A stretch of 64,000 nt of DNA from Rosa chinensis (taxonomy: Eukaryota; Streptophyta; Magnoliopsida; Rosales; Rosaceae): positions 15,821,555 to 15,885,554 of the forward strand of contig NC_037093.1 of the NCBI RefSeq assembly GCF_002994745.2, written 5' to 3'. The stretch's first letter is position 1. Each line of letters opens with the position of its first letter. This document shows positions 1 through 64,000 of this stretch, one piece after another. The notes below the pieces were generated by a model that ran no database searches, had not been told where the DNA came from, and was given only the letters and a program-made list of their open reading frames with translations. Both the position numbers and the translations under genes were made by a program.

Positions 1-240
1 TGAAAGGTCAAGGTGCTCGAGCATGAATAAGGAGCTGTACAGCTGTAGCGCATGTAGTGGTGACGTACTGTCAAGCTGCTGATGTGGATTTACAGGCTGT
101 AATAGCTAGGGTTTTCTTTCCTTTGTTTTTCGTACTACTATAAATAGTGCTACTGTTATAGTAATTCTATTAAGTTCCCTTAATTGAAATTCTCTCTCAG
201 ATTTTATCTGAAACTCTCTCTTACTCTCTGTAAGTTCTTC
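1..240 (+). mobile_element. Possible LTR remnant (copia-like)
   Basis: The stretch has a TATA-like box (CTATAAATAG near 139) followed by a CT-rich leader, as in the U3/R/U5 of short plant LTRs. No primer-binding site, matching second LTR or target duplication is visible, and the left end lies outside the window. It could equally be an ordinary promoter fragment. Confidence 0.25.
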
Positions 241-978
241 TTCCTCAAGCTTTTATATATTCATGGCAACAGTGTTATCATGTCCATGACTGCTTGCAAT
301 TTGCAAAGACGACATTGCCTTATCATCGTGTGAATGTATATTAGTGTGAAACATGCTTTCTTAAAAATTTGATCTCATCATTTTTCTATAAGAATCGGCA
401 CAAATAAATGCTAAATGAAAGAGTTAAAAAGTGTTTTGTTTTGTGGAATAAGAAGTTTTTGTTTGTCCGTGAACTATGTCCAATTAGTTATTTGGAATAA
501 GTAACTGAAATAATGAAGATCACCGATTCGACTCTCACCTTGACATCATAAAAAAGATTGGACGAGGTTGGAGAAAAAAAATTATTGTTTCTACTTTGAA
601 AAAAAAAAAGGGAAAAGAAGTTGTCATTCAATAAAACTCAATCTTCAAATGAGTTTCGAATAAAAAATGATTTACTATTCTATGACCTGACCTGATTAAA
701 ATCATTAAATCCACGAGATTCGGTTGTGCATTTCTATTCTTATACTCACCTCTTCCGGCCAGTTGATTTATGCCATACTTTATTATATATGTTAAGACTA
801 TTACAGGTTTTTGTTCTGCTTCAAAAACTGTAGCAATCATCGTCCTCAAGTGTTAAAAAAGAAAAGAAAAGGATTAAAATGTAAGATGTTTCATTCTTTT
901 TCTCTGTCTCATATTTGTTATATAAAAATTCTGCAAATTATTCTCAACCTCGTATATATCGTTAATTTTTTTTTTAAT
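241..978. other. AT-rich intergenic, nothing recognised
   Basis: No ORF or motif here resembles a known gene. Short A-runs occur around 575-610. I see no function. Confidence 0.5.
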
Positions 979-986
979 TTAATTTT

Positions 987-1111
987 GGGTGGTGTTATTC
1001 ACACACCATTTTTCTCTATTCACACCCCTCTTCTATTTTTCTATTATTTTAATTCAATTTTTGTTTTTATAAATTACCCTAACTACCCTCCCTTATAATT
1101 ATGTTCCTTTA

Positions 1112-1150
<39 letters not shown>

Positions 1151-2056
1151 CAGTAAGTCAATCATCCTCAAATCCTAAACCCTTATTTTCCTGCAGACAC
1201 AGAGGACTTTAAAACTCTTTTTGATTCCGTCTTTTTTTTCCATCAAAAACTTCTCTAGCATAGTCATTCTATCTTTCTAATGTGATGCTTTGAAGTTCAA
1301 TCATGACAGAACAAGAAACTTTAGACCCATCTTTGGAGAAAATTTTACATCTAATTTGCAATGGCCGGAGATATGAAAGAAAAATAAGAGTTCAATGATC
1401 ATTCGAACCCCTTTGAATCTATCAATCCTGGTAAGATTCTAACTAAAATTATTTGGTGTATTTGAATCCATTGAGCAACTATAGAACTTTACAACAACCT
1501 AATAATGATGGCCTTATGATTTTAGACATGATTTGTTCTACTATATTATTCTAGTAGAACATAATATTGTCCCCACACGAAGATTGCAACTCATTGCAAT
1601 ATTCAATATTATGTACAACATCTCCAAATTTTGTGCACATCATTGGCTGCAGTGTGGAAGCTTGTGGTTAAAGTGGATGGAATGATGTACTTGGATTAGA
1701 AATCATAAACAAACAAGCATTAAGTTTCGTGCTTTGCAAAGTATGGGGACAAACTTTGCAATTTCGATTAAGTTGGATGAAGGTAATTACCATGGAAGCA
1801 TATTCTTTGTCTAATAATACAGGTTATTCCACTTAATCAATGTATTTTTTTTTTTCATTTATAGATTAAAAAATTGATTTATTGTATAATGATGTTTGAT
1901 TCATGATTGACTTGCCAAATAAAAAAAAGAAATAAAAAAAAACAGAATTACAAGAGAGGGTAGTTGGGGTAATTTATAGAAAAAATTTGAATTAAAGTAA
2001 CAGAAAATAGAAGGGGTGTGTGAATAGAGAAAAAGGGTGTGTGACTAGCACCGCCC
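987..2056. mobile_element. Non-autonomous TIR DNA transposon, 1.07 kb
   Basis: The element starts with GGGTGGTG and ends with CACCGCCC. About 105 bp at each end form imperfect terminal inverted repeats (987-1096 against 1953-2056), both carrying the word CACACCCCTCTTCTATTTT or its complement. It is flanked by a direct 8-bp duplication, TTAATTTT, at 979-986 and 2057-2064. An 8-bp duplication suits hAT elements and the short end of Mutator-like elements; the long TIRs favour the latter. No transposase is inside. The interior holds a poly(T) tract (about 1114-1150) and sequence with no recognisable coding content. Confidence 0.8.
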
Positions 2057-2064
2057 TTAATTTT

Positions 2065-2663
2065 TTGGTATGATATTGTTGAAAAGAAGTGACAAGCATC
2101 AGTATCAGTTTGCAACAAAAATACTGAATTACTCAAGACACAATATATATGACTTAGATTGCCTTACTTGAAAAGAATTTCTGACTCCGCCCCTATTCGT
2201 TATTCTAAATTAGAATTCCAAGTCTAGTATGTGAATAAAGATAACCATTAATCATTGATAAATGAAATGAATTTTTTTTTTCATAAATGCAGCTCTCTTC
2301 GAAGAAAAAACTCTTGATTTTAACAACTTAGTATGCGCCTAGGCAAGCGCATCTATATATTTTCCAGGGTTAACCTACGAGATATTAGCTTGTCAACATG
2401 GTAAGATAGACATGGGCATTTGCATGGTTCCTATTCTTTGTACATATATAGTTGCTTGTACCTGGGCTTGTCACTGATAACATGTACCATGCATGCTGGC
2501 ATGCTGCCAACTAAAACATATATACTAGCAATTTAAGCTTTCACAAAGAAAATATAGTGCATGTCTATGAGCGGTTCAAAGTTCTATAATGGGCATGCAG
2601 GTCGATCAATCATTCTCAAAGTTGGCCATCGATCAATTCAAAGCACAAAACTGAGGAACTACC
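2065..2663. other. Intergenic, nothing recognised
   Basis: AT-rich sequence without a plausible ORF, RNA gene or repeat that I can identify. Confidence 0.5.
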
Positions 2664-2679
2664 AAATGCAATTCAGTTA

Positions 2680-2830
2680 CTTGAAATTTTGTTGTATGAT
2701 GGTTTTCCAGGTCCACGTACCTTTAGTTTAGTTGGCTTGGTCCTGGCTCTTTGTTTGTTCTGTCGAGAGTTCTTCTTCCCCTTGGTTTTATTGATTGAGT
2801 GTTTCAAGTTGTCAAAAAAAAAAAAAAAAA
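2680..2830 (+). mobile_element. Short 5'-truncated retroposon with 15-bp TSD
   Basis: A roughly 150-bp insert ends in a run of about 17 A and is bracketed by the direct repeat AATGCAATTCAGTTA (about 2665-2679 and 2830-2844). A poly(A) tail plus a 15-bp target duplication is the signature of LINE-machinery retroposition. The insert is T-rich and resembles a LINE 3' end more than an mRNA. No A/B box was seen, so a SINE is less likely. Confidence 0.75.
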
Positions 2831-2844
2831 ATGCAATTCAGTTA

Positions 2845-3600
2845 ACGAAACTCATGTCGGCTTCAGCTGGATCACATGGACGTATTGTCCAAACATCACT
2901 TGATACCGGAGTCTTAGATATTGGCCGACCCGTACCTTGTCGAAAAAAATCCCCAATTTGGCTATTTGATTTTTCAAATGCATGCGTATGATGTTTACCA
3001 ATGATCGATCTGAACATTAGTGTACGACCTAATTCTTTCTATACCAATTAATGTCTCCTTAATTTTGACTCCGATACAGGGAATTGATTATAGGTATGCA
3101 TGGCTTAAATTAATTTGGGACGCATTGTCATTTGTCAAATAGTACGTCCTAGTCCCAATCCTTTTCTTGTCCCCTTCACCACCTGGATTAGCCCTAGAAG
3201 CTTAATAAGGGATAACTTCTCTTGATGACTTTTGCAAGATGAGACATACGCAGGAGATATCATATTAGTAGATGAGATAAGTTGAAAACTTGCATTTCAC
3301 ATCAAACCAGAAGTTTTTTAGAGGTTGAAAATCAAGTCATCCGGCATTAGGGATCCGAAAGTAAACAGTGTAGGGCCTGTTGATACTTTATAATCAATAT
3401 GAATGACGATCATAGCTTTACGACAATTAGTTCATCAACGTCGCGAAGTCCTCGATCAAGTTGTCAATGCCTACTAGCCGGTATCTTTGTCAATATGTAC
3501 AATTATTTGAGGGATTAATGATGCATGGTATACTTCGAAAGATTAGTCGCAGCTGACAAGAAAATAAAGAACCACAAGAAGATCTAATCTTGAATTTAAG
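2845..3600. other. Intergenic, nothing recognised
   Basis: No convincing ORF, RNA gene or repeat structure is visible. Confidence 0.45.
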
Positions 3601-3609
3601 CCACTATTT

Positions 3610-4557
3610 CCCAGTTAATTTCTTAAGGGTGGAATTCCTCCCTCAATTTTAGAGGGTCCAAGTGGGTATGGCTGTAGGAAGAAATTCCCAACTCAAAGAT
3701 TTATGGTTGATTTGTTTCACTTCAATATTGTGGTTTGTATGGAATGCTAGAAATAAAATGAGACATGAGGGCAATATGTTTTCAGTTGCTACTATTTGTA
3801 GACTCATCTCTAGTCATATTCTAGCACGTAGCCGTTTGGCAACAGGTACCATTCACAATTTTATCCAAGATCTTCGCATTTTGAAATCTTTTGGGGCCAA
3901 TGCAGGTTGTGTCGTGCCCCTAGAGTGTTAGAAGTGAATTGGCATCCACCATTGATTGGTTGGATTAAGATTAATTCTGATGGAGCTTGGAAGCATGATG
4001 AGGGGGTTGGAGGTTATGGAGTTGTGTTTAGGGATCATATGGGACGTTTTTTGGGAGCTTTTGCTTCTAATCTTGATATCCCTAGTTCCATTGTAGCAGA
4101 GGTGATTGCTGTGATTAAGGCAATTGAGTTAGTATGGGTTCGTGATTGGAAGCACATATGGCTAGAGCTGGTTGACTCTTATTATTTTGGATTTTATTAA
4201 GTCTTATTTGTTGGTCCCCTAGCAACTTCGTATTAGCCGGCTCAAGTGCTTGTATCATATTTCTAAAATGACTTTTTGTGTATTACATATTTTTTTCATG
4301 AAGGTATAGGTAGCTGATGCTTTGGCTAATTATGATATGACTTCTCCTAATATGGTGTGGTTGGATACTCCTCCATCTTTTATTTTATTGCATTGTCAGA
4401 GTGACCAATTGAGTATTTCTCAATTTTCGATCACAATAGCTTGTTTTGTAGGGATGTTTGGTTTGGTCTCCCTCCTAAGTTGAATAGTTTCTTACTAAAA
4501 ATTCAAATAAGGAAAGATCCCTTATTTGCTTCAGCTAAAATTTAAAAAAAAAAAAAA
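3610..4557 (+). pseudogene. LINE (L1-type) 3' end: zf-RVT/RNase H fragment
   Basis: Two overlapping frames (3662-3931 and 3907-4200) together read like the C-terminal end of a plant LINE ORF2. The first has the linker word LWFVWNARNKMRHE that precedes RNase H. The second has the RNase H core: KINSDGAW, then GGYGVVFRDHMGRFLGAF, then AEVIAVIKAIELV. Further on, in another frame, VADALANY near 4310-4335 matches the end of the domain. The fragment is broken by a frameshift near 3907-3931 and by stops after 4200. It ends at a poly(A) run (about 4542-4556). Reverse transcriptase and ORF1 are absent, so this is a dead, 5'-truncated copy. No clean target duplication was found. Confidence 0.8.
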
Positions 4558-6409
4558 TACAATAAGTTTCTTAACGGTTCGGCAATATGGGTTCTCCACT
4601 TTTTTCATCATTAATTTCTCCCGGCTTTCGTCATTTTTCCAACCATGTGGATACAAGATCCGTATCCTTACAAATTTATGGAAGCTGACTGATTTAACTG
4701 TCATTGAATTTATCATGTTACATATCGACCAAATTCAGTCTTACAATTCTACCGTGGGACATGGGTGTGGATGCTCTAATAGAATATTGAACACTCCATA
4801 GCCTCCTTCTAAATTTATTTTCTTCAATGAAATAATTTTCAAAAAAAAAAAAAATGAAGAAGAAGCTGATCTATATCTATATCTATTAATCGAAACTCTT
4901 GATCATTAATTATGAATTTATGACTATTATTTTCCATTTTGTGGTTTAGGCCAACCATTAATCTGAAAACCTAATAAAAAGGCGTACGTGTCAACTACTT
5001 AAAAGGCTTCGGGCCAAAAACAACAACTATTAGAAAGGTACATGCATGGTAATCAAACCAAACCAAATATGGGAGTAGATTATCTCTCACTGAGATACGT
5101 TGTATAATAATTATTTAATTGACACTTGGCTCAACAAGTACGTACGTGTAAAGTTGGAGTTTCTACGTTTAGGAGTTGTAGTAATCTGACTAAATTATCG
5201 AGTTCTTGAATGACTATGAACCTCTGCTAATCCCAGTCAAATTAAGGTTTTGCTAACATGCATGTGTGTTCCTTCTGTGAACTTATAATAATCATCATTT
5301 CAAGTACTTCAGGGCCTCTCTGAAAATCATAATACATTAATTAAAATGAAGAAAATCTAGTAAACTGCATGAGGTTTGCAGAATTCAGGGTGCTGATCTT
5401 ATCGATCAATCTTTCCAAATTAGTGAAATTATTTACGAGAAATTGCTTACACACTAATCTAAACCTTAATCATCTTACTTAATTAGTTTAGGGATTGCCT
5501 CCAATTCCTCAAACACGTCTGCAGAACAATGAACAGAATCCATCCCCTCGATTATTTTAGGTTATCAAATTTATACGCAACATAATATATAGAAAATTGA
5601 AGGTGAAGAACCAGCTGGGCAAGGATTGATGATGACTGTTTTTATATTAAACACTGAAAAGGTCATAAAACGGTGATCATATCTTCTTATATAACTGAAA
5701 CAAACTTAATCGGTAATACAATTACTCCTAGCTAGCTAGCCAGATTTGATAATATTGTCTGCCAATCATCAAACATGGTCCCCAAATCTGATATTATAAA
5801 CAAGAAGAATCAGAAGAGGGGATCGTGCAGCCATTAGAAAATGCTAAAAGAAATGAGAGTGATTTGGATTAAGAAATTATCATATTCTCTTTCGGAAATT
5901 TTCAAACCAGGAAGATGGTTTCAAGCCAGCTTGTAGGTTTTAATAGCGCGGCTCATAAACGAGACTATGAGGCCTTATATAAAATCTTGGCCCAATTCAT
6001 TTATGGATTTGGTGCTAATGTTTGACTTGGGATTGGGCTCTTTAGGCCTAATTGATTTGTTGTTCCTACACTTGGGCCTGTTTGTGTCGATGGCTGACGA
6101 CCCAGGATTTGTTTATTTTTTATTTTTTTAATTATATTGCTAATTTGGATGGCGGATTTAGGGTATATGATCGGAGTCCTTTGTCATTTTGTTTTTTGGA
6201 GTAGACAACATCATAAGCAATTGTTATCCTTGCCCATAACGTTTAATGCTAGGATCTTAGTGACTACTAGAAACTGCCAATATGGTGTGAGTTATGGGCT
6301 TCCCTTGTCTCACTCTCAAGCAAATCAATCAGCATTTCCTATTTTGCTTCAACCGGATTTAATTGGCCATACAATTTAATTGTAGCTAATTCTCGCAAAA
6401 AAGCCTAAC
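4558..6409. other. Intergenic; second poly(A) end near 4840
   Basis: Mostly AT-rich sequence with no gene recognised. A second A-run (about 4841-4854) preceded by TTCAATGAAATAATTTTC looks like another LINE 3' terminus, so the LINE fragment may really extend to about 4854 with the first A-run internal. No supportable coding region follows. Confidence 0.4.
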
Positions 6410-6417
6410 TTGGATGT

Positions 6418-6600
6418 AGGTCTCGTCAACCGGCCCGGCCCGGCCCATTCATGGCGGGCTTGGACCGGGCCGGGCCTTGTTACATTTTTAAATAATAGCG
6501 GGCCGGGCTTTATTATAAATCAAAGGATCCAAGCCCGTCCATATATATCGGGCCTTGCGGGTTTTTTCGGGCCGGGCCTTGCGGGCTTTATCTATAAATA
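6418..6600. repeat. GGGCCGGGC-rich repeat block 1
   Basis: Dense copies of GGCCCGGCCC / CGGGCCGGGCC sit in otherwise AT-rich DNA. Similar blocks lie at about 15530-15765, 28120-28340 and 28665-28810. Reiterated GC-rich words of this kind occur in the subterminal regions of some plant hAT-type elements, but no TIR or target duplication could be fixed here, so the class is open. Confidence 0.45.
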
Positions 6601-6920
6601 AATATTTAAAGACACTAATATATTTTTTTTTAATCAAGCTTTGAAAATTCATTGGATAATGATCAAATACAACCAAACGGAACAAATCTATATTGTACCC
6701 AAAAAAAAGGGACAATGATAAAAGAGGTCATTTTGAAGTGCCTTATTATAATTCAGATGACACAAAATACCCCATGATAATTAAGGTCACTCCTTAGCAA
6801 TCTATCACTACAAATGACAAAAATTACAACCCATGCCATCGTCTCCCTCTTCCCCGGTCCATTTCAGAATATAATTAACCCTTCCCTCTCTCTCTCTCTC
6901 TCTCAACTGACCTCACCGTC

Positions 6921-7315
6921 GTGGTCCAGACCCGATCGCTCACAGACATGCCCCCACCCAGCGACGGAGCTCTGCGTGCCGTAACCAAAATCCCCGGCGA
7001 TGGAATCGGACCGCTAGTCAAGAACGCTGTCGAGAAGGTGATGGAGGCGATGCAGGCGCCGGTCTACTTCGAGAAGTACGATGTCACCGGCAACATGCCG
7101 AGGGTGCCGGAGGAGGTGATTAAGTCGATCAGGAAGAACAAGATATGTCTAAAAGGCGGGCTGGCGACGCCGATGGGCGGCGGCGTTAGCTCGCTGAACA
7201 TGCAGCTCCGGCGAGATCTCTGTCGACATTCTGGTGATCAGGGAGAACACCGAGGGTGAGTACTCGGGGCTCGAGCACGAGATCATTCCTGGAGTTGTTG
7301 AAAGCCTTAAAGGTA
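6921..7315 (+). pseudogene. NAD-isocitrate dehydrogenase subunit fragment
   Basis: The reading frame from 6921 matches the N-terminal part of plant mitochondrial NAD-dependent isocitrate dehydrogenase, TCA cycle: IPGDGIGPLV, the APVYFEKYDV stretch, then [21 protein letters not shown]. Just after the residues MQLR, about 24 codons usually present in this family are missing and the frame shifts. In the next frame the protein resumes with [20 protein letters not shown] (about 7219-7280) and continues to ESLK near 7313, where AAAG|GTATAA looks like a splice donor. The presequence is lost and no downstream IDH exon (catalytic and C-terminal parts) follows. It is a captured or decayed gene fragment and cannot encode an enzyme. 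Confidence 0.85.
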
Positions 7316-8490
7316 TAAACAATGCAATTCCGAAATGTAAAATTCGTTATTAACTGTAAAATTTATAATGTTCAGTCAGTTTTGGAGGAGCAGGAACAAT
7401 ATATCTTTTTCGTTTGTGATTATTATGAACTTAATTAGTTTAATTTTTTTATTGTAGAATCTGTTTAGAGGAGGTATTGGTATCAGTTGTTGTGTTTGAT
7501 TGTCTCTATAATTTTATCGAAATTCAAAATGATGGTTTTATCTTGTGATTTTCATGCTAGATGTAGAGGTTTTGTTGTAATTGCTTTGTCCAAAATAAGG
7601 ATTTTCATATAGATAAATCTTGTGTGTTCGGAGAAGTTTAGCAACAAGCAATCTTTTTACTTTGATGAATTGTGTATGCTTATGTAATTGGTTTGCTTTG
7701 ATCTTGGCATGCTTTGATCTTATTTTTCTGAAGAGTTCTTTTGTTATTCGGGTTTTGTTGTTTTATGGCTTTACAAATGTCTATTCATGATATTATGTAC
7801 TTCACAGTATGTTTCTATATCTTGGATAGTTCAGTTAACACTTAAGTATGCTTCTTACTGAAGTTAGATGGCTTTACATATCTGACCAGGTGTGGGATAG
7901 GATCGCGCTAGGTCTAGCCTCTCAATATGTAGTATGCTTACTACATATTCAAATCTTGAGAACCATCCTGCGAAAATCGGAGCTCCAAAACTAAGTTGAA
8001 AGAAGAAGCTGCTTTCAGAAACTTTTTGGAGGCTTTGATGCCTCCAATAATTTGATAAAGCTTGGAGGAAAGCAGATGCTGCCTGTGGACTTCTTGCCTC
8101 GTAATAGAAGATTTGCTGCTACAGAGACGGTGGAAGATATAGGTAACTTGAAAACTGAGCAGCATAAAAGGAAGCAACATGGATAGGAGTCAAAGGTGGA
8201 GAAGAAAGAGTGGAAGGTATGGGCCTGCTATTTGTTTTAGCTCATCTTGGACATGATATTTTATTCATCTTGCCTTACCATTAAAGATTAATATGCCAGC
8301 TTATGATAATGAAAATCTAGAAACTGTCATTGTAAGAGTAAACTGTGAGCATATAACTTGCATTAAAATATCTGAGCTACTGATTTTGGCATTTGATAAT
8401 TCCAGGAATTGTACCTTCTGTTTTGTAGTTGTGTTGGTAAATTTATGTTGGTTATTTGATGATAACTTGAATATATCTGAGTGTAAGCAG
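7316..8490. other. Intron-like and unassigned captured sequence
   Basis: 7316-7900 is T-rich, like a plant intron after the IDH donor. 7930-8210 has gene-like composition (GGAGGAAAG-type purine-rich exonic words) but is closed by stops in every frame I read. It may be another degraded gene fragment; no family recognised. Confidence 0.35.
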
Positions 8491-8622
8491 CTGTCAAAGG
8501 AGGAAAGACGTGAGGCATGGCACGTTAAAAAGAAATTGAAGAAGGGACTTTACAAGGGTAAAGTGCAGCATTCTCAGAGAGTAGCTGCTATATCTGGCTC
8601 TTCTTCCAAACGTCTGATGTGA
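8491..8622 (+). pseudogene. Unidentified exon-like fragment, basic peptide
   Basis: After a splice-acceptor-like GTAAGCAG, a frame reads LSKEERREAWHVKKKLKKG and later RVAAISGSSSKRLM, then stops at 8620-8622. The strongly basic, structured composition looks like real protein sequence rather than chance, and it lies directly before the DHFR-TS piece. I do not recognise the family with confidence, and no start codon or upstream exon is evident. Confidence 0.35.
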
Positions 8623-8667
8623 TTGTGCTGATCATCAAATGGTAATGGGAATAGAATCACCTAGCTG

Positions 8668-8748
8668 AATCCACAGAGGACTTATCAAGTTGTTGTGGCT
8701 GCAACTCGAGAAATGGGTATTGGAAAGGATGGGAAACTGCCTTGGAGG
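8668..8748 (+). pseudogene. DHFR-thymidylate synthase N-terminal fragment
   Basis: An 81-bp stretch reads PQRTYQVVVAATREMGIGKD followed by GKLPW, which is the start of the dihydrofolate reductase domain of plant bifunctional DHFR-TS (folate and dTMP synthesis). The match breaks off right after KLPWR, where the family continues with an SDLKFF-type segment; here the frame runs into unrelated G/T-rich sequence and a stop. No other DHFR or TS part is nearby. It is a captured exon piece, about 1.4 kb from the IDH piece on the same strand. Confidence 0.75.
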
Positions 8749-9139
8749 GACGCCTTAATGTTATTCTGACTTGTTCCGGGGGGGGTGTGATGTTTATATC
8801 TATCTTTAAAACAGTAACTCTGTGTGTGTTTAATTTGTGGTTTTTTTGTTGTGGTGGTTATTTATTATATTTTAGGGGAGTGATGTGTGGTGATTTTGGT
8901 TGTGGGGGTGGTTATTACTTATTAGAACTATAGTCAGTATAGTGTTTGAGTTCTCATGCCTTGTTCCTTTTTCTGATCTTGTATTCCCTCTTGGCATGTT
9001 CCTACACAACAAACGGTTGAATATAGCCAAACTCCTTAAGTCATTGGTAAAGTCACTAATCAGGTCATTAATCAAGTCACTGTCTGGGTAACTATTAACC
9101 TCAAGTAACTAACTAAGTCACTGATCATGTAACTGCTAA

Positions 9140-10885
9140 AAATCACTGTTAATCACGTCACTAACTAAGTAACTGACCATGTTACTAACCAAGTAATTGT
9201 CAGTAGCTAAGTCACAAGTTGATAGTCAAGTCACTGTTAATCACATGTTACTAACTAAGTAACTGACCATGTCACTGACAATGTCACTAAACATGTTACT
9301 GTCAATCCCTGGCCATGTCATATAACCTCAAGTAACCGGTAATGTCACTATTAACTTCAAGTCATTGGCTATGTCACTGGCCAAGTTACTAGTCATGTCA
9401 CTGTTAATCCTTAGCCAATGAAGTCATTGTTCAAGCCAAGTTCCTAGTCAGTGAGGTCACTGGTCAAGTCACTGTTAACCTCAAGTCACTGACCATGTAA
9501 CTGTCTCAAGTCACTGACCATGTAACTGTCTCAAGTCGCTGTCAATCACATGTCACTGACCACATCACTGTTATACACATGTCACTAACCACGTCTTGAG
9601 GACAAATCCCCTCACGACCAATATAGGTGAGAAGTAATCTCCTTCCTCAAAGAAAATCTGTGTGAGGAGCTATCCCCTCAAAGCAAATTTGGGTGAGGAG
9701 TAAGTAATTCCCTAAAGTGGAATCTGTGTGAGGAGAAATCCCCTCAAGGCCAATATGGATGAAGAGTAATCTCCTTGAGGAGATATTTGGGAGATACCTT
9801 TAAGGCAAATTTAGATGAGGAGTAAGGTAATTCCCTAAAGATGAATCTCTGTGAGGATTGTGAGGATAGATCCCCTCAAAGCTAACATGGGTGAGGAGTA
9901 ATCCTCTCGAGTCGAATCTAGGTGAGTAGAAATCCCCTCGAAAGGAATCTGGGTGAGGAGCAAGGATTGAACCAATTTACCTGTAAAAGTAATTTTGATC
10001 AAGTCCCTAGTTAGTGAGGTCACTGGTCAAGTCACTATTAACCTCAAGTCACTGACCATGTAACTGTCTCAAGTTACTGGTCAAGTCTTTGACCATGTAA
10101 CTGTCTCAAGTCACTGGTCAAGTCACTGACCATGTAACTGTCTCAAGTCACTTACCATGTCACTGCCTCAAGTAATTTACCTGTAAAAGTAATTTTGATC
10201 AAGTCCCTAGTTAGTGAGGTCACTGGTAAAGTCACTATTAATCTCAAGTCACTGACCATGTAACTGTCTTAAGTTACTGGTCAAGTCTCTGACCATGTAA
10301 CTGTCTCAAGTCACTTACCATGTCACTGCCTCAAGTCACTTACCATGTCACTATCAATTTCTGATTTGATGTTCAATTCCTGATTTAGTTACATGTTCAA
10401 TTACTTGGTCAGTTATATACATGATCAGTTACATGATCAGTCACTGGCCAAGTTGCATGTCACTTACTATGTCACTGTTATACACGTCAATGTAAACCCT
10501 TGGCAAAGTCATTGTTAACCTCAAGTCACGGGCAAAGTCACTGACCATGTTGCTGTTAATTCTTGGTCAAGTTACTGACAAAGTCATTGACCATGTCAAT
10601 TACCATGTCATTGTTATACACGTCACTGACCATGTCACTGTCAATTCCTGACCAAGTTACGATCCATGGTAAGTGACATGATTAGTTACTTAGTTAGTGA
10701 CATGTGATAAACAGTGACTTGACTATTAACTTGTGACTTGGCTACTGACAGTTACTTGGTTAGTGACATGGTCAGTTACTTAATTAGTGACATGTGATTA
10801 ACAGTGACTTGGCTATTAACTTGTGACTTGGCTATTGACAGTTACTTGGTTAGTGATCGACATGGTCATTGACATGTAATGTTTA
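9140..10885. repeat. Inverted arms at the two ends of the satellite
   Basis: The sequence about 9159-9274 (ACTAAGTAACTGACCATG, then TAAGTCACAAGTTGATAG, then GTTAATCACATG) reappears as a close reverse complement at about 10680-10885, where it occurs in nearly two copies. The arms are separated by about 1.4 kb, so the array can fold back on itself. Confidence 0.75.
9597..9965. repeat. Second repeat family: GAGGAG...CCCCTC units
   Basis: Inside the satellite, about nine units of 38-48 bp follow the plan GTGAGGAGNAATCCCCTCAA plus a spacer. Each unit contains a short inverted repeat (GAGG...CCCTC). The sequence is unrelated to the flanking GTCACTGAC words. Confidence 0.75.
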
Positions 10886-11162
10886 ACAGTGTAATTGGTC
10901 TTTTTTTACGGCTATGAAGTAAATGAATGCAAGTTTCTATCAATTTATTCAAGCATAAACTGGTCTAGATTATAGTGATAGACAAATTGGATACACCACT
11001 CCTGATACAAATATATACATGATGAGATAAAAATATATACATATAGACAAATATATACAAATATATACATATAGACAAGAGACCTATCCTCTTCCCGTAA
11101 CCAATTTTTGCTATGGCTTTGTTCAAATCCAAATGCATGCACAGGTGTGATATTTAATCTCA

Positions 11163-11759
11163 TGCATTTTCTGAAGAGCTTGTGGCAAATTCAAGATAAT
11201 CTGCATATGCTGGAGTAGGAGCTAAAAACACAAAATCAGAATTGTATTAGAAAAAGCAGATGCATATGAAGCGTATACATGAACAGCACAGTAAAAAAGT
11301 GCATGAAAAATGTTTTGGCCTCATCAAACAAACTCTTTGATCTAGATATCTTTGCTTATAACTATGCAAGGAAAGTTACAGCTAGTGAAACCAACACACT
11401 GCAAAACCGATGTCCTAAGTGACACTGCAGTCGCTTCTAAATTAACATCCAGAAATCAGAGCTGCTTCAAATTCAGACTGATTGAGATTTCGTACATTTT
11501 AACTACCACTACCACTCTCAACATTGTATCCAAGTACATTTTCAAGTATTATCAGAAGTAAAATGGAACATGATTTAGTAGCAAAGTTCCATTTGATGGA
11601 CAGACACCACATATTATGCACCATGCAGTCCTAGATATGATTTCAGAATAAGAATACTAAACTTTATGAGCTATAGGAGCAGCAATTTAACAAAACACTC
11701 AATTCCACAAGTCATGATCGCCAACATAATGAGCATCAAGACCAGTTTTCTCAACTAGA

Positions 11760-11795
<36 letters not shown>

Positions 11796-12581
11796 AAGAA
11801 GGTAAATTTAGACCAAAACACACAAACAGCATCTTAAGCAAATCTCTTGCTGCTCAATTCAGCATCAAGGCTGTTCCAAAATAATAAACTTCATAATCAC
11901 TTTCATATTTTCTTTTATTACCTAAAGACAACAAATATGTAAATTTGACCAGAACCAAGACCACTTCAATAAATTGCTTGCTACTGAACGCAGCAGCAAG
12001 TCTCTTCCTACAATAATTCTGCCCTCCCCCAGGTCAATCCAAAGAGTCAACTTCAATTCCATATGCAAAGGCCAATAGTCACTAAAGAATTATCAGAATA
12101 CCTCTTAGAATAAACTCCATTAGCCGAGGCTCTTGATGTTTTAGGAAGCTCATTATTCTTTCCGGTAATCATGTTTAAGCTGCCCAGGCTAACTTTTGAT
12201 ATTTTGATCGGTAACTTTTCTTTTGCCTCAGATGGCTTACCATCTGCTTCTATGCTGCCAGGTGTGTTACCCTGCATGCAATTTACAAGTTACGACTGAG
12301 AAGCTCAAATAGACATAGTGATTGTCTATAAGAAACAAACCACAATGTGAAAAACATTCACAGAAGCCTCTACGATCCCATTTGGCGAGGGCATAGCAAA
12401 AGGTACTGATTGTGCCTACTGCCTAGTAACACTAATGGGAAGAAGTAAACCTTAAAGAAGCCAGGAAACTCTGCCACGGACTTCAGTGTATATGAATCCA
12501 TGCTTGAACCCGTTCCCTGCCACACTGTCAAGTTCACATATTCAACACAATCTGTCATTTTCTCCACATTGATGATCGATC

Positions 12582-12637
<56 letters not shown>

Positions 12638-13629
12638 CCGCTAAATCTCAGTTCAGGCAAGCTTCTACATATTAGAAAACCACAACCTCTACATATCTCC
12701 GAGCTAGGAATCAAGCTCTGAGCAAATATAAACACAAAAACTCAAAATCAAATAGGTATCACAAAATCCTAAGTTACAAAATCACAACTCTCCAACCTTT
12801 CTCCAAATGCATGAAACAGAAAAATCAACACTCACCGGGTTCGACATAAATGAAATAAAAGCTAAGAATCAGTGGAATTCTCTGAAATTTCATTCTATAA
12901 TTCACAAAAATGAAACACCAACAGTACACACGTCAAGAGCCAGATGTTGCTTGACAATCAATAAAATCCAAAACTCTCCACAAGCACAAAAATGATATCT
13001 CTCTTATATGAATCCTCTACTTTTTCTAGTCAACCAAATTAGAAATTAATAAGTTATTACTGAGGAGAGAATCACAAGAAGTTAATCATAAGATCACATA
13101 TTAGTAAGTTACAGAAGCAAATCTATATATCAAAGCACACCAAACTGCTAATTCTCTTCAAATCCTTCCTCAAATCTTTGAAAATCGAAGTTAACTACTA
13201 AGAGAATCGCAGATCTTAAAACTTGAACCTCAAATTTCTCCATCTCACTTAAAAATTATACCAACTACTTGCAAATTCTCCTAAAATACTTGAGTTCTGA
13301 GTATTTAAAGCTCAAGGAAACAACAAATTATCGATTCGAACTAAACAATATCGAGATGCATTGATGTAATCTCACTGAAAATACTGATCCATACCTAGAC
13401 ATTCGTACCTGGATTGAAGATGAGATTCCGGCACCGGTTGTCGATCGGAAAACCGATCGGGTTAATCAAACAGCGGGTCGATTATGCTGAAGAGGTTGGG
13501 GTGGCAAAATTCGAGAAGCATTAAGCAATCTCATCACTATGCAATGCCAAATTTGAACGGGTCGATGTCGTGAAGGTTATGGAGCTTCAAATTCCGGCGA
13601 TCCTGAAAGTCGTTCGCCGTAGCCGCCAT
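11163..13629 (-). CDS. Probable multi-exon gene of unknown function
   Basis: Several exon-like blocks lie in order on the minus strand. A 5' region has an ATG at 13629 giving a 30-codon ORF (perhaps only an upstream ORF) and a donor after CCAG at 13409. An exon around 12450-12585 reads [20 protein letters not shown] then [16 protein letters not shown], with a TATAG acceptor inside a (TA)n tract. An exon around 12110-12272 reads [20 protein letters not shown] then [12 protein letters not shown] terminal exon at 11163-11223 follows TTTTTAG and reads [20 protein letters not shown], then a stop. I do not recognise the protein and could not close the gene model; the limits and phases are inferred. 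No TATA box is obvious upstream. It could be a host gene or a decayed one. Confidence 0.4.
11763..11792. repeat. (TA)n microsatellite
   Basis: A perfect TA dinucleotide run of about 15 units. Confidence 0.95.
12585..12633. repeat. (TA)n microsatellite
   Basis: A perfect TA run of about 24 units, directly beside the putative acceptor of an exon of the minus-strand gene. Length change here could affect splicing (inference). Confidence 0.95.
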
Positions 13630-13980
13630 TGTTCGCTCTCTGAAATTTGAACGCAGAGAGAGGAAGACGAACAGAGTAGTGGAAACTCCGAGACTCTGAG
13701 ACTAAAACCTATGAAATTTTGATTGTATTAGGCTTTAAGGGCAGAATGGGAATAAACAAATAAAAAACTGACTTTTTTTAACATCACTTCATTATTCATA
13801 AGGATTAAATTAATATTACTAACAATTCATTATGGACATTTTTATCAAGTGGGAAACTAGGTGATTTTTTTATCATTTCACACTCTAATATGACTTTTTC
13901 CATAATTTCCCTAAAAAAAATCTATATTTATATATAGACACTAATTTATTTATCAATAAATTTTTAAAGACACTAATTTT

Positions 13981-14682
13981 TTATAAATCTATATTTATAT
14001 ATCATACACTCCAAAGAGCAACCTCTAGCAATTCAAAGAAAATAGGAAAACCGACTATTAGATGTGATTATTACAATAAATTATACGTGTGGTTAAAAAT
14101 TTAGTCAATTTCACCATAGTTTCAAACCCGATTGGATTAGTCAACCATAGTCACTTGCATGTTTTCTTGGTTGACCGTTGGCGTGATGACTGCAAAACTT
14201 GCTTATTTTTTTACATCACGTTTGTAAATATTTCATCGATGGATGTGTGTGGACATAAGATAAAAATTTCAATTTTTAATTACAAATACGTTGGCCTATA
14301 CTAATTTGCCTCTTAAAGTTGTATGACTTATACATTGCATTTAAATTGTTGAGGTCCATTCTAAAGCAACCATGAAGTGGAAGATGAATTTGGAGAAACC
14401 AACCGCTCGATGGAGAGATTGTAATGTTTTATGGTGGTTGTAAAAAATCCAGCCAATTTAGTTCTCGTTTCGAATTCGATCAACTAGGTCAAACTTAGTT
14501 ACTCTTATAAACCTATATTTATATATCATACACTCCAAAGAGAAACCTCTATAAATTCAAATAAAATGAAAAAACGGACCGGTGGATGTGATTATTACAA
14601 TAAATTATGAGTGTGGTAAAAAATTTAGCCAATTTCACCATATTTTCGAATCCGATCGAATCGGTCAACCGTATTCATGACA
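13981..14682. repeat. Direct repeat pair, ~175 bp, 526 bp apart
   Basis: 13981-14156 and 14507-14682 share long blocks (ATATCATACACTCCAAAGAG; GTGATTATTACAATAAATTA; ATTTAG.CAATTTCACCATA) at roughly 85% identity by eye. They are probably two members of a dispersed repeat family or an old segmental duplication. No coding content. Confidence 0.7.
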
Positions 14683-14775
14683 TGTAGAATATATATGCAC
14701 ATATTCTATATAGAAGTATGAGAACTTCCAATTTCACCATAAGCCAAATTACAACAAATTCATACTCACACAAAG

Positions 14776-14810
<35 letters not shown>

Positions 14811-14902
14811 AACACACACATATATAAACATGTCTAAAAGTCCTGAATCTTCAATAATGATGATGCGGCACACTGAAGATTTTCAAATATATGTGTTGGG
14901 CC

Positions 14903-15312
14903 TTCTAGACATGAACTTGTAAAAGATGTTGCAGATTCCCGTCCAAGCTGAACTGCTTTCACTTAAATTGCCATAACTCCTTCTAGAAAATTCGGAATAG
15001 CAAACCGTAAAATTCCTCAGAAACTAGACACATGGGGCTTTCCATGCATATAGGGTACAGCTTCTAGTTCCATCCAAGCAGTTTCCAGTAATTCAGCGAA
15101 GTTAGGTTCTAGACATGAACTTGTAAAAGATGTTGCAGATTCCCGTCCAAGCAAAACTGCCTTCACTTAAATTGTCATAACTCCTTCTAGAAAAGTCAGA
15201 ATCGCAAACCGTAAATTTCTTCAGAAACTAGACACATAGGGCTTTCCGTGCATATAGAGTACAACTTCTAATTCTATCCGAGAAGTTCCCAGTAATTCAG
15301 CGAAGTTAGGTG
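14903..15312. repeat. Tandem duplication, unit ~204 bp
   Basis: The sequence starting TTCTAGACATGAACTTGTAA is repeated head to tail (14903-15106 and 15107-15312), about 92% identical by eye. No ORF runs through it. Confidence 0.85.
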
Positions 15313-15529
15313 TTCTGCATAACAATTTTCTGTGTTAGTTAGCTCAGCTTAGCTTCTTTTCTTCTTTCTTTGAAACACACCTACAAAGACACTAAACTAA
15401 CGTAAATGAACCATAAATAAGGAGGACTACACATATATACCAAGACTCCAAGAGAAAGAGGCATAGAAATATAAGAAAATATGAGCACATCAACATAAAT
15501 ATATATATATATATATAATATATAATAGT

Positions 15530-15765
15530 TTACGGGCTTTTACCGGCCGGGCTTAGCGGACTTTTACCGGCAGGGCCTAGCGGGCTTTTGGCTGGCGGGG
15601 CCTATGGGCCGGGCCGGGTTTTTGTGGGCTTTTTGGCGGGCCTCCATCGGCCCACCGAGGCGGGCTTTTGAGGGCTTTTTGACGAGCCAGGCCGGGCTTT
15701 TGGCCCTCAGGGCCGGCGGGCCTCCATCGACCCACTTGATCCGCGGGCTTTTTGATGAGGCCTAC
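15530..15765. repeat. GGGCCGGGC-rich repeat block 2
   Basis: A run of CGGGCTTTT..CGGGC and GGGCCGGGCCGGG words, same style as the block at 6418-6600. No TIR or target duplication was identified. Confidence 0.5.
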
Positions 15766-16108
15766 TTGGATTGATTATGTGCCAATGCAAAGACGTAAAT
15801 AAATCTTTATCATATAACTTCCTTGAGCCAAAACAAATAGATTCAAACCACCTCAAGCAATTGAAGAAATGGAAGATGATGAAGAAGTTGCTAAACCCAA
15901 TCCACCCCAAGAGCAGCATAAGCCTAATGATCTGCCTCAGAATAGAACCCAAAGTGTATCTTTTCCCCTGTTCTCTTCTGTCTCTCTTTTTTCACCCAGC
16001 AATTCCACAAATGAGGTGGTGGAGGAAAGAAAACATTTGGGTGGATAAGTAAATCCTGCAAAAATGTAGGGGCAAAGTGGTCAATTGACCAAGGAATTTG
16101 ATCTTCAT
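15766..16108. other. Left flank of the composite retroelement
   Basis: Short ORFs only (for example 15771-16052), no recognised product. It ends in the 5-bp duplication GGGGC at 16109-16113. Confidence 0.4.
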
Positions 16109-16113
16109 GGGGC

Positions 16114-18266
16114 TGATAGGAGCATTTTAATGTGATATTTTAATAGTTAATTCCTCACATTTTGCTTAGTTAATTCCTTAACTGAATCGATTTTTAATTC
16201 AATTTCTATTTTTAGGTACATTGGAGTAGATAAAGGTGAAATGAGCGTTAGGTCCATAATTACCTGGAAATGATGGAGAAAAATGGAAATGTACTAAAAG
16301 ATCAATTTTGCACATATTCCTACTCCGGCTAAGAGAAACCAAGCCAAGCAAAGAAGAATGAGCGGCCGCCTGACCAAATGAACTTCAAATGAGCTGAAAC
16401 CTTCCAGATCCATTCTAGACACCCAAAGGAACATTTCATATGAAGAGTGCAAGATCCAGATAGAAGTGGAAGGCCTTCAAACAATCAGTCCAATTTTCTG
16501 CAGAAGCAAAACTGGAAAACTAGACCTGTGAGGAGTCCAGCAGAATTTCTGGCCCAACCACATGGATTGAAGCTCTGAAAATTGATCAGGATGATCTACA
16601 CTCATAGAGGAACATTTGATATGAAGAAATCGGAGGCCCAATATGAAGTCTTGTTGGAGAAATAATTGAAGGAATAAAGGGGCAGAAACTGACCTAAAAA
16701 CAGCTCAATATTCACATGTTCATGTTTCCTACCCACATGAAGAAAGCTAGATGCTTTTCTCTTTTTCCTTGGATATATTTTTCTTCTACAATCTCTTTAA
16801 TAGATCATCATCACTTCCATGTTGCTGCACCTTCATGCTTTGCTTTCATTTCATCATTTCTCTATCTTTTCCATATTTTACAAGTGAACTTAGATCCACT
16901 TTCATTATTTTTCTTCCACTCATCATTTCACTCTTCTTTTTCTTCCCTATTTAAACACCTTCTCCTCTCATTCTAACACATTCCTTCATCCATTCCATCT
17001 TCTTTGTCTCCATTTTCTTTCCATTTTCTTAAACACATTCCTTCATCCATTCCATCTTCTTTGTCTCTCCATTTTCTTTCCATTTTCCTAAACACATTCC
17101 TTCATCCATTCCATCTTTTTTGTCTCTCCATTTTCTTTCCATTTTCCTAAACACATTCCTTCATCCATTTCATTTTCTTTGTCTCTCCATTTTCTTTCCA
17201 TTTTCCTTTCCACCCTCTAGAGCAAGCCACGAGTTCAAGCAAGGCCAAGGGAGAAGAAGAATTGCCGTGAGCATCATCCTCCATCATCATCCTTGAAGCT
17301 TGCTTTCGAGATTCAAGAGACTACATCCTCAATTCGTTCATCTCATCTCCATCTCACGGTGTAATCCGATTCTCCTTTGTAACCTTTGCTTTGATTTCGT
17401 TGGTTTTGTTCTAGTTGACATATATGTATGAACAAAGTATTATTTCTGGAATTTTTATGATTAATTGATATTTTCAGATTCATATCATTGTTCTTCGAGA
17501 GTTGCTTATGTGGGTTTGCTTAATTAAATTTGCGTTATAGATATCCTTTGTGTATTAATCTTATTTGGGTCGACACTTATAGGGTTTATGCATAATTGTT
17601 GCTAGGTTTAAGAACATAAAATCGACTTTTCGTTTTGTGTAAACTTGAATCAAAGTAGTAAAGGTTTTGTACAAAGATCGAATTTAATTAACGAGGATTG
17701 CAATTAGGTGGACTTTTCCATACTAAGTTGTACACTTAAGTTGATAGCCTTTCTCTATGTGTAATGCATTAAACATGTTGTGATTAACTAGCTTTCTAGT
17801 GCTTGAATGCATGTTTGATAGGATTGATCTAGGTGCTTTCGCTTAGGTTAATTAGCATTGAAAAGTAAAATATGGGAAATTGTTTGCTTTTAACGTTTCA
17901 CATGATCAACTCCTTTCTCATGACATAGATGAACAATATTAGGGTTTGAATCAATTTTAATCATATGTTTCGATTTTGATCTTTGTTCTCTCATTCCATT
18001 CATATTTTTATGTTTTTGCATTTTAATTATTTTGTTAACTTAGTTTTATTTTCGAAAATCCAAAAACAAAATCCCCCCTTTTTTCGTAAATAATGTTTAT
18101 AGTTGTGAATATATTTGTGAATATTATACTTTGTTTTAATTTTAATTGTTTAATTGTTTGACAATGACAGGTGTACCCTCAATCCCGGGAATAGAACGAT
18201 CCCTACTTACTTATACTACTAACGATATTTTCAGGGTTAAATTATGCGCTTGCTTATAGCGCATCA
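16114..18266 (+). repeat. LTR 1 (inverted relative to the other two)
   Basis: Begins TGATAGGAGC and ends GCGCATCA. It is almost identical to the reverse complement of LTRs 2 and 3. It differs in an internal minisatellite (about 16976-17215): four ~60-bp CATTCCTTCATCCATTCCAT units, where LTRs 2 and 3 have three. At several single positions it agrees with LTR 3 rather than LTR 2. Confidence 0.9.
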
Positions 18267-18359
18267 ATTTTTTTAAACAATTTATATACAACAAATATAT
18301 ACAATAAATGACACAATTTAACAAGTGATTTTTCAATCCCCGGCAACGGCGCCAAAAAT
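18267..18359. other. 93-bp spacer between inverted LTRs, with PBS
   Basis: The spacer lies between the two U5 ends. Its right half matches the start of the interior next to LTR 3 (AACAAATATATACAATAAATG), including a perfect primer-binding-site complement. It therefore looks like a leftover of an element interior, cut off by LTR 1. Confidence 0.8.
18337..18354 (-). promoter_or_regulatory. Primer-binding site next to LTR 2
   Basis: On the minus strand TGGCGCCGTTGCCGGGGA lies five bases after the LTR end. This PBS type is known from Athila-like elements and is usually assigned to a tRNA-Asp primer (from memory). Confidence 0.7.
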
Positions 18360-20448
18360 TGATGCGCTATAAGCAAGCGCATAATTTAACCCTGAAAATA
18401 TCGTTAGTAGTATAAGCAAATAGGGATCGTTCTATTCCGGGGATTGAGGGTACACCTGTCATTGTCAAACAATTAAACAATTAAAATTAAAACAAAGTAT
18501 AATATTCACAAATATATTCACAACTATATATAAACATTATTTACGAAAAAAGGGGGGATTTTGTTTTTGGATTTTCGAAAATAAAACTAAGTTAACAAAA
18601 TAATTAAAATGCAAAAACATAAAAATATGAATGGAATGAGAGAACAAAGATCAAAATCGAAACATATGATTAAAATTGATTCAAACCCTAATATTGTTCA
18701 TCTAAGTCATGAGAAAGGAGTTGATCATGTGAAACGTTAAAAGCAAACAATTTCCCATATTTTACTTTTCAATGCTAATTAACCTAAGCAAAAGCACCTA
18801 GATCAATCCTATCAAACATGCATTCAAGCACTAGAAAGCTAGTTAATCACAACATGTTTAATGCATTACACATAGAGAAAGGCTATCAACTCAAGTGTAC
18901 AACTTAGTATGGAAAAGTCCACCTAATTGCAATCCTCGTTAATTAAATTCGATCTTTGTACAAAACCTTTACTACTTTGATTCAAGTTTACACAAAACGA
19001 AAAGTCGATTTCATGTTCTTAAACCTAGCAACAATTATGCATAAACCCTATAAGTGTCGACCCAAATAAGATTAATACACAAAGGATATCTATAACGCAA
19101 ATTTAATTAAGCAAACCCACATAAGCAACTCTCGAAGAACAATGATATGAATCTGAAAATATCAATTAATCATAAAAATTCCAGAAATAATACTTTGTTC
19201 ATACATATATGTCAACTAGAACAAAACCAACGAAATCAAAGCAAAGGTTACAAAGGAGAATCGGATTACACCGTGAGATGGAGATGAGATGAACGAATTG
19301 AGGATGTAGTCTCTTGAATCTCGAAAGCAAGCTTCAAGGATGATGATGGAGGATGATGCTCACGGCAATTCTTCTTCTCCCTTGGCCTTGCTTGAACTCG
19401 TGGCTTGCTCTAGAGGGTGGAAAGGAAAATGGAAAGAAAATGGAGAGACAAAGAAGATGGAATGGATGAAGGAATGTGTATAGGAAAATGGAGAGACAAA
19501 GAAGATGGAATGGATGAAGGAATGTGTGTAGGAAAATGGAAAGAAAATGGAGAGACAAAGAAGATGGAATGGATGAAGGAATGTGTTAGAATGAGAGGAG
19601 AAGGTGTTTAAATAGGGAAGAAAAAGAAGAGTGAAATGATGAGTGGAAGAAAAATAATGAAAGTGGATCTAAGTTCACTTGTAAAATATGGAAAAGATAG
19701 AGAAATGATGAAATGAAAGCAAAGCATGAAGGTGCAGCAACATGGAAGTGATGATGATCTATTAAAGAGATTGTAGAAGAAAAATATATCCAAGGAAAAA
19801 GAGAAAAGCATCTAGCTTTCTTCATGTGGGTAGGAAACATGAACATGTGAATATTGAGCTGTTTTTAGGTCAGTTTCTGCCCCTTTATTCCTTCAATTAT
19901 TTCTCCAACAAGACTTCATATTGGGCCTCCGATTTCTTCATATCAAATGTTCCTCTATGAGTGTAGATCATCCTGATCAATTTTCAGAGCTTCAATCCAT
20001 GTGGTTGGGCCAGAAATTCTGCTGGACTCCTCACAGGTCTAGTTTTCCAGTTTTGCTTCTGCAGAAAATTGGACTGATTGTTTGAAGGCCTTCCACTTCT
20101 ATCTGGATCTTGCACTCTTCATATGAAATGTTCCTTTGGGTGTCTAGAATGGATCTGGAAGGTTTCAGCTCATTTGAAGTTCATTTGGTCAGGCGGCCGC
20201 TCATTCTTCTTTGCTTGGCTTGGTTTCTCTTAGCCGGAGTAGGAATATGTGCAAAATTGATCTTTTAGTACATTTCCATTTTTCTCCATCATTTCCAGGT
20301 AATTATGGACCTAACGCTCATTTCACCTTTATCTACTCCAATGTACCTAAAAATAGAAATTGAATTAAAAATCGATTCAGTTAAGGAATTAACTAAGCAA
20401 AATGTGAGGAATTAACTATTAAAATATCACATTAAAATGCTCCTATCA
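18360..20448 (-). repeat. LTR 2 (3' LTR of the canonical element)
   Basis: In + orientation it runs TGATGCGCTATAAGC to TGCTCCTATCA. It differs from LTR 3 at roughly a dozen positions by eye over 2.1 kb, which suggests a recent insertion. It contains a three-unit minisatellite (about 19430-19590). Confidence 0.9.
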
Positions 20449-20470
20449 AATTACCCCACACTTAGCTTTT
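20449..20470 (-). promoter_or_regulatory. Candidate polypurine tract
   Basis: The minus strand reads AAGTGTGGGGTAATT immediately before the U3 start TGATAGGAGC of LTR 2, the expected place for plus-strand priming. The tract is short and imperfect. Confidence 0.55.
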
Positions 20471-22395
20471 GCTAGTCCCTTAGCAAAACAAAACAAAAAA
20501 ATCCAAAACAGAACAAAGACTTGACAAAAAGCAAGTAAATGACTCTATTGCTCCTAACTGTTGTCTCAGAGACTCCAAACTCATGGCTTTCACATTAAAC
20601 ACTTAATCAAAATCACAAAGATAATTCCAAGGTTAATAAACGTGTGACACTTATATGACTAAGTAAGATATGGAGAACTTAAGTTATACAGTGAATGATA
20701 GCATGTTTCGAACAAGTCCAATCCAAACTCACAAGGCATACTCTCGATTTTTCTCTCAGAAATGGTTATGCTTAAAAGCTTCACACTCAAGTATATGCAA
20801 GAGAACAAATTGTAAGGCAACAAACATTTTGCATATTTCATCAATAAAAGTATTTTGTGAAGAATTTTTAAAGACCTCATGAAATGACTAAGTGCACAAA
20901 TGGACCTAAACCATAAGCTCGACTGCGTAACTGACTCCACTAACCAAAGACTGCCTATCTCAAGGATCAAGTCAGCACTTAAAACAGGTTGTAATGGGGC
21001 TAAGCTAGGGTTTTTGAAATGAAGATTAAGGATACAAAAAATCCTAAGGACCTAGCAGAGCATAAAAGGACCACCTTATGTCATCATTTTTGTAGACCAA
21101 ATATCATTGTTTTGGGCCAAACCTTCACTCTAACCAACATGGGAATGGACAAAGGCATAATTTTCAATTTTGAGCCTTCTACAAATTTGAAAGTCCAAAA
21201 CCACACTTCAACAATTTCCCAAGAGTTTTCATTTCAATTTTTCTTTTTGATTTTTTTTTTCTTGGGCTTTTCCCCACCCCACACTTGTCTTTCATCGTCA
21301 CCCCTACATACTATGTCATGCTCTACTGAGTCCTTAAGACAAGGGTAGAGATATCCTGTACTAAGCTCATGGTAGGGTAGTGAGGGTGATGAAACAAAGG
21401 TTTTCAACGTAGGCTCAAAGGGGTTCATTCTAAGGAGTCCCACGACGGGCACAATTGGGGACACATGCTTGTTTGGCTATGGTGGTTACCCTAATGCCTT
21501 CTATCCTATCCCGTATCAGTGCATATTATGGCATACAAGTTTTGACAGTCACAACAGCCGAGTTCTAGTACTCTCTAGTCCATTAAAATCTATGGCACAT
21601 GATCATTGGCTTTTCAAAAGAATGATGAGGTTTTGCAAATACAGCCATGAAATTCTAAATTTATCAGTAAGCACTCGAAAAGAAAGTATTTTAGCTCAAC
21701 AGCTCACTTAGGGTCAAATGAATCAGACTTAATCCTAGCATGCTTAATGAACCAAGTTACAATCCTATCTCAAATCTTCATACAAGCATCACAATGTTGA
21801 TTAACCACAGAATTCAATTAAGTCCTATTTCGATTGTGAAAACCTTCAGCCATGAATTCAGAGACATGTTCATCCTAGACGTTAGGAGCATCCTAAGACT
21901 CAAACAAACAAAAACACTCTAAAACCAACATTTTTTTTTTTTTTACAATTTAATTTAATTTCAACACTTAGGTACGGGAACAGGGAGTCTCGATGTGCAA
22001 TGGGACTGAAACAGCTACCCTTTTTCAAGACTATGTTTAATCCAATATACCTTAGTGTATCACAACATTTTCTTTTGTTAAACACTTTTTTTTTTTCTTT
22101 ATATACTAACTACTAAAAACACAATAAAGCAATAATCCGTCCCCCATACTTAATTCATGCATTGTCCTCAATGTATAAACAAATATAAATCATGCAAAGC
22201 ATAAATCAAGCATAGAAGAGAAAATGAACACAACGAAACCTAAAACAACTTAAAATTCATGAAAATAAAATAGAAGGAAGAGTTCAAGAAAGCAAATCTG
22301 CGTTTGATGGTTCCACCACAGCTACAGTTGAAATGGGTTGCCTCCCATGCAGCGCTTAATGTTTAAAGTCTTTCAGCCTAGACTTGTACCTCCAT
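20471..22395. other. Non-coding retroelement interior (3' part)
   Basis: No gag-pol motif is present in any frame I read. Short ORFs (20670-20882, 21019-21348, 21469-21711) show no recognisable domain. The words CCCCCATACTTAA and GGTTGCCTCCCATGCAGCGC near 22141 and 22336 recur beyond the WUS-like gene (near 24405 and 24583), so the cargo is bracketed by related interior repeats. Confidence 0.55.
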
Positions 22396-22926
22396 TTACT
22401 CCTTTGGAGGAGCGGTGTGCGGGCGAGTGGCAGCCCTCTTGCTGGTTTCAGCCTCCTGAGGAGGGTCCTCATGGTGTGATACAGTAGCGTCCTTGCGAGG
22501 AAACCCAGGAGGATAACTCTGCAAGTTATTTACTTCCTGAGCAAGCTTGTTTATTGCAGTGTGACAGCGGATCAAAGAGAAGTTCATCTCAGAGATGTAA
22601 TCGATCATGCATGTGACTCTCCAATCTGTCACCATAATACCATCGCGGAGAGAGGAACGCAAATCATCAATCGAATCCGACAAGCTTTCCAGGGTGGCCA
22701 CAGGCCGAGTAGCACGAGCAGCTGGTGAGGAAGAGGACTCTCCGGGATGCAGTCTGGGAGAGCGACGAGGCAGAGGAGGGGGAATGCGGGTACGCTCACG
22801 GATAGGACGATGGTCCCCTGGACAAGTAAGTCCAGCTCTAGTGGCCGCTTGACGACCTTCTTCCTCCAAAGAGAGAACACGGCGTTGATTGACGCCCCTG
22901 CGAGGGGTAACCTTGGTTCGAGCCAT
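22396..22926 (-). CDS. Unknown ORF in retroelement, divergent from WUS-like gene
   Basis: The frame gives 176 residues from the ATG at 22926, starting MARTKVTPRRG. I prefer this start to the one 13 codons upstream because the peptide becomes basic and structured here. The N-terminal third is Arg/Pro/Ser-rich (RSPRLHPGESSSSPAARA). The middle (SLSDSIDDLRSSLRD..., about residues 80-130) looks alpha-helical, possibly a short coiled coil. The C-terminus is charged and low in complexity. There is no zinc knuckle, protease or RT motif. It lies in the sense direction of the element, about 600 bp head-to-head from the homeobox gene. It may be a gag-like or element-specific accessory ORF; the function is unknown. 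Confidence 0.5.
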   Translation of the reverse strand: MARTKVTPRRGVNQRRVLSLEEEGRQAATRAGLTCPGDHRPIRERTRIPPPLPRRSPRLHPGESSSSPAARATRPVATLESLSDSIDDLRSSLRDGIMVTDWRVTCMIDYISEMNFSLIRCHTAINKLAQEVNNLQSYPPGFPRKDATVSHHEDPPQEAETSKRAATRPHTAPPKE

Positions 22927-23140
22927 GAGGAAGTAGAAGGAATTTGAAACTGCACGCTTAGACAAACCTTAGTAAAATCTGGAGGAGACAAAAAAAGATG
23001 TATATGTAAAGCACAAAATAGGGTAGAAATCTCAACAGGCACACGGTTTTAACAAAGCTTCTCCGGGAAGGAGAAGAGTTATGACAGTTCACGGCCCAAG
23101 AAACTCCCCCACGTGTAAATATTCCTTTCTTTTCCTGGAT

Positions 23141-23420
23141 TTATGGCATGCTTTCGGCTATAGCTTGTCTGTCACAGCTCCTCGAGATTCGTTTGATTCC
23201 TCCACGCGTCCTTTCTTTTCCTTGATTCACGGCAATTAAACCTGCTTTCGGCTGTAGCTTGTCTGTCACAGCTCCTCGAGATTCGTTTGGTTCCCCCACG
23301 TGTCCTCCACGCGCCAACAGTTTTTCCGTGTTTTCGGGTGACTTTAATCCAACGCGTAGATTTAATCTCAGAGATCGTCCATCCAACGGTGGAGATCTGC
23401 TCACTCGTTCTATAAATAGG
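23141..23420 (+). promoter_or_regulatory. Promoter region of the WUS-like gene, duplicated
   Basis: A TATA box (CTATAAATAGG, about 23410) lies about 120 bp before the ATG. Upstream, a ~92-bp segment is tandemly duplicated: TAGCTTGTCTGTCACAGCTC followed by CTCGAGATTCGTTTG occurs near 23161 and again near 23254. The second copy ends in CCCCACGTGTCC, a G-box core, and the first in CCACGCGTCC. Confidence 0.6.
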
Positions 23421-23532
23421 TGCATTCTGAGGGAGCAACTGTTCACTCCAAAAGAAAATTCTTCCGAGTTCCAGCCTTTCTCTCTCAACCCTTCAGCCTT
23501 TCTTTCGAAACTCAAATCCTTTCTTCATCAAC

Positions 23533-24219
23533 ATGGAACCACGAACTCTGCAACTAATGGAGTTACAAACCCAGCAACAAATGGAATTACAAGCCCAGCA
23601 ACCAACCGAGGAGGGAGGAAGCACCCAAGCAGCAGGGAGTAGTGCCAACACGCCTATCAGGCCGACCAATAACCGGTGGACTCCCACACCAGATCAACTA
23701 AGAATCCTCCAGGAGCTTTACTATGACAAGGTGCTTAAAAACCCAACTCCAGAGCAGATTCAAGAGATCTGCCTTTATCTGCAACAATATGGGCAGATCG
23801 AGGACAAGAACGTCTTCTTTTGGTTCCAAAACCTCAAGGCTCGTGAGAGGCAGAAGTTGAGGGAATTTCGGAACGTTCGGGTTGGTGGATCTCTCGATCT
23901 CAATTTTGGATCCACTAGTTCTACTGATGATGGTAGGTCCATTGATCTAAAATTTGGTTCCACTGGTTCTACTAGTACTGACAGATCCATTGATCTAAAT
24001 TTTGGGTCACGTGTCGGCTATGATGTTGATGGATCGATCATGGAACAACGAGGAGAATATCACCAGGAGATTGAAACCCTTCCACTATTCCCCATGCATG
24101 GTGAGGACATCTTTGGCAACATGAAGACTACTTCCGAGGGAGGTAGCGATTATGGCGGTGGCTCTCGCATTTCCCTTGAGCTCAGCCTCAACTCCTACGG
24201 AGATGCAGACATGGCTTAG
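23533..24219 (+). CDS. WUS-like: WUSCHEL-type homeobox protein inside a retroelement
   Basis: An intact 228-residue, uninterrupted ORF. Residues about 46-111 form a WOX homeodomain: [20 protein letters not shown], then PTPEQIQEI, then [16 protein letters not shown] (usual WFQNHKARERQK, so His is Leu at 101). Residues 120-160 carry three S-[LI]-D-L-[NK]-F-G-S repeats. TLPLFPMH (182-189) is a WUS-box, and LELSL (215-219) is an EAR-type repression motif. Together these mark the WUS branch, whose founder maintains shoot meristem stem cells as a nuclear transcription factor. It is shorter than Arabidopsis WUS (292 aa) and lacks introns, while WUS genes normally have them, which suggests capture from processed RNA. 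It runs antisense to its host element. The open frame and conserved motifs suggest selection or recent capture; expression cannot be judged here. Confidence 0.9.
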
Positions 24220-24266
24220 TAAAGTGTATAAATTTTTTTTTTTTTTTTTTGTAAATATCTGAATTT

Positions 24267-24272
24267 AATAAA
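24267..24272 (+). terminator. Candidate poly(A) signal of the WUS-like gene
   Basis: AATAAA lies about 48 bp after the stop codon, between two poly(T) runs. Confidence 0.5.
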
Positions 24273-24299
24273 ACTGAATGAATGCAGTTTTTTTTTTTT

Positions 24300-25398
24300 T
24301 TTTAATTAATTAAATTTTTTTTTTTTTAATATAGGACTCAAAATAAAAGACAAAAATATATATAGGACTCAAAATGAAAGACAAAAAATATAAATCCCTT
24401 CCCCCACACTTAAATATTGCATTATCCTCAATGTAATCAATTAAAAGCATGCAATGAAATAAGTAAGCATAGATAGAAGACATTTACGAAAACAAATCCT
24501 AAAATAAAAACTAAAGAGAAAAATTGAAAAATAAAAAGAAATAGGGAAAGAGAAAGCAAATCTGATTATATTCTGAATTGGGTTGCCTCCCAAGTAGCGC
24601 TTGTATTTTACGTCTTGCAGCCAGACAGTACCTACATTAAATAAAGTTAGTAACTATAATTAACAAAGAAATAAAAATAAAAACAAGTATAACTATTAAT
24701 TACAAACTACAAGTATAATTAACAAGTATATTATACATAAGACACAAGTTAAGTACTCAAGTGAGTATAAAACGTGAAAAGTATTTTTACAAGTTTAAAG
24801 TGTGAAACAACAAAATAATTTACACGTATAGAGTATTCACAAGTATTTCTTTTATTATAAACATTATTGATATCGAATCAAATTCCAAGCGGTAAATCAA
24901 GTGGACGTGCGGCCCAAGTATAGTCGCCTAAACACAAACTCCCTTTCAAATCATTTGGGCAACCTTACTGAAATGGCCAGGTGGGGGAGGGCGAACACGA
25001 GAGGAAAAATCCATTTTGGCATGAGCTACTCCCACATTGTGGTTTATGCCCATTTGCAAGCACTTCTGGATTCAAAAACCCGTCATGAACGTTGTCCCCT
25101 TCCTAGACACCATTCCATATAGGCTATACTTACTAAGATGAAAAAGTTCATAAGTGTGAAGACAGTTCAACAAGTGTTAATAAAGGCCGCCCTCAACCTT
25201 AAGGGACCTGAGCTAGGTACCAATAAGGGGTTTAGGCCAATATTAATAAAAGAGACTTCACCTATTCCTCTCAATTTACAACCTACAATTAAAATTCGTG
25301 TTCAATAATATAAATAATATTCTAGTTAATTTAAACTAAGTTTTTATATACAACAAATATATACAATAAATGACACAATTTAGCAAGTGATTTTTCAA
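24300..25398. other. Non-coding retroelement interior (5' part)
   Basis: AT-rich sequence with repeated interior words (GGTTGCCTCCCAAGTAGCGC near 24583). An ORF at 24901-25122 has no recognised domain. No gag or pol. Confidence 0.55.
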
Positions 25399-25416
25399 TC
25401 CCCGGCAACGGTGCCA
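25399..25416 (-). promoter_or_regulatory. Primer-binding site next to LTR 3
   Basis: On the minus strand TGGCACCGTTGCCGGGGA follows the 5' LTR; it differs by one base from the copy at 18337-18354. It fixes the element's direction as minus. Confidence 0.75.
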
Positions 25417-25421
25417 AAAAT

Positions 25422-27504
25422 TGATGCACTATAAGCAAGCGCATAATTTAACCCTGAAAATATCGTTAGTAGTATAAGTAAGTAGGGATCGTTCTATTCC
25501 CGGGATTGAGGGTACACCTGTCATTGTCAAACAATTAAACAATTAAAATTAAAACAAAGTATAATATTCACAAATATATTCACAACTATAAACATTATTT
25601 ACGAAAAAAGGGGGGATTTTGTTTTTGGATTTTCGAAAATAAAACTAAGTTAACAAAATAATTAAAATGCAAAAACATAAAAATATGAATGGAATGAGCG
25701 AACAAAGATCAAATCGAAACATATGATTAAAATTGATTCAAACCCTAATATTGTTCATCTATGTCATGAGAAAGGAGTTGATCATGTGAAACGTTAAAAG
25801 CAAACAATTTCCCATATTTTACTTTTCAATGCTAATTAACCTAAGCGAAAGCACCTAGATCAATCCTATCAAACATGCATTCAAGCACTAGAAAGCTAGT
25901 TCATCACAACATGTTTAATGCATTACACATAGAGAAAGGCTATCAACTCAAGTGTACAACTTAGTATGGAAAAGTCCACCTAATTGCAATCCTCGTTAAT
26001 TAAATTCGATCTTTGTACAAAACCTTTACTACTTTGATTCAAGTTTACACAAAACGAAAAGTCGATTTCATGTTCTTAAACCTAGCAACAATTATGCATA
26101 AACCCTATAAGTGTCGACCCAAATAAGATTAATACACAAAGGATATCTATAACGCAAATTTAATTAAGCAAACCCACATAAGCAACTCTCGAAGAACAAT
26201 GATATGAATCTGAAAATATCAATTAATCATAAAAATTCCAGAAATAATACTTTGTTCATACATATATGTCAACTAGAACAAAACCAACGAAATCAAAGCA
26301 AAGGTTACAAAGGAGAATCGGATTACACCGTGAGATGGAGATGAGATGAACGAATTGAGGATGTAGTCTCTTGAATCTCGAAAGCAAGCTTCAAGGATGA
26401 TGATGGAGGATGATGCTCACGGCAATTCTTCTTCTCCCTTGGCCTTGCTTGAACTCGTGGCTTGCTCTAGAGGGTGGAAAGGAAAATGGAAAGAAAATGG
26501 AGAGACAAAGAAGATGGAATGGATGAAGGAATGTGTATAGGAAAATGGAGAGACAAAGAAGATGGAATGGATGAAGGAATGTGTGTAGGAAAATGGAAAG
26601 AAAATGGAGAGACAAAGAAGATGGAATGGATGAAGGAATGTGTTAGAATGAGAGGAGAAGGTGTTTAAATAGGGAAGAAAAAGAAGAGTGAAATGATGAG
26701 TGGAAGAAAAATAATGAAAGTGGATCTAAGTTCACTTGTAAAATATGGAAAAGATAGAGAAATGATGAAATGAAAGCAAAGCATGAAGGTGCAGCAACAT
26801 GGAAGTGATGATGATCTATTAAAGAGATTGTAGAAGAAAAATATATCCAAGGAAAAGAGAAAAGCATCTAGCTTTCTTCATGTGGGTAGGAAACATGAAC
26901 ATGTGAATATTGAGCTGTTTTTAGGTCAGTTTCTGCCCCTTTATTCCTTCAATTATTTCTCCAACAAGACTTCATATTGGGCCTCCGATTTCTTCATATC
27001 AAATGTTCCTCTATGAGTGTAGATCATCCTGATCAATTTTCAGAGCTTCAATCCATGTGGTTGGGCCAGAAATTCTGCTGGACTCCTCACAGGTCTAGTT
27101 TTCCAGTTTTGCTTCTGCAGAAAATTGGACTGATTGTTTGAAGGCCTTCCACTTCTATCTGGATCTTGCACTCTTCATATGAAATGTTCCTTTGGGTGTC
27201 TAGAATGGATCTGGAAGGTTTCAGCTCATTTGAAGTTCATTTGGTCAGGCGGCCGCTCCTTCTTCTTTGCTTGGCTTGGTTTCTCTTAGCCGGAGTAGGA
27301 ATATGTGCAAAATTGATCTTTTAGTACATTTCCATTTTTCTCCATCATTTCCAGGTAATTATGGACCTAACGCTCATTTCACCTTTATCTACTCCAATGT
27401 ACCTAAAAATAGAAATTGAATTAAAAATCGATTCAGTTAAGGAATTAACTAAGCAAAATGTGAGGAATTAACTATTAAAATATCACATTAAAATGCTCCT
27501 ATCA
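25422..27504 (-). repeat. LTR 3 (5' LTR of the canonical element)
   Basis: In + orientation it runs TGATGCACTATAAGC to TGCTCCTATCA, with the target duplication GGGGC directly after it. It has the three-unit minisatellite (about 26487-26643), as in LTR 2. Confidence 0.9.
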
Positions 27505-27509
27505 GGGGC

Positions 27510-28110
27510 TTTAGAAGAGAAAATTGTTTACCTTTGTAAGATCATCGGTTGAGTAGGTGTAGTTACTTTGGTAACGACCTTCTATCATATATATCCTTAT
27601 TAGGTGGTCGTTATTTGTAATTTTCATCTTTGATGAATAGAATTGTCTTCATTCATAAGTTGAGCAGTACAAACTTAATCTTAGAGTCCCACACCACATA
27701 ATGCACGGAAATTAGCTCATCGGCCACTTAAAGCACGGGGCACATTATGTGGTCATTCACATAAAAAAGGGTCGGTTATGTCTGTGAGTCTTTCCAGAGA
27801 TAGAATAATAACATACTTTGCCTAGGTTTCTCATTATTATCCAGAGATAGAATAATAACATACTCATCGTGCTCTATGCACTAACCTCAACCAACTATAC
27901 TCATCGTGCTCTATGCACTAACCTCAACCAACTATACTTAGCCCACGCCTGCGAGCCATAGTATAAAGACATATTTTAAGGGCACCTACAAGTCTACAAC
28001 AAGGCTGTTTCTGGGCATCATAATTAGAGTTTCCGATGCGGGCCGTGCGGGAAGTGGAGGGTTAATTAAGGGAGGGAACAATGGTATAAAAGAAGTTGTA
28101 GAGTAGACTA
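27510..28110. other. Intergenic with short tandem duplications
   Basis: A 37-bp unit (TACTCATCGTGCTCTATGCA...) is tandemly doubled at 27861-27934. The 24-bp word beginning CCAGAGATAGAATAATAAC occurs at 27794 and 27841. No gene recognised. Confidence 0.7.
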
Positions 28111-28119
28111 ATCTAGGGG

Positions 28120-28433
28120 TCATAATGGCCGGGCTAGGGCCGGCCCTACCTTAAATTTTAGGGCTTAGGGTCGGGCCGGGCTGGGCCTAGTCAAAGTTAA
28201 CAAAATTTAGGGCCAGGTAGGGTCAGGGCGGGGCTTAAATATGCTAACCCGTACCCGCCCGAAAAGCCCTATTCATTAGGGCCGGCCTTCTGAATAGGGC
28301 CAAAGAGGGCCGAAATGGACCTTATTTTGTATAACAAAAAAAAAAAAAAAATACATTGTATTTTTTCCTCAAAATGTGGCTAAATGATTATATAGGTAAT
28401 ACAAGACTCATTGTTTTTTGTTGATCATATTTA

Positions 28434-28486
<53 letters not shown>

Positions 28487-28810
28487 TACACACACACACA
28501 TATATAGAAATTAACTTATAACATTTATTAATTTAGTTAAGGTGGTTATATTCAATTAACTATCTCTCTAAATCTATTAATATTAATTGTTGTGTAACAA
28601 GGAAAATAATAGTTAAAGAAAATAAAGCCTATGCAATAGAAAATAATAAAAATAATATATAAATTTTAGGGTAGGGCTTTTAGGGCCGGGCCGGGCTTCA
28701 CTTGCATGACCCTTACCCTACCCTATTTGAGAAAGGCTAGGGCCGGCTTGCCCTAATGTAAGGGCCGGGTTGGGCTTCGGCCTGTAGCGGGTTTAGGGCG
28801 GGCTTAGGGT
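28120..28810. repeat. GGGCCGGGC-rich blocks 3 and 4, possible element
   Basis: Two GC-rich blocks (about 28120-28340 and 28665-28810) with GGGCCGGGC, AGGGCCGGCC and CCCTACC words bracket an AT-rich core with a (TA)n/(CA)n run. The arrangement resembles the subterminal repeats of a non-autonomous DNA transposon, perhaps starting at TAGGGGTCATAATGG near 28113. I could not find a matching right terminus or target duplication. Confidence 0.45.
28443..28500. repeat. (TA)n followed by (CA)n microsatellite
   Basis: About 21 TA units, then a short CA run. Confidence 0.95.
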
Positions 28811-28820
28811 CAAAGGGCTA

Positions 28821-31110
28821 AATGATAAGTAAATCTTTATCATCATCTTTGCGCTTGAGGTTCTAACCCATCGAGGCACGTCTATTGCTGGTTGAAAACT
28901 ATTTCCAAACTCTCTGGGTCTGGGTTAAGCCCAGTGCCCTCGAGAATTTCTGGAATGGCTCCCTTTGGGTTAAAGCCCTACAAATTCTTAGTCAAATTTT
29001 TATCCCTTTAGTATAAAACCGAACTCCATTCAACTTGTTCCATCTCCAATATTGGAACAAGAGGCAGGAAGTGTAAGCAAGTTTGTATCAATGGATGACT
29101 TTGCTAAACCCTAAATTGAAACCTGATTAGAGAACAATCCATTTTTCAGTACTCATTCCGCTGCTGCATTGGGTTTTGTTAGTCGCAACGTACTCGCAAT
29201 TGAAAAATTAGACAGACTAGTTCCATACTGAATTTATTGTACAGCTGAGCCAGCACAAATTTGCATCCAATTTGTGAGAAATGTTCGGAGTATGGTGACG
29301 CTGCAGAACGAGAACTGTTGATTAGGGATATTGTTGGCCCTAAATGATGGAAATGATAACTTATTGGTAAGAATTCTTGGTTGATTCTCCAGTCCGTATT
29401 TGCTTTTAAGATGAATACATATCGGGGATCCACTGATTTTATGAGATTCATCAGTAATTATTGTGATCTCCACATTGCACTAGCAGGATGCTTGATAATC
29501 GATTATCCACTAAAGGGTTTTGTTTGTTTGAGAACAATGATAAGGAATTAACAAATTAGAACCGCAAGAAATTAATCGATCATGTTATACACGACTATTT
29601 TCTTGGAAGTCGTAATATATATGGACCATCGCCAGATATGTCAATCGTCGGGGCCGGATATCTGTCCTGATTCCTGAGGCTCTGAGCTGATCGAGATAAG
29701 ATCTGCAGGAGCTACTGATCTAGGAATAAGCATGGCCTACTTTTACAACTTATATTCCTCCTTTTTTCCTCCAACTTTTACCATTCCTATGTCTTCTAAC
29801 ACTTCGTGTAGCACACCGATTTGACATTCTTGGTGCAAGACAAATTGTATGAAGCTGTCTGTCAGTTTCTTCATTAATTATCATACCATACTTTCACACA
29901 AATGAAACCAAAACTGCGCTTAGAACCGTGTAGGTTTCACATTTATCTCTTCATGCAGTGGACCATCTGAAATTCTATGCGTTTTTCACATTTTAGTAAC
30001 TGGACAAATATATCAATTGGGTCGTGTGTGGTTCAATTCGACCGGCTGCTCTGATCGATGAGATTGATCGACAATTAGATATGCCAGATGTGAATATGAG
30101 GAAAACCTGTGATTCCCATTTTTGGCATATGCACATCAATTATATCACTCATTTTGTCCGGGCTCAAATCGTTTTTCATGTGGAAGGGATAGACTTCCCG
30201 GCTCTAGGCTAATGTATGTTTTACGACCTCTCTTCTCTCATGGAGAGCTCTTCTTCACCCGCCGATGAATGCTAGCATGGGTGATTGTGGGGTGGCTTTG
30301 GGGATTTTACTATATAAAAGGAATGCGATTTTGGTTCGTAGATAGGATGTATAGGGACGTGGTCGGTGATCGATATGGCATCTAGATCCAACTCTCTTTT
30401 TTCCCCCTCATTATTTGAGCTAATTCTAGAAATTTTTTAACTAAACACTTCATTGTTGAAAATAAGGGTTTTTTATTCAAAGTTGAAGACAATCAGGTGG
30501 AAAAAACTATTGCAAACATGGCCACTTATGTCAAATTAAATTATCAAATACACGTGCTTTCTTCTTCTTTTGAAGGGTTAGGGTTAGGGTTTATTATATG
30601 CGTATTATTATTGTTATTATAAATCCTCATTATCATCAAAGGACAAACAATCAATTAGATGGAAAGAGATGTGCAAATAATTAAATCCACAAATCCACAA
30701 CATATTTTTTCTTTTAATATACACCCATTCACATAATTAAACCTACCGTATAGGTTTTAAGTCTATAATTAAGTTTTTTTCTTTTTTTTTAGTTTGACTA
30801 TTTTACCCTTCTCGTCGAAGAAGGAAAAAATTCCTCAAATATAGGTGTTTTTTTTTAATTTAAATATGGCATCAGTTATAAACACAAATTAGAATTTAAT
30901 ACCATCAATTTATTTTTCCTGATTTAAAAACGATTACTTGCCTTAATTATTGCATATCTCTTCCTTTTTTATTTGACCTATATATTTGCCATTTTTTAGT
31001 AGATATGTTTGTGTAGATAATCCTATTATTAAATATGTCAACGTGATCAATTGCCTTAATTATTGTATGTAACTGATGCCATATTTTAGGAGAAAACATA
31101 TGATTGGGTT
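28821..31110. other. Intergenic, nothing recognised
   Basis: Short ORFs (29179-29473 minus, 30024-30212 plus) show no domain I know, and their overlap in two frames suggests chance. A short GGTTAGGGTTAGGGTTTA at about 30577-30594 is telomere-like but only two to three units long. Confidence 0.45.
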
Positions 31111-31119
31111 TCCCTTAAA

Positions 31120-31262
31120 AGAAGCTTCATTTTTTGGGTTTTTTTCTAATTTTCTCTTTTACTAAAGAGGATCAAAGGATTTCACTCCTATATTCATGGT
31201 GACTCGAACCCAGGACCTAGATCCTAGGTAGTGAGTGCTCTTACCACTGAGCTAACACCACT
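31120..31262 (-). mobile_element. tRNA-derived SINE
   Basis: On the minus strand the head has a polymerase III A box (TTAGCTCAGTGGTAAGAGC, complement of 31237-31255) and a B box (GGTTCGAGTC, complement of 31201-31210), spaced as in a tRNA gene. It is followed by a non-tRNA body ending in an A-rich tail near 31130. The segment between the boxes cannot fold as a normal tRNA anticodon arm, so a SINE rather than a tRNA gene is favoured. Target duplications were not clear. Confidence 0.65.
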
Positions 31263-31745
31263 TTGTCAAATCCATAACATATACAGAGACTACGTACTAT
31301 TATGACACGAGTTTATTTTGATCAACTTCATATGGGACACTGGACTCATGAAAATTCATTAGATTAAGTTCTTTTCATACAATTGTATGAATCTCGATCA
31401 ATATATAGTCAATATAAAAATTAACAAAACTGCTACATGCGATATGTTTGTTTTTATGTGATCAACTGGTCATAAGATAGAGTAGAAATTATGAACTTTG
31501 AACATTTTGGACATTAAGATGTTCTAAATTAATAAGACACATCTTCCATGCATATGTGTTTGATTCCATTGGATACAATGAAAGATAAATTCTTCATCGC
31601 AAATAGTACCCAAAAAAAAAAATGTATATATATGCAGACAAAAATGGTCCAATATCTTATTCATTTTCCTTGAAACATACAGCTCCATTTATTCCATGTG
31701 GTTAATTTTCTCTGCCCCAAACCTCCAAACACAAACAAATGACAT

Positions 31746-31758
31746 GTCTATAAATGCA
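31746..31758 (+). promoter_or_regulatory. TATA box of the CYP74 gene
   Basis: CTATAAATGC lies about 95 bp before the start codon, in AT-rich upstream DNA. Confidence 0.6.
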
Positions 31759-31847
31759 CACTTGCAAATTTCTTTTGTGGTATCAACTACAAAACCCACA
31801 TCCCAATTAATCTCTAGATTCTAGATCATCACAAGGTCCTTCAAGCA

Positions 31848-33296
31848 ATGGCTTCATCATCTTCTTTTCATAACAAACCAAACCTTCCACTGAAAAAAAT
31901 TCCTGGTGACTATGGCTTGCCCTTGTTTGGCCCAATCAAAGATCGTTACGACTATTTTTACAACCAAGGCAGAGACGACTTCTTCAAAACCCGAATGGCA
32001 AAGTACAAGTCCACAGTTTTCCGAACCAACATGCCTCCCGGTCCCTTCATTGCCTCGAATCCAAAGGTTGTCGTAGTTCTTGACGCCAAAAGCTTTCCTA
32101 TCCTCTTCGACAATTCGAGAGTAGAAAAACGTAACATATTTGATGGCACTTACATGCCTTCCACTTCCTTCACCGGTGGCTATCGCATTTGCTCTTTTCT
32201 CGATCCTTCGGAACCCAAACACACTTCTCTCAAAAACTTCTTCTTGTCTCTACTCTCTGCTAGCCACAACAATGTTATCCCACTTTTCCAAACTCACTTC
32301 TCCGACCTCTTTGTCAAGGCCGAAGCTCAACTGGCCAAAGATGACAAATCGGACTTCAACTCACTCAATGACCAAACTTCTTTCAACTTCATCTTTGAGC
32401 TGTTCTTCGGTCAAAACCCGTCAAGCACACCATTGGGATCCAAAGGCGCAACCCTTGTCACACTCTGGCTCTTACCCCAACTCACTCCTCAGATAACACT
32501 GGGATTGCCCAAGTTGCTGAACGTTCTAGAAGATTTCTTGCTGCACACGTTTCCCTTTCCCGCCCTTCTTGTCAAACCCGCTTATAACAAGCTCTACAAG
32601 GCTTTTTATGAGTCCGCAGACAAGGCTTTGGAAGAGGCTGAGGGTACTTTTGGGATTTCAAAAGACGAAGCTTGCCACAACCTGATCTTCATGGTGTGCT
32701 TCAATGCTTATGGTGGCATGAAGCTCTTATTCCCTATTTTGCTGAAGTGGGTCTGTTTAGCTGGAGAGGATCTCCACGGCAATCTCCGAGAGGAAATAAG
32801 GGCCGCTGTTAAAGATGCTGGAGGTAAGGTTACTCTTGCAGCGTTGGATAAGATGACATTGACCAAGTCGGTGGTTTATGAAGCTCTGAGGATTGATCCT
32901 GCGGTCCCGTTCCAGTATGCGAAGGCCAAGGAGGATCTGATAATCAACAGCCACGATGCCAGTTTTCAGATCAAGAAGGGAGAAGTGATCTTCGGATATC
33001 AGACCATTGCCACTAGAGATCCAAAGATCTTCGAGAGGCCTGAGGAGTTTGTAGGAGATAGGTTTGTTGGGGATGGAGAGAAGCTATTGAAGTACGTGTG
33101 GTGGTCCAACGGCCCGGAGACGGAGAACCCAACGGCCGCGAATAAGATTTGCGCGGGGAAGGACCTGGTTGTGCTGATGAACAGGATAATGTTGGTCGAG
33201 TTCTTCCTTCGTTATGACACTTTTACTGCCGATATTGGCACGTTTTTGTTGGGACCAAAAGTGACGTTTAAAACCTTGACCAAGGCTTCGTCATGA
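31848..33296 (+). CDS. CYP74-family P450 (AOS/HPL-type, CYP74C-like)
   Basis: An intact, intronless 482-residue ORF. CYP74 enzymes rearrange fatty-acid hydroperoxides without O2 or a reductase, giving allene oxides (jasmonate-type oxylipins) or aldehydes. Seen: KIPGDYGLPLFGPIKDRYDY near the N-terminus, NMPPGPFIASNPKVVVVLDA, TYMPSTSFTGGYR, the I-helix centre NAYGGMK (286-292; the usual P450 oxygen-activating Thr is absent), ExxR as EALR (345-348), NGPETENPT, and heme Cys435 in NKICAGKD. There is no chloroplast transit peptide: the protein starts 17 residues before the conserved core, which fits the CYP74C group rather than plastid AOS (CYP74A). Ala in NAYGG leaves AOS versus hydroperoxide lyase open. 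The context CAAGCAATGGCT suits the start. Confidence 0.92.
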   Translation: MASSSSFHNKPNLPLKKIPGDYGLPLFGPIKDRYDYFYNQGRDDFFKTRMAKYKSTVFRTNMPPGPFIASNPKVVVVLDAKSFPILFDNSRVEKRNIFDGTYMPSTSFTGGYRICSFLDPSEPKHTSLKNFFLSLLSASHNNVIPLFQTHFSDLFVKAEAQLAKDDKSDFNSLNDQTSFNFIFELFFGQNPSSTPLGSKGATLVTLWLLPQLTPQITLGLPKLLNVLEDFLLHTFPFPALLVKPAYNKLYKAFYESADKALEEAEGTFGISKDEACHNLIFMVCFNAYGGMKLLFPILLKWVCLAGEDLHGNLREEIRAAVKDAGGKVTLAALDKMTLTKSVVYEALRIDPAVPFQYAKAKEDLIINSHDASFQIKKGEVIFGYQTIATRDPKIFERPEEFVGDRFVGDGEKLLKYVWWSNGPETENPTAANKICAGKDLVVLMNRIMLVEFFLRYDTFTADIGTFLLGPKVTFKTLTKASS

Positions 33297-33432
33297 ATCT
33301 GATCCTGATTTCTACGTAATAGTACTGTTATTTTCGGATTTGTATCCCAGAAAATGCATGAATAAGCTGGCTAGGGTTTCTGTAATGTTTGCCATCTAGA
33401 CACACACACACACGTATCTGCATTGTACTAAA

Positions 33433-33438
33433 AATAAA
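33433..33438 (+). terminator. Candidate poly(A) signal of the CYP74 gene
   Basis: AATAAA about 137 bp after the stop codon. Confidence 0.45.
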
Positions 33439-33799
33439 GCTGTTTGTCAGCTATGAATAATGATAACGTCTACCATTTGTTTGATGCATATCATTGTCTA
33501 CAAGGGAAGTGTGATTAATACTTTTGTATTATTATTATCTCGATCTGTTTTTAAGAATTTTTTTTTTTGGAAATACTGTTTTCAAGATTTTCGTATTAGG
33601 GCAATGATATGAGGCCTCAATTTTAGGTGTCATACTATGTCACATAAACACATCATCTATTTGCCAAATCATACCATGTAATTCTTAAGTAAAAAGACCA
33701 TTTTATCATTTCATAATCTAATGGCTCTAAATTAAATTCTCGAGAAATTTAGAAATAATGGAATCTAAAATTCCATCAATTCAATTGATTAATGATATT

Positions 33800-34028
33800 T
33801 TCTTACGTCTTCAATTACCAGATTTCGTAGGTTAGAATTACAATTTCAATATATTTTCTTTCCATTTTTGTGGATCTAATTTAATTTTGGACTTTTATAA
33901 TTAACTTGTTAGTGTAAGGTAACTAACCTTCCATTAATTTTATTAAATTCATTTATTAAAATTTTTTAATATTACTTCAATTTACCAGATTTCATGGGTC
34001 AGAATTATGATATTAATATATTTTCTTT
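33800..34028. repeat. Tandem repeat, second copy split by copia insertion
   Basis: The sequence around 33815-33895 (CCAGATTTCGTAGGTTAGAA, then TATTTTCTTTCCATTTTTG) is repeated at 33985-34028 and resumes at 39869-39915 on the far side of the copia element. Joining the two flanks with a single TCTTT restores the first copy's order, giving an internal empty site for the insertion. Confidence 0.75.
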
Positions 34029-34191
34029 TGTTATAAAGTAGGAAGAAGATGAAGAAAGAATAGTTGGGAGGAAGTAGAAGTATATCATTCAGTCTCATTA
34101 GTCTCCTTTATATAGAGGTAGAGTTTACATCAAAGTACACAACTAATGAGTATTTACGTGGACAGCCATATAGATAATAATATTTACAACA
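34029..34191 (-). repeat. 3' LTR of the copia-type element
   Basis: 163 bp, TG...CA ended in + orientation. On the minus strand it carries a TATA-like CTCTATATAAAGG. Confidence 0.9.
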
Positions 34192-34202
34192 CTCCCCCTT
34201 GG
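34192..34202 (-). promoter_or_regulatory. Polypurine tract of the copia-type element
   Basis: The minus strand reads CCAAGGGGGAG immediately before the 3' LTR. Confidence 0.8.
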
Positions 34203-34389
34203 ATGTCCACCAATGAATGATGATATTGGACGCGCTTATTGTTGCCTCGTTAAAAACCTTGCCAGGTAACAAAAAACCCAGTAGGACAAAAATAACCCTG
34301 GTCGAAGGACAAAAAAAGCACAACACGCATATGTCCTAGGTAGCATGCTTCTGAATGCTCCCCCTGATGAGAATCTCCCCCTGATTGTT

Positions 34390-37300
34390 GCAAACCTTAA
34401 TTATGTGTGCGATAAGCTACATGTACCATATATAATGGTTTGATGTGTCTATCACTGAAGTGAGACCACGTGTGCTTTGCATATAGGGGCTCATCACAAA
34501 TTTTCATACCTGAAAAGGTTAAGCAATACCAACAAAGCTAGACGATTTTCAATAAGCCTTACCTCATATGATAAGGTTAGAAATAATCTCATATGCTCAA
34601 ATTCATACACAAAGTAATAGCTAAACAATATAAAGAAATTGACACATTTAACTTTGTATAGTTTAAAACCTTGAAAAAATCATCATGGCATGCCTAGCCA
34701 TACACATCAATATCTTTATTTATTGATATGTCTCATATAAGCTTCATCAAGAGCTTTAAGTTATTCATAACTTTGCGAAAGTTAGAATATGTTGCAACAT
34801 TATATTCATAATTCGAATTCAATAGTAGTCTCTTCATAGTACTCATTAAGGCAATTTAGATCACGTTGACTAGAACGAAATGAGTACATATGAGCTAGCT
34901 TTAGACTCTTTGATTCCATGAGTGAGCTTCAGGCTCTTTCAACCTTTCATGGACTTGCATTTGAATCATTCATGTATTTGAATCCCTTAAGGATTTGATA
35001 AGCAATGCGCTTATAATGACACTTTAGAGATTTTGCTTTTAGCAATGTGTCTTTAAGATCTTCATAATATACGATGAAAACGTGCCATAAATCTCTCATC
35101 AATATAACAGCTATATGTAACACTGTACTTATAGAAAATTGTCATTCGTATCGGGAAAGATACTCATAATCTCATGTCTCTATAAATAGACATTGTGTCA
35201 TAGTGATTTATCTTCACTTTTGATAAATACCCTTTTGTACCATGTAGGGTTAAAGGTCCAAGTATTTCATCACGTTTCAAATTCATTGGAATTGCCTCTT
35301 TCCAATTTGGCCAATAATAATGTCAAATTTTGTATGAGAACGTGATTCAATGTCATCATAGCCCTTGCAAATTTTGGTAGCTACCATAGATAATATCAAT
35401 CATCGATGATCATCCATTTTGTGATCCCACTATTCCCATATGCATGCATTAGCTATCCATATAGCTTATTAATATTGGGTACCCATTTCTCTTCTGGGGC
35501 TTTCATCATTTCTCAATAGACTTGTATCTCTTACTGGGCAGTCATATCGCATGGATGAACTTATTTAGAGAATGTGGATCTTTTATTCATAACCTCATCT
35601 AGAGCGTTAGAGTGATATAGGGCTTTATGACCTCTACTTCACGGTAGTTACAACTTTGGAACCTATAGATATGTCACGCTTCAGGCGATTGACATATTTG
35701 ATGAAATGTCCAACCATGACATCATTTATAATAGCTTTTGCAAGCTTTATTTGTGCAGCCTTGTTAGGAGCGCTAACATTTTAGTATGACAGTCTTATCA
35801 GGAGAATCATGCCATTTGGACCAACACGTTTTCCATAATTCGAGTGTGGTCTAGACTGCTTGTATAATATTTTTGCTTTAGGGAATTTTTATCCCTAGTA
35901 TGAGGATTGTATTTAGCACATGATTTTGTCACTTGTAAACCAATTCACTTCAGAAGTAGTGATTGATAAATCCTTCGTACAGTATGTATGAGGCTCAATT
36001 TGAGACATGATAAATTTACTGATTCATGCTTAGGCATGAATGATTAATTACCCGTCGTACTTCAGGTACGAGGCCTAATACGAGAAATGATTAATTCACG
36101 CCGTTCATTAAAGGCACTCTTTTTTCCCCCTAACGGCAAGAATATTGTCTCATTGAAGTAACAAATCATATGTGCAATACTGCTCATTGACAAAATTCCT
36201 CATTAGCAAATTTGCAATCACTATTGTTTAACACAATAATATTTGAACTCGACAATAAATCTCATTGGAACTTGTTGGTAATCTTACACAACATGAATGA
36301 CCAATTTTGTCATGCCAAATTAATGTATTTGGCTTGGTGAACTTCTGGTTCATAACCATATATGCCTCTTATTGTTGTGTAATATAATCCAAATGAGAGA
36401 GCGGATGTTTTTTCCAATATACACCAAGGACTTTAAGTACTGAAGGTACCAAACACGAAGACATCTCTCATTTTGGTAACATAAATGCGAGCTCTTCTAG
36501 AGCTATCCACTAAGAACTGTAGGATCTGGGATAGATTACCTTTACCTTAGTAAAGATAAATGTTGAGAGCTACTTATGATCTTTAGAGATCATGCATATC
36601 ATTGCAGCACATGTTTTTCCTTCTTTCTTTCGCCAAATTTACTTAGAAGGAAACGATGCATTGGAATCCATAAATGTTAGAACTCTAGGTTCTTAACAAG
36701 GCGACATCTTTGAATTTCATGTCACAATATTTTACTCGAAACTTCTAGTTCGAGGCTAACAATTGTGCCTTTTGTGACCCTTTAATTATACTCAAAGCTT
36801 CTGGGTCGAGTTTAAATAACTTTTGGAACTTCAGGTTCCAAAAGGAGCATGAACTTTATTTAGAGGATCCACATTAACATTGCTAAAGAACTGCAAGCTC
36901 TCATATAATCAAGAATCAAGAAACTTCAAGTTTCGATATCCTTTTGGCGATACCTTGGAGAAACTTCAGGTTCTCATGTGACTAAAGATAAAGAAACTTC
37001 AGGTTCTAATATCTTTCAATCATAAAATTCACAACACCATGTTTCAATATTATTATGGTGGAAGTCCTAGCCAAAATAAAGGATGACTCTTAACATAGCA
37101 GTGGAATATCAAGCATGTTGAAAACATCTCAGTGCTTACTTTGGTCACTTCTCTTCCAGAGTGGCTTGATAAAATCTGTCGTAGTATGGAGTGCAAAACA
37201 TGCATATGCCCAATGCTTAATTCCGTCTCACATGTAGAAAAACATTCCCATGATTTTTTTTTTGGGCACCACTTATATGGTCTTTTCATTTGCCATTATT

Positions 37301-38630
37301 CTACTTCTTGTGGTTATGATTTAGCCATTTCAAAATTGGCTTTATGATACAACCCATACAAGATGGCAAGCACTTCCAACATATGTCTCTTTTGGAGGTG
37401 CATAATGCAACTATACTCCACTAGATTAACTCTTCCGGAGTCATCGATCAATCAGATCTACAAGACCTGAGATTATTGTTATTACCAGAGCTTTAAAACC
37501 CATGAACACGATCGCATTATGTTGTTGACACAACGTTTTCATAAATGAGATATGTCAGGATTTAGAACTTCAGGTTCTTGTACAATCTCATGTTGAAAAA
37601 CAACTTACTCGAAACTTTATGATAAATTGTCTATATATTCACTCGAGACTTATGGTTCGAGTCTGCACAATTAGAACTTCAAGTTCTAAGGTGGAATGCT
37701 TTAAGCAGGCATAAAAGAAGAATGTATCAATTGACATATGAAAATTTACTCGAAACTTCTAGTTCGAGTTGACATAAAGTCAAATGAACTATGAATGAAT
37801 TATATGTGTAATAGAAGCTTCAGGTTCGAATATTTTTTCTATGAACTGCAAGTTCTAAGATTTTGTAATTTGAACTTCGGGTTCAAATAAATTTAGTGCT
37901 CGAAACTTCAGGCTCGAGGTGACTAAAGTGAATCTTCAAGTTCACTTTTAACTAATTTATATTTTATACTCAAAACTTCGGGTTTGAGTTTTACTGTTAG
38001 AACTTCAGGTTCTACTTTGAAATTTTTTACTGTTAGAACTTCAGGTTCTATTTTGAAATTTTTTTGAACTTCTGGTTCAAAAATATTACACTCAAAATTC
38101 ATATGTTCGAGGTATAGGACTGCTGGTCCGTATGAGTAACAAAAAAAATATGTACTGTAGTGAAGATATACAATAAAATAGACAAAATTGCGGGGAAATA
38201 AATAAATAAATAGATAAACTATGCAATAAAATTAACTGTGGAAACTTCTGGTTCCATTAATGAGGAAATTACACAGAACTTCTGGTCTGCTTAACTTCAC
38301 AAAATGATAATCTCTCCTCTAATCACACAAGAACATAATTTTATCTTGTGGAGAAAGTAGCTTCTAGTTTTAGCCAAGTGTTCAAAATTGAACTTCAAAT
38401 TCACATAGTGACAAGGAGGAGGAACCCAATTGGTCATGCCAAATTTTCACATAACGAAGAAGTTGAGGGACTGCAGGCCCTCATATAATCGTTGATCAAG
38501 AAACATGTGATTTCATATACTTTTGTATAACATTGAGGATCTTCTGGCCCTTGTTAATTGCATAACCTGTGAGGAACTCCATGGCATAATTTCTCATTGT
38601 ATAATTCTAGAGGAACTTCAGGTCCTCATA
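34390..38630. repeat. Hairpin-saturated interior of the copia-type element
   Basis: Dozens of short perfect inverted repeats share a loop like TTCAG/TTCTG/TGCAG while their stems differ and covary. Examples: TTTTGGAAC with GTTCCAAAA (36821-36843), ATTTGAAC with GTTCAAAT (37868-37888), TTTTTGAAC with GTTCAAAAA (38061-38083), TCGTAC with GTACGA (36055-36071), GAGC with GCTC (34924-34936), GAGGG with CCCTC (38465-38480). Others have different loops: ATTCATGC/GCATGAAT (36022-36041), AAAGTGAA/TTCACTTT (37925-37948), AAGTTAT/ATAACTT (34758-34773). Five-base stems alone would be expected by chance, but the many 7-9-base stems would not. Confidence 0.8.
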
Positions 38631-38887
38631 TAATCGAATCAAGAAATAGAGATTTCGATCACTTTTGATTACAAAATTCAAATATATATATTTAATCAAT
38701 CATAAAGAAGAGTAAATCGAACTCAATTGTGAAAATTACAACATACCTGGATTCAAGTGACTTACTCTTTCACGTACTGGTGATAAAAAAAGAATGCATC
38801 GAAGCTTTGCTACCAAAGCTGAGAACACAACATGTAAATATAAAGAAAATCGAAAGTATGACCAATTAACTAGTGACTAGGTAGATA

Positions 38888-38890
<3 letters not shown>

Positions 38891-38924
<34 letters not shown>

Positions 38925-38980
38925 CTGTTATAGACAGTATATTATATACTGTTATAGACAGTATATTATATACTGTTATA
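38891..38980. repeat. (TA)n plus 27-bp minisatellite
   Basis: A TA run (38891-38918) is followed by three copies of TATATACTGTTATAGACAG, itself partly palindromic. Confidence 0.9.
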
Positions 38981-39684
38981 TGACCAATTGTCTAGTTTTT
39001 TTTTTTTGATCCATCAAAAACAAAGGTCCATTGAACTGAATGGTCAACCAATTCTTTATACTACGGGAACAAGAGGCAATTTGCCTGGGTTCCTTAACCT
39101 CAACTTCCCCGCCGCACAATCTGCATATAATCTATGCCTCTTATCAACCAAGGTAACCTTCCTTCGCATAACCCCTGTGCTTTATACATAACTATGTAAT
39201 TACAAACAGAAAAAAACAAACGTATTCGATTATCTGATTCAATCATATGAACAAACATATTCATGCATGATTCTAAAGAAATTGGAATTCAATAGAATCA
39301 AAGGCATGCTATTTCAATTATCTAGACATACATAGTGTGTTATGTAGATATATATAGATCATTAAATAGAATCAAATACATGTACGGTAACCATGACAAC
39401 TCAAGAATATGCGTACAGAGGATTGAATCATGCATCATAAAATAATTGAGGGATTTATAGAATTATGCCATGAAATCTAAAGATAATTGATCGCCGATCA
39501 CCACATCGCACAATTGAGGGATAATGGATGCAATTAGGTCATCCAATTTTGTGCATATCCTCGTGGGTGGTTTGGATAATTGAACTATAACAACCAATGA
39601 ACCATGAAATGCAAATCAAACATATATATATATATAAGTTTTTGGTCAAGAGCATCGATGAAAAGAAAAAAAACAAAAATTGCT

Positions 39685-39705
39685 CAGCGGAGCGTGCTGA
39701 TAACG
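39685..39705 (-). promoter_or_regulatory. Primer-binding region of the copia-type element
   Basis: The minus strand reads CGTTATCAGCACGCTCCGC directly after the 5' LTR. The tRNA is not assigned with certainty. Confidence 0.55.
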
Positions 39706-39868
39706 TGTTATAAAGTAGGAAGAAGATGAAGAGAGAATAGTTGGGAGGAAGTAGAAGTATATCATTCAGTCTCATTAGCCTCCTTTATATAGAGGTAGAG
39801 TTTACATCAAAGTACACAACTAATGAGTATTTACGTGGACAGCCATATAGATAATAATATTTACAACA
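39706..39868 (-). repeat. 5' LTR of the copia-type element
   Basis: Nearly identical to 34029-34191 (GAGAGAATAG against GAAAGAATAG; TAGCCTCC against TAGTCTCC). Confidence 0.9.
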
Positions 39869-39873
39869 TCTTT

Positions 39874-40218
39874 CCATTTTTATGGAACCAATTTTAATTT
39901 TTGACTTTTTTTTTATCAATTTTTTGTTTTTTACTTTGGGTTTTTGTCCATTTACCCCATTTTTAGAGATTTTTTTCTCACTTACCCCATTAAGTTTTTT
40001 TAATTCTCTTTTATCCAAAACACTTTAAGGAGGTCTTCCTTAATACCCCATTAAGATTTTTTTTTTTGTTTTTAAATTTTTTTTAATACTATTTTGCCCT
40101 CACCCCTTTGTTACGTAGAGAGAGAGAGAAAAAAAAAATGGAAGAGAGAAAAACCATAAGAGACTTCGTCGGAGCCCGACCGCCGGAATCCGGTCACCGG
40201 CCGCTGGAATCAGGCTAA
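39874..40218. other. AT-rich flank between copia and CACTA elements
   Basis: T-rich sequence with the word TTACCCCATT repeated, and a (GA)n run near 40120. From about 40160 a GC-rich stretch with CCGGTCACCGG resumes after the CACTA element (near 51913), confirming that the CACTA element interrupts it. Confidence 0.5.
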
Positions 40219-40221
40219 CTT

Positions 40222-40340
40222 CACTACTAGAAAACAGGCCTATGGCCACAACCATTAATCTGTGGCTATTGATGGTATTGGGGACAGATTACTGTGCCTA
40301 TTGATCTTTAGCCACAGATTTCCTATCCGAGACGATTTGT
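40222..40340. repeat. CACTA left TIR and subterminal repeats
   Basis: The TIR CACTACTAGAAA is followed by CTGTGGCTATTGATGG and ATCTTTAGCCACAGATTTCC words. Confidence 0.85.
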
Positions 40341-41260
40341 ACTGACTCCATTTTCATATTTTCCCATTTTGGCACCACAAAAGCTGTCCGTCGCTGCTTG
40401 AATACAAACCCCAGAAACAACACACGCGCTCTACAAAAGTCCATCTGACAATGAACAGTATGGCTTCATGTTATTTATACTATTATAATATTTCCTATTC
40501 TATTTCACGCGCTGGTCTCTTTTGGTACCACCGTCCATCAGTCCCCATAATGTATGTCAATAAAATATTGTTTCTTCTTTAATCCGTGGCCAACTTGTTA
40601 CAACTCCCAAAAAAAATTAATCGTAAAACAAAAAAAAAAATTCTTTCCAATCTGGTTTTGATGAAATTTGGTTTTACTCATGGGCCCCATAATAGATGTA
40701 TAATGGTAATTAAATTGTCACATGGTAATTTTTTACCACATCCCCAATTCTATAATGTCAACCATCTAAAATTCTCAAATCAAACATATAATTGGCCCTC
40801 AAAATTAAATACAAATAAAATGCTCAATCATGTACAGTAATAGTAAGAAGCAAACTTGCAGTATAAAGTTCAACCCGACTGCACACCAAATTGAAAAACT
40901 AAGCAAATGAAAAAAAAAAAAACAACACATACATTTGGAGCAATAGAAACTAGAGCATAGCCCATTTCATTTATATCAACACCATGCTAAGAGTTCTGGC
41001 AGACTATACAAGTTCCAAATATCTAACACAAGTCCTAAAAAACTACCATCACAACTTCCATATATCAAAAACAAATTTCATTCTAATCCATATTGGATTT
41101 GGATAGAATAGAATTTGTTTTTGCTTTTCAAAAGAGATCCAGCCTAACTAATGGGATCCAGAAGTTGGGTATCTAATATTGTATTAATTACATATTTCCA
41201 AAAATCAGCCACCAACTTGATAACATGTTCAAAAGGGCATATTTTTGTATCCATTACCTC

Positions 41261-43746
41261 TCAAGTCATGCAGCTTTGACCAATATTGTGTCCCATTGGC
41301 ACATTTGAAGTAGAAATTGCAAGGGGATTGTCTGGTTTCTTTAGAAAATTGATGAGTAGGCCAAGATCTAACGATTCCATAGAATTTATCCCCCCTGCAG
41401 CAAAGATTTGGGTCAAGGAATTAGCACCCATTTGTTCTTGCATCATATCTAACTTCTTGTTCAGCTGCGCATAAGAAGCTTGCAGCGCCTCTTCTCTCTC
41501 GGCTGATTCTTTCAATTGTTGGGCCAAATTTGCTTCCCTTCTTACATTAGCTGCACGCTCTGCTTCATAAGCCTCAGTCAAGGTTAATAGCTGATACTTT
41601 ATCCCATTCTTTTGGGTAACAATTCCTGGAACATCCGCCTATTTTGCACCAATTCCGTATCCACGTACCCGATTACGCTTCTCAGGGCCCATCACCTTGT
41701 GAAATAGTTCATTCCGAACCTCATGAGTGACTTCTCGTCCTTCTATTCGTATGTTGTTCTCAAGCTCTTCAAATTCATCCTGCAATAAGTACATAACTGT
41801 TCCGTTGAAAACATAATGGCAGTGAAAGGCTACTGCTACTAGCTAAAACCACACTTTTTATACAATGCATATGAATAAAATATGTCTTCAAATACATCAT
41901 TAAAATTTCTACAAACAAAATACTTTGTAAAGAATGGATGTAATTAAGTTTATCTTGGCATGTAATGCGAAAATTTTGAAAACTGAATACAAAACAGAAA
42001 ATGCAAAGAAGGTACCCTTAGAGCACTTACAAATTTTTTCTGAGCTTCCTCATTATTGGGCTGAGGCTTAGATGGATCTTTTTGCCTTGAACCATATACG
42101 ATGCCAAAGAAAGTCACCCTATCAAGTACCTCTCCAGGATGCTCACATTCCTACAAACAAATCTATTTTCAGGATTTTTGTGGATAAGACCATACCAGCC
42201 AATTCATCCACTCTCAAACTTCAAGACAAATAATTCAAACAAGATATATACATGAATTCATACATGTCAGCATATCTTACTACGTAATTGAAATAAATAA
42301 TGGAAGCAAAGAAGAGTAATACACAATTTAGAGTTAAAAGCACATTCCTAAGTTGTAAGAGCACGAAGTCATTAATATGTACTGATTATAATTCAATCCA
42401 AAGGGTCAGATAATGAAAAAATAATTCCAGAAAGGCAAAGCAAATGACACTGCTCTCTCGTTATGAATAATTTAGTGATTAAGTGTGTACAAATTTTCAC
42501 AAAAAGAAGACAACACATCACTTCCATCCACTACTTAATTAGCATAAGTAATTATACTTTTGCATTCATCAAGTTAGCACCTTGTAGCACTACTTAATTA
42601 ACCATGACTAATTATACTTTTGCATTAATGAAGCCAGCACCTTCAGGCACTACTTAATTAACCATCAGCAACTATACATTTGCATTCATTAAGTCAGCAG
42701 GAATATATAACCGTTCTGTCAGTAATTAAATGTTGCTGGAAATGAATATAGTTTATAAAAGTATTACCCATTGGTATCGCATTTGAGCATAGGTTTTTGT
42801 TCCAGTTGTCTGATGCAACTTTAATTGCTGTCGATTTGTTACATTTGTCTCTGCAACCTCCTGTATTTAGGTTAACTATCATTACATGCAACCACAAAGC
42901 TTATGTACCAAAACAATTTGAAAAAAAAAAAATTATTAAAACATTAGAAACAATGCAACCTGATTTTTTGTTTCGTCCCATGTACTCACTAACGCACGCC
43001 ATTGTCCCACGTGAACGTGTTTATTGCCACATATGAATCTCCTTTCCATTCCCATGAAAGGTTTGTACCATTTTTTCTTCATCTTGTACTTGAAAGATCT
43101 CCAACGCTCGTGTAATTTATCCACAACCACATCTTTGATGTCAGCTACCAATTTTAGAGTTTCAGGATCTGACCAATCCAATGCATCCTAAGACAATGAA
43201 CATATATATTCATTATTATAGAATATATAATGTAACTAAAACAGAAACTGTTTTAAAGTAAATACATACTTGAACAGTTTGCCATGCCTCATCTACTTTG
43301 CCTGCCTTGCAAATCTCTGCCCAATTTTCAGCATTGAGAGGAAAATTGGAGCATTCACTTGCAAGTTGTCCAATGAATCGACCAAATTCTGCAACTTTTT
43401 GACTTGGGCCAACAGGCTGCCCAATGGCATTAAATTGGAGTTTCTCTCGTCCTTCTAATGCAAACTTAGGCTTATTCTTTCCTCGAGTCTTGCGAGTCTT
43501 TTGCTTACGCTTCTTACTTGGCCTGCTATTTGCACCACTGTCATTGACATTTATTGCCGGTTCAATCGACACCTCATTGCCAACAGTTGGGATTGTTGAT
43601 GATCTTACAGTATCATTTACGTTCACAGGAGGGGATGATTCTAGCCTTGTATTTCTTGCAGCAGGGATGTTCATCATGCTCATGAATTCTTCATCATCTG
43701 AGAGTCCTCCAATTTGAGGAATCATTTTCTTCCAATATACAGCCAA
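41261..43746 (-). pseudogene. CACTA Transposase_24 (Ptta/En/Spm, TNPA-like) gene
   Basis: Five exons can be placed from splice sites: 43746-43270, 43187-42960, 42860-42768, 42150-42031 and 41779-41261. Their lengths sum to 479 codons in one frame. The N-terminus is disordered, with a basic patch (SKKRKQKTRKTRGKNKPK) that may be a nuclear signal. Then comes the domain core: LHERWRSFKYKMKKKW, then TYAQMRYQW, then EVLDRVTFFGIVYGSRQKDP. A coiled coil follows (about 41560-41440, EAERAANVRREANLAQQL). In Spm-type elements such proteins bind subterminal repeats and assist excision. A TAG at 41642-41640 interrupts the last exon just before the coiled coil, so the full protein needs readthrough. The true start may be the ATG seven codons further in. 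Confidence 0.8.
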
Positions 43747-44917
43747 ATTCAGAACTTATTGTGAGGAAAATAAAAGTTATGAGTAATTATATAAATTGAG
43801 GCATTGGATTCAACATATGAAACAGTTAACCTCATCAAATCACACAATATATACACTACCTAAGACTATGATTTATAAAAGATCGATATTTCTCTACAAA
43901 TTCAGACATGCATTGAAGTGTACGATTGATGATATAAAGAATTCTTATTTAACAGAATGATTACCTTACTTCTGTAACGATTGGTTGAGGATGAGATGTA
44001 CCCAATGAAGTTTGTTCAGAACCACATAGGTATCAATGAATTTTGAGTTGCAAAATAGAGATCAGTTGGATTGATTTGGGGATTTTGGTGGATAATAGAG
44101 TTTTTGGTATAAGCTGGCATTTCAGATGGATGTGATTGTAGAGATGGAGTTAGAATCTTGCTAGTACGTGAAGATTGTGTTTTAGGAAGATTATGGATCT
44201 GCCATGGATATTATGGCATTAAGATGAATGCAGAGAGATTGAGATTGAGATGAAGTAGGTGACGGCAAGACATTCGGGACTAAGAGAGAGGTTAAAGCAT
44301 TTTAGACCACTTATATCTTTCATTCTTTCTTATTATATTCTATTTAAGAAATTAGGGTGTTTAATTTTTCCTTTTGCCACAACTTTTTACCTCTTCCCAC
44401 TCATTTTTGCCGCTTTAGTTTTGGACCCTTGTTTTCAATTTTCATTTTTGATTGTTAATACCATATAGCGACGGCCAGATATTTTATTATATGTTTAATG
44501 TTTCACTCTTGCGGCATTTGGCCATGGATGCTAAGACTTTTCTTACTCAAACTAAAACAATCAATGAGTATATATTAATTGATATTATTGTTGAAATTGA
44601 ATACTACATCACCATACAGTTGTGTGTGTGTGTAAAGCCATTGATTCCGGTTTGTTTTTATCCACTGATGATGATCTCAAACTGTGCTTGCAGTGAGATT
44701 CCTTTTGTTTCTTCTCTGCTATGTTTATAAATTTCCTTCCAGTTATGATTCCACATCGATATTGGTCTAAGTTTTCATTATTCTAAATTTGACAATGATC
44801 TCAAAAGCAATTATTGACGTTATTTTGTGTGCACTATATAACACCAACACTTGCATCTAACACCAACACTGGCATGACATTTTTGTTCATTTCAAAAACT
44901 TTGTCAAGTTCACCAAA
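43747..44917. other. Intergenic inside CACTA element
   Basis: Lies between the head of the minus-strand Transposase_24 gene and the head of the plus-strand ORF, so it may hold divergent promoters. Short ORFs at 44259-44468 and 44452-44730 have no known domain. Confidence 0.4.
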
Positions 44918-45427
44918 ATGAAGAGAGGTTCATCTAGGAGTGCTAAGGTTTTATTTGATGAGGGTCCATCTCCAGAAAATCAACCACCTCACTCACCGGC
45001 ATCTTCATCTAATACACCCCCTAACCCAAATGCTCAATTATCCAAAGATATACTACGTATCTATCTTACCCAATTTGTCGACGGCGGGGATGTACTGGAA
45101 ACTAGGGTCACTCGACCGAACCCAAATAACGGCGGCTACCAATTCACAACGCCACCCCGTGTCAACAGAAGTCGGCGACACTCTGGTCCTCATATGTCAC
45201 CTACAACCCATTTACCAACTAATAGCCTCAATATATCCAGGGAATCAAACACGGATTATGAAAGCACGACACATTTTTCAGGAAATCGAACACTTGAGAG
45301 TTGTGCAGATTCATTTATTGGGGTTGTTCCATCTTCAGTTGTAGAGATTGGTACATCTACTGCATCCCCACAAGCTAAACCTCTGAAGCCAAAGAAGGAA
45401 AAATATCCAGGCTATGAATCATTTTAA
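44918..45427 (+). CDS. Unknown 169-aa ORF, antisense within CACTA element
   Basis: The ORF begins MKRGSSRSAKVLFDEGPSPE in a good plant start context (CCAAAATGAAG). It is rich in Ser, Pro, Thr and Asn throughout (PPHSPASSSNTPPNPN), has a basic C-terminal patch (KPLKPKKEKYPG), and shows no signal peptide or membrane segment. It is probably disordered. I recognise no family. It lies tail-to-tail with the TNP2 gene and head-to-head with the Transposase_24 gene. It could be an element-specific accessory protein, a captured host exon, or a chance ORF; the length and even composition make pure chance less likely. Confidence 0.45.
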   Translation: MKRGSSRSAKVLFDEGPSPENQPPHSPASSSNTPPNPNAQLSKDILRIYLTQFVDGGDVLETRVTRPNPNNGGYQFTTPPRVNRSRRHSGPHMSPTTHLPTNSLNISRESNTDYESTTHFSGNRTLESCADSFIGVVPSSVVEIGTSTASPQAKPLKPKKEKYPGYESF

Positions 45428-45479
45428 GTTTTTCATTTTTACCATAAAGTTTCTATCAATCTTGATCATAATTGTAGTA

Positions 45480-45700
45480 GTGATGGTTGTTTGTTTTTCA
45501 ATTATCTTCAAGTTTTTACGGTGTGTGTGTGTGTGTGTGTATAACTAAGGCATGTGTTATACATGCTAGCTAGTATTGTTCCACTTTGTAGTAATGACGT
45601 TTTTTTTTAAATTATGTTCAAGTGTTTAGGGTGTGTGTGTGTGTGTAACTAAGGGATGTGTTATACATGCTAGCTAGTAATGATCCACTTTCATTTGCAT
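45480..45700. repeat. Tandem ~125-bp duplication with (GT)n
   Basis: The sequence TTCAAGT..TTTA.GGTGTGTGTG followed by ATACATGCTAGCTAGTA occurs at about 45504-45590 and 45618-45695. Confidence 0.8.
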
Positions 45701-45963
45701 AACCCAATCAATCATCTGTGCTTGCTGTTCCAGTAATGAAGCTAAATACAAAATTAAGGACTTCAGTATTCACTGAGCCAATGGAACTGCACCAATATTA
45801 ATTATCAACCAAAGTACTTCATAAGCAAATTACCAAGTGCATAACCATATTAGAGAAAGGAAGAAAGTCTAAAAAGAAACTCATTTCCCATAGTCTAAGA
45901 CTCAGCAAAATACATAAAGACTGTAACAAAAATATAGCAGGAAGTAGACAAGTCCATTAGCAA

Positions 45964-48900
45964 TCATTCAAACACAATCCCATGCATATCGGCTCTTACT
46001 TGGACGTCTTCATCAACAACGAGTAAAGGTTCTAAATTTTGAGGAGCAACTATGTCATCTTTCATAATATTGCCCATATCAAACAAATCTCGTGGTCTTG
46101 TTCTTACTGCAACATGCCAGTCGGGCTGAGTTGGATCCTTGACATAAAATAATTGATTTGCATTCAAGCCGAGGGTATATGTGTCTGGCCCTGGAAGCAA
46201 GTGCTTGAAGTTAACCAATGTAAAACCAAATTCATCAGTTTTTATGCCCCGATTTCTAACCCTTCCATCAACCCAGTCACAGTCAAATAACACCACTCTA
46301 CGCCCACCGTGATATTCTAAATCAATTATGTCTTTCACCACTCCATAATAGTCATTAAGAGCTGCCCTCGGATTATGGTCTCTAGAGGTGGCATAGGTAT
46401 CTGCCACTGCCCTCACAAAAACACCGTCATTTTGTGTGTTCCCTCCGACATCATTTGATTTCACATGGAAACGAAAACCATTCATAATGTATGACAACCA
46501 ACGACCGATCCAATGGTTCGGACCCCTAGCCAATGCTTGCAAGTCTTCATGTATTTCAACCCCATCATCTTTCTGAGACTTAATCTACAAAAGTGTACCA
46601 GACCTTAGGTAGAGACTATAATGTAACGCAAAATAGAACATAGAAATACAAACTATATGTTTTAAAATAAATTGTTCAATAAGACTTTAAATAGTTACCA
46701 TTTAGAATCATGCCAAAAAAATAATGAAACAAAACGTTTTAATGTTAATTTCAGATTAGTAACATTGCTAAATGATGGCAAACAAAATAAAGGAAAGTGT
46801 ATAAAGTAATACATGTGTACTAAACCATCCAGGAAACTCCATATGTGCTCGTGCTTGCGCAGCCTTCGTCGTTTCACGTGGAAGTGGATTATCCATTACT
46901 AGGTTCTCATGTTGGCTACAAACAAATTTTAGTTACTTCTGAGTCCAAAATGCTACATAATTATAATGAATACATTTCATAATGCTTTTTCTAAACTCAT
47001 CAAATACCTGATGTAATCAGCAACCTCTGGACAGCCAAAAAGAACAGCTCGATGTGCCCGTTCCCACTCTAAGTGCTCAAGAACAATAAGTTGTTTACTG
47101 CCAAGTGATCGTCCATGTCCACCAAATATAGACAGACCATGGTGAGTTCCACTGCCAGCTGCATCAGCATTACGACCTGGTCTATTTCTTTTGGTCACAA
47201 CTTCATCACCAAAATACAATGAACAGAACCCAAGTGTTTCCTCAATAATATACGCTACAGCAATGCTGCCCTCGGGTCTATTTCTGTTGCGCACATACTT
47301 TTTCAATGTATGCAAATACCTGCAATACCAATTGCCATATATTTGTTAGTACATTATCAAAGTTTCAACAATACTGAAGTTAATGCAAACACCATTGGAT
47401 TATGAGTAAATGAATTGAAACAAAGTATTTAGCAAACCTTTCAATTGGGTACATCCACCTATATTGGACAGGACCAGCAATCTTTGCTTCTTCAGCAAGG
47501 TGGATCGTGAGGTGTACCATGACATCAAAAAAAGCTGGAGGCATTAACCTTTCTAAATGGCACAATGTCATGGCAATTCGCCCACTCAAATCTTCAAAAT
47601 GTTCTTTACTTCCAACTTTAGTACACAAATTTCTGAAGAATGAGCTAAGCTCTAACAAAACTAGTGTGGCTTCTTTTGGCAGGGAATGGCGAATTGCTAG
47701 GGGAAGTAAGTATTGCATAATAATATGGCAGTCATGACTTTTTGGCCCTATGAGTTTCCTTTCCGCTTTTCTAACACATCTTGCTAGATTAGAAGAAAAC
47801 CCATCTGGAAGCAAAGCAATAGATAATATTTCACAAATCAATGACTTTTCAGCAGGCTTCAACGTGAAAGGCATAGGGTCATACATCAAACGACCTCCTA
47901 CTAATTTTGGGTGGTACTTTGGCTTACAATTGAGTTCCTGCAAGTCTAATCGTGCATTTAGAGAATCCTTGTTTTTCCCATCCATACCCAACAAGGTTCC
48001 TAGAACACTTTCAGTGACATTTTTCTCAATGTGCATTACATCGAGATTGTGTCGCAAGAGGAGGTCCTTCCAATATGGAAGATCATAAAATATGCTTTTC
48101 TTCTTCCAAGGGCCAGCATACTTTTTCTTCCCCTTCCCCCTTTGTCGTTTCAGTCCCTTCTTTATATGTCCCTTGCCATATTCAAACTTCAATCCACGTA
48201 AAGAAGCCAAACAGTCTATACCTGTCATAGGAATTGGTGGTTGTTCTAGCTCAATATTACCGTCAAAGGGTTTCTTAAACATGCGATACTTATGAGCCAT
48301 TGGAAGCCACCGACGATGTCCCAAGTAGCATTCTTTTCGGCCATGTCTTAGCCTAGTGGACTTGGTACCAAATGCACATTGTGGACATGCAAATTTGCCT
48401 TTAGTGCTCTAACCAGATAGCATAGAATATGCTGGTAAGTCGTTGATGGTCCACAATACCACAGCACGCAAGTCAAAAGTTTCCTTTTTGAATGCATCAT
48501 AAGTGGGTATCCCTTGGTTCCACAAAGTTTTCAACTCATCAACTAAAGGTTGAAGGAATACATCTATGTCTTTTCCAGGACCTTTTGGAACAGGTATGAG
48601 CAATGAAAGCATCAAGTAAGGTTGTTTCATACAAAGCCATGGAGGAAGGTTGTACACTGACATCACAACTGGCCACGTGCTATGGGACAAACTCATCATG
48701 CCAAAAGGATTAAATCCATCACTTGCTAACCCAAGACGAACATTACGTGGCTCTGATGCAAAATTTGGATACATTGTGTCAAGATGTTTCCAGGCAGGCG
48801 AGTCGGCAGGATGTCTAAGCACTTCATCATCATGCCTCTCTTCTGAATGCCACACCATATTCTGAGCTGTGTGGCATGACATGTAAAGCCGTTGAAGTCG

Positions 48901-50401
48901 AGGTCCTAATGGAAAATATCGTAATACCTTATTTGCAACTCTAGTACGTCCAGACCGACTCTTGGACTTGTAGCGATTGCTGCCACACACTTTGCACGTT
49001 TCGTCCTTAGCATGATCTTTCCAAAATAACATACAGTCCTTAGGGCATACATCTATCTTTTCATAAGGCAATGCCAAATCTGTTATGAGTTTCTTAGTTT
49101 GGTAGAAACTAGCAGGCAAATTTGCTTCAGGAAACCATACTTTTAACATGTTCAACAAACCTAAGAAAATATTAAAGATTAAACTCAAATGGCAGTAATA
49201 TAAGTCTATAGCAGTAATTAACAGATCAGCAATATTGTACCATGACATCAAAATAGATAATCTTAGCCTCTAATAAACAAATGAGTATACGACATATTAT
49301 ATACTCCAATAAACAAGTTCTATAGTACTCTGATTTATTCAAAGATATCCTTAATTAAACCTTTAATGCTAGCTGATTTATCTGCTTTTCTGGTTCTATA
49401 CAGGTGAGGGCATTATCCATGTGACATTTAATCTGACTTTACATCATAGTGCTTTTCTGGTTCTACACTTGATTCTTTTTATTTATAGAAAACAAAAATG
49501 TCATGATCAGTTTTTGATCCTGTTGATGTTTTGTACAAAGATGTATCCTACATTATCAAAGTTCATTTGTTAAAGTAAATGTGGAGAACTACTCATGCAT
49601 GTTCATTGGTAAAATAAACATGACAAGTTGATCCAGCTAGTATATAATTAAGCTACCTACAGCAAACATATATGACCACACTCCTAATAGTTAAATATGG
49701 TAAACATAATAGGGGGACATACTCGCATACCCATGAAAGTATGTAATAACATAACATAGGCATTTGAAGTCAAGTTACATAGTCAAGACATTGAAAAAAA
49801 TAATAATAAAAAGCAAAAAAAGATATTAAAAAAAAATAGCAAATGGATAATATGCTCAAAACTAAGTGAAAGAATTGAAACACTAACCTGTGAAAGACAC
49901 ATCAGTCCAACAATTTATAGCCTTGAGTTGATACAGCTGCAATATGAAATCAAGTTTTGTCTTTCCACAACCTGGGTATAATTCTGTTTTACCCTCTTCA
50001 ATCAAACGATAGAACTTCTCCGCATCAGGGGTCAAGTTATGAGGACGTGCATCTTCTTCTTCAACATTGTCACCAGGACTGAGACCATGTATACCAAAGG
50101 CATCATGGAGCATAGTAGTTATATCTGCAGCCCCTGTAGGCAGCTCTCCCATGTTACCCATTGGCAACACCTCACCGTGCCACTTCCACCGTGATTGAAG
50201 ATAATCCGGGCACATACCATCTACTTTAAGATGCTCTTCAACCTCTTTTGGTTCTTTCCACCCACAGTTGTAGCATTCAATGCAAGGACACTTGATTTTA
50301 CCTTCAAAACTAGCAACTAATATGGAGTTGTCGATAAACGCTTGCAATCCAGCCATATATTGATCAGTTCTACGATCAAGAAATACCCATTCTTTATCCA
50401 T
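45964..50401 (-). pseudogene. CACTA TNP2-type transposase gene (one TAG)
   Basis: Five exons fit splice sites and one frame: 50401-49888, 49160-47438, 47319-47008, 46915-46813 and 45964-46584 (1091 codons with stop). Exon 1 holds the transposase-associated domain (KEWVFLDRRTDQYMAGLQAF, CPCIECYNC). Exon 2 holds the Transposase_21/TNP2 core: CPKDCMLFWKDH, RYFPLGPRLQRLY, GLASDGFNPFGMMS, STWPVVMSVYNLPPWLCMKQ, then the NLDVMHIEKNVTESVLGTLL segment. DUF4218-like sequence follows (about 47860 to the exon 2 end), and exon 5 is DUF4216 (RVVLFDCDWVDG). It catalyses excision and integration in the nucleus. The only break is TAG at 48411-48409, where the family usually has Trp (LSG-W-ST). Everything else is open, so it is young or rescued by readthrough. 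Confidence 0.88.
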
Positions 50402-50440
50402 GCTAACATAAGAGACCTGCATATACACATAACGTAGCAC

Positions 50441-51566
50441 TAACCATCAACAACAACAACACATGGTAATCATATCACTGGAATTGTAGATTACAAAACA
50501 ACAAAAGTTACATAATACCAACTATCTGATATAAAAGCTAAAAATGCAGCCAGGTCTCTATTTGAATTTCATAGATATGAACTTACAAAAGACACTGCTA
50601 TTACGTTTCAATGAAGCAAGAACAACTTGACATAGTTGAGCTTATCTTTACTTTCATAAGCCTGCAATTTTATTTTAATTTTATTATTATTATTTTTTGT
50701 TCAGAAGAGTATGCCTCAAACATTATTTCAGAAGGAAAACAACCATAAAACTGAAGTAGATAGCACATACTCCAACCAACAACGCAACTTAACAAATGAT
50801 GACTCAGTTTCAGGACAGTCAAAAGGTGCATCCAATTACTAAAGATTTGGAGAGATATGATGGCAAATCATGTGGAAGTGGACTTTGGCATTCTAGGATG
50901 CAACCTTATGAACACAACCAAGTAGCAGATTTCCATTACATTTGATATGTAAACTTCAAACATGACCCATAAAGCAAACACGGATTGAAAAGTAAACTAA
51001 TTAGAGATCTTCAGGTAACTGTAATACTGTTCCAAGTAGGCATAACATCAGATATTCTCATGAAAATCTAGCTTAGCTAATGAGCTAAACCCGGCCGGTC
51101 AACCTCAATGAATCGTGAAAACTCAATGAACAACTCTTTGAATACTCTGATAAAGCTTGTTTCATTCTATAAAAACAAAATTTTGTTTCTATAGCAGAGG
51201 AAAGCAATGGGTATTCTCTAAATCATGAAACAAACTTGAAAACAAGTTAAAATTTGCATAGACTCAATGATTGATGGGGATATAAAGAAGCCATATAATG
51301 TCTAAAACCTCTTTACCATTAAACACCCAACTGCCCAAGAGCTTACCTTTCAATCAGATTGTGAAATTGCGGTGGGATGTCGTCTAAGATTTAGACTTTC
51401 AAATGGATTTCTGAATTCTTCTTCTTTCTGCAATGGAAGAGCTAGAGAGGAAGAGATGAGAAACATCGATCTATGACCACCGAAGAGCAAAGCTTAGATT
51501 TCTATCGTTGATTCCTTTACACTTCTATTATAAAAAATCATGATTGGGACGGACATTTGTAGGAAT
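50441..51566. other. CACTA 5' region upstream of TNP2 gene
   Basis: Non-coding sequence between the TNP2 start and the right subterminal repeats; it presumably contains the element promoter and 5' leader. No TATA box is certain. Confidence 0.5.
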
Positions 51567-51895
51567 TTCGTTCCGGCGCGTGAAATTATTTTCTCCAAAT
51601 CATCTCCCGCGACGGAGATTTAACTTGAGCTGTGGCTAAATCAGCAAACTTTGTTCCGGCGCGTGAAATTGTCTACTCCAACTCATCTCCTGCAACGGAG
51701 ATTTAACATGATCTGTGGCTAAATAATCATAATGCCCATGATATATTGATTTGGGCCTCAGTTGGGGACGGATGCTTTGATATTGGATTTATTTGCCACA
51801 AAATAAACCCATTTGTCCCTATTGACCGTATAGAGGCCACAGAAAGAAGGTCGTGCCCAATAGGGCTGTGCCCATAGGGCATATTTCTAGTAGTG
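51567..51895. repeat. CACTA right subterminal duplication and TIR
   Basis: A ~98-bp unit (CGGCGCGTGAAATT..., ...CGGAGATTTAAC, CTGTGGCTAAAT) is present twice in tandem (about 51575-51655 and 51659-51725), followed by inverted TAGGGC..GCCCATAGGGC words and the TIR ending in TAGTAGTG. Confidence 0.85.
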
Positions 51896-51984
51896 CTTTC
51901 GCTGAATTTCGGACACCGGTCTCCTGAATCTGGTCATCCGCTGCTGCCTACCGGAATTTGCTGAAAATCTCACCAGAAATGTTT

Positions 51985-52310
51985 TTTTGCCCCCAATAGA
52001 CATCTATTGCACCCTAATAGACGTCTATTGGCCCCCAATTAATAGACGTTTATCAGCCATGTATTGTCCCCCAGTAGATGTCTATCAACCATATACTGCC
52101 CCCCAATAGAAGTCTATTGCCCTCCAATAGAACTTTCAATCGCTAAAATGGAAACTAATCTCTCTAGATTTAGACAAATAAAACTTTAATTAAAGAAAAA
52201 GAATGAGAAGATTACATCAATTCAAAAGGTCTATTGGAGGGCACTAGACGTCTATTGGCCCCCAATAGACCTTTAACAAGCCTCTATTGCCCTAATAGAA
52301 CTTTTTTTTT
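51985..52310. repeat. AATAGACGTCTATT palindrome cluster
   Basis: About ten copies of CCCCCAATAGACGTCTATTG or variants occur at 51991-52130 and again at 52229-52305. The word is a perfect palindrome round ACGT, and neighbouring copies sometimes degrade symmetrically. A + strand ORF through part of it (52234-52953) is compositional and not supported. Confidence 0.75.
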
Positions 52311-52617
52311 TCATTCTGGGCTTCTTCCCCCATTTTACCAAAAAAAAAAGAAAAGTGAGACAACAGTGAACAATCACAGTGAACTTGCTATGATAACCTC
52401 ATCAACACCAACACCAACACCACCACCAGCCATGCATTCAGAAGGTCTAGCCCGGCCTCACCGACGGGAGTCCGACTCCTTCAAAAGGTTCAGCTCGGCC
52501 ACGGAGAGTCCGAGCTTCTCGGCAAAGAGGACTGTCGGATTGGCTTCGAACCTGGCCTCAGAGAGCATGACGACGGAGATGGTGGCAGAGCCAGGTGGCC
52601 ATGGGGAGAGAGAGAGA

Positions 52618-52803
52618 GAGAGCCGACGTCGTGGGAAAGTGTCCGGCGAGGAGAACGAAGAGGATGACGCCACAGGACCACGCGTCGGCCTTAGATCTGT
52701 CGCACCCGACTCCGTACAGAACCTCTGGCGTCGTGTACGCCGGCATCCAGCAAGCCGTGTGGAGGAGAGCTCAAGGCTGGTCAGAGGGTCTGAAATCAGA
52801 GAC
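52618..52803 (-). pseudogene. CIPK-type protein kinase fragment
   Basis: The minus strand starts with VSDF (DFG region, Gly lost), then, after a frame change, [13 protein letters not shown] and [20 protein letters not shown] at the activation-loop end and helix F of CBL-interacting (SnRK3) kinases, which act in calcium signalling. The match breaks at a (GA)n tract near 52610-52622. The N-lobe, most of the C-lobe and the NAF domain are missing. It is a small captured or decayed piece. Confidence 0.75.
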
Positions 52804-52863
52804 CATACACGTACGTTTCTGGTGCTTTCGAGGAGGAGGTCGTGTGGTGGATTACTGAGCTTT

Positions 52864-52867
<4 letters not shown>

Positions 52868-52915
<48 letters not shown>
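52868..52915. repeat. (GA)n microsatellite
   Basis: About 24 GA units. Confidence 0.95.
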
Positions 52916-52920
<5 letters not shown>

Positions 52921-53194
52921 AGATCGGGAGGAGTGAGAGAGAGATCAGGGTGAGAGTCTGAGAGAGATTGATGTTGATGGCAGTCATTGTAACTCTTTAA
53001 TTGGTTTGAGAGCGAAATGGTCATTTCATGTTAAATTGTGTATGTGGGAATAAAAATCTGTTACTGGGGTAAATGAGATAATTTTTCCTTATTCTGGTGC
53101 TTTGGGTCAAGGACCCTTTTACTTTTGCGTTAGAATTACGATGTTAAATATATATAGTAATACCATATTAATTCTACATGAATACTTCATCCAA

Positions 53195-53400
53195 AATATA
53201 TATACACACACCATATATATATGTGGTGTGTGTGTATATTATTTGGACTAATTATATATATATATATATATAATCACAAATATATATATATATATATATA
53301 TAAAATTTTGGAAGAATTATATATATAATGAAAAAAAAAAAGCCAAAACAATATATATTTTTTTTAGAAGAAATAAAAAATATATATATATTTTTCCAGC
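53195..53400. repeat. (TA)n/(CA)n microsatellite cluster
   Basis: Several TA runs (53250-53272, 53281-53302, 53381-53392) are mixed with GTGTGT/CACACA. Confidence 0.95.
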
Positions 53401-56300
53401 AGCAAATCTTGGAACCACGATACTTAGGATCATAGCAGCAGGAATCCTGGGATCACATCAGCGGGATTCCTGGGATTATCTCCTTACCGAAAGCCCATTA
53501 CAACAGCCTCTAGCCCAAGCCCGTTGAAACCATCTTCTTCCCCAAACCAGAATGTCGTTCTATCAAAATTGCTGCTACGATTAGTGCTTCACCATTTCTG
53601 GCAAGAACCCAGAATCTATGGAGAAGCTTTCTGATTCATATACCCAGCAATCCTGTTTCAATTTCCAATAGCCCTCAAACTTTGTGATTACAATTCACAA
53701 TAGCAGAAAATAAGGGATTAGAATCCCTCAAAGATCACAGCAGCACATAATCTAGGATTGCCATCGTCCTATACCTACACCACCAACCTTCACCCTTATA
53801 GCCAGAACAAGCTTTCACTCTTTTGGTTTCTTGAGGAAAACAAAAACTGAAAGCTTTAGAATGATCCCACCAAAACTGAGAATACCCCTTCAAAACCCCG
53901 AGTTCTCAGCACGAATCTTCCCCGCCTATCTCCGCTATAAAAAGGGGGTTCACTGCTGTTGGAAACCAGACCACAATGACCCAAAAACATCAATCAAGAG
54001 ATCAAGCTTTATGTCTGAATCCTTAGCCATCAATTCCCCCAGTCAATCTTAACCCAAAACCTAGAAATCATGTCATTGCTGGAGCTCTCTCTCCGCTAAA
54101 CTCCCAAGCATCTAGCTCCCACACCATATCCACCTATAAGTTAACAGCAACAGCCCTAAACTTAAGCCACCACCACTCTATAAATTAAGAGTTATAGTTG
54201 CTATGGAGGAGAGCAACATACAAGCTAACCACTAAACAGCCTAAGCAATTCCCTCATTCTCCCAGAAACCATTTCCAAGTTCAGAAACTCTTCTACCCCC
54301 ATGTGGGTTCAAACTTATCATGCTTGATAGTATAACGATCTTCTCTGCCATGTTTTTTCTCTCCCAAATCCATCCTTAGCCCTCTACCATTCCCAACTTA
54401 TATCCCTTATACCGAATACCTCAATCAATCCACCAATCACTGTCAGAATTTCTTTTTCCGAAACTCATGCTTTTCTAGCTCCCATGCCACACACCTCTTG
54501 CCAAGCTTTTACTAAAGTTGCACACTAATTCACTGCTGTGAACATGGAGAAGAGTTGCTTGGAGGGACAGAACAACACACTTCCTAGGACTTTCAGTCCT
54601 TCGAAGTTTGCTGGGCCTAATCTTCGCTAACTCAGGCAAAAGGGACGAGATTTTAGGCGTGCCGTACAACTCCGACAAAAGTGCCCCTCCATTTGTAAAG
54701 AACTCGTATCTTTCCATTTAGTGAATTAGTTTTCACTAGGGCCTTAGAGAGTTAAGGCCCTGCAGTTGTTTTCTTCATTGAGGTTTTTACTGCGCAAACA
54801 ATTATGGTCTCTTGGTTGTTGTGGTGTTTGTGTTTATCTTTCATTTCTACTTACCATCTACACTGCTGTATTGTGGGATTTATATATGTGTTTCAATCCT
54901 TAGCGTTATCTGTTGGGTTTTTTATAATTAAAGAAAAGTTGTGGTTTCTATGGGAGCAGCCTATTCACCCCCCCTCTAGGCGTGTTTGTTTCATCCTAGT
55001 ATTTTCACTTCGTCACCTCATTCCACCCGCCTTCATCCCTACAATCCCACCTACAACATCTAGAGTCTGGACTTGTGAGGGTCCTTTTTGAATTAAATAG
55101 CAACTAGGCCAAAATCAACCTAATAATCTGATTAATGGGAGGACTTTGTGTGTGATTTAGATAATGAATAGGGCTTGATAGCGTGAAGCATGGTGTGGGA
55201 GCTAGAAACACATTGCGGTGAGAGAATTTGGGGGTTTTTGGATTTGGGTTTCTGGGAACCTGGTTTGAAGGAGAGTTTGGGAAAGAGATTGAGAAGTGGG
55301 TTTATGCTTGAAGGCTTGATTGCTATAGGTGTTTCTAAGTTTTCTAGGTTTTGCTCAATTGTGCTGGATGATCTTTACACTGGCAAAGCTCCCCTTTTAT
55401 AGACTCTATTAGAGAGGCTTTGAAGTTTCAAAACACATGAATTTCTAGGTAAAACAGGATAGTCATCTCTAGACACAAATTCTACCCTAAATTCTGGAAA
55501 GAAGATTCTTTCTTGAGAGATGAAAATATGGGAGAATGCAACGATTGCTACAGCGGTTGACACTTTGCAGTGAAGGGAAACAAGGAGCGAGACAGATTAG
55601 GTGGGTGAGGAGAATTGAAATGTGTAAACTCATCGTTTAAGGAACAAAGACAATACTCTTATCTGGTCACAAGATTTCCGTTTCAAGGATTAACAGTGGG
55701 AATCATTTGTACTTAGAGATTTTGGCTAACTCTGTGTGTATTGGGTTGCGGCAGGAAGAATGTCAGATATTAGATTACTGCGGGGAAGAAAGTGAGTTTA
55801 GAACGAAGAAGAAGAAAAAGGGAAGTTGGGCTTTGGGTTTCAAATGAGAGGTTGGCCCAATTCCCAAGTTCACCATTTCATTCTTGATTTGAGTCATTGG
55901 ATTTGGATTTCAGGCCCAAGACCGAAATCACCAACAACACTAAATCAATAGACGAGCATTGTGTATTTCCGTAACCTTCCACACCACACCCACTTCTACA
56001 AGCCCCAAGAGCGTAGTTGTGGCTTTGGTCCACATGTGTGGCATGACGGTTCAATATGTAATTTTTTGTCGTTCCAAATGTGGTTTGCATTTAATTTCCT
56101 TTTTAGGGTTGAAATGTGCATACAACATGTCTCGTGCTTTTTTGGGTATCAACAGGACTATAACCTACCTACAATCCCACCTCATTATCAGACCTCAGAA
56201 AACCAAAAACCCACATTCAATCTCAATCCTAACTCCTAACCTATCGACATATCTCGATCAAAGAGAATGTATGAATTCTACCCTCATAAAAGGAGGAATT
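53401..56300. other. Unassigned, probably retroelement debris
   Basis: No gene recognised. CTATTCACCCCCCCTCTAGG near 54960 is a word often found near the 5' end of plant copia or gypsy interiors, which hints at decayed LTR sequence upstream (54700-54950), but no second LTR or target duplication was found. Short ORFs (54804-55091, 55959-56456) look accidental. Confidence 0.35.

Positions 56301-56302
<2 letters not shown>

Positions 56303-56342
<40 letters not shown>
56303..56342. repeat. (TA)n microsatellite, left of MITE
   Basis: About 20 TA units following AGGAATTCC. Confidence 0.95.
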
Positions 56343-56346
<4 letters not shown>

Positions 56347-56750
56347 GTCCGTCTCAGGTGCAGACGTCCGTACCGAGCGGACGGTACGGATTTCCTATTT
56401 TCGACCACTTTCCGGCCACATTTTTACATCTTAACCGTTCAGTTTTTAGGTCCTAGTGTATAGATCACCTCTACAAAATTTCAGCCAATTTGGTGATCGT
56501 TAAGGCATCCAAAACAGCAATTTACCATTATAAATACGAACGGTTCCGGTTTGACAGAATCGGTCCGTTCGTGTAAAATGCAGTTTTGGATGCCTTAACT
56601 ATCACCAAATTGGCTGAAATTTTGTAGAGATGATCTATACACTAGGACCTAAAAACTGAACGGTTAAGATGTAAAAATGTGGCCGGAAAGTGGTCGAAAA
56701 CAGGAAATCCGTACCTAAAATTCGGTACGGACGTCCGCACCTGAGAAAAT
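56343..56750. mobile_element. Foldback MITE, ~400 bp
   Basis: Two ~190-bp arms (from CTCAGGTGCAGACGTCCGTA at 56353, and its complement ending in CACCTGAG at 56744) are inverted round a short centre near 56540-56560. The arms also share CGGACGTCCG, TTTCCGGCCAC and TGAACGGTTAAGATG words. It sits between two (TA)n tracts, consistent with insertion at a TA target. No coding capacity. Confidence 0.85.
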
Positions 56751-56751
56751 T

Positions 56752-56753
<2 letters not shown>

Positions 56754-56789
<36 letters not shown>
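56754..56789. repeat. (TA)n microsatellite, right of MITE
   Basis: About 17 TA units following AAATTCC. Confidence 0.95.
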
Positions 56790-56792
<3 letters not shown>

Positions 56793-58700
56793 ACACAACT
56801 AGAACCTAAGCCCAAACCAATGTACCAAAGCCCAACCCCAAGCCCAATTGAATAGGCCTCCAACCCATGTCTCTAAGAGAAACCCTAGGCCATTGACCAA
56901 CCTCCATTAGCCTGTCACCATTTTTGAAGCCGCTACCATGCCATAGTAGACACCCCCAGCAATGCCGTTGAAGACCACCCCACTACCGATTGATGATAAA
57001 GCCATATCCGATTCCAGTACGTTACTGTACCAACAAGCAGCAACAACCACCATCAAGCCTCAGCCGTGTCAGCCAAACCAACAGCCGAGCCTCCGCCACA
57101 TCCGCTAGCCCAGTAACCCGATAACCAACAAATCTGAGATCTGTCCCCGATCTGGTCAGATTGAGACCACATCATGTCATCACCCTCACCTAAGGGTTTC
57201 ACTTTCGAACCCAACAAGCCTTCACCACCTCCACAGCAAATGAACCCGGCGCCAAACAAGGAAACAAAAATAAAAATGATTTGGAACCAGGTTTTGAGAA
57301 AAAGTTGGAGAAGCTAATGACATAGAACCCTACCCTCATCCTTTAGTTGCCCATAAGAGAGCAAACCCCATCTCCTTAGGCCAATATCGAGCCGTCGCCG
57401 GGAAGCCATAACACCCACCTCTCTTGAATGCTAATGTTTTTGTCCAAATCCACATTGGATTAAGACTTTTGTGTAATTACATGACTAAAAGGGACCTTGA
57501 AAATAATTGGACCCTAAACTAAGAAGTGGAAATTGCAGAGAAAAGTAAAACTAAACTTCATTTCAAGCTTGAATGCAAACACTAGGGTATTGACTATATA
57601 GCTTTACTGATAGCATGAAGTACACATGTCATTCCAATAGTGGACTCATTCTAATACATTGATGAACCGAAACGATGTCACTTCATTTGACTAGACTAGT
57701 TCCAAATATGAGCTAGATAGAGTGATTGACAACCCAATAGGAAATAGAGATCCTAACATATATTCCTCCTCCCTCATTCAAAGCTAGCCATCAAGTATCT
57801 AAATATGTACATTTCAAGGGTAGCACACTTCAATGATTCCATACTAAGTAGTAAGAAAATTAATTCAATAACTGCAGCTTCTAGTGTAGCAAGTAGAAAC
57901 AAAGTAGAAAGATGTAGTTCTCCACTAGACATTGCTTTGTGAACCATAGTTGTGTTTTCCCTTCATGACCATAGTCATTGCAAGATGGGGATGTAAAACT
58001 TATCCCACTAACTCCGCGACCTGAGATAATGCTCAGAATGACATATGTAAGTACAAGTTTTGTGCATGTTGTATTGGCATTCTCATACAAAGCACTGAAG
58101 AAGCTTACAAAGTTGATCAAAATTGGTCTAAGAGAAATCTTACAGGTAAATGCATCTCATGTGTCTGCATGTGTATTGGAATTGTAATTTGTGTTGCAAT
58201 CCCTGAGTCTGTCCTGGTTTTTTGGTCATCCTTTTCGGAAAGTATCTTTCTATAATTCAAATATTATTTTGTAAAGATATTTTCCAACTGTTTATTTTGT
58301 ACCATTTATGTGTATTTGTCCTAATTGATTTAGGATCATATTATTCTAATTGGCAATCTTTTAATAAAAGATTTTTCCTATTAGGAGTCAGTTAGGGTAA
58401 AGTACATCATTAATTGAGTAGGATTTGTTTTCCTCCATATATTCTGAAACTTTGCCTTCAAGGTGGTGTGACTTTCATGTAAGATTATTGTGCATCTTGC
58501 TTGTTTAGATGGGGTCTCATATGCGTCCTTGAAACACTTGTTCCTTGTTAAAGTGTTTCATCATTCATTCAATTGCATGGTTCTCTCGAGATCAGTGGAG
58601 AAGTCATTGGTGCAAGAAGAGTGAACATTGAAGAGCGTTCAAGTGAAGAAGGCTGTGAAGTTTCAAAAGAAACATCTCATCTAGTTAGTCTAGTGATTGT
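56790..58700. other. Intergenic, nothing firmly recognised
   Basis: 56810-57420 is C-rich with AACCCTAG and GCCGTCGCCGGG words, as in plant 5' leaders, but every frame is closed. 57430-58700 is AT-rich. A 9-bp stem GAAACACTT/AAGTGTTTC lies near 58530. No gene supported. Confidence 0.4.
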
Positions 58701-59055
58701 AGTCGAGTGTAGTGCTGTTGGCGTGAGTCACTCTCCATAATTGTAGGAATTGTATTATAATTAGGATTGTATAGTTAAGGAGAACATTATGTAGTTAAGG
58801 GGGAGAATATCACAGTGTAATTAGTTTCCTATTAGGATTGTGTATACTTTGTATATGTACTCCATCTTTGGAGAAGATCAATACATCATAAATTCCCAAA
58901 CTTCCTCTCTGCTTTTGTTCTGTTTGATTTGGTATCAAAGCAAAGATCCGTTTGGACTCTGTTCGTTTGTTTTCACTGCAAATTTGTCTTTGTACTCTTT
59001 AAGAGTTTATCCTTTGCCTTCGTCCTTTGTTCCTTTTGCTCTAAAACCATAAAGT

Positions 59056-59895
59056 TTGCAACACCTTGCCATTAATCTCTCCTTTCTTAGCCGTGTCAAA
59101 GTTTGTGATTTGTGTTACTGTTTGAAGAACAAGAATGGCAGATTTGCCCTTAGCTCGCTGGTTAATGGAGGAAACGAGGGCTCTTCTTCCGCCCCTCATG
59201 ATGTTTTGATTGTTCAAAACATCAATAATCAAAGGTATCAACCAAGTCAGAATTATAACAGGGGGCCAGTTTCATTCAACAGTCAGGTGAATTGCAACTA
59301 TTGTAAAACTATTGGCCACTACAAGAGTCAATTGCCCAAGTTGCTAAGACTCAACTCTAATAACTCTGGTTGGAAAGGGAATAACATTGGTCAGAAAAGC
59401 AAGGCAGCAATCCAACTGGTGCAAGCGCAAGAACCTGATTTCTATGGTGTGGAGGGCCAAGATCAAACTATGGGTAATGTTTCCCTAGCTCAGGAAAATC
59501 GAGGTAAAATTGGTGTTGCTTTAAATGTTTCTGGCTTTACTGGTAGTAATACATGGATAATTGATTCAGGTGCATATGATCATATGACCTATGATAAGTC
59601 TTTCTTTGTTAAGTTGTCATCCTCATCCATAACACATGTCTCTAATGCCAATGGTGAGTCTTTCCTGGTCTTAGGAATTGGGTCTGTCCAGGTTACACCT
59701 TCCATTACTCTTCATAATGTTCTTTTTATACCATCTTTGTCTCATAATCTTTTATCTGTGTTTCAGTTGAATACACAAAACAAATGTCCTATAACCTTTT
59801 ATCCTATGTATGTCATCTTTCAGAATCTGTGCAATTGGGTGATAATTGGCAAGGGAGACCTGAGGGAGAGACTGTTTCACTTGGATTGCATGTAG
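59056..59895 (+). pseudogene. Copia gag C-terminus and protease, broken
   Basis: The frame contains a damaged zinc knuckle (CNYCKTIGHYKSQ, last Cys changed to Gln). Then comes a pepsin-type retroviral protease with WIIDSGAYDHMT and LHNVLFIPSLSHNLLSV, which would process the polyprotein. The N-terminal capsid part of gag is lacking. The frame ends before the GAG-pre-integrase HX(n)H motif. Confidence 0.8.
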
Positions 59896-60098
59896 GCAGG
59901 ACAGACACAAGCACCGCCAAGTCTGCAAAACCTTGTTGCCTTGTGGTTGTGGCATCGCCGTTTAGGCCATCCATCCTTTGGAGTTATGAAGAAGTCCATG
60001 CCCTCTCTGTTTTTGGGAATAAAGGAGTCTAGCTTGCATTGTGAGACTTAGCTACGAGTCATAGGTCTAGCTATCCTTCCAGTTTTCATTCTAGTACA

Positions 60099-60480
60099 AT
60101 GCCATTTGAATTGATTCATTCGGATTTATGGGGACCTTCCAAACATTCAACCCTTTTTGGAATGCGTTATTTTGTTTTATTCATTGATGATTTCACAAGA
60201 TTGACTTGGGTTGTTTTACTTAAGTCAAAAGATGCAGTCTTCTCTGCCTTTACAGCTTTTCATAATCTTGTCCGTACCCAATATGATGCTTGTATTATAC
60301 TTCGGTCTGATAATTGGGGGGGGGGGGGGGGGGGGGGGGGAGTCTGTTAATAATTCATTTCGTGATTACTTCCAATCTCATGGAATTGTTCACCAGCCAC
60401 TTGCCCACAAATACCAGAATAGAATGGGGTCTCTGAGTGGAAGAATCGTCATTTGTTAGACTAGGTTGCGCCCTTCTCCT
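60099..60480 (+). pseudogene. Copia integrase core, broken by a poly(G) run
   Basis: Reads ELIHSDLWGPSKHSTLFGMR, then FVLFIDDFTRLTWVVLLKSK, and after the break FRDYFQSHGIVHQPLAH, which is the DDE integrase core that inserts cDNA. A run of 25 G at 60316-60340 shifts the frame between catalytic positions. The reading ends near a remnant of PKYLWGEAV (about 60490-60525). Confidence 0.8.
60316..60340. repeat. Poly(G) run
   Basis: 25 consecutive G inside the integrase pseudogene. This is rare in plant DNA and also prone to assembly error. Confidence 0.9.
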
Positions 60481-60524
60481 TAATGCCAATATGCCTAAAT
60501 ACCTTTGGGGAGAGGCAGTGTTGT

Positions 60525-61070
60525 GTGCCAGTTTATGCATAATCCTAGTAAGGCTCATATGGAAGTTGTAGTTCGGATCTTGGGTTACTTGAAGTCTGCT
60601 CCTGGAAGGGGGTTGGTGTTTTCTAAGCACAGGCATTTGGATGTTTTGGGGTATACATATGCAAACTGGGCAGGTTGTATAACTGATCGACAGTCCACTT
60701 TCGGATACTTTACGTTTTTAGGTGGGAATTTAGTTACTTGAAAGACTAAGAAGCAGAAGGTTGTGGCTCGTTCTAGTGCTGAAGAGGAATGGCTCGTGGT
60801 GTTTGTGAGATGTTGTGATTAAGGCACTTGTTGAGGGATTTGGGGTTCAAGCAGAAGAAAGCCATGCCCTTGTTTTGTGATAACAAAGCTGCAGTTGAAA
60901 TTGCTCATAATTCTGTCCAACATGATCACACAAAACATGTGGAAGTTGATAGACACTTCATCAAAGAGAAGCTGGATCAACAAATCATCTCTTTTCCCTT
61001 CATACCCACTGAAGAGCAATTGGCAGACATTCTTACAAAAGCAGTCTTTAGCAAGGCGTTTTGCAGACCC
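60525..61070 (+). pseudogene. Copia RNase H, broken
   Basis: Follows the integrase piece almost directly, so the reverse transcriptase is deleted at about 60520. Reads HMEVVVRILGYLKSAPGRGL, then GYTYANWAGCITDRQSTFGY, then after stops LFCDNKAAVEIAHNSVQHDH and ADILTKAV. This is the RNase H that degrades the RNA template. Frame changes lie near 60740 and 60830. Confidence 0.8.
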
Positions 61071-61100
61071 TGTGAAATTCCGAACGTCACTTTTAGACGG

Positions 61101-61596
61101 GATAATTTTTTCGCAACCTTTGTTTGGCCAAAGACTTTTGGAAATAGTTTGGGCTTGGACCTTAGGCCCAAAAATAGTTTAAGGTTAGGGTCCATAATTT
61201 ACTTTGGACACCCAACAGATCGGTATGGTAGTAAACCTAGCCCAATAAGTTAGTTGACTTTTGACCTGAACATCTCTCTTGATCCAATAAGGTTCTTGTC
61301 GCTCATAATAGCATCCTTGCATAATTTTGAAATTTACTTGTGCGTGCGTTTATGATTTTCTTGTTTTACCTTATTTCTTAACAATTAGTGGAATTTCTAC
61401 TCGCTTTACCCGACGCTTACTCGTCAACCATCCCACCGACTTTCAAAAGTACAATATATTTACTCCTTGTGTTTTTCAAACTCGAGCAAAACTCCGACAA
61501 AACTTACCTTGCCATTTTCCTATCTAAATACAAGTTTGGTGAGGCCCAATCCTTATTTGGTCTTGCCAACACTTTAATTTTGAGTTTTCATGTATT
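61101..61596. other. Intergenic, nothing recognised
   Basis: No 3' LTR matching 58717-58928 is evident and no gene is seen. Confidence 0.45.
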
Positions 61597-62017
61597 TACT
61601 TATTCTACTTTATTTTCCCCATCATTTTGGTTTTTACAACCTCTTATTTTTACCCCAAATTTATCTGATTCAATTCCTTCACTTTCCCCAAGCTGAGCCT
61701 TTTCCTTCACTTGCAAAACCCAGCTTTTCTTTTTCCTTGTTCACGTCAAAATTGGACAGAGAGAAAGGGGAACCTCGTTAAGCTCTTCCCTTCCACGTTG
61801 CCCCTTTCACTTATTCTACTTTATTTTCCCCATCATTTTGGTTTTTACAACCTCTTATTTTTACCCCAAATTTATCTGATTCAATTCCTTCACTTTCCCC
61901 AAGCTGAGCCTTTTCCTTCACTTGCAAAACCCAGCTTTTCTTTTTTCCTTGTTCACGTCAAAATTGGACAGAGAGAAAGGGGAACCTCGTTCAGCTCTTC
62001 CCTTCCACGTTGCCATC
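61597..62017. repeat. Tandem duplication, unit ~211 bp
   Basis: The block beginning ACTTATTCTACTTTATTTTC and ending near CTTCCCTTCCACGTTGCC is repeated head to tail (from about 61597 and 61808) with very few differences, so the duplication is recent. Confidence 0.9.
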
Positions 62018-64000
62018 ATGCAAAGGGCAACTCCTCCTAGAGAACTATCCCAGGCCTTCAAAAGGGAGAACCCAGGCCAGAGATTGTCGTCCACCCTCCT
62101 CTTTTCACCCTTCCTCTCGTTCCTGTGCATATTAGTATGTTTAAGTGGCCCTAAATGCATAGTTCAAGACCCCCGATCAAAAAAATTTCTTCATTAAAGT
62201 TTTTCGCCTCTGTCTCTTATATCTAGCCTCCAAATTTCAGCTCCATTGGAGTCGTTTTGAGACTTGTACACCCCTCCAAGTGGGAGCTATTTAGAAGCGA
62301 GCCTGTTCCGGATTTCTGCTTGAATTTCTTCTCTTGCTCTATCCGAATCCCCCACATCTTGTTTGAGACTGATACCAACAGTTGGTAAGATTCTTGAACT
62401 ATCAAGTTCCTATTTCTTTCCTTAATATTTAGGCTCAATACATTCAAAACAACTTTTCCACATATTAAGAAGTTTCTGTTTCACTCTGCATGTTCAAGAT
62501 TAAGTGAACTTCTTGGCCTACAACGGGCTCAATCCAATCAACTCCCTCAGCTTTCTTCATGTTGAAGTCCTCAAGAAAAACTCACCTTTTTGGTTGTTCC
62601 CTGGTGAGTATCATCCTTTCCATAACATTGTTTATTTTTGGTTGTTGTTACAAACTCTTGCAGATTACAACTTGTCACTATTGTTGTTGGAACCATGTTG
62701 CTTTAACCTTGAACCTCTCATTCTTTCTGATGTGTTGGATTTTTGCTAGACCATGGTTATCTTAAACATTAAAATCGTGCTTGATCCCAAGAGCTTATTT
62801 GTTTTACGGTTGTCCAAACACCATGTCTTCAAAACATCATGTTATTGAGCTATAAGACCTCCCCTTATAGTATTAAAGGATGACTGAAATTTAAGCCTTT
62901 AGGAGCTTTAGATATACCCTATAGGTGTCTTAGAGTCTACTTAACTAGCCATTTTGGGTACCAAAAGAGCTTTGAGCAAGAGAACTACTTTATGCAGTTT
63001 TTCAGTTTTCAATACAACCTGACCCAGCTGCATTCATTTCAAAACTGGAGCTAAACTGTTGAGAATTTGGGATCAGTTCCTTCTAGAAAAATATAGTAGA
63101 CACAAAGTGTTTACAAAATTTGAATCACTCCTAAAGCATTTTTCTAGAATTAGTTATGCAATTTTGAAATATGTGGACAGAAGCTGATATTTCTGGAAAG
63201 AATTTGCACATTGTTTTACTTTGGCCTTTAAAACCCCTACTCTTTAAATGGCTTCACTTGAAATTCAATAACCATTTCATTCTTACTGAGTTGGTTGTTA
63301 AACCATCCACCTTTTAAAATTTTCCCAAGAGTTTACCTCTAGTATATTGAACAATTCTCCTCGAACCTTGATAGTTCCTTTTTAAACTCTATTTCCAGCT
63401 TTTAATAGCTTGTCTTTTAAGGGTGTTCTTACCACTTTTTCCTGAAAAGCCAACTCCCAGATGGTCTGGTTATTAGTTAGTAAATTAGATTAAAGGAGGG
63501 GTTTTCTTCGGAGAGCATTGATAGTGATTAGCTAGTCTTGTATATCGTTATTAATGTTGCTTATTGATCTAGGCTCGATGTCATGGTAGGATCTTGTGAA
63601 GTTGGTGGTTGATACAAGGTTGCATTGAGGCCAAGTGCTGCAAGAGAAAGCTCGAGTTCCAGGTAGGAGATGCCTTTAACTCTATCTATGCTTTTCTTGC
63701 ATATACTATGTTTTATATGAGGCCTCTTGCATGGTTTTGAAAATTATCTATTTTACACTTGAAATGGTTTGCGTGGTTGGATTGATGTGTTGGCAATTGA
63801 TGGAGATGTAAGGAGATGTTTGTTCCTCCTTGAGCCACCGGTGGTGGGCAGTGTGCACCATGCCCTTGTTATTGAATTATCCCCTTTGTCTCTAGCCTTG
63901 TGATAATTGAATTCCGGAAAGTGATTGGCTAGATGGACGGTTATGATGGAAGTTGTGGAAAGAGATCAATTGCCGTGGGATTGTAATTACATGGTGACAA
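62018..64000. other. Unassigned, possibly retroelement LTR/leader
   Basis: No coding region recognised. Phrases such as TTTCAGCTCCATTGGAGTCG and GAGCCACCGGTGGTGGGC resemble long gypsy LTRs, but no partner repeat lies within the window. Confidence 0.3.

Follow-up and report, generated by a model that had tools for sequence, protein, structure and literature searches.

Can a plant LTR retrotransposon take up a master regulator of stem cells and carry it through the genome of its host? This question is raised by a stretch of 64,000 nucleotides of Rosa chinensis DNA (contig NC_037093.1, positions 15,821,555 to 15,885,554; referred to as the window), in which an initial annotation had placed an intronless WUSCHEL (WUS)-type gene antisense inside an LTR element.

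A WUS-type ORF lies antisense inside an LTR element

We initially examined the cargo ORF and its surroundings (Table 1). The arrangement was as annotated, with the ORF on the plus strand and the LTRs on the minus strand, and the ORF contained all three signatures claimed for it, namely the homeodomain, the TLPLFPMH box and the SLELSL EAR motif. By these motifs it is a gene of the WUS-clade WOX type. Comparison with the solved WUSCHEL homeodomain 6ry3 gave an E value of 9.9e-24. The TATA box and poly(A) signal that the gene was said to possess could both be read directly, and the upstream block showed no match to the 800 bases that precede native WUS. The protein also carries tandem DLN repeats where native Rosa WUS has SISHNFGS in a single occurrence. 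The consensus forms of the EAR motif are LxLxL and DLNx(x)P (PMC9956375); as the repeats do not strictly match either of them, we rejected them as true EAR motifs and refer to them as EAR-like only.

The LTRs of the cargo element start with TG, end with CA and are 99.2% identical over 2,168 aligned bases, a length that takes in the 73-bp leader duplicate. A putative primer binding site, presumably of the tRNA-Asp type, and a purine-rich stretch adjoining position 20449 were also in place. The claimed target duplication exists as 5 bp of GGGGC. However, it does not simply enclose an LTR-interior-LTR unit but flanks a larger composite, made up of a third, inverted LTR, the 73-bp leader fragment with its primer binding site and the cargo element. 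The third LTR has a longer minisatellite and apparently comes from a different copy of the element. The copies L010/L011, which resembled an inverted dimer whose two outer ends match in kind those of the window composite, were rejected; polypurine-type sequence precedes one of the ends, and a target duplication was not found.

TABLE 1 Features of the cargo element and its flanks (positions in the window)
Feature	Position	Strand	Remarks
Target duplication GGGGC, 5 bp, left copy	16109-16113	.	
Third LTR	16114-18266	+	Inverted relative to the other two LTRs
Leader fragment with primer binding site, 73 bp	18281-18353	-	Duplicate of 25343-25415
3' LTR of cargo element	18360-20448	-	LTR pair comparison
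Polypurine-side interior	20449-22300	-	Without long frame; repeated at other loci
Sense ORF, 176 aa	22396-22926	-	6 protein matches
Upstream/promoter block and 5' UTR of antisense gene	23040-23532	+	
TATA box TATAAATAG	23411-23419	+	Upstream of cargo ORF; direct reading
WUSCHEL-type cargo ORF, 228 aa, intronless	23533-24219	+	ATG to TAG; antisense to element
Homeodomain, residues 47-107	23671-23853	+	Pfam E=1e-10
Tandem short repeats, EAR-like (DLN)	23883-24005	+	
WUS-box TLPLFPMH	24076-24099	+	
EAR motif SLELSL	24172-24189	+	
Poly(A)-type signal AATAAA	24267-24272	+	Direct reading
Element leader beside primer binding site	24640-25421	-	Repeated at other loci
Primer binding site TGGCACCGTTGCCGGGGA	25399-25416	-	tRNA-type motif; also in other copies
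5' LTR of cargo element	25422-27504	-	LTR pair comparison
Target duplication GGGGC, right copy	27505-27509	.	

Apart from the cargo, the interior of the window copy contains no ORF of at least 200 aa. Because gag and pol are absent from this copy, we class the element as a non-autonomous LTR retrotransposon. A gag-pol donor was not found. Both species-named proteins among the matches to the sense ORF were from Rosa chinensis, and a Pfam scan of a 189-aa form of this ORF gave no match.

The cargo recurs between LTRs at other loci

We searched the source genome for the interior of the element (20449 to 25421). The cargo ORF gave 653 first-look candidates, and the 40 that were scored were all 88 to 100% identical to it. 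A search with the protein P0028 gave 678 candidates; of the 150 listed, 135 span almost the full query, and in-frame stops are absent from 126 of these 135. No coordinate common to the two lists was seen, which brings the scored places to 190. We then examined 20 fetched copies, chosen by score. In 18 the ORF lay between direct repeats, although in three of them (L017, L025 and L026) these repeats are short or diverged pieces only. Perfect 5-bp target duplications, distinct for each locus, were present in 11 of 16 scorable copies, and in L024 four of the five bases agreed. The LTR pairs of the 11 perfect copies differ by a K2P distance of 0 to 0.0092. Broken ORFs were seen in 11 of 41 copies examined. 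The WUS-type ORF thus recurs between LTRs at multiple loci with target duplications of their own, as expected if the cargo was mobilized, and contrary to a single ORF whose flanks do not recur. Cargo-bearing loci probably number in the hundreds.

The leader piece gave 2,351 first-look candidates and the polypurine-side piece 3,238, of which 40 each were scored. Their surplus over the ORF might point to cargo-free relatives, although it is no proof of them, because the queries differ in length and word content. Rosa1, which is called a DNA transposon and has insertions near genes including the "wuschel family" (PMC9100400), was considered as a relative of the cargo element and rejected, as no link was established.

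The cargo derives from a spliced WUS transcript

The native WUS gene of this genome consists of three exons, separated by introns of 86 and 335 bp. The cargo has none, in agreement with its annotation as an intronless copy of a multi-exon gene, and in the old copy L029 the sequence is exact and continuous over both splice junctions. Therefore, a spliced mRNA was captured. A 339-bp piece of native WUS that is missing from old copies was rejected as evidence of a spliced 5' UTR intron. Since it starts with a T run and lies between near-identical 15-base repeats, it seems to have been inserted into native WUS at a later time. The evidence from the coding-sequence introns is unaffected.

In the six full-length old copies, homology to native WUS ends at nucleotides 876 to 878 of the 900-nucleotide coding sequence and runs into a foreign tail; no 3' poly(A) tail from the captured transcript was found in them. 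By eye, this foreign tail is common to the 10 old copies shown and to young ones. The foreign upstream block was present in 4 of 11 old copies, and its TATA part was absent from L032, L034, L035, L038 and L039. In a tree of 37 proteins, the 30 sampled cargo proteins fell on one side of a branch with 100/100 support. The foreign sequence common to both ends, together with this tree, points to a capture that apparently happened once. The dS to native WUS is 0.13 for L029 and 0.45 or 0.56 (two estimates) for the window copy. Such closeness of L029 would fit one old capture only if the spreading lineages evolved fast or if L029 was converted or recaptured.

The cargo protein carries marks of purifying selection

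The dN/dS of the cargo was about 0.38 (0.36 to 0.40), below all 30 control readings (0.48 to 1.68), and it was flat with divergence (0.38 near, 0.36 far). The ratio of nonsynonymous to synonymous shared variants was 1.39, compared to a neutral 2.42 (p=0.0083). Among 19 cargo-type proteins less than 85% identical to one another, SLELSL was 100% and the WUS-box 89% identical, compared to 66% in random blocks. Singletons, which were expected to be neutral, showed some depression too (p=0.056 for the 34 close copies; p=0.011 for all 41). Because the copies were taken by score, part of the signal may be ascertainment. These comparisons support purifying selection on the protein, which looks moderate, during the spread of the family. 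Since both the WUS-box and the EAR motif have been conserved and the real frame lies below the controls, the element probably benefited from the protein as it spread.

Cargo copies and the rose WOX family

Plants other than rose have roughly ten to forty WUSCHEL-type genes. For rose, 381 WOX genes have been annotated, 364 of them in the rose-only clades I to V, with no collinear pairs reported (PMC11405225). That study tentatively put the clade expansion down to genome duplication, and the string "transpos" is absent from its main text. Motifs published for these clades occur in the window ORF, and chromosome 2, which holds most of their members, also holds the window copy. The study describes a gene-family expansion; retroelement cargo very probably accounts for most of the 381 genes. 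During rooting, 359 of the 364 genes were almost without expression, while five exceeded a count of 10 in at least three stages (PMC11405225). The elements show a strong C-to-T bias, which suggests methylated, silent copies.

Proposed mechanism and alternatives

According to our model, a non-autonomous rose LTR retrotransposon took up a spliced transcript of WUSCHEL in what was apparently a single event, and carries it antisense between a foreign TATA promoter and a foreign 3' end. With gag-pol supplied in trans, as the lack of these genes in the window copy suggests, the element would have multiplied with its cargo to probably hundreds of loci, while selection kept the WUS-box, the EAR motif and most homeodomain contacts. 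Capture and mobilization alone are close to certain; their combination with a once-useful protein is reasonably likely. The product would be a small WUS-type repressor whose homeodomain binds TGAA/G-box sites and whose EAR motif, perhaps with the new DLN repeats, recruits TOPLESS. It may have acted in meristem or germline-founder cells, keeping them undetermined or repressing host genes, and so yielded more heritable copies of the element. This meristem step is speculative, and we regard it as unlikely. The same low probability applies to the fuller idea of a selfish stem-cell driver, in which the element would produce a compact WUSCHEL repressor, enriched in repeats, in the shoot meristem and thereby hold or widen the germline-founder pool for its transposition.

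The composite build of the window copy, with its inverted third LTR, might suggest an assembly artefact or an unrelated gene between chance repeats. An artefact is very unlikely because the same structure recurs elsewhere with separate target duplications, and R. rugosa records also contain related proteins; we put the chance of this explanation near zero. A weightier alternative accepts capture and spread but holds the protein useless to element and host, its frames being open only through youth. The LTR pairs of the 11 copies are at most 0.9% apart, stops make up only 5% of neutral changes, so that young copies would be mostly intact anyway, most copies were reported to be silent in rooting (PMC11405225), and dN/dS does not change with divergence. 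This account leaves unexplained why the real frame lies under every control, why shared nonsynonymous variants are too few and why the EAR motif is invariant and the WUS-box nearly so among divergent proteins, and we consider it plausible yet less than probable. The five genes with counts in rooting (PMC11405225) would suit a co-option by the host, in which a few copies now regulate rose growth and selection on these explains the conservation; since conservation extends over many scattered copies in several subfamilies rather than one or two fixed loci, such co-option is improbable.

A further proposal of the initial annotation, that the protein could act as a dominant negative through its changed helix-3 residue, is not supported. 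The residue is equivalent to H91 of AtWUS and is indeed mostly altered: across 60 aligned cargo-type rows it is L in 34 and H in only 7, whereas WFQNHKARER is present in 55 of another 59 WUS-type matches, three of them Rosa. However, the residues by which WUS reads bases are R38, Q89, N90 and R94 (PMC7203112). All four are intact in the window ORF and mostly kept over the 60 rows (58, 49, 56 and 54, respectively). As the EAR motif is also retained, ordinary repression is the simpler prediction, and a dominant negative is very improbable.

Comparison with known systems

Acute transforming retroviruses carry spliced host regulators, are replication defective and need a helper. The rose element likewise holds a captured spliced regulator in a defective retroelement, but without infection, with an antisense gene under its own promoter and with vertical spread within a genome; a stem-cell driver would be a plant counterpart of the oncogene-carrying retrovirus that acts inside the genome. 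LTR retrotransposons have also retroduplicated NLR genes of pepper, potato, tomato and rice (PMC5664825); these spliced host genes likewise sit in mostly non-autonomous LTR elements without gag-pol, and the copies are lineage specific and under purifying selection. Many different NLRs are involved there (105, 123 and 86 in three peppers), whereas the rose case involves very many near-copies of one transcription factor, antisense and with a common foreign promoter. Grande, Retand and similar elements (PMC7264820, PMC11963269) have an extra antisense gene retained in most copies, with DNA binding predicted for that of Retand. Those ORFs reportedly have no relatives among genes outside the elements, whereas the host gene of the rose cargo is identified and the window copy lacks gag-pol. 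The AlkB m6A demethylase in Gypsy elements of Phalaenopsis (PMC9289625) is another host-type gene recently fixed in the LTR elements of one genus, and it has been proposed to be of advantage to the element. Those elements are large, encode reverse transcriptase and came from a screen anchored on it, which would be expected to miss an element without this enzyme. The same paper, citing Steinbauerova 2011, reports a LONELY GUY (YgdH) domain in citrus Gypsy elements. This domain belongs to cytokinin-activating meristem regulators; unlike the rose cargo, it is an enzyme and not a transcription factor.

Implications

The published puzzle of the 381 rose WOX genes (PMC11405225) very probably concerns mostly retroelement cargo and not a developmental family from genome duplication, and studies of this gene family, its promoters and its expression would need a new reading. 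A stem-cell master regulator seems to have travelled with a retroelement into several subfamilies while its effector motifs stayed the same. Whether plant retroelements manipulate meristems becomes testable in rose, which has good genomes and known bud sports. If the stem-cell driver is true, it would indicate, together with citrus LONELY GUY, that plant retroelements have repeatedly captured meristem regulators as a strategy.

A WUSCHEL-type gene lies antisense in an LTR element

In domain comparisons, the cargo ORF matched the homeodomain of Pfam (E=1e-10) and the solved structure of the WUSCHEL homeodomain (6ry3; E=9.9e-24). Its WUS-box reads TLPLFPMH and its EAR motif SLELSL. It is flanked on both sides by LTRs of about 2.1 kb each, which start with TG, end with CA and are 99.2% identical over 2,168 aligned bases, the 73-bp leader duplicate included. 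The tRNA-type PBS, on the interior side of the right LTR, and the purine-rich stretch, on the interior side of the left LTR, are read on the minus strand; therefore, the element runs leftward and the gene rightward. Apart from the cargo, the interior of the window element holds no frame of at least 200 codons. The WUS-type ORF between LTRs described in the initial annotation was present with its homeodomain, WUS-box, EAR motif, PBS and purine-rich stretch. The target duplication claimed with it held only in part, since the 5-bp GGGGC is present but encloses a whole composite with a third LTR and not a simple LTR-interior-LTR unit. A 73-bp leader fragment also lies left of the cargo element, inside the GGGGC-bounded composite. 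Here, a single 5-bp target duplication surrounds the whole, and the same (U3) LTR end lies at both outer boundaries, an arrangement that normal integration does not produce.

The diverged direct repeats of element sequence that bracket the WUS cassette together with the 176-aa ORF are perhaps a trace of the route by which the cassette was inserted. At the DNA level, the 176-aa ORF region shows 95 to 98% identity in those other fetched copies where it is complete. Its protein gave six matches, both species-named ones being from Rosa, and no Pfam match; a gag remnant or an accessory protein is possible.

Features of the window
Feature	Position	Strand	Description
Third LTR	16114-18266		Reverse orientation relative to the other two; left of the cargo element
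Composite	16114-20448		Plus LTR, then a short junction, the inverted PBS-bearing 73-bp leader and the minus LTR
Direct repeats	22134-22396 and 24393-24638		79-81% identity
176-aa ORF	22396-22926		Sense ORF
Cargo ORF	23533-24219	plus	Open frame, 228 codons
P450 ORF	31818-33293		Intronless; Pfam p450, E=1.1e-16; presumably resembles allene oxide synthase/hydroperoxide lyase (CYP74)
CACTA-type DNA transposon remains	45964-49269	minus	Transposase_21, DUF4218 and DUF4216 in separate frames
Retroelement polyprotein fragment	59053-59895		Pol_BBD domain; probably copia type

The cargo-bearing element recurs in the rose genome

The closest proteins to the cargo come from Rosa chinensis (96% identity), are annotated as "putative transcription factor Homobox-WOX family" and belong to clusters with as many as 91 members. 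Searching the rose genome with the cargo ORF DNA gave 653 first-look candidates, which are not verified copies; the best 40 scored were all 88 to 100% identical and lay on seven contigs, 19 of them on the contig taken here as chromosome 2. A second cargo protein, P0028, gave 678 first-look candidates, likewise not verified copies. Among the best 150 of these, 135 covered almost the full query within a single frame (126 being stop-free) and 100 were on chromosome 2. No common coordinate was seen between the two lists, and both favor intact copies because both are the best by score. The excess on chromosome 2 agrees with the 226 of 381 rose WOX genes placed there in PMC11405225.

We fetched the 20 loci (10 kb each) that ranked next by score after the window, so that sampling was not random; L010 and L011 overlap each other. 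In these copies, identity was approximately 90 to 99% for the leader, the ORF, the upstream block and the region of the 176-aa ORF. The polypurine side was incomplete or showed greater divergence in L014, L016, L020, L026 and L027 and, among the 20 loci, was not found in L010/L011. The LTRs were more divergent between copies (approximately 76 to 98% identity) than the interior parts and thus fall into several subfamilies. Direct repeats enclosed the ORF in 18 of the 20 loci (all except L010 and L011), being only short or diverged pieces in L017, L025 and L026.

A stricter scan covered 19 stretches, of which 16 were left after removing three without a recognizable PBS motif (L017, L020 and L025). 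Eleven of the 16 carried perfect, distinct 5-bp target duplications (CTTGC, CCCAT, CTTAC, TTGGC, AGAAC, CCTAC, GCAAG, CTACA, CATGG, GTGAA and GTGGG); none was perfect in L011b, L019, L023, L024 and L026. These 11 elements are 8.6 to 9.4 kb long with LTR distances of 0 to 0.0092, and the L018 pair shows zero substitutions over 1,873 bases. At the rate of 1.3e-8 used in PMC5664825, which is borrowed from other plants, these distances correspond to ages between 0 and about 0.35 million years. The initial annotation proposed looking for the LTR-WUS-LTR structure at further loci; the cargo-bearing interior does recur there between LTRs, with separate target duplications.

The cargo derives from spliced WUS

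Native WUS is intact on chromosome 2 (L036), with a 900-base CDS in three exons and introns of 86 and 335 bp. Six old full-length copies (L029 to L034) align to this CDS up to base 876 to 878, the alignment of L030 starting only at base 136. In L029 both exon junctions are continuous; in L030, L031, L032 and L034 the second junction is spliced and the first was lost in small deletions or changes. These junctions indicate that the source was a spliced mRNA.

The TATA-bearing block of the window was matched upstream of the WUS 5' UTR in 4 of 11 old copies (L029, L030, L031 and L033; 68 to 82%). It had no match within 800 bases upstream of native WUS, and the TATA part is missing from several other old copies (L032, L034, L035, L038 and L039). 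Downstream, judged by eye, the final WUS codons give way to a foreign tail in the 10 old copies displayed; the window copy and L060 have this tail in shortened form.

We built a tree of 37 proteins, comprising seven native WUS and 30 cargo-type proteins from R. chinensis and R. rugosa (29 database matches plus the window). A 100/100 branch parts the two groups, and species labels interleave among the cargo-type proteins, requiring at least four changes. These data point to a single capture that predates the split between R. chinensis and R. rugosa. None of the 120 matches listed was a cargo-like protein from Fragaria or Argentina, which does not prove absence there.

One old retro-WUS (L029:1506-2382) has the common chimeric ends and three stops and differs from the native CDS by 4.8%. 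This closeness is hard to reconcile with the window lineage dS of about 0.45 to 0.56, unless spreading lineages evolve fast or conversion or recapture occurred. Separately, the 5' UTR of native WUS (L036:1-3393) contains a 339-bp piece with a T run at its start and near-identical 15-bp repeats on either side. The piece, which looks like a retroposon insertion, is not in the old retrocopies L029 and L030.

The cargo protein is altered and appears to be under selection

The middle region of native WUS is missing from the cargo protein, and tandem [14 protein letters not shown] repeats replace the native GGSISHNFGS stretch. At least one [ILVF]DLN[FL] occurred in 42 of 59 cargo-type proteins, compared to 0 of the 56 non-Rosa WUS-type matches listed. 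These DLN repeats are EAR-like and do not follow the strict consensus. Helix 3 of the window cargo reads [10 protein letters not shown] and varies among subfamilies; WFQNHKARER is present in 55 of 59 further WUS-type matches, three of the 59 being from Rosa. The window cargo retains all four base contacts named in PMC7203112 (R38, Q89, N90 and R94), the consulted portion of which mentions H91 only as possibly stabilizing a modeled backbone contact.

For 41 cargo ORFs (the best 40 of the 653 candidates plus one further locus; 30 intact), pairwise dN/dS was 0.36 to 0.40 across six divergence bins. As a control, other pieces of the same elements, including the 176-aa ORF region, were codon-read in all frames and strands (13 to 19 copies a piece). 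These gave 0.48 to 1.68 in 30 readings, compared to 0.38 for the real cargo frame (19 copies); the five other frames of the cargo ORF gave 0.50 to 1.30. The mutation spectrum of the element predicts a neutral nonsynonymous-to-synonymous ratio of 2.42. Treating variants as independent, the ratio in all 41 ORFs was 1.39 for shared variants (P = 0.0083) and 1.64 for singletons (P = 0.011); in 34 close copies it was 1.27 (P = 0.018) and 1.72 (P = 0.056), respectively.

Motif conservation was scored in 19 rows of less than 85% mutual identity, consisting of the window and database proteins counted as cargo by their sequence. Identity was 100% in the EAR motif, 89% in the WUS-box, 66% in the homeodomain and 58% in the DLN region. 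Random blocks averaged 66%, and the observed value was reached by 0.02% of 5,000. The bias of both kinds of sample toward intact frames does not by itself favor the EAR motif over other stretches. The flat dN/dS across divergence argues against a simple split between selected lineages and neutral copies. We read these patterns as spreading lineages under moderate purifying selection.

Proposed mechanism and place in the literature

The best-supported model is a non-autonomous element copied in trans. In it, the chimeric antisense gene, carried by a retroelement that lacks gag-pol, would encode a compact repressor of the WUS type, and the protein may be active in meristem cells. There are signs that most cargo copies are silent now: the elements show a strong C-to-T bias, and 359 of 364 genes of clades I to V, the rose-only WOX clades, were almost unexpressed in rooting, the one setting covered by that observation (PMC11405225).

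The main text of PMC11405225 does not contain "transpos," nor does that of a 2018 rose genome paper (PMC6786968) contain "WUSCHEL," "WOX" or "homeobox." Among titles and abstract starts in the openly licensed literature, we found none linking the rose WOX expansion to an LTR element. Precedents exist for retroduplication through non-autonomous LTR elements (PMC5664825), for additional antisense ORFs in LTR elements (PMC7264820 and PMC11963269) and for the capture of an AlkB gene (PMC9289625). The rose case stands out by its gene, its scale and its antisense design.
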